From a virus, in the IMG/VR virus record IMGVR_UViG_3300031656_000040, positions 1 through 23,012 of that record: a DNA stretch of 23,012 nucleotides. One strand, given 5' to 3'. A program made the position numbers and the translations under genes. Below, one piece after another: positions 1 through 23,012 of this stretch (positions are counted from its first letter, which is position 1; each line of letters opens with the position of its first letter). Under the pieces are notes generated by a model. It ran no database searches. It had not been told where the DNA came from and saw nothing but the letters and a program-made list of their open reading frames with translations.

Positions 1-492
1 TTTAACTTCCCAATCATTTGATGTTGCTGTTGCAAATAATACCATATCTACACCCGATAATGTTACCGAAAGTGTTAATGGTGTTGTGTTTCCTAAATCG
101 GAAGTCGATGTTTCGGTATATTCAACCTTATTACCATCATGCACTGCTGTTACAGTACCAGCTCGTAAGTTTGTTCCCTTTTTTACTACAAAATCAAAAA
201 ATGCGGCTGATACTGTTCTGTAATCTACTGCATTTACAAACTCAGTTCCAATATCAACGTTAGTGTTAGATATTACGACCGGGATAGCTTCTAATTTTGC
301 TTTTAAAGCAGTTGTAAAGTTTTTTTGTGTTAATCCACCATCTCCAACCGAATAGGTTGTGTTGGTATCGGTAATCCCAGTCAACTTAGAACCATCACCT
401 TCGAATGTGTCGGCAATCACTTGGTCTTTTACGATTAATGAATTTAATTCTGCATCACTATTAGTTGTGATGACTTTTTTCCAATTTGGCAT
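1..492 (-). CDS. Fibre-type structural protein, N-terminal part (cut by left edge)
   Basis: An open frame runs from ATG at 492 to the window edge without a stop (about 164 codons visible). AGGA lies 8-11 bases before the ATG. The protein begins MPNWKKVITTNSDAELNSL and then has FEGDGSKLTGITDTNTT. The same two blocks (M[AP]NWKKVI, then GDGSxLTG) open the gene at 858-2366, so the two are paralogues. The rest is Ser/Thr/Val-rich and beta-like, with no catalytic motif. From memory, this opening recurs in structural or fibre proteins of uncultured marine phages. A virion surface or tail-fibre role is inferred from that style and from the neighbouring genes. It is separated from the upstream gene by a terminator and its own ATATTTATA box, so it probably starts a new transcript. 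Confidence 0.8.
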   Translation of the reverse strand, partial: MPNWKKVITTNSDAELNSLIVKDQVIADTFEGDGSKLTGITDTNTTYSVGDGGLTQKNFTTALKAKLEAIPVVISNTNVDIGTEFVNAVDYRTVSAAFFDFVVKKGTNLRAGTVTAVHDGNKVEYTETSTSDLGNTTPLTLSVTLSGVDMVLFATATSNDWEVK

Positions 493-574
493 ATATTCGT
501 TCCTTTATTGCGGTTGGTTACTAGATTTTAAAAGCCCACTCCCCTATAATAGGGCCAACATAAAGCTGTTCTCA

Positions 575-582
575 TATAAATA
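575..582 (-). promoter_or_regulatory. ATATTTATA box (candidate late promoter), 82 nt before the start at 492
   Basis: The printed strand reads TATAAATA; the sense strand of the genes reads ATATTTATA. It lies just downstream of the terminator at 605-633 and upstream of the gene at 1-492. The box sits inside an inverted repeat, CTCATAT-AA-ATATGAG (571-586). It is one of ten perfect copies in this window, all in gaps or at gene ends and all in this orientation. Promoter function is inferred from position only. Confidence 0.5.
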
Positions 583-604
583 TGAGATATTTCAGTATTA
601 AACT

Positions 605-633
605 AAAAAACCCCCACATTACTGTGGAGGTTT
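605..633 (-). terminator. Intrinsic terminator after the 642-851 gene
   Basis: On the minus strand AAACCTCCACA, loop GTAA, then TGTGGGGGTTT form an 11-bp stem with one mismatch, followed at once by a T run (605-610 on the printed strand are all A). It starts 9 bases after the stop codon at 642. This is a textbook Rho-independent terminator for transcripts coming from the structural genes upstream. Confidence 0.87.
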
Positions 634-641
634 CTTTTAAT

Positions 642-851
642 TTACTTTGTCATTAAGTACGTTTGTAGTTTAACTGCGGTTTCATATACTAACTGAACAT
701 CCCGTCCCTCAAATTTTGAGTTGGCAATTGTTTTCAATAGGAATTCAACCTCAACCTTTGATAGTTCTAAACTTTCAGTCGGATTAACAACGGCATTTTT
801 CTTTAAATTACTTAGTGTACTCATAACTTTATTTATTATTGTTTTAAACAT
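642..851 (-). CDS. Small conserved-looking protein of unknown function (69 aa)
   Basis: The stop of the upstream gene (858-860) is 6 bases before this ATG, so the two are almost certainly co-transcribed. A TGGA directly precedes the ATG at 851. A second in-frame ATG at 824 would give 60 residues and cannot be excluded. The protein is mostly helical and charged, with a core ESLELSKVEVEFLLKTIAN and then FEGRDVQLVYETAVKLQ. I see no membrane segment, metal-binding cluster or nucleotide-binding motif. I recall similar short proteins beside structural genes in marine phage genomes but know no function. A strong terminator follows the gene. Confidence 0.7.
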   Translation of the reverse strand: MFKTIINKVMSTLSNLKKNAVVNPTESLELSKVEVEFLLKTIANSKFEGRDVQLVYETAVKLQTYLMTK

Positions 852-857
852 TCCATT

Positions 858-2366
858 TTAGCTATAGATAAAAATATCTTCACCTTTAATTTTTATTGAA
901 CCACGTTCATTAATTACAGATTGAGATGCATCTTCATCAAATACTCTAGGAATAAATGAAGTTGGTGCAACTGAGGTAGCGTTAAATGCTACACCCGTAG
1001 TTGACCAAGCTGGTCGTGTCGTTGCTGAGTCATATACAAATGCTTCACCTGAACCATCTTTGTTGTTTTGGAATATAATACCGGCATCAACTGTCGTTTC
1101 AGAACCGGATGCTAATAAGATAAACTTATCTTCAATATTTAAATTAGCTGTATGAAGAGTTGTTGTTGTTCCTTGTACATCTAAGTTACCAGTTAACGTT
1201 AAGTTATTATGAGTAACATTCGAATTAGTTTTTACATTTTGGTTTGAACCACCTAAGTAACCCCATTGTGTTGATGATATAGTAGAAGTACCAATGTTAG
1301 CTAACTGATTTACCTCAGCCTTAGTAATTGCTACATTTTGTAATTTTGTTACTGTGTTTGTTGAACCCAATCCAGTAACATCACCACCTAAAGAAGGATT
1401 TTGTGTTGCTACTACGAAATCGATAGTATGAGTTGCATCATCATATGTTACGTTAATACCAGTTTCGGTATTATTATCCAACATCTCACCAACGAAGTCC
1501 TTAACCTTATTGCCTGATAATTGTGTATTGGTATTTGTGTTTGTATCAGTTGAAGATATTACACCACCAGCTGAAATAGAAACATTAGCGCCTGCTGTAA
1601 ATTTACCTCTTACATCAGATGTTGATAAGTGTGTATCTTGTGTTGTTATAGTTTCAGATGAACCATCACCTTTATACAAACTAACCGATTTTCCACTAAC
1701 TCTAAGCGCATCAGTAGCATGTAATGCACCAACTTCAGTAGCATGTACAACTGAAACAGGTAGGATATATTCATCTCTCCATGTATTCGTATCGGTATTC
1801 GTATCAATTGAAGATATTACACCACCAGCTGAAATAGAAACATTAGTTCCTGCTGTAAATTTACCTCTTACATCAGATGTTGATAATTGTGTATCAGCAG
1901 TTCCAGCAATTGCTCCACCTACTATTGTAATGTTTGCTCCTGCTGTAAATTTACCTCTTACATCAGCCGTTGTTAAGTGTGTGTTATTATCAGGTACAGT
2001 TACACTTCCACCATTTGTTAATGATATAGTATGCCCAACTATTGATAAATCTTGCGTATCAGCAGTTCCAGCTATCGTACCATCTGCTGCGATTGTAATG
2101 TTTGCTCCGGCTGTAAGTGCTGCAACAACATTTTGAGTATCTGTTATATCAGCGTCAGCTTCTATATCACCTAATTTGGTGTTATCAAGAGCTGTAAAAC
2201 TAACCTCTGAAAACTGCCCATCTTGTACATTATAAGTTGGATGTATAAGTCCAGTCAATGCAGAACCATCACCTTTGAATGCTGATGCGGTAACTGCGTT
2301 TGTTACATCTATATTTAGTAATTCAGCCTCTGCTCCGGCTACAATTACCTTTTTCCAATTTGCCAT
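858..2366 (-). CDS. Repetitive fibre-type structural protein with NWKKVI opening
   Basis: The start is placed at 2366 (MANWKKVIVAGAEAELL), not at the upstream in-frame ATG at 2432, because GGGAA lies 8-12 bases before it and the longer form would overlap the preceding gene. The product is about 502 residues. After the shared opening and FKGDGSALTGL comes a run of degenerate beta-type repeats built on the unit [ST]xDVRGKFTAGxNxxI, present about three times and partly as an 87-bp DNA repeat. The C-terminal third has a block reading NLTLTGNLDVQGTTTTLHTA then DKFILLASGSE, which I associate with T4-type marine phage fibre and structural proteins. No enzyme motif is seen. The end, GEDIFIYS, resembles the end of the next gene upstream (GSNLFIYL). 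A virion or adhesin role is inferred. The first gene in the window (1-492) is a paralogue. Confidence 0.82.
   Translation of the reverse strand: MANWKKVIVAGAEAELLNIDVTNAVTASAFKGDGSALTGLIHPTYNVQDGQFSEVSFTALDNTKLGDIEADADITDTQNVVAALTAGANITIAADGTIAGTADTQDLSIVGHTISLTNGGSVTVPDNNTHLTTADVRGKFTAGANITIVGGAIAGTADTQLSTSDVRGKFTAGTNVSISAGGVISSIDTNTDTNTWRDEYILPVSVVHATEVGALHATDALRVSGKSVSLYKGDGSSETITTQDTHLSTSDVRGKFTAGANVSISAGGVISSTDTNTNTNTQLSGNKVKDFVGEMLDNNTETGINVTYDDATHTIDFVVATQNPSLGGDVTGLGSTNTVTKLQNVAITKAEVNQLANIGTSTISSTQWGYLGGSNQNVKTNSNVTHNNLTLTGNLDVQGTTTTLHTANLNIEDKFILLASGSETTVDAGIIFQNNKDGSGEAFVYDSATTRPAWSTTGVAFNATSVAPTSFIPRVFDEDASQSVINERGSIKIKGEDIFIYS
1551..1895. repeat. Two 87-bp direct repeats inside the fibre gene, plus a degenerate third
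   Basis: Positions 1551-1637 and 1809-1895 are near-identical, with a few differences such as TAGCGCC versus TAGTTCC. They encode the TSDVRGKFTAG-N-VSISAGGVISS unit. A third, shorter relative (CCTGCTGTAAATTTACCTCT onward) lies at about 1938-1986. Repeats of this kind favour unit gain and loss by recombination. Confidence 0.85.
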
Positions 2367-2403
2367 AATAAATTCCCTTTTGTTTTTTGTTTTTTGTTTG
2401 TTA

Positions 2404-2796
2404 CTATAAATATATAAATAAATTACTTCCACTAACAGACAGTGCGCCCGATGTTCCGCTTGGTAATGTTACTGTATCACTTAGTATTAATGTTCCCTCT
2501 GAATTGATGGATATTTTATCCACCCCATCAACTTTAATTAGAAATACATCCGATTTGTTTTCTTTTGTGTTTTCTATTACAGTAGCCGAAGATAACATTG
2601 TACCTGTTAAATTAATAGAACCTGTTATTTGTGCATCTGTGGTTACTATACTCTGTAACGATTCTGAACCATTATTCTTTTTAAAGAATAATTTCCCATC
2701 AAATGTATTAATTGCAAGTTCACCTAATGTTAATTCGGATACACCTGGAATTCTAGCTCCTACTCTACTATTTTTTATTTTTATTTGCCCAGCCAT
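2404..2796 (-). CDS. Small fibre-type structural protein (130 aa)
   Basis: The protein begins MAGQIKIKNSRVGARIPG and then has LTLGELAINTFDGKLFFKK. The GELAINT-DGKL-F-K stretch is a recurring N-terminal motif in phage fibre and tropism-type proteins. The remainder (IVTTDAQITGSINLTGTML, DKISINSEGTLILSDTVTL) is low-complexity beta-type sequence, ending GALSVSGSNLFIYL. The start lies 12 bases after the stop of the gene at 2809, so both sit on one transcript. No catalytic residues are seen. It may be a separate subunit or a cap domain of the same fibre as its two neighbours; which of these cannot be told from sequence. Confidence 0.78.
   Translation of the reverse strand: MAGQIKIKNSRVGARIPGVSELTLGELAINTFDGKLFFKKNNGSESLQSIVTTDAQITGSINLTGTMLSSATVIENTKENKSDVFLIKVDGVDKISINSEGTLILSDTVTLPSGTSGALSVSGSNLFIYL
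2405..2420 (-). promoter_or_regulatory. Double ATATTTATA box at the end of the 2404-2796 gene
   Basis: Two adjacent copies of printed-strand TATAAATA (2405-2412 and 2413-2420) overlap the last codons of the upstream gene, so the same bases encode the end FIYL-stop. The nearer copy is 38 bases before the ATG at 2366. The leader that follows is very A-rich. Promoter function is inferred. Confidence 0.5.
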
Positions 2797-2808
2797 TAAT
2801 TATCCGTT

Positions 2809-3441
2809 TTAAAAGTTACCACCATCGATGGTAACGAAGTTTATTGAACCCGAAATTGATAGTGAACCTGTTATTTGATGCGTATCTGTTATGTCATCGC
2901 CAAATACAGTCGAACCACTACTGAATGAGGTAGTCATATGTGTTACTGATGAGCTTATTATGTATGTGTTTGCCGTTATACTATCAACTACTAAATTAGA
3001 ACCTACTAAGTTAGCGATTGATTGAGCTGAGCTACTCACTATACCACCCGGCACGTTTAGTATCTGCTTCCATATAAGTGGTACTGCTTCTCCAGCTTTA
3101 CCAAATCCCTGCTTTGCCAAAGATGCTGACATATAAGTATCATCAACTACTAACTGAATCTGAGCTGAACCACTTACTAACCCATCACCTTCCTCATTAC
3201 CATACCGTATATCAAAATCAGTATGGAGTTGAGTGGATGATGATATCACACTTTCTGCATCAAGTCGAGTCTTTACATTTTTTGTAAATAAATCTCTGAA
3301 TGCTGAGTTAGCTCTTATTGAGTTTTCATCAAAATTAGTTATTGTTTTGGGTAAGTTTGACAGCGTAAAGTAATCAATATTCTTTAATTGACTCCCATCC
3401 CCCTCATACGAACCACTAAATGTGCCGTTATAGTCTGCCAC
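2809..3441 (-). CDS. Fibre-type protein with SSSAQ-like repeats (GTG start)
   Basis: The start is GTG at 3441, chosen because GGAG lies about 9 bases upstream and the nearby ATG at 3447 opens a frame that stops within seven codons. The product is 210 residues. It begins with a GDGS motif (FSGSYEGDGSQLKNID) like the paralogous fibre genes downstream. It then has several [IL]VS[SG]S[AT]Q elements (VISSSTQLHTD, LVSGSAQIQLV, GIVSSSAQSIA), and ends with beta-type GSTVFGDDITDTHQITGSLSISGSINFV. I recall repeated SSSAQ elements in structural proteins of marine phages. A surface-fibre role is inferred; no enzyme motif is visible. It has its own ATATTTATA box 32 bases upstream and begins the fibre operon after phoH. 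Confidence 0.78.
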   Translation of the reverse strand: MADYNGTFSGSYEGDGSQLKNIDYFTLSNLPKTITNFDENSIRANSAFRDLFTKNVKTRLDAESVISSSTQLHTDFDIRYGNEEGDGLVSGSAQIQLVVDDTYMSASLAKQGFGKAGEAVPLIWKQILNVPGGIVSSSAQSIANLVGSNLVVDSITANTYIISSSVTHMTTSFSSGSTVFGDDITDTHQITGSLSISGSINFVTIDGGNF

Positions 3442-3473
3442 TATACATCTCCAAGTTTATTTTCTATTCTAAG

Positions 3474-3481
3474 TATAAATA
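3474..3481 (-). promoter_or_regulatory. ATATTTATA box, 32 nt before the GTG at 3441
   Basis: Perfect printed-strand TATAAATA in the 59-base gap between phoH and the first fibre gene. Same word and orientation as the other boxes. Confidence 0.5.
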
Positions 3482-3500
3482 TGTTGAATATCATCTTTCG

Positions 3501-4160
3501 TTAATATTCAGTTAACAATTTTAATATTTCATCTAACGATTCATGTCTATGGTTATCTTTTAATACAACATCATACACCCACTTAGAACCCTTTAATTTT
3601 GGAACTTCATGTATCGCCGAATCATTTTTTGATTTTAAATCACATTGATGTGGGTCACCACATAATATCATAGTAGAACCCTTACCAACTCTACCTAATA
3701 CCATACGAAGTTGCTGTTTAGTTAGATTTTGGAACTCATCTACTATAACTATGGAGTTTTCGAAAGTTCTACCCCTAAAATGAGATAATGATACTAATTC
3801 AATTTGCTCATCTACCATCATCTTATCTAATATAGCTGGTTTGTTATAAACCTTCCTCATATTTGATTTGATTGGAACTAACCAAGGTTCCATTTTCTCT
3901 TCTAACGAACCTGGAAGAAATCCATTATCCTCACTTGAAACTGTGGGTCTAGTAATTACTATTTTGTTTACAGTTCGTTTAAAAAACATATCTAGTCCAA
4001 TTTGACAAGCTAAAAGAGTTTTACCACTCCCAGCTTTTCCTATTACGAAACTAAATGGATGGGCGAGAATTTCTGCTTTTGAAAGCTTCTGCTCATCTGA
4101 TAAACTTACTGTGAATTTGACTGTTCCCTTCGGTACTTTCTTCAATCTGTTCTCTATCAT
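3501..4160 (-). CDS. phoH: PhoH-like P-loop ATPase
   Basis: The 219-residue protein has the full PhoH core. The Walker A motif GKAGSGKT is at 41-48, the VITRPTV strand at 68-74, SHFRGRTF at 126-133, and Walker B IVIVDEFQN at 137-145. The GDPHQ sensor motif is at 168-172. The length matches the compact single-domain PhoH versions common in T4-type phages. The family is an RNA/DNA-associated ATPase related to superfamily 1 helicases. Its role in phage is unsettled; phosphate or RNA metabolism has been proposed. AGGA lies upstream of the ATG. It is transcribed alone between the capsid terminator (4241-4268) with the box at 4190, and the box at 3474, so it may be expressed independently of the head genes. 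Confidence 0.95.
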   Translation of the reverse strand: MIENRLKKVPKGTVKFTVSLSDEQKLSKAEILAHPFSFVIGKAGSGKTLLACQIGLDMFFKRTVNKIVITRPTVSSEDNGFLPGSLEEKMEPWLVPIKSNMRKVYNKPAILDKMMVDEQIELVSLSHFRGRTFENSIVIVDEFQNLTKQQLRMVLGRVGKGSTMILCGDPHQCDLKSKNDSAIHEVPKLKGSKWVYDVVLKDNHRHESLDEILKLLTEY

Positions 4161-4189
4161 ATATAAATCCTATCTTAAATAACCTTTAG

Positions 4190-4197
4190 TATAAATA
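4190..4197 (-). promoter_or_regulatory. ATATTTATA box, 29 nt before phoH
   Basis: Perfect printed-strand TATAAATA, placed between the capsid-gene terminator and the phoH start: the terminator, box, gene order seen at other boundaries. Confidence 0.52.
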
Positions 4198-4240
4198 TTA
4201 AATTCAAAAGTATTACAATAGAAAAATACAATAAAGCACA

Positions 4241-4268
4241 AAAAAAGGGCCTACCGAAGTAAGCCCTT
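4241..4268 (-). terminator. Intrinsic terminator with UUCG loop after the capsid gene
   Basis: The minus strand reads AAGGGCTTAC-TTCG-GTAGGCCCTT followed by more T. This is a 10-bp stem with one G-U pair, closed by C(UUCG)G, an exceptionally stable tetraloop, with a U tract of about eight. It lies 27 bases after the capsid stop codon, which suits the end of the most highly expressed late gene. Confidence 0.93.
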
Positions 4269-4272
4269 AATT

Positions 4273-4307
4273 TAATTATTGAATTTTAATTCTAATTATT
4301 GAATTTT
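4273..4307. repeat. 15-bp tandem duplication over the capsid stop codon
   Basis: TAATTATTGAATTTT occurs at 4273-4287 and again at 4293-4307 (period 20). The second copy contains the codons for the last residues and the stop of the capsid gene; the first lies in the 3' untranslated stretch. It looks like a small duplication of the gene end. Confidence 0.8.
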
Positions 4308-5930
4308 GTTCAATGCATCTACATAAACTTTACCGTAGAATTCACCTCTTAACATCTGCTTCGCGTAACGTGTCATAACACCTTTACGAGGAGTGAAGTT
4401 TTTAGGGTCATATACTAAAGGAGTCATAATTAATGGAATATATGGTGCATAAACTGCTCCAGTCTCAAGGAATTGATTTCCTCTGTAACCCATTAAGATT
4501 ACGTTCTCTTTCATATAAGGATTCTTATATACAGTAAATCTGCTATTCAAAGCACCAATCTTCTGTACACCAAATGCGAATTGTGCATCACCGTTATCTG
4601 CTGAACTAGCATATCCTGGGATAGATTCGATTATTGTTGCAACATCCGGAGATACTACGATGAAATTTGCTCCACCTCTAAGTGTTTTAGAGTGAATCTT
4701 ATTAGATACACCAGCAATAACTGTTCCTAAAGTCTGGAACCATTGTCCCTGATTGTAAGAAGATGCTTGTGCTGCTGTTGTAGAATAATCTGCAAAACCA
4801 GTACCATTCCATTCTCTACCAACTTGCGTTGACCAGTGACCAGTAGTCTTAGCTTCAGAAATTAACATATCTAAGATTTCAAAATCAATCTCTTGTGAGA
4901 TGTATTCTGATAACATTGAAGTTAATTCAGCTTCTGCATCAATACTATGGTAAGCGTTTAAATCTTGTGCGAATTCAGGAGTCCATTGTGCTTTTAACTT
5001 TCTAGTCTTAGCTACGATAGGTTCTGATTTCATCTCAACATTCAATTCTGGGATATCAGAATCAGTTTCAGGGTTATTTGATAAACCTGTTGCTTCAAAA
5101 TCACCACGAGATGAATCTGTTGGTTGTTTGTGATACTTAACTCTAGTAGTAGTTAATCCAGCTGATTTTACAACAAATACAACATCCGTTCCAACTACTT
5201 TCGTAAATTGTGGAAATTGGTCAACAATTGCAGCGTCATTTAATCTGAATGCTCTAACACCTTTAGTATCTAAACCTGGCATAGAAGCCATTGGTACTAT
5301 TACTGTAAATACAGTTGGAGTATCTAATGATAACTCAGTATTATAAGATGCACTAAATGCAGAATCATAATTGTGTGCACTTGCACCTGCTGCTGAACCT
5401 GTAGTAAATACATTTGTTCCAGCTGCTGCTCCATACGCTTGTTCTACTGTTGCAGTATCATTGATTGTATAACCAAATCTTCCTGCACCATATAATCCAC
5501 CTGATGCATCTGCTGTAGTATCGGTAACACCGAATACAGAATCAGCTTGTGAATCTTTACCTGAACCAGTTGCGAAACCAGGCTGACCTGTTCCATATTT
5601 GAAATCCAAATAGAATACTAAACCTGATGGTAAGTTCATTGGTTGAACTGATACAAATTCTTTTGCTACGATTTCTGAAAAGATTCTTCTTACTAATGGA
5701 AGAGCTACACCCGCCCATTCTTCAGAATTAGAACCACCAGTAGATGATGCTTCTTTTACTAATTGTCTTGCTTGGTTTTCTAAAAGGGTTGCAACACCTG
5801 CTCTTTCAACATCGTTGCTAATTCCTTCTAAAAGTCCAGTCTTTTCCCATTTACCAGCTAAAGCTCTTGTCGCTTCAGATAATCTAGCGGTATGGGAAGT
5901 ACCTTCACTAAGGATATTTTTTAAATTCAT
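4296..5930 (-). CDS. 23: Major capsid protein, T4 gp23 family
   Basis: The 544-residue protein has the diagnostic gp23 stretch LPLVRRIFSEIVAKEFVSVQ followed by PMNLPSGLVFYLDFKYG at about 77-114. This corresponds to the MVRRAIPNLIA and VQPMNSPTG regions of T4 gp23. It forms the hexameric lattice of the head. The first 60 residues look like a removable prosequence. The ILSE|G at residue 9 and LVKE|A at residue 60 fit the gp21 cleavage pattern, and LVKE|A sits where T4 gp23 is cut (FLTE|A after residue 65). A CGGAG Shine-Dalgarno lies 7-11 bases before the ATG. It follows the core protein by 19 bases with no box between, so both share the transcript starting near 7011. A strong terminator ends it. 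Confidence 0.97.
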   Translation of the reverse strand: MNLKNILSEGTSHTARLSEATRALAGKWEKTGLLEGISNDVERAGVATLLENQARQLVKEASSTGGSNSEEWAGVALPLVRRIFSEIVAKEFVSVQPMNLPSGLVFYLDFKYGTGQPGFATGSGKDSQADSVFGVTDTTADASGGLYGAGRFGYTINDTATVEQAYGAAAGTNVFTTGSAAGASAHNYDSAFSASYNTELSLDTPTVFTVIVPMASMPGLDTKGVRAFRLNDAAIVDQFPQFTKVVGTDVVFVVKSAGLTTTRVKYHKQPTDSSRGDFEATGLSNNPETDSDIPELNVEMKSEPIVAKTRKLKAQWTPEFAQDLNAYHSIDAEAELTSMLSEYISQEIDFEILDMLISEAKTTGHWSTQVGREWNGTGFADYSTTAAQASSYNQGQWFQTLGTVIAGVSNKIHSKTLRGGANFIVVSPDVATIIESIPGYASSADNGDAQFAFGVQKIGALNSRFTVYKNPYMKENVILMGYRGNQFLETGAVYAPYIPLIMTPLVYDPKNFTPRKGVMTRYAKQMLRGEFYGKVYVDALNKIQ

Positions 5931-5949
5931 TTTATTTCTCCGTTTATTT

Positions 5950-6948
5950 TTATTTTAAACCGGCAAGCTTTTTCCAGCGAGCGGCCATTTCATTTCCTTC
6001 AGAAATTATTTTCTTTGGGGCAGAACTCTTAGTTGCTTTTGAAGCATAACCTTCTCTAACAACTACTTTCTTTTTCTTAGCTACGTTAAGATTCTCAGCT
6101 AATGTTGAAAATACTAACTTAACTTCTCTTACTGATGATGTTCTATCAAAGTTTTCAAGAACTTTTACTTTTTGATTTTCATTTAAATCAAATGTTCTGA
6201 ATAATTTGTTAGTATAAAGAAGTTTTGCATTCAATAGATTAACTTCGTTGATAGTTTTTTGTAAACTTTCAATTGTTTTATAAGCTTCTTCTAAATCTGC
6301 AGATGTATCTTCTTCATCTTCTAATTCTTCATCTTCTGTGATTTCTTCTTCATCTGATGCATCTTCCATTTCTTTCAATGTTCTGATAACTTCATCCAAA
6401 TCGATTTCTTCTTCAGAATCTAATTCTTCATCTTCGGTAATTTCTTCTTCTTCAGAATCTAATTCCTCATCTTCAGTCATTTCTTCTTCTTCTTCAGAAT
6501 TCATTTCATCTTCTAGTTCTTTAATGATAGATTCTAAATCTAACTCATCTTCTTCACCGTCTAATTCGATTTCTTCTTCTTCTTCAGTTTCTTCTTCTTC
6601 TGATTCGATTTCTTCTTCTTCAGAATCCATGTCCATTTCTTCTTCTTCAGAGTCCATATCCATTTCTTCTTCTTCAGATTCATCTTCCAATTCATCTTCT
6701 TCTAATTCATCTTCTGAATCAATATCCAATTCCATTTCATCTTCTTCTAATTCAATTTCTGAATCAGTGTCTAATTCCATTTCATCTTCTAAATCTTCAT
6801 CAGCTTCTTCAGCCAACTTTGCAGATATCATAGATTGAAGTTGAGGTGTAAATGCCTCTTCTAACGCTAATTTAGCGTTTGCTAGTGCTGTTTCTTTGAC
6901 AGCTTTTGCATCAGCAATTGCTTCTGATAACAAGTCTTTTCTTGCCAT
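5950..6948 (-). CDS. 22: Acidic prohead core (scaffold) protein, T4 gp22-like
   Basis: Identified by position just before gp23, N-terminal helix, coiled-coil C-terminal half and the end AARWKKLAGLK. Residues 1-46 (MARKDLLSEAIADAKAVKE...) are helical with a gp21-type site LLSE|A at 9. Residues 47-222 are an extreme Glu/Asp tract in which more than half the residues are acidic, partly built of tandem units. Residues 223-290 form a coiled coil (EAYKTIESLQKTINEVNLLN, then KLVFSTLAENL), and 291-332 are basic with a second candidate site IISE|G at 317. Core proteins of this family shape the prohead and are destroyed by the gp21 protease before DNA packaging. The protein is longer than T4 gp22 because of the acidic tract. 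AGGAG precedes the ATG. Confidence 0.88.
   Translation of the reverse strand: MARKDLLSEAIADAKAVKETALANAKLALEEAFTPQLQSMISAKLAEEADEDLEDEMELDTDSEIELEEDEMELDIDSEDELEEDELEDESEEEEMDMDSEEEEMDMDSEEEEIESEEEETEEEEEIELDGEEDELDLESIIKELEDEMNSEEEEEMTEDEELDSEEEEITEDEELDSEEEIDLDEVIRTLKEMEDASDEEEITEDEELEDEEDTSADLEEAYKTIESLQKTINEVNLLNAKLLYTNKLFRTFDLNENQKVKVLENFDRTSSVREVKLVFSTLAENLNVAKKKKVVVREGYASKATKSSAPKKIISEGNEMAARWKKLAGLK
6608..6688. repeat. Three tandem 27-bp units in the acidic tract of the core gene
   Basis: Units start at 6608, 6635 and 6662, each beginning ATTTCTTCTTCTTCAGA on the printed strand. They encode MDMDSEEEE-type nonapeptides. The third unit diverges at its end. A separate cluster of ITEDEELDSEEE units lies at about 6335-6480. 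Confidence 0.8.
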
Positions 6949-7010
6949 TGTAATTCTCCTAAATTTGTTTTACGGAAATAAGATTATTATAAATCTTAAT
7001 AGAGTAGTGT

Positions 7011-7018
7011 TATAAATA
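7011..7018 (-). promoter_or_regulatory. ATATTTATA box, 62 nt before the core protein gene
   Basis: Perfect printed-strand TATAAATA, four bases downstream (in sense) of the hairpin at 7023-7042. Its leader carries a small 7-bp hairpin (about 6979-6998). This box would drive the core and capsid genes. Confidence 0.52.
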
Positions 7019-7022
7019 TATA

Positions 7023-7042
7023 ACCGTCTATTGGGAGACGGT
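7023..7042 (-). terminator. Possible terminator hairpin between bS21 and core genes
   Basis: Minus strand ACCGTCT-CCCAAT-AGACGGT is a perfect 7-bp stem, but it is followed by TATATATTTATA rather than a clean T run. It abuts the ATATTTATA box, so it may end readthrough from the S21 gene or act as an upstream promoter element. A weaker 6-bp hairpin (AAACAC...GTGTTT, 7078-7097) sits right after the S21 stop codon. Confidence 0.5.
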
Positions 7043-7098
7043 ATCTTGATTTACAATAAATAGTGTATCAATAATGAAAACACTAAGAACTGTGTTTA

Positions 7099-7350
7099 TT
7101 AAATATCGGGATTATCCTTTCTCCATTGAACTCGTTTTGCGAGCTGCATTTTTCTTCTTTTGATTACGGATGGTTTTAGGAATTCTTTCCGAGCTTTAAG
7201 CTCCTCCAATTTACCACTATCCTTCATCTTCTTTTTGAATAATCTAAGTGCTGGTTCTAAGTTACCACCGATTACCTTTACAGCCAATGCTGCGCCAGGA
7301 ATCATCATATCATTTGTTGTAACTCGTTTGTTCTTACGTTTCTCTTGCAT
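7099..7350 (-). CDS. rpsU: Phage-encoded ribosomal protein bS21
   Basis: Residues 24-77 align well with bacterial S21: VKVIGGNLEPALRLFKKKMK then DSGKLEELKARKEFLKPSVI and KRRKMQLAKR. This matches the E. coli pattern VKV...ALRRFKR...G.L.E.RRRE...KP...KR. It is 83 residues against about 65-71 usually, with a basic N-terminal extension (MQEKRKNKRVTTNDMM); in-frame ATGs at 7308 and 7305 would give a normal-length protein. S21 binds the 30S platform near the anti-Shine-Dalgarno and affects initiation, and phage copies are known. It lies alone between a terminator and a box on each side, inside the prohead module. Unlike its neighbours it has no evident Shine-Dalgarno before ATG 7350. I infer a role in favouring late phage mRNA. 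Confidence 0.88.
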   Translation of the reverse strand: MQEKRKNKRVTTNDMMIPGAALAVKVIGGNLEPALRLFKKKMKDSGKLEELKARKEFLKPSVIKRRKMQLAKRVQWRKDNPDI

Positions 7351-7364
7351 ATATTTGTTTTGTG

Positions 7365-7402
7365 AAATAAAAATACACCCATCAAACTAATGACAGGTGT
7401 AT
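7365..7402 (-). terminator. Terminator-like stem-loop in the bS21 leader
   Basis: Minus strand ATACACCTGTCA-TTAGTT-TGATGGGTGTAT can form a 12-bp stem with two G-T pairs, followed by TTTTTATTT. It fits an intrinsic terminator for the gene at 7430-8017, but its first base overlaps the ATATTTATA box at 7402-7409. A transcript starting from that box would begin inside the stem and could not form it completely. Confidence 0.75.
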
Positions 7403-7409
7403 ATAAATA
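7402..7409 (-). promoter_or_regulatory. ATATTTATA box, 51 nt before bS21
   Basis: Perfect printed-strand TATAAATA abutting the terminator stem. It would give the S21 gene its own transcript. Confidence 0.5.
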
Positions 7410-7429
7410 TGATTTTTTATTTATTAAAA

Positions 7430-8017
7430 TTACTTTATTGGTAAAGTTCCGTACTTTTTAAATAAACTTAATAAACTTTTGTTTAAATCTTTAATGAAAT
7501 TCATTTTGTTTTTATTTAAACTTGCGTTATTATCACCTAATAAAGGTAACAGTCCTGATTTTTGTATTCTATCACCAACTAACTTATTGTTTAAGAATGC
7601 TATTTTACTTTTAGCCTCATTAACTGATTCAGAAAACATCTTTATAATGTTCTTTTGTGATTTATTTCCATCGTTACCAGCTAATGCTGATACAAACTCC
7701 ATACGTTCCTTCATCTTTCCTTTTGCTACATACGATAAAAGACCCTTAGCGTTTAAGTTATTAGTATCAATGAATGTCTGAACTGCATCCTTACGAGTTC
7801 CAGTGTATTTTGAAATACTTAATGCTTCTACTGATGCTGATTCATTTACTGATTCATTAGTTTCACTTAAATCATCAATTGCATCTTTCATCATTCCGAA
7901 AATCTTACCAAATGCTTTTTGGTCAGTTGCATCTAATTTTTTGATTTCTTTTAAGTGTTTCTTTACCAATTGAGATAAGTCAACTGAAATATCCTGTAAT
8001 ATATCTGTTTTATTCAT
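7430..8017 (-). CDS. Modular prohead-region protein with SVNE sites (195 aa)
   Basis: No named family is recognised. The protein falls into three blocks separated by gp21-like sites. Block one is a charged helical segment, residues 1-59, ending ETNESVNE|S. Block two is 60-134, with ALSISKYTGTRKDAVQTFID and ending FSESVNE|A. Block three is the basic tail 135-195 (SKIAFLNNKLVGDRIQKSG..., ending KKYGTLPIK). The same ESVNE linker separates the blocks of the next gene upstream (8022-10058), which ends only 4 bases before this start. The pair looks like two parts of one polyprotein-like set. AGGA precedes the ATG. I infer that it is prohead cargo processed by the protease at 10074-10688; no enzymatic motif is seen. 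Confidence 0.75.
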   Translation of the reverse strand: MNKTDILQDISVDLSQLVKKHLKEIKKLDATDQKAFGKIFGMMKDAIDDLSETNESVNESASVEALSISKYTGTRKDAVQTFIDTNNLNAKGLLSYVAKGKMKERMEFVSALAGNDGNKSQKNIIKMFSESVNEAKSKIAFLNNKLVGDRIQKSGLLPLLGDNNASLNKNKMNFIKDLNKSLLSLFKKYGTLPIK

Positions 8018-8021
8018 AATG

Positions 8022-10058
8022 TTATCCTATTTTTTTTAATGAGTTAGTTTGTGTTGCCATCCAATCACTTCCAGTCAATCCAGCCATCTTAGATGCCTTC
8101 TTAATAGCCTCTACTGTATTTCTAGCCTTTACTTTGTATTTCTTTTTAGGGTCTAATTTAACACCACTAAGAGTCATTGCTGCGAAACTCATTTCCCACA
8201 TAGCAAATCCTTCGTTTAATTTGTCGAACTTCAATTGCTCTTCTTTTAATGAAGTTACAACCTCACCACGCTCAGATGCTTCTAATTCAGCCAATGTCAT
8301 TTTCATTTTCATTAACTTAGATGATGGTAATGTTCCAATGTTACTTACCATACTAGCTAATTTCATTGAAGGTTCTGATTTCTCTGATTCCTCTAACTCC
8401 TTTAATGTCATTTTCATTTTCATTAACTTAGATGATGGTAAATCACCAAGACCAATTGATTCTTTTATTAAATCTTTTAATTTCATTGTGTTTCCTATTT
8501 CGTTTACTGATTCTTTCATTTTATTTGCTTCTAACTCTATCATCTTTTTGATTTTAGATGGAAGTTTTTTATCAAAGAATTTCACGTTACCTTTGTTATC
8601 TATATGTGCTATATTTTTAAAATCACCATTTTCTTCTACTGCTTTATTATAGATAGTGATACCATTTCCTTTTCTTGCCATACCGATATCATATGCAACT
8701 GCTTCATTTACGGCTTCATTCTGAATCTTACCACTCATTGCTTTGATTAACTTAGCTACTAACTTACCGTTTTCATTATCCTTTATCTTATGTGCTCTAC
8801 CTGATTGATTCTTAAACTTCTCATTTGTTCTAATGAATAATATATTACCCTCTTCAGTTTGTAACATAAAATCACCACCACCCATATGTTTTAATTCAGA
8901 ATGTGGTAATTTTCCTTTACAAGCATTAACAAAATCAGTATCTACATATAAGGTATCATTACTTTTCCAAACATTCTTAGAACCCTCATTTACTGATTCG
9001 TATCTGAAGTCCTGATTAGCCATTGATTTTTCTGATTTGATTGCCAACAACCCCTGCTTTGATTTAGGAATTTTTAATTGCTTAATTGCTTTTAACTTTG
9101 CATCCCATAAATCTTTACCTTCTATCTTATGTTGTTTATTATTATAGAATGCGATGAACTTAGTTTCATTTACTGATTCATTCGATTTAACTTTCTTACT
9201 CAATGCTTTTAATTTCATTAGTTCTTTTTTTAATAACTTATCAGTACCACGCTCAATACCCCAATTGAATGATGCACTAAATAATTGATACCAAGGTAAT
9301 GTTCCGTATGCTTTACCGAATGCTGATGTATTTATCCAATAAATATAATGTTCAGCCATTTCTTTTGAAAGTTTAATTCCCTCTACTTCCTTAGATTTAC
9401 CTGCGGCAACTAATTTAAGTAATTTTACAGCTGATACTCTTCCTTCGTTAACTACTGATTCTTTAGCGAATTCTTTAGCGTTTTCTTTATCATCAGAATC
9501 TACATCCTTAACTGGGAATGTTTCACCATCAACTTCGAATGAATCACTACCATTTGCGATTGCCTTTGCTCTTGCAGCACCAAATTCATTCCCTTCATCT
9601 AAATCACTATCACCATTATGGATTTCATAATACTTTCCAAGAACTTCACCAATCTCATCATAAGATGATTCCATACGTTGTTGTAATGTTGCAACTTCGG
9701 TAAGCGTTTTTTCAAATACTCTATATGATTCATTCATTCTCTTCATATGACGAGAAACGGTTACACCATCGAACCAATCACCAGTCTCTTTGATAGTTAC
9801 CTTATTAGCAACCTCAACTAAACCTTTGATAGAATTACACACTTCCTTTAATTCACTTTTTCTGTAAATAGATTCACCAAACTTCTTATACTGTTTAACA
9901 GCTTCTAAGAATACTTCACGTTGTTCGGATGTAAATTCATCACTCTCTTTAGATTGTTCATCTTGCTCCTTTACAAACGATGTTGCGTATGGGTCTGAAT
10001 AAACTTTACCCACAGTTGGGTTCATTGCTTCATTCAATAAGTCTTTTAGTTTTTTCAT
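8022..10058 (-). CDS. Bead-like modular protein with repeated VNE sites (678 aa)
   Basis: No named family is recognised. It begins MKKLKDLLNE|AMNP, like a T4 capsid-targeting peptide. The long first part (11-205) is helical. After it come small blocks bounded by near-identical sites: SVVNE205|G, SVNE298|T, SVNE358|G, AVNE452|A, SVNE520|I and KLNE616|G, giving pieces of about 93, 60, 94, 68, 96 and 62 residues. The blocks differ from one another (299-358 has KFIAFYNNKQHKIEGKDLWD; 617-678 has FAMWEMSFAAMTLSGVKLDP). Residues 525-533 restart with MKLKDLIKE, another targeting-like peptide, with its own Shine-Dalgarno. Two copies of LPSSKLMKMKMTL lie at 540-552 and 577-589. The gene lies directly after the prohead protease. 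I infer a packaged polyprotein cut into beads; a plain structural protein with linker motifs is the alternative. Confidence 0.8.
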   Translation of the reverse strand: MKKLKDLLNEAMNPTVGKVYSDPYATSFVKEQDEQSKESDEFTSEQREVFLEAVKQYKKFGESIYRKSELKEVCNSIKGLVEVANKVTIKETGDWFDGVTVSRHMKRMNESYRVFEKTLTEVATLQQRMESSYDEIGEVLGKYYEIHNGDSDLDEGNEFGAARAKAIANGSDSFEVDGETFPVKDVDSDDKENAKEFAKESVVNEGRVSAVKLLKLVAAGKSKEVEGIKLSKEMAEHYIYWINTSAFGKAYGTLPWYQLFSASFNWGIERGTDKLLKKELMKLKALSKKVKSNESVNETKFIAFYNNKQHKIEGKDLWDAKLKAIKQLKIPKSKQGLLAIKSEKSMANQDFRYESVNEGSKNVWKSNDTLYVDTDFVNACKGKLPHSELKHMGGGDFMLQTEEGNILFIRTNEKFKNQSGRAHKIKDNENGKLVAKLIKAMSGKIQNEAVNEAVAYDIGMARKGNGITIYNKAVEENGDFKNIAHIDNKGNVKFFDKKLPSKIKKMIELEANKMKESVNEIGNTMKLKDLIKESIGLGDLPSSKLMKMKMTLKELEESEKSEPSMKLASMVSNIGTLPSSKLMKMKMTLAELEASERGEVVTSLKEEQLKFDKLNEGFAMWEMSFAAMTLSGVKLDPKKKYKVKARNTVEAIKKASKMAGLTGSDWMATQTNSLKKIG
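8293..8441. repeat. 38-bp perfect direct repeat in the modular gene
   Basis: AATGTCATTTTCATTTTCAT onward is identical at 8293-8330 and 8404-8441, 111 bp (37 codons) apart. It encodes the doubled PSSKLMKMKMTL element. Confidence 0.88.
8484..8496 (-). promoter_or_regulatory. Internal ribosome binding site and ATG (codon 525 of the modular gene)
   Basis: Minus strand AGGAAACACAATG places an AGGAA Shine-Dalgarno 5 bases before the in-frame ATG at 8486. The protein from here begins MKLKDLIKESIGLGDLPSSK, like a fresh N-terminus. It could yield a separate 154-residue product (8022-8486), or mark an old fusion of two genes. Confidence 0.45.
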
Positions 10059-10073
10059 TGTATTACCTAAGTT

Positions 10074-10688
10074 TTATATTGTACAAACACCATCAATTTC
10101 ACAGATGATGTCACGTACTAATGTATTAATTTTTTTATATGATTTTGTAGAACCCCTTTTTACGGATTCATTAACAGGTCTCATAAATGCACCATGTGTT
10201 GATGGGTTCGATACGAAATCCCAACAGATTAAATCAAAATCAGCATCAACTGTAACCGTTCCATTATCAGATGATTCTTTAACTGAACCTAATCCCCTAG
10301 ATGATATACCAACCGTACATCCTGCTTCTAACAGTTCTTTAAGGATATTTCCTGATGGAGTTTTTAGTATCTCTACCTTTCCAATTACATCATTACCTTC
10401 CCACCATATATCACGTATGATATGAGATGTATTTTTTAATTCTATTACAGATGCATCTGGATGGTCTAACTCACCGAATGCTCTATTTTCTTTTACTTCT
10501 CTACCCATATACTTCTTTACTTCTCGTTTGAGAATTTCAGTTGGATAGATTCTTCCGTTTTGGTTTTCTGCTTCAGAACGTTGTAATACACCTTCAACTA
10601 TTAAACGACCATTGTTCTTTGACATGGATTCGTTAAGTTGATTCGGCGTTATACTAAACGGTATTATATCTACTAATAGTTTACTCAT
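10074..10688 (-). CDS. 21: Prohead maturation protease, T4 gp21-like (serine protease)
   Basis: The 204-residue protein matches the herpes-assemblin-like prohead protease fold. The segment NGRIYPTEIL is at 44-53, the catalytic-His block AFGELDHPD at 70-78 (His76), and the catalytic-Ser block TVGISSRGLGSV at 125-136 (Ser129/130). A DFDLICWDFVSNPS block is at 150-163. T4 gp21 cuts the scaffold, capsid and internal proteins after Glu in L/I-x-E sites and also cuts itself. Here QLNE20|S and PVNE174|S near the two ends fit self-processing. The gene lies between a 45-residue gene (overlap TAATG) and the modular protein (8022-10058), whose many VNE sites would be natural substrates. The catalytic assignments rest on motif recognition only. 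Confidence 0.93.
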   Translation of the reverse strand: MSKLLVDIIPFSITPNQLNESMSKNNGRLIVEGVLQRSEAENQNGRIYPTEILKREVKKYMGREVKENRAFGELDHPDASVIELKNTSHIIRDIWWEGNDVIGKVEILKTPSGNILKELLEAGCTVGISSRGLGSVKESSDNGTVTVDADFDLICWDFVSNPSTHGAFMRPVNESVKRGSTKSYKKINTLVRDIICEIDGVCTI

Positions 10689-10825
10689 TATTTATCCCAC
10701 ACTTTTCGTTTCTTATATAAATCAAACATAATTTGCGCAACCTCATATCTAATAAGTAGTCTGATATCTTCCAAATCCTTATTTGAAAGTGCTTCTTTAA
10801 TGATTTTTTTCTTTTTTGGAATCAT
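10688..10825 (-). CDS. 45-residue head-module protein
   Basis: This short frame is MIPKKKKIIKEALSNKDLED followed by IRLLIRYEVAQIMFDLYKKR and KVWDK. Its ATG overlaps the upstream stop as ATGA (10822-10825), and its own stop overlaps the protease start as TAATG (10688-10690). Overlaps at both ends show tight translational coupling and make it very likely a real gene. It has a basic N-terminus followed by an amphipathic helix, with no metal or catalytic motif. In T4 the small core proteins gp67 and gp68 occupy this place between portal and protease, but gp67 is acidic and I see no clear similarity. A small prohead component is a reasonable guess. Confidence 0.78.
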   Translation of the reverse strand: MIPKKKKIIKEALSNKDLEDIRLLIRYEVAQIMFDLYKKRKVWDK

Positions 10826-11310
10826 GAGCTCAACTCTTTTAGTTTATGTGCTACTTTTAACAACCTTTCAGAGATTTTACCAAATCGCTGTTGAGTTGAT
10901 TTCCAATACTGACCAGTATGTACTCCAGCTTCAGTCTTTAACTTAGTATTCTGATTAACTATACGTTCCATTTCGAACATCATACGGTTAATCTTTTTAA
11001 TAGAATCATTTACCTTCTGGTAATCCTTTCTACTATCATCCTTCTTATACTCCTTATAAGATATCTCATTTATCTTAGCTTCTAACTTATCCTCTAAAGA
11101 TTCCATTGTTTTAATGTTCTTTTTAGATTTTTTAGATTTCTTATACCCCAAAACCTCAACGTGGTCTGTATCTAACTCATCCTCATCGGTATCTTTAGCA
11201 AATACGTTTGGTGATTTAATAGCCCCAGCACCACCATCAATGTTAGCAGTAACATTAGCTTCTTCTATCTCATCGAACTTATCGTTCATTTCTTTTAGTA
11301 AACTTTTCAT
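10822..11310 (-). CDS. Head-region coiled-coil protein of unknown function (162 aa)
   Basis: The start at 11310 overlaps the upstream stop as TAATG, with AGGA upstream. The protein begins MKSLLKEMNDKFDEIEEANV, then has a Gly-rich stretch (NIDGGAGAIKSPNVFAKDTD), an acidic stretch, and a basic one (GYKKSKKSKKN). A long helical C-terminal half follows: ISYKEYKKDDSRKDYQKVND, then INRMMFEMERIVNQNTKLKT and ISERLLKVAHKLKEL. LLKE|M and KINE|I could be protease sites. I recall proteins of this composition between portal and protease in marine T4-type phages, but no assigned function. It is coupled to its neighbours on both sides, so a role in prohead assembly is likely. Confidence 0.8.
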   Translation of the reverse strand: MKSLLKEMNDKFDEIEEANVTANIDGGAGAIKSPNVFAKDTDEDELDTDHVEVLGYKKSKKSKKNIKTMESLEDKLEAKINEISYKEYKKDDSRKDYQKVNDSIKKINRMMFEMERIVNQNTKLKTEAGVHTGQYWKSTQQRFGKISERLLKVAHKLKELSS

Positions 11311-12155
11311 TAAAATGTCCTTTTTAATTCGTCATACAATTCATTATAACGTAATAATGATAAGATTTGAGATTCAGTTATAGTTTTTGATGTCTTTACC
11401 TTAGTAATTAATCGTACAACTTCATTTATCTTAATATTAGTAACTTTATCCGTTATATTCACAGCCTTTATACCTTTCGTTAATAAAGTACATTCTTTTA
11501 TAACGAAATTCTTTAATTTCACAGAATTATCAATAGAATTGATATATTCCTTTAAAATAGATTGTTGTTTATCCGATAAATGTGTATATTTGTTGTTAAA
11601 ACTATCAACTAACATTTTCCATGCAAGTAATCTAATTTCTTTAGGTTGTTTTGCGTAATCTTCGTTTATAGAAGTTACTACTGATGATTCATCAACCGAT
11701 TTCCCAGTCAAATGTTCCATCAAAGTTGATTTACATTCAACATATTCCTTTGGATTATCTGAATTAGCGTATTCAAACAACTTATAGATGGATGCGTTCT
11801 CTTTATAGTTACTAACTCTATAGTTAAAGAAGTCCTCAAGTACAAATGCACTCTTAATATCTTTAATTAAATTGTATTTTTGCTTATTCAATACAGCTGA
11901 GGTTAGTTTAACTCGCTCTTTAATAATAATATTAAGAAATTCACTAGCCTTATACTCGGTTGTAAAGGTTTCTTTGATAGCCGATTGATATAATCTCAAT
12001 TCTTTTGCTAAATCCGTATTTTTACTAAAATGCGTTCTAATAATAGAAGTCGCCTTAGAATCTCTGTTATTTAACGTATCATTTGCAATCTGTCTTACAA
12101 GTAATTCAAATAGAATACCTGTATTTTTATACTTACTATGTTTCATTTTCTTCAT
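11310..12155 (-). CDS. Head-region protein of unknown function (281 aa)
   Basis: The gene lies between portal and protease and starts its transcript behind the box at 12197. AAGG precedes the ATG. The protein begins MKKMKHSKYKNTGILFELLV, then RQIANDTLNN, and is almost entirely helical and charged (KELRLYQSAIKETFTTEYKA, RLLAWKMLVDSFNNKYTHLS). It has two acidic-helix blocks and a C-terminus containing TITE|SQILSLLRYNELYDEL. The KNTGILFELLVRQI opening is familiar to me from uncharacterised proteins at this position in marine T4-type phages. No transmembrane segment, P-loop or metal site is seen. Its stop overlaps the next start as TAATG. A scaffold or core accessory is the likeliest role, by position only. 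Confidence 0.82.
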   Translation of the reverse strand: MKKMKHSKYKNTGILFELLVRQIANDTLNNRDSKATSIIRTHFSKNTDLAKELRLYQSAIKETFTTEYKASEFLNIIIKERVKLTSAVLNKQKYNLIKDIKSAFVLEDFFNYRVSNYKENASIYKLFEYANSDNPKEYVECKSTLMEHLTGKSVDESSVVTSINEDYAKQPKEIRLLAWKMLVDSFNNKYTHLSDKQQSILKEYINSIDNSVKLKNFVIKECTLLTKGIKAVNITDKVTNIKINEVVRLITKVKTSKTITESQILSLLRYNELYDELKRTF

Positions 12156-12196
12156 GAGTGCCTTCTATTTTCGGTAGAGTCTAATATACGTTTAAC

Positions 12197-12204
12197 TATA
12201 AATA
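12197..12204 (-). promoter_or_regulatory. ATATTTATA box, 41 nt before the 281-aa head gene
   Basis: Perfect printed-strand TATAAATA in the 51-base gap after the portal gene, in the same orientation as the others. Confidence 0.5.
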
Positions 12205-12206
12205 TC

Positions 12207-14084
12207 TTAATTATCAGAATCCATTATGTTTTTCTCATCTAATAATGGAGATTCTATAATACCATCATCAATTTTTAAAGATTCTGTGATTATTTTATTT
12301 GATTTTACTTTCATTCTCATCTGATTTAACATTGATTTAGTAGCCTTTGCATTTACTACCTCATTTGCGTTATAACCATTTGAACTTTCTGCTTTTATAC
12401 TAATACTTTTGTTACCAAGTGGGTCTCTACCAAATGGGGATTTATCCTTCCCATAAGTATTACCCTCTTTAGGTCTACCAGCACCTTCATAACCACCCTC
12501 TGGTGTTTCAGATTCAATTTGTGGTTGAGAAGCTTCCCCATCTGATGATTGGCTTACAGTAGCAAGGTCATGTGGAGTTCCGAATGATTCACCAGTCTTA
12601 ATCGGGTCATTACCCTCACTCTCAATCTGTTCTTGTCTGAATCCTAATTTAAGGTCATTAATAACCTTCATCTGCTCAGCCTTCCACTCATCATCACTCA
12701 TATTGAAAATGTTTTTATACATCCATTCTTGTGATACCATTTTAAGGTCTTTTAAATCCCTTACCAATGAAGCTTTCTCACTCCATAAGTTTGCTTTCTC
12801 TTGCTCATATATAATAGATGGAGTTGTTAACTCCAATTCAAAGTTTACTAACTCTGCATCTTCATAACCCTGTGAGTATAAGTGAACTATTGCAATCTTA
12901 GTTAATTCTGATAATACAATCTTTTGAATTCTCTCTACTGAACGAGCGAATCTGATATCTTGTTGTGCTAACGTAGCCTTTCCATCTACACCCTCATCGT
13001 ATCCAATAAATGCCTTTGGAACTTTAAGTGCTGCTAACATTCTATTCTTTAAATATTCGATATCATCAATACCACCGAATTCCATACCACTAAGAGAGTC
13101 AATCTCAGTACCACTTTGCCCACCTCTTACAGGTAAGTAATAATCCTCTAGCATATTCTGCATATTGAATTTTAAGTTGTACTCACCAGTCTCTTCATCT
13201 ATATATGGAACTTTCTTCATTTGTTCAATGATGTTTGCCATATAAGTATCTACCTCAGCAGGTGGGATGTTACCAATATCAATTTTGAATATTCTCTTTT
13301 CAGGTGCTCTCATAATTCTGTGAATCATCATCGCATCTTCCATAAGAACTAATTGCTTCCAAGTCTTTCTTGCACCTTCTAATAACGAACGACCGTAAGG
13401 TAGAAAGTTTGTATCAGTTAATAATCTGAAATGTGCTACTTGAAATGATTCTAAGAATTTAGAATCGGTTTGATGAGCGCCTCTAGTTGTGTTTTGCTCA
13501 TCTACTTCGAATCGTACTGAATATGGGTTATCTAAATCATATCCCTCTTCTCTACGAGTTTCATATACCGATAGTGGTTGTGCGTTTACTACACCCAATT
13601 CATCATCTATATCTAAATACAAATAATAATCACCATACTTATCCATACCACGAACCCACGACCATAAATTGAATTCAATATTCAATACATCGTAAAATAA
13701 ATTGTGTAATGTTTTCTTTAACTTCTCATCTGATGATTTAATTCTAAGAACATCACCCATATCATTTTTAAGAGTTGATTCATCTGAATATATATCCAAT
13801 ATCGATGAGATAATAGAATCTTTATCCATTGCTTCATAATCAGAATACAATTCTAATTTATTTGCATGATATGCGAATCGTTCGTTATACGTTTGCCAAT
13901 TCTTTCTAGAATTAGAACCATGTAATCTACCGTACTTATCGTACCCTTTCGAACTACCACCAGCACCGGCGCTTTGTAGTTTCGATGAATCCACTACTTT
14001 TATTTTATTCTTACCAACACGTCGTACAACGACTTGAGTTGAGAATAATTTCCTTAATCTACTGTATAATGAGTTATCTGCCAT
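12207..14084 (-). CDS. 20: Portal vertex protein, T4 gp20 family
   Basis: The 625-residue protein carries gp20 hallmarks. These include ARKTWKQLVLMEDAMMIHRI then MRAPEKRIFKIDIGNIP (about 236-272), and YLKNRMLAALKVPKAFIGYD with ATLAQQDIRFARSVERIQK further on. The dodecameric portal nucleates the prohead, docks the terminase and conducts DNA. The C-terminal 130 residues are low-complexity and Gly/Ser/Glu-rich, and end with a tail containing IITE|SLKIDD, a gp21-like site. T4 gp20 is not known to me to be processed, so this may be a decoy or a real difference. It is longer than T4 gp20 (524) mainly through this tail. No clear Shine-Dalgarno precedes ATG 14084. It sits between terminase and the head accessory genes, as in T4. 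Confidence 0.95.
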   Translation of the reverse strand: MADNSLYSRLRKLFSTQVVVRRVGKNKIKVVDSSKLQSAGAGGSSKGYDKYGRLHGSNSRKNWQTYNERFAYHANKLELYSDYEAMDKDSIISSILDIYSDESTLKNDMGDVLRIKSSDEKLKKTLHNLFYDVLNIEFNLWSWVRGMDKYGDYYLYLDIDDELGVVNAQPLSVYETRREEGYDLDNPYSVRFEVDEQNTTRGAHQTDSKFLESFQVAHFRLLTDTNFLPYGRSLLEGARKTWKQLVLMEDAMMIHRIMRAPEKRIFKIDIGNIPPAEVDTYMANIIEQMKKVPYIDEETGEYNLKFNMQNMLEDYYLPVRGGQSGTEIDSLSGMEFGGIDDIEYLKNRMLAALKVPKAFIGYDEGVDGKATLAQQDIRFARSVERIQKIVLSELTKIAIVHLYSQGYEDAELVNFELELTTPSIIYEQEKANLWSEKASLVRDLKDLKMVSQEWMYKNIFNMSDDEWKAEQMKVINDLKLGFRQEQIESEGNDPIKTGESFGTPHDLATVSQSSDGEASQPQIESETPEGGYEGAGRPKEGNTYGKDKSPFGRDPLGNKSISIKAESSNGYNANEVVNAKATKSMLNQMRMKVKSNKIITESLKIDDGIIESPLLDEKNIMDSDN

Positions 14085-14113
14085 AATTGTTTGTGTATAT
14101 ACTTCTTATAATT

Positions 14114-14121
14114 TATAAATA
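14114..14121 (-). promoter_or_regulatory. ATATTTATA box, 29 nt before the portal gene
   Basis: Perfect printed-strand TATAAATA in the 65-base gap between terminase and portal. Confidence 0.52.
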
Positions 14122-14149
14122 TACGAAAAATATTTTATATATCCTAATT

Positions 14150-15721
14150 TTATAATAACCAACTCATATCTTCATCACCTTTTCCAGTGTTATGCTTCCA
14201 AGCATTCTTCGCTTGAGTTGATGTTGTTTTAAAAACCCCAGTACTCTTTGAGGTTAATGATAAAGCCTTTCTATTTAATTCTATCCCTTGTTGTCTTAAT
14301 TTTAATGCGGTATCCCTTACCCACAGTGCCGTTGAGAATGATATAGTTAAATCATCATTGTATCCCTGTTGGGCTTCTGCTCTACTACCATTCCAAATAA
14401 ATACAAACAACTCATCAATTAATCGCTTAGAGCGAATGATGGGAGTTCGTTCTCTCATATAAGTATCTAGTTTAGATATAACCAATGGACGAGTTCTACT
14501 TGTCATTGAGAATCCAGGAACCATCTGAGATTTATCCTTTAAATCAAATCCCTTATTCAAATGAATATCGTTATCTACATAACCCACATCCTTATATGAA
14601 TAGTATAGATTTGTGTAGTTCCTATCGATAGCTTCCTGAATTACAGCCCACCCAATGTTTGCGTTTTCAATTACTAATAATGCATCATTCCATTCGGTTG
14701 CTACATTAACTAACATTCTACCGTAATCTTTGGTATCTATCTTACCTTTATATTCTGCTACTTGCTCTAATGATTCTATATCAATAACGTGAAATGCTGA
14801 GTAATCTTTTCCATCACCCCTAGCGACATCGGCTACTACTACATAATCTCTACTATAATTTGGCTGTTGCCATAACCAATAGTTCCCATCAAACCCACGC
14901 TTTTCAACCGGGTCTTGTACATACGTTTCTTCATACCATTGTAAGAGTTCACCATCAACAACAGTATAACCAGATGAAATGAAATCACAATCACATTCCT
15001 GTGCTGCCATCTTCTCACCTAATAATTGCGTTTGCTTATCTCTCCACGCTTCATCACGCTCAGGATGTACAGTCCAATGTAATTTAGTTGGATTCCAACC
15101 ATCACCCTGCTCACCCTTTTGCCAAGTCTTATGAAAGAAATTACCAACACCATTTGGAGTTGATAATACAATTGCTTTCCCACCAGTCGAAAGTGTTGAT
15201 TGGGCTGATGCCCATATCTCATCTACATTTTTAATAAATGCAGCCTCATCAATGATTAACATTGATAGTGCCTCAGAACGACCAGCATCACCACTAGCGG
15301 ATGTTGCTTTAATCTGTGAACCGTTTCCTAATCTTAATGATAATTTGTTATCCTCTATAGTATCACCCCTTAACCAAGATGGAAGGTTTTCGTGCATATA
15401 TCGAACCTTAGTTACTAAGTTCTTTGCTACTTCCTGCTTTGTTGCGATTACTAATATATTCTTATCAGCATGAAATAACATCATCCACAAAGAGTACCCT
15501 GCTGATAATGTTGATATACCTAATTGACGTGATTTAAGAATTACATTGAATTGATGTTCATCAATATCATCCATAAGGTCTTCTTGAAACTCAAATAAGT
15601 CAAATAGAATTTTCCCACGTTTTGGATGTTGAATGTAACAATACTTTCTGAAAAAGTATATTGGATTTGAAGCGCACTTTACATACTCTTCTGAAATAAG
15701 TTCTTTTATGGATTTACTCAT
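14150..15721 (-). CDS. 17: Terminase large subunit, T4 gp17 family
   Basis: I place the start at ATG 15721 (MSKSIKELISEE), one base after the upstream stop, in preference to the in-frame TTG at 15733; this gives 523 residues. The N-terminal ATPase has a deviant Walker A, KSRQLGIST (63-71), with Lys at the front and no Lys at the usual GK position. It also has Walker B LIIDEA (155-160) and the coupling motif STPNG (187-191). The C-terminal RNase H-like nuclease shows its three acidic sites: VVVADVARGDGKDYSAF (D298), LVIENAN (E352) and GYNDDLTIS (D456/D457). This is the motor that cuts and packages DNA through the portal encoded next. No small terminase subunit is evident nearby. Confidence 0.97.
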   Translation of the reverse strand: MSKSIKELISEEYVKCASNPIYFFRKYCYIQHPKRGKILFDLFEFQEDLMDDIDEHQFNVILKSRQLGISTLSAGYSLWMMLFHADKNILVIATKQEVAKNLVTKVRYMHENLPSWLRGDTIEDNKLSLRLGNGSQIKATSASGDAGRSEALSMLIIDEAAFIKNVDEIWASAQSTLSTGGKAIVLSTPNGVGNFFHKTWQKGEQGDGWNPTKLHWTVHPERDEAWRDKQTQLLGEKMAAQECDCDFISSGYTVVDGELLQWYEETYVQDPVEKRGFDGNYWLWQQPNYSRDYVVVADVARGDGKDYSAFHVIDIESLEQVAEYKGKIDTKDYGRMLVNVATEWNDALLVIENANIGWAVIQEAIDRNYTNLYYSYKDVGYVDNDIHLNKGFDLKDKSQMVPGFSMTSRTRPLVISKLDTYMRERTPIIRSKRLIDELFVFIWNGSRAEAQQGYNDDLTISFSTALWVRDTALKLRQQGIELNRKALSLTSKSTGVFKTTSTQAKNAWKHNTGKGDEDMSWLL

Positions 15722-15722
15722 A

Positions 15723-16319
15723 CTACTTGCCAATTTTCCAAAGAAACTGAGCTGATAGTATTGGTTTTAATTGTTCATCTAAACCAATACCTAAACCAAA
15801 TGCTTGCTTCTTCTTATTTTTATATAATATCTGTGCACCTACATAGTTAAGTTGACTGGTTTTACCAGCGATACCAAATCCCCAATAGAATTCACGTTGA
15901 TTAATGAACTCAGTTTCGGTAACAGTTACGGTTGGGTAGATTAAATCGTATTTTATTTTTCTAGACAGTATTTTGTTTTGAGATATACTATCTATAATTT
16001 CTAAATTTAACGAATCGGTTTTGTGAACATCAGAATAAACGTATGTTGCAAAGTAATCCTTTAATATAGCAGTCGTATCAATCTTTTGAGTAATTAATAT
16101 AGTATCTACATCTCTCACTACTCTAGTAACTATTTTTGGTATGTACGTTGGAATTTCCTTTACAATCGTATCATACTTCACTATGGTGTTGGTTATAACT
16201 CTAGCAGGCTTGGTAATAGAATCAATGGAGTTACCATCGCACGACCTTAATAATACGATTATTACAATCAATACTACTATTAGTACATTTTTTAAATTAC
16301 CAAACACTTGCTTAATCAT
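15723..16319 (-). CDS. Membrane-anchored protein before terminase (198 aa)
   Basis: Residues 12-24 form one strongly hydrophobic segment (VLIVVLIVIIVLL) after a short basic N-terminus, followed by RSCDGNS. The Cys could be a lipidation site, but Arg at -2 makes a poor lipobox, so an uncleaved anchor is equally likely. The body is rich in Thr/Ile/Val with repeated D-T-I-x-K patterns (VKYDTIVKEIPTYIPKIVTR, DVDTILITQKIDTTAI). The last 60 residues look like amphipathic beta strands (YVGAQILYKNKKKQAFGLGI, ending SAQFLWKIGK), as in outer-membrane or envelope-spanning proteins. Its start overlaps the previous stop as TAATG. A lysis or envelope role such as a spanin is possible, but I know no family to support it. 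Confidence 0.75.
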   Translation of the reverse strand: MIKQVFGNLKNVLIVVLIVIIVLLRSCDGNSIDSITKPARVITNTIVKYDTIVKEIPTYIPKIVTRVVRDVDTILITQKIDTTAILKDYFATYVYSDVHKTDSLNLEIIDSISQNKILSRKIKYDLIYPTVTVTETEFINQREFYWGFGIAGKTSQLNYVGAQILYKNKKKQAFGLGIGLDEQLKPILSAQFLWKIGK

Positions 16320-16651
16320 TACTTCTTAGTTATAGTTTGCTTTGGTGATTTTGATGGCTTTCTACCTCTACGAGTCTTACCTTTTACAGCATCAACTACA
16401 TCACCAGCTTGATTACCAACTTCCTTCACAGCGTTCCCAACATCGGTGATTTCTTTCTTTACGTTTTTAACTCTACGTTTAACTTCAGTCTTAACCTTTA
16501 CGGCAGTTTCAGTTACTTCTTCAATAGCATCTTCGACTACATCTGGAATTAAATCACCATCTGTATCTTTGATTACACTTACTCGTTGTAGGATTACCAT
16601 TGTAATGGCTAATACGGCTAAAATTCCGATAATAATAAAAATTGTGTTCAT
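16319..16651 (-). CDS. Small membrane protein with DTDGDLIPD motif (110 aa)
   Basis: Residues 1-22 (MNTIFIIIGILAVLAITMVI) form a single N-terminal membrane segment. Next comes DTDGDLIPDVVEDAI, a calcium-binding loop of the type found in thrombospondin type 3 and dockerin-like repeats. A helical stretch (VTETAVKVKTEVKRRVKNVK) and a very basic tail (KGKTRRGRKPSKSPKQTITK) follow. The topology is probably N-out or anchored, with a charged soluble domain. It overlaps the next gene by TAATG, so the two membrane proteins are translationally coupled just ahead of terminase. A holin or envelope role is possible on size and anchor, but there is no specific evidence. Confidence 0.72.
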   Translation of the reverse strand: MNTIFIIIGILAVLAITMVILQRVSVIKDTDGDLIPDVVEDAIEEVTETAVKVKTEVKRRVKNVKKEITDVGNAVKEVGNQAGDVVDAVKGKTRRGRKPSKSPKQTITKK

Positions 16652-16682
16652 AATGTCTTTGTTTTTAAGTTTACTTTATAAT

Positions 16683-16690
16683 AATAAATA
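16683..16690 (-). promoter_or_regulatory. Variant ATATTTATT box, 31 nt before the 110-aa membrane gene
   Basis: The printed strand reads AATAAATAT, one base off the perfect word, at the same spacing from the next ATG as the perfect boxes. Confidence 0.35.
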
Positions 16691-16714
16691 TGTAAATGTT
16701 TTTAATAAATACAA

Positions 16715-17104
16715 TTACTTCTTAGTGGTGGTTTCTTTTAATGGCGTCTTACCATCCTTGATTCGTAATATATTAATCTGCTTTATTATCTCTTTTTGCT
16801 TTGGAGAACCTGGCATAGCTTTTAGTGCCATCTGAAGTAATTTGTAGTACCCAGCCTTTTCTGATGAAGATAATCCCTCATTAGTAGATTCAGTTCTATT
16901 ACTTTCATAATGAATCATATCTAAATTAAATTTCTCAAAGTTCTTCTTAGCCCATTTAATTGCATCTTTATATGCATTTTTACCTTTGAAGTATTTTCTA
17001 TCAGTTCTAAACCCAATATCCTTATTCATAAAGTCAATATAAACCACCTCATCATCCGATGATGATAATTCATTAACATAGTTTGATACCCAATTCTTAT
17101 CCAT
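16715..17104 (-). CDS. Two-block protein with STNE site (129 aa)
   Basis: No family is recognised. Residues 1-70 (MDKNWVSNYVNELSSSDDEV, VVYIDFMNKDIGFRTDRKYF, KDAIKWAKKNFEKFNLDM) look like a small alpha/beta domain. They end at ESNRTESTNE76|G, the same type of linker seen in the modular proteins. Residues 77-129 (SSSEKAGYYKLLQMALKAMP, KQKEIIKQINILRIKDGKTP) form a helical second block. It starts 10 bases after the previous gene, with AAGGG before the ATG. By the linker it probably belongs to the same set of processed prohead proteins; this is inference. Confidence 0.72.
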   Translation of the reverse strand: MDKNWVSNYVNELSSSDDEVVYIDFMNKDIGFRTDRKYFKGKNAYKDAIKWAKKNFEKFNLDMIHYESNRTESTNEGLSSSEKAGYYKLLQMALKAMPGSPKQKEIIKQINILRIKDGKTPLKETTTKK

Positions 17105-17114
17105 AATACAACCC

Positions 17115-18050
17115 TTAGTTTATATATGCAGTCAATTCGAAATTACCACTATCCATTCCATATACTGAAAATGTAAGTGCTTTTCTAGCCGACTTACCAC
17201 CCTTTGTTAATCCTACTGTGAATGAAGTAGTTTTACCTACCGATGGTCTTGAACGAGAATATTTCCCACCCATTGCAACTTGCGTTTGCCAATCGTGTTC
17301 TGTTATTTCGAACCCACGCTTCTCAGCCATTGCTCTCGCAGCATCTGCAGCTGCTCCAAATGATTTGAAGTATGTATCTGATGATTCTGTGATAGATTCG
17401 TTTTTGAATGGATTGAATAACCCACGCTTACTTACCTCTTTTTCAGTAGATGGTGCAACTTTAGCGTTTTGTTGATGTTTATTTTTGATTGGGTTATATT
17501 TTTCCAATTCATCTACATCTACATTACCATCAGCATCAGTTTTTACTTCACCACTCTTATCATCACCTAATCTTACAATACCAACGGTCTTAGTTCGTTT
17601 GTTATATACAAGGTCATCTTTTTGGAATTTACCTTCGATGATTACTGATTCATTAATACCCTCTTTAAGAGCTGATAGTTTATTACCGAACCCACCACCG
17701 ATTGTCATATTAGTATAGAATGCGAATGCATCTAAGATATCATGCCCATCCCACTTAGCCCATTTAGATATATCAATACCTTTATTTTCTAAGTTATCTT
17801 CCCATGATGATTTTTTATAAGATTTAGCTTTTTTAGCTTTTGGAAATAACCCATCAACCTTTTTAGCTTCCGAATGAAAGTTTGCATCTGTTAATGCCCC
17901 TCTAAGGATAACTGATATTGCGTGATGGAACTCAGGATCAGATGGGGATGTGTCCACCATATACGCATCTAAGTATTTTTTTACTTTTTTATTTAAACGA
18001 GGATTAATCTCATTTAATTGTGATTCTTTTAATAATTCTGTAAGTTTCAT
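17115..18050 (-). CDS. Modular protein with targeting-like N-terminus (311 aa)
   Basis: No family is recognised. The N-terminus MKLTELLKE9|SQLNE14|I resembles the capsid-targeting peptides of T4 internal proteins. Three blocks follow, split by GINE134|S and SITE222|S. Residues 15-134 are a mixed helical domain (FHHAISVILRGALTDANFHS, WAKWDGHDILDAFAFYTNMT). Residues 135-222 are a small beta domain (FQKDDLVYNKRTKTVGIVRL) that looks like an SH3-type barrel. Residues 223-311 are an alpha/beta domain (AAADAARAMAEKRGFEITEH, ending DSGNFELTAYIN). The layout matches the bead-like protein at 8022-10058. AAGGA precedes the ATG. I infer another packaged, protease-cut cargo protein. Confidence 0.78.
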   Translation of the reverse strand: MKLTELLKESQLNEINPRLNKKVKKYLDAYMVDTSPSDPEFHHAISVILRGALTDANFHSEAKKVDGLFPKAKKAKSYKKSSWEDNLENKGIDISKWAKWDGHDILDAFAFYTNMTIGGGFGNKLSALKEGINESVIIEGKFQKDDLVYNKRTKTVGIVRLGDDKSGEVKTDADGNVDVDELEKYNPIKNKHQQNAKVAPSTEKEVSKRGLFNPFKNESITESSDTYFKSFGAAADAARAMAEKRGFEITEHDWQTQVAMGGKYSRSRPSVGKTTSFTVGLTKGGKSARKALTFSVYGMDSGNFELTAYIN

Positions 18051-18060
18051 ATATTCCTTT

Positions 18061-18342
18061 TTATTTTAACATTGTTGCGATTGAGTATAAGTCAAGTTTA
18101 AATCCGTACCCAGCTCCGTTATAACCATTATCAATATCAATTGGTAATTTTATTTGTTTTTCAATTTCTTTCTGTAATACTGTACTGATTAGATGTGCTG
18201 GTGCATCTGCTGATGAAATCACATCTTGTAAGATATCTAAGTTTTTTGAATCCTTAGCCAAAAGAGCTAACCCCGTCTGATTTGGGAATACTTTAAATTC
18301 AACCTCATATCGCTGACCACTTAATTTAAATTTTACTTTCAT
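18061..18342 (-). CDS. Unknown 93-residue protein
   Basis: Its ATG overlaps the upstream stop as TAATG (18342-18344), indicating translational coupling with the Cys-rich protein. The protein begins MKVKFKLSGQRYEVEFKVFP with beta strands, has a central helical stretch (LDILQDVISSADAPAHLIST, VLQKEIEKQIKLP), and ends with GYNGAGYGFKLDLYSIATML. No catalytic or binding motif is apparent. The length, tidy ends and coupling support a real gene. I have seen similar small proteins in marine phages without an assigned role. Confidence 0.75.
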   Translation of the reverse strand: MKVKFKLSGQRYEVEFKVFPNQTGLALLAKDSKNLDILQDVISSADAPAHLISTVLQKEIEKQIKLPIDIDNGYNGAGYGFKLDLYSIATMLK

Positions 18343-18926
18343 TATACCGTTCCGTTTTTAAGTTTCTCTATGAAGTTGGCTTTAAAATTTGTAAACCCTT
18401 CTTCTATTCGCGCCATAACCTCTTCTTCATTTTGACCACCCCATTCTTCAATAGAACCATCTTCATTAATGAATCGTGCTTTAACACCTGCTTTTAAAAC
18501 TTCCTTTTCTATCTCAGCTTGCTTTAACCAAGATTCACCATTACTAAGTAACTTCTTTCTTTCATATTCATCGTAATTCCCTTCAAGCTTCATTGTGTGT
18601 TCCATATCTACAACACAATCTAAACACATACCATGATATGCTTTCATTTTTAAATCAGCTTGACTTGGGTCTACACAAGTACATATTTCTTTATTACAAT
18701 TTGGAAACGATTTTAGTTCCTGTCTTAGTTTTGCGAACTTACCAACTTTTACTTTGTATCCATTTTTCTGTTCCCATAACTGACCTTTATCATCAGTCCA
18801 AGTTGCGCCTACATCTCTTTTTACAAATTTACTTTCATCAAATGATACTACCTTTTTGGTTTGAGTTTTATGCTCACCCAATATCATTTCACTTACTGCT
18901 TTTATATTCTTTAATTTCTTGCTCAT
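18342..18926 (-). CDS. Cys-rich, probably zinc-binding protein (194 aa)
   Basis: The middle of the protein carries five Cys and nearby His: FPNCNKEICTCVDPSQ followed by HGMCLDCVVDMEH. This gives C-x4-C-x-C ... C-x2-C, consistent with a zinc site. The N-terminus (MSKKLKNIKAVSEMILGEHK, then TQTKKVVSFDE) and a WTDDKGQLWEQKNGYKVKVG block precede it. A long helical C-terminus follows (LLSNGESWLKQAEIEKEVLK, IEEWGGQNEEEVMARIEEGF). I recall relatives with this arrangement in marine phages but no function; nucleic-acid or protein binding is a guess. The box at 18942 lies only 15 bases upstream, so the transcript would be almost leaderless, and there is only a weak AAAGAAA as ribosome site. Confidence 0.78.
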   Translation of the reverse strand: MSKKLKNIKAVSEMILGEHKTQTKKVVSFDESKFVKRDVGATWTDDKGQLWEQKNGYKVKVGKFAKLRQELKSFPNCNKEICTCVDPSQADLKMKAYHGMCLDCVVDMEHTMKLEGNYDEYERKKLLSNGESWLKQAEIEKEVLKAGVKARFINEDGSIEEWGGQNEEEVMARIEEGFTNFKANFIEKLKNGTV

Positions 18927-18941
18927 AACTTATTTCTTTAT

Positions 18942-18949
18942 TATAAATA
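18942..18949 (-). promoter_or_regulatory. ATATTTATA box, 15 nt before the Cys-rich gene
   Basis: Perfect printed-strand TATAAATA in the 35-base gap after the nucleotidyltransferase gene. It has the shortest spacing of the perfect boxes. Confidence 0.48.
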
Positions 18950-18961
18950 TTAAAATTCTAC

Positions 18962-21229
18962 TTAAAAGTACATTAATCCTAAAATTTGATTTAAACTAGC
19001 AAATGCGCCTGTAAGTTTATATGTGTTACCTTTAAATACGAAAACTAATCCTTCATTTGGTACAATCTTTTCTTTACCACCAATTGCCGCTAATCGTTCA
19101 AGTTCCATTTTAAGTTTTGTAATCTTCGCAGGGTTACCTGATTTACTAACATCTTTAATTGTCTGGTCTAATCTAGCTTTCATAGCCCTAACTGCTGTAT
19201 CGGGATTTACTGTTAGAATTGAACTCATAAATGATAAAACTTCAGCACCTACACCTAAAAATATATCCTCAAACTTTCTAATGTTTATTTTTGCCATCTT
19301 AGAATGGTCTTGCTTATCTACACTAATTGCCCACGCTAATGTCGTAGCATCTGTAAATGTTTTTTTATTTAATCGATTTGATTTATCAAAGAATGCCCAT
19401 CTCTTTACTAATGACATTTTAGCTGTATTATCTAATGTGGTTGGTGAGTTTTTATCAACCCATTGCTCCCACCATGCTTGATGATAATCAGCTACACCAT
19501 CTGAGTCCTTTAAACTGAATTCAGATTGTATTTTTTTAAGTTGAGAATTAAACTTTGATTGTAATTTTGATAATTCTTTATTTTTAGGTAATTGTGTTAT
19601 CGGTGGTCCTTGTATTGTGTATTTATCAGTAACGTGTTTGTTAACTTGCTTAATCATTCCAGCTAATATTTTGGCAGCTGCCATATTATCACCAATCTGA
19701 ACACCTTTATCATTAAATTCCGCTGCGTTATGGAATACCAATAAAGCCTGACCATATGGGACTACATTTACCGATTTCGGCCATATTACTTCTAAGTTTA
19801 CAAATACCTTACCCTGTTGGAATATCTTATCTCTCTGTTTTGATGATAGTGATTTCACTGCATTACTCAAATCTCTCATTGCGAATTCATATGCATCAGT
19901 TAAACCACCACGACCAGAGAACTTAGATTTCATCCCACTTATATCTAAAGCGTTTTCACCTTTGTTTTTTAAGTGTCCACCATTTCGTGCTGCGATTAAA
20001 CCCTTATCATCTCTCCAACTAACTGCTAATGCCTGTCCATCGGTTTTTTCTCTAGCCAATTCCAACTTACCATTTAATGCCCCGCTGATAATTTGTTTTA
20101 AATCACCAAACGTTAAATTCATCTCAATATCAAATGGGTGATTCATATGACCATACGCCCCACCTTCGGTAATTACACCTTCCTTAATCGTAGGTGGAGT
20201 TACTACTTTCTTTGGTTCGTTTTCAGAATCATCAATAGCACCATCTGCATCTAAGAAATCAACTAAGGTGTACCCAACTGCTGTTGCGATTTGGGTAATA
20301 TGAGATTTCCATTTTTTAAATGCATCAGTCCCCTTATAATCACTATATCGTTGAGATTGAGCATCTAACCCAGCTACACCCGATGGGAAATATGATACGG
20401 GATGTTTATCAGTAAGAGTACGTGCGCTATCTGCGAATATACTATCATCCTCATCCATTATATAATCAACGACCTGCCACCCTAACATAGTAGCAGTGTT
20501 ATTACTAATTGATTTATATGATTTGAAATTACCATAAAATGCACCTGGACCATCATCAACCGATGATTGACCTGTGGTTGACATTGCTGATACCTCACTT
20601 ATTAACGATGTAATATCAAACTTACTAAGGAAGTTCTCCATAACGGATTCAACCTTAAACAACCTACTACTTACTAATTTAAATATCTTCGGGTCAAACT
20701 TACCATATGCCTTTTTGAATCCAGCCTTACGTTGAGTTTCCGAACCCTTTGCTAACCAATTACGAACATCAGTTCCACTAATTGCGTTTGGTTGTGCTGG
20801 CGCAACATAAACATACCCAACTTTATCATAACCACTTTCAATCTTATCTGATTGATATGGTTTGAAGTACTTACCACCCAGTCGAGCCTTATCCTTTTCA
20901 CCAACTACGGTGATGAATGCGGTTGTTTCTTTTGGAAACTTTCCTATAATCTCAGTTGGAGCGTATGGGTTCTTAATTTGTACTATTTTATTTGATGTAA
21001 TGTTAAACATAGACATCATTATAGATTTCTTTTCTTTAAACTTAAATGGTGATTTGATATTATCAGTTTTATCTGATGTACCTATATACACATTACTTTT
21101 TCCGAACTTTTTTACTAAATTCATATAAGTTGCATAATGCCCCTTATGGAATGGTTGGAATCTACCCGCGTAAACTACTACTTGCTTATCTATATTTTCC
21201 GTTAAGATTTCCTTAACCCACTCTTTCAT
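18962..21229 (-). CDS. NMN/cytidylyl-transferase fused to a ligase-type nucleotidyltransferase (755 aa)
   Basis: Residues 1-190 are an HIGH-superfamily nucleotidyltransferase: VVVYAGRFQPFHKGH at 17-31 with the HxGH motif (H28, H31), and the second motif AISGTDVRNW at about 149-158. This is the pattern of NMN adenylyltransferases and cytidylyltransferases. A linker of unknown fold covers roughly 215-345. The C-terminal part has the signature of covalent nucleotidyltransferases (DNA/RNA ligases): motif I EKTDG with Lys395, AARNGG, motif III VNLEVIWP with Glu480, and at the very end motif IV EGLVF (726-730) and motif V YKLTG (737-741). About 240 residues separate motifs III and IV, a large insertion. 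I chose ATG 21229 over 21241 because the longer start lies 3 bases from a box. The resulting N-terminus MKEWVKEILTE resembles a T4 capsid-targeting peptide. Substrates are unknown. Confidence 0.85.
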   Translation of the reverse strand: MKEWVKEILTENIDKQVVVYAGRFQPFHKGHYATYMNLVKKFGKSNVYIGTSDKTDNIKSPFKFKEKKSIMMSMFNITSNKIVQIKNPYAPTEIIGKFPKETTAFITVVGEKDKARLGGKYFKPYQSDKIESGYDKVGYVYVAPAQPNAISGTDVRNWLAKGSETQRKAGFKKAYGKFDPKIFKLVSSRLFKVESVMENFLSKFDITSLISEVSAMSTTGQSSVDDGPGAFYGNFKSYKSISNNTATMLGWQVVDYIMDEDDSIFADSARTLTDKHPVSYFPSGVAGLDAQSQRYSDYKGTDAFKKWKSHITQIATAVGYTLVDFLDADGAIDDSENEPKKVVTPPTIKEGVITEGGAYGHMNHPFDIEMNLTFGDLKQIISGALNGKLELAREKTDGQALAVSWRDDKGLIAARNGGHLKNKGENALDISGMKSKFSGRGGLTDAYEFAMRDLSNAVKSLSSKQRDKIFQQGKVFVNLEVIWPKSVNVVPYGQALLVFHNAAEFNDKGVQIGDNMAAAKILAGMIKQVNKHVTDKYTIQGPPITQLPKNKELSKLQSKFNSQLKKIQSEFSLKDSDGVADYHQAWWEQWVDKNSPTTLDNTAKMSLVKRWAFFDKSNRLNKKTFTDATTLAWAISVDKQDHSKMAKINIRKFEDIFLGVGAEVLSFMSSILTVNPDTAVRAMKARLDQTIKDVSKSGNPAKITKLKMELERLAAIGGKEKIVPNEGLVFVFKGNTYKLTGAFASLNQILGLMYF

Positions 21230-21244
21230 TAAATTTCCCATACT

Positions 21245-21252
21245 AATAAATA
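21245..21252 (-). promoter_or_regulatory. Variant ATATTTATT box, 15 nt before ATG 21229
   Basis: The printed strand reads AATAAATAT, one base off the perfect word. The spacing to ATG 21229 (15 bases) equals that at 18942. GGA precedes it in the sense strand. The 117-base gap also holds a 7-bp AT-rich hairpin (ATACTAT...ATAGTAT, 21319-21339) without a T run. Confidence 0.35.
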
Positions 21253-21357
21253 TCCTTTAATTACCTGAACCACTTTGGTTTGTTTATTATCTCTGCTTAC
21301 TCAATCACTATTCTACTAATACTATCTTATATATAGTATCATTAAATTATTATAATA

Positions 21358-23012
21358 CTACCCACAATATAAGTATCCGTAAATACCACTCACCTTTCCA
21401 TTAGAATCAAATGTACAATCTTCCATACACTTACCAACGGTAAATGAATGTATTGATTGCTGCTCATCATATACAGGGATACCATCATTAAATCCAGTAA
21501 TGATATATTCAACGGGTTGTTTCATAACATACCCAGCTACATTAGATGAACATACTAAATCACCCTTAGATACTGGTCCATTTTGATTACATACCTTCAT
21601 ACCATCAAGAGATAAGTTACTTTTGGTATCAAAATGACGAGTATCACCAATTGCCGCAACTTTCCATATAGATTTAATTGCTCTGTCAGATTCAGGTATA
21701 ATAGTATTTAATGAATCCATATAGTGTTTAGATTTATCCAACTCAGTATCACTATATTCAACCATTGCCCATAAAATTCCAATTACAGCCGAATCCGTAT
21801 CGGACGTTACTGAGATTAGCTCATTATTTTCATCTAATTTAACTAAATCACCAACCTGAAGTATTACATTATTATATTTTATATGATGGTGTGGTAATGT
21901 TGTTGTTGTGACTGCGAATTTTGTAGAAGTACCACCCGTCGCACCAGTCGCACCAGTCGCACCAGTTGGTCCGGCTATACCAGCAGGTCCAGCAGTACCA
22001 TTAATTCCATTAGTACCAGCATCTCCTTTTGCGCCGGCAGCGCCATTTGTTCCATTTGTTCCATTTGTACCGTTTGAGCCTTTTAATGATGTTAAGAATG
22101 TAGTTGAATTACCGGTGTTTGCTGGTACTGCCGACCAAATCTCAAATGCAGAATCGCCATCTTCACCATCATCCCCATTTGTTCCATTCGAACCATCATC
22201 TCCATCAATTCCATTAGTACCAGCATCTCCTTTTGCGCCGGCAGCGCCATTTGTTCCATTCGAGCCATCTAATCCATTCGAACCATCATCTCCATCAATT
22301 CCATTAGTACCAGCATCTCCTTTAGCACCATTAGTTCCATTTGTTCCATCCGAACCATTCGAGCCATTCGAGCCATCTAATCCATTCGAACCATCATCTC
22401 CATCAATTCCATTAGTACCAGCATCTCCTTTAGCACCATTAGTTCCATTTGTTCCATCCGAACCATTCGAGCCATCCGAACCATCGAAATAATCAACACC
22501 TTTAACGGGCGATATCCCATCCGAGCCATCATCTCCATCAATTCCATTCGAACCAGCATCTCCTTTAGCACCATTAGTTCCATTTGTTCCATCCGAACCA
22601 TTCGAGCCATCTAATCCATTCGAACCAGCATCCCCTTTAGCACCATCAGTTCCATTCGAGCCATCCGAACCATCGAAATAATCAACACCTTTAACGGGTG
22701 ATATCCCATCCGAGCCATTAGTTCCATCCGAGCCATTAGTTCCATTCGAACCATCATCTCCAGCATCCCCTTTAGCACCATCAGTTCCATTCGAACCATC
22801 CGAACCATCGAAATAATCAACACCTTTAACGGGCGATATCCCATCCGAGCCATTAGTTCCATTCGAACCATTCGAACCATCAGTTCCATCGAAATAATCA
22901 ACACCTTTAACGGGCGATATCCCATCCGAGCCATTAGTTCCATTCGAACCATTCGAACCATCAGTTCCATCGAAATAATCAACACCTTTAACGGGCGATA
23001 TCCCATCCGAGC
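21358..23012 (-). CDS. Collagen-like fibre protein, C-terminal 550 residues (cut by right edge)
   Basis: The frame ending at 21358 stays open through an ATG at 21765 to the window edge, so that ATG is internal. Reading in sense, the visible part is a long Gly-X-Y array rich in GTNG, GSDG and GDDG triplets. Five DGISPVKGVDYFDG elements interrupt it. A non-collagen patch (SAFEIWSAVPANTGNSTTFL, 22084-22155) follows, then a second short array (GTNGTNGAAGAKGDAG..., GPTGATGATGATGG). The last 190 residues are a globular cap with VGDLV..., GPVSKGDLVCSSNVAGYVMK, and the end SFTVGKCMEDCTFDSNGKVS then GIYGYLYCG. That end resembles C-terminal caps of phage fibre proteins I know. Collagen-like segments form trimeric rods, so this is probably a fibre shaft with a receptor-side or trimerising cap. 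Confidence 0.88.
   Translation of the reverse strand, partial: SDGISPVKGVDYFDGTDGSNGSNGTNGSDGISPVKGVDYFDGTDGSNGSNGTNGSDGISPVKGVDYFDGSDGSNGTDGAKGDAGDDGSNGTNGSDGTNGSDGISPVKGVDYFDGSDGSNGTDGAKGDAGSNGLDGSNGSDGTNGTNGAKGDAGSNGIDGDDGSDGISPVKGVDYFDGSDGSNGSDGTNGTNGAKGDAGTNGIDGDDGSNGLDGSNGSNGSDGTNGTNGAKGDAGTNGIDGDDGSNGLDGSNGTNGAAGAKGDAGTNGIDGDDGSNGTNGDDGEDGDSAFEIWSAVPANTGNSTTFLTSLKGSNGTNGTNGTNGAAGAKGDAGTNGINGTAGPAGIAGPTGATGATGATGGTSTKFAVTTTTLPHHHIKYNNVILQVGDLVKLDENNELISVTSDTDSAVIGILWAMVEYSDTELDKSKHYMDSLNTIIPESDRAIKSIWKVAAIGDTRHFDTKSNLSLDGMKVCNQNGPVSKGDLVCSSNVAGYVMKQPVEYIITGFNDGIPVYDEQQSIHSFTVGKCMEDCTFDSNGKVSGIYGYLYCG
22481..23004. repeat. Repeated block coding for FDG-DYFDVGKVPSI element, 81-bp period at the right end
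   Basis: The block CCATCGAAATAATCAACACC (continuing to about 40 bp) begins at 22481, 22670, 22805, 22886 and 22967. The spacings of 189, 135, 81 and 81 bp are all multiples of 9, that is, whole Gly-X-Y triplets. The last three units are almost identical tandem copies of 81 bp, and the array continues beyond the window. Confidence 0.92.

Follow-up and report, generated by a model that had tools for sequence, protein, structure and literature searches.

A probable capsid-packaged, protease-processed precursor polyprotein with NMNAT-like and RNA-ligase-like modules in T4-like phages

The window, that is, the whole stretch of viral DNA that we analyzed (23,012 nucleotides; IMG/VR record IMGVR_UViG_3300031656_000040), contains a minus-strand frame at positions 18962 to 21229 that encodes 755 amino acids (aa) with no internal stop in its translation. 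The original prediction began this protein at the ATG at 21229, and our residue numbers follow that Met unless they are marked as domain numbering. Relatives, however, are already conserved upstream of this Met, from the in-frame ATG at position 21241 (in the window, MGNLMKEWVKEILTE; compare MGNLMKNWVKEVLTE and MGKLIKEWVKEILTE). As they share the start pattern MG[NK]LxKxWVK from that position, the real start is probably ATG 21241, and the whole gene would then span 18962 to 21241 and encode 759 aa.

All parts of the gene lie on the minus strand. The protein opens with a capsid-targeting-like N terminus (MGNLMKEWVKEILTE/N, the slash marking a predicted cut, here after residue 11; 21197 to 21241). 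It is followed by an NMNAT-like HIGH nucleotidyltransferase module (residues 12 to 200; 20630 to 21196), supported by profiles, alignment, and a model, in which translation and alignment place the motifs GRFQPFHKGH (residues 22 to 31; 21137 to 21166) and ISGTDVR (residues 150 to 156; 20762 to 20782). A linker (20594 to 20653), in which a site scan predicts the prohead-protease sites VESVME/N (198) and SLISE/V (212), leads to a module here called DDGP (residues 213 to 345; 20195 to 20593), which has a low-confidence model. A second linker, TIKE/GVITE/GG (20165 to 20194), has the junction pattern of predicted cuts after residues 350 and 355. The remainder is an RNA-ligase-like nucleotidyltransferase module (residues 356 to 755; 18965 to 20164), assigned by alignment, model, and structure comparison. 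Its aligned motifs are motif I, EKTDG (394 to 398, with Lys395; 20036 to 20050); a motif III-like LEVIW (479 to 483, with Glu480; 19781 to 19795); motif IV, EGLVF (726 to 730, with Glu726; 19040 to 19054); and a motif V-like YKLTG (737 to 741, with Lys738; 19007 to 19021), in which the second Lys of KxK is replaced by Thr. A gap of 150 residues separates the NMNAT-type HIGH domain from the ligase-superfamily domain, and the two nucleotidyltransferase motif sets that had been predicted in one chain are both present in frame.

The HIGH domain matches CTP_transf_like in Pfam (E = 2e-5), PHROG 395 (phrog_395; 6e-14), and the NMNAT models of NCBIfam, the last with E values down to 1e-9 but all under the curated cutoffs (best scores of 24 to 38 bits versus cutoffs of 127 to 449); the general CTP_transf_like model alone passes. 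The AlphaFold model of the N-terminal part is good for residues 12 to 200 only. In a comparison with the PDB, its top structural match is the NMNAT/ADPRP enzyme 2qjt (Z = 12.8), and because PPAT and NadD score nearly as high, the fold leaves the substrate of the domain unfixed. Among 35 aligned sequences, S151, G152, T153, and R156 of the ISGT-x-x-R motif are invariant, and the HxGH within GRFxPxHxGH is intact in the window protein. The original prediction depended on catalytic residues being retained in relatives. They are kept in the window clade, but 27 of the 80 relatives with a readable motif, mostly from a marine clade, have Gly in place of the first His of HxGH (GPHH, GIHH, or GLHH). 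At the marine loci L065, L079, and L216 and others like them, GPHH replaces HxGH clade-wide with the last His kept, a possible sign of a substrate change.

The strongest of the alternatives that we weighed concerns this domain. The protein could be a NARP-like counter-defense factor, in which the NMNAT rebuilds NAD after NADase defenses have acted and the ligase part is incidental. Such a role would fit the NMNAT-type HMM and fold matches and published speculation on packaged cyanophage NMNATs (PMC9602691, PMC10665884), and host NMN could still supply the domain. According to a review, however, every phage with NadM also has NadV (PMC9503650), whereas NadV/NAMPT (PF04095) was present in 2 of 20 records and missing in 18 (several records are fragments), being absent from both the complete Mel-JY01 genome and the 484-kb LR756508 record. 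This absence weakens NAD salvage and, with it, the earlier proposal that the first domain makes NAD; the loss of the first HIGH His in about a third of the readable relatives also counts against it. We consider a NARP-like role possible but unlikely.

The ligase module was aligned across the modules of 30 diverse relatives. The invariant positions are the K, D, and G of motif I, R60, E125, E371-G372, and K383-x-T-G (domain numbering), which correspond in the window protein to Lys395, Asp397-Gly398, Arg415, Glu480, Glu726-Gly727, and Lys738. In all 123 nonredundant ligase modules, motif I has an upstream Glu (EK[TL]DG) and motif V reads K[LF]TG, with the first Lys kept and the second changed to Thr. 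A typical ligase motif V is K-x-K; its second Lys is absent here, which cautions against taking sealing activity for granted. The 246 residues from Glu480 to Glu726, mostly helical in the model, had been described as about 240 extra residues between motifs III and IV. That figure is the full spacing and not an excess: in T4 Rnl2 the same spacing runs from E99 to E204, and the excess relative to Rnl2 is nearer ∼140 residues. One relative (L061:5576-9080) has an apparent split intein, with an HNH-like open reading frame (ORF) between its halves, exactly between the Lys and Thr of motif I (EK/C...VHN/TDG, slashes marking the intein boundaries), a position consistent with an essential active site.

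Searches of the PDB and Pfam with the ligase module sequence gave nothing meaningful, and the Pfam RNA-ligase profiles had no match at an E value of ≤1 in 17 family members; the fold is visible from the structural model alone (AlphaFold, built from the 30-module alignment; mean pLDDT, 86.6). Against solved structures, VIA-align places the Naegleria RNA ligase (Z = 8.9), T4 Rnl1 (8.6), and T4 Rnl2 (8.0) in the lead. These Z scores are modest but coherent, as every one of the best 50 structural matches listed belongs to the ligase or capping superfamily. Foldseek with the same model was weak (E of only about 0.01). Models and PDB comparison thus back the prediction of two unrelated folds, with 2qjt at Z = 12.8 for one and RNA ligases at Z = 8 to 8.9 for the other.

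To place the protein among its relatives, we collected at least 538 matching stretches from IMG/VR, with 229 complete ligase modules. The start breakpoints of BLAST high-scoring segment pairs gave only a diffuse peak, so module HMMs were adopted, and architectures were counted in 72 nonredundant complete ORFs; the relatives share ancestry, and neither these counts nor those of sites and junctions below represent independent events. The ligase module is C terminal in all 72 ORFs and the NMNAT module is present in 70, yet there are 29 module orders, so that two or more unrelated conflict or repair domains are shuffled between relatives. Exchangeable modules lie both between and before the NMNAT and ligase domains. 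They include a CCA-adding/poly(A) polymerase head (Pfam E values down to 4e-34), HD modules that in part match the HD portion of CCA enzymes, a PNK/zeta-like P-loop kinase, DUF5661, PAP2, and several unnamed modules. A PF05618 protease is embedded in one relative (L225), and 3 of the 72 contain a module that looks metalloprotease-like by eye; no embedded peptidase was recognized in the window protein or in most family members. The labels ParB-like, metalloprotease-like, and ART are motif readings without a family match. A scan of genome contigs returned four loci only, all in metagenome-assembled genomes (MAGs), and revealed no clear cellular family; the ligase of one locus (L002), used as a query, found no relatives in IMG/VR.

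These architectures bear on the idea that the gene encodes a genuine bifunctional enzyme, one chain in which the NMNAT-like domain supplies NAD or ATP to the ligase-like domain. Both domains do share one ORF in 70 of the 72 complete relatives, and 17 consist of NMNAT-DDGP-LIG alone. The distance between the two domains nevertheless ranges from 27 to 1,508 residues, other enzymes may intervene, the junctions resemble protease sites, and in three loci (L166, L157, and L150) fission has left the pieces in separate genes; moreover, ligases are normally served by cellular ATP. The earlier suggestion that the first domain feeds the second fares poorly for the same reasons, and we regard a single bifunctional enzyme as improbable and this reading as probably wrong.

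We then examined the linkers for sites of the prohead protease. The cleavage specificity of T4 gp21 is [L/I]-x-E. That the T4 prohead protease cleaves after Glu is documented (PMC5694885). The 116 distinct 10-mers that directly precede the ligase module have Leu or Ile at P3 in 116/116, Glu at P1 in 112/116, and a variable P2, so that 112 of them fit the form [LI]-x-E/GG; L079/L212-type junctions read LLLM/GG. The ligase model is disordered over its first residues, so this motif probably lies outside the ligase fold. The density of [LI].E is 4.7 times higher in linkers than in modules, against ratios of 0.7 to 1.1 for [LIV].D/K/N/Q and 1.9 to 2.2 for Glu-containing controls. Sites found with a position-specific scoring matrix (PSSM) trained on the junctions are 22 to 44 times denser in the other linkers than in modules. 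A strong PSSM site is absent at most starts of IPVKVGD, HD, CCA, and PNK modules, and we therefore do not claim cleavage at every boundary.

Inside several modules, the same triplet is depleted. The observed/expected ratio (O/E) of [LI].E is 0.36 in LIG, 0.09 in DDGP, 0.17 in CCA, and 0 in STLNK modules, compared with 0.96 in the large terminase (TerL) and 0.95 in the portal, and [LI]..E is not depleted within modules. A direct comparison is offered by CCA enzymes: 14 CCA modules contain 8 [LI].E triplets versus 42 expected (O/E, 0.19; 0 to 2 per protein), whereas 12 standalone phage CCA enzymes contain 39 versus 38 expected (O/E, 1.02; 2 to 5 per protein), while the E.[LI] and [LI].D controls differ little between the two sets. 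The pattern is not universal, as the NMNAT and PNK modules overall show no such depletion; close to half of the sites in NMNAT modules, however, fall at the C-terminal edge of the domain. Could [LI]xE simply be a compositional habit of Glu/Leu-rich helical linkers, uninformative about processing? The linkers are indeed Glu rich, and even the Glu control motifs are about twofold enriched in them. The spacing-specific enrichment, the depletion of [LI].E but not [LI]..E, the absence of depletion in standalone CCA enzymes, TerL, and portal, and the uniform P3 residue at the ligase junctions are all difficult to explain by composition, which we judge a quite improbable account.

The N terminus and the gene neighborhood point toward the head. 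A start resembling a capsid-targeting sequence (CTS) and ending in hydrophobic-x-Glu is found in the window protein, for which a targeting-like N terminus was originally predicted, and in 64 of the 72 polyproteins overall (8/72 with Asp as a control; 0/66 portals). As it also occurs in 23 of 107 terminases, the motif alone is weak, and one group (L066) has no obvious CTS. CTS-like starts on pieces of split polyproteins are more telling. The NMNAT and ligase parts are separate genes at L166, L157, and L150, and the ligase is a lone ORF at L137, L141, L107, L129, and L157. At L166, one ORF ends with the NMNAT module and the next begins with MKTLSEDLIKRFLKE; at L157, the lone ligase starts with MKFLKSYEEFLNENLILE/GG and a lone DUF5661 with MEFVKTYLEFINE; and the pieces at L107, L129, L137, and L141 have CTS-like starts of their own (e.g., MIRLGKLLNEVLLKE/GG). 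At L150:5071-7191, the NMNAT, IPVKVGD, and ligase parts occupy three overlapping frames, which may reflect frameshifts or a decaying or split copy.

The phage that encodes the polyprotein also encodes its predicted processor, a T4 gp21-type prohead protease (Peptidase_S77; 10074 to 10688; E = 1e-34). Profiles further identify a gp23-type major capsid protein (4296 to 5930), whose start, MNLKNILSE, is of the same type as the polyprotein N terminus, a gp20-type portal (12207 to 14084), and a large terminase (14150 to 15733), all on the minus strand. Other minus-strand ORFs of the window also drew our attention. Between the prohead protease and gp23, a 678-aa ORF (8022 to 10058) has small domains separated by repeated spacers that read ESVNE or EAVNE, as well as a second, internal MKLKDLIKE, making it a candidate second processed polyprotein. 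A very acidic ORF with Glu/Asp runs (5950 to 6948) adjoins gp23, starts with MARKDLLSE, and has the look of a scaffold or core protein. A small basic ORF in the head gene block (7099 to 7350) resembles ribosomal protein bS21; bS21 homologues have been described for phages infecting Bacteroidetes (PMC9723584). A collagen-like ORF with GSNGTNG repeats (21358 to 23012) adjoins the polyprotein gene and runs off the window end.

Virion proteomes offer a plausible route for the predicted action at entry: NMNAT-like or cytidylyltransferase proteins were detected in virions of the cyanomyoviruses S-SCSM1, S-CREM2, S-CBWM1, and S-SZBM1, although the authors caution that carry-over is possible (PMC10665884, PMC9602691). 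S-SCSM1 ORF91 belongs to phrog_395 (1e-104) and starts with MKSFLQFLKE/A; compared directly, it resembles the window protein only weakly, and the link is the shared phrog_395 profile. The N-terminal CTS and next ∼50 residues of ORF91 (L262:28820-30049) match the start of another large phage family, phrog_3561, a hint that cyanophages commonly carry modular CTS cargo. The least probable alternative, that the protein is a morphogenetic or scaffold-core component in which old enzymes serve as head filler and are cut up merely for clearance, would suit the head gene cluster and the precedent of the T4 core proteins gp22, gp67, and gp68, which gp21 cleaves and which for the most part exit the head (PMC7411985). 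It is very improbable, however, given that catalytic residues do not vary in either domain within the window clade or among ligase modules, that intact-looking enzymes such as CCA have been acquired, and that cut sites are depleted inside several modules, which would preserve those modules intact.

From the domains and their conserved catalytic residues, the shuffling, the site pattern and its depletion in several modules, the fissions, the gene context, and the modeled folds, we infer that the gene probably encodes a capsid-packaged precursor polyprotein for RNA and nucleotide repair that is processed by the gp21-type protease; packaging combined with processing is likewise probable. The N-terminal targeting peptide would recruit the precursor into the prohead, where the protease would cut its linkers after [L/I]-x-E and free an NMNAT-like enzyme, the small DDGP domain, and an RNA-ligase-like enzyme within the head. 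In the cultured Microcystis phage Mel-JY01 (WWT39297.1), the predicted new N terminus of the ligase is GGLGGHMNHPFDD, after ...NNNIIAE, and a further cut is predicted at ...LHIFSE/DDSFG. The freed enzymes would be ejected with the DNA and, in the first minutes of infection, most likely protect or repair host or phage RNA, such as nicked or end-damaged tRNA, as well as adenine-nucleotide pools; the strings of relatives would add CCA-adding, HD, and PNK-like kinase modules.

Because these three modules accompany an RNA-ligase-like fold, RNA repair, a theme already raised in the original prediction, is the function that we favor, and it is a serious if tentative candidate for the main role. Mel-JY01, LR756508, and one further record encode conventional RNA ligases at other loci, so the polyprotein ligase, if packaged, would be an early-acting addition and not a replacement; given the separate RNA ligase of Mel-JY01, it may also do something else. 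More broadly, we lean toward the view that some T4-like phages make an RNA-virus-style cargo polyprotein of up to about nine enzymes and small domains (NMNAT-like, RNA-ligase-like, CCA-adding, HD, PNK-like kinase, ART-like, and others), which the head protease would cut and which would be injected as an immediate RNA-repair and counter-defense kit, the cargo having lost internal sites. If so, a CTS-like start with [LI]xE-bounded modules purged of internal sites would allow virion cargo to be read from genomes, including those of uncultured phages, and "cytidyltransferase-like" annotations would denote precursors and not single enzymes. RNA-ligase-like and tRNA-end repair enzymes would reach the host before phage gene expression, a timing relevant to how phages withstand anticodon nucleases and other immediate RNA-cutting defenses.

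Our search of open-licence papers found no description of enzyme polyproteins processed by a prohead protease, and the known systems each resemble the family in part. Like NadM NMNAT/ADPRP, with 2qjt as its top structure, the window HIGH domain has GRFQPFHKGH, SPF, and ISGT-R; unlike NadM, the protein has a ligase-like partner in place of a Nudix domain, and NadV is usually not found. The ligase module shares its fold and motifs I, Ia, III, and IV with T4 RNA ligases 1 and 2 and the Naegleria RNA ligase but differs in lacking a Pfam RNA-ligase match and in its long helical insertion between motifs III and IV, its KxT, and its location among head genes. The phrog_395 virion proteins S-SCSM1 ORF91 and S-CREM2 ORF154 have a related HIGH domain, and the former also has a T4-like CTS; however, ORF91 (409 aa) does not significantly match the ligase module, and ORF154 (about 286 aa) is too short for both domains.

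The closest parallels lie in T4 internal proteins and polyvalent proteins. T4 IPI to IPIII and Alt are CTS proteins that are cut by gp21, are ejected, and have diverse counter-defense roles (PMC7411985, PMC3012670). The window family resembles them in its short capsid-targeting propeptide with a gp21-type cut site (cut and ejection being predictions from sequence here), but each T4 protein has one gene and one propeptide, whereas the family has several enzymes per precursor and extra internal sites. Polyvalent proteins (Iyer et al. 2017, PMC5512222) are multidomain phage proteins that the authors liken to polyproteins; a keyword search of that paper did not find the pairing of an NMNAT with an RNA-ligase fold. 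They have in common with the window family shuffled effector, repair, and metalloprotease-like modules, and they are presumed to be carried into the host along with the DNA. Their release is proposed to depend on peptidases embedded in the chain, whereas the sites of the window family fit a separate prohead protease. The family is best read as a variant of both polyvalent proteins and T4 internal proteins: a packaged precursor that the head protease cleaves.
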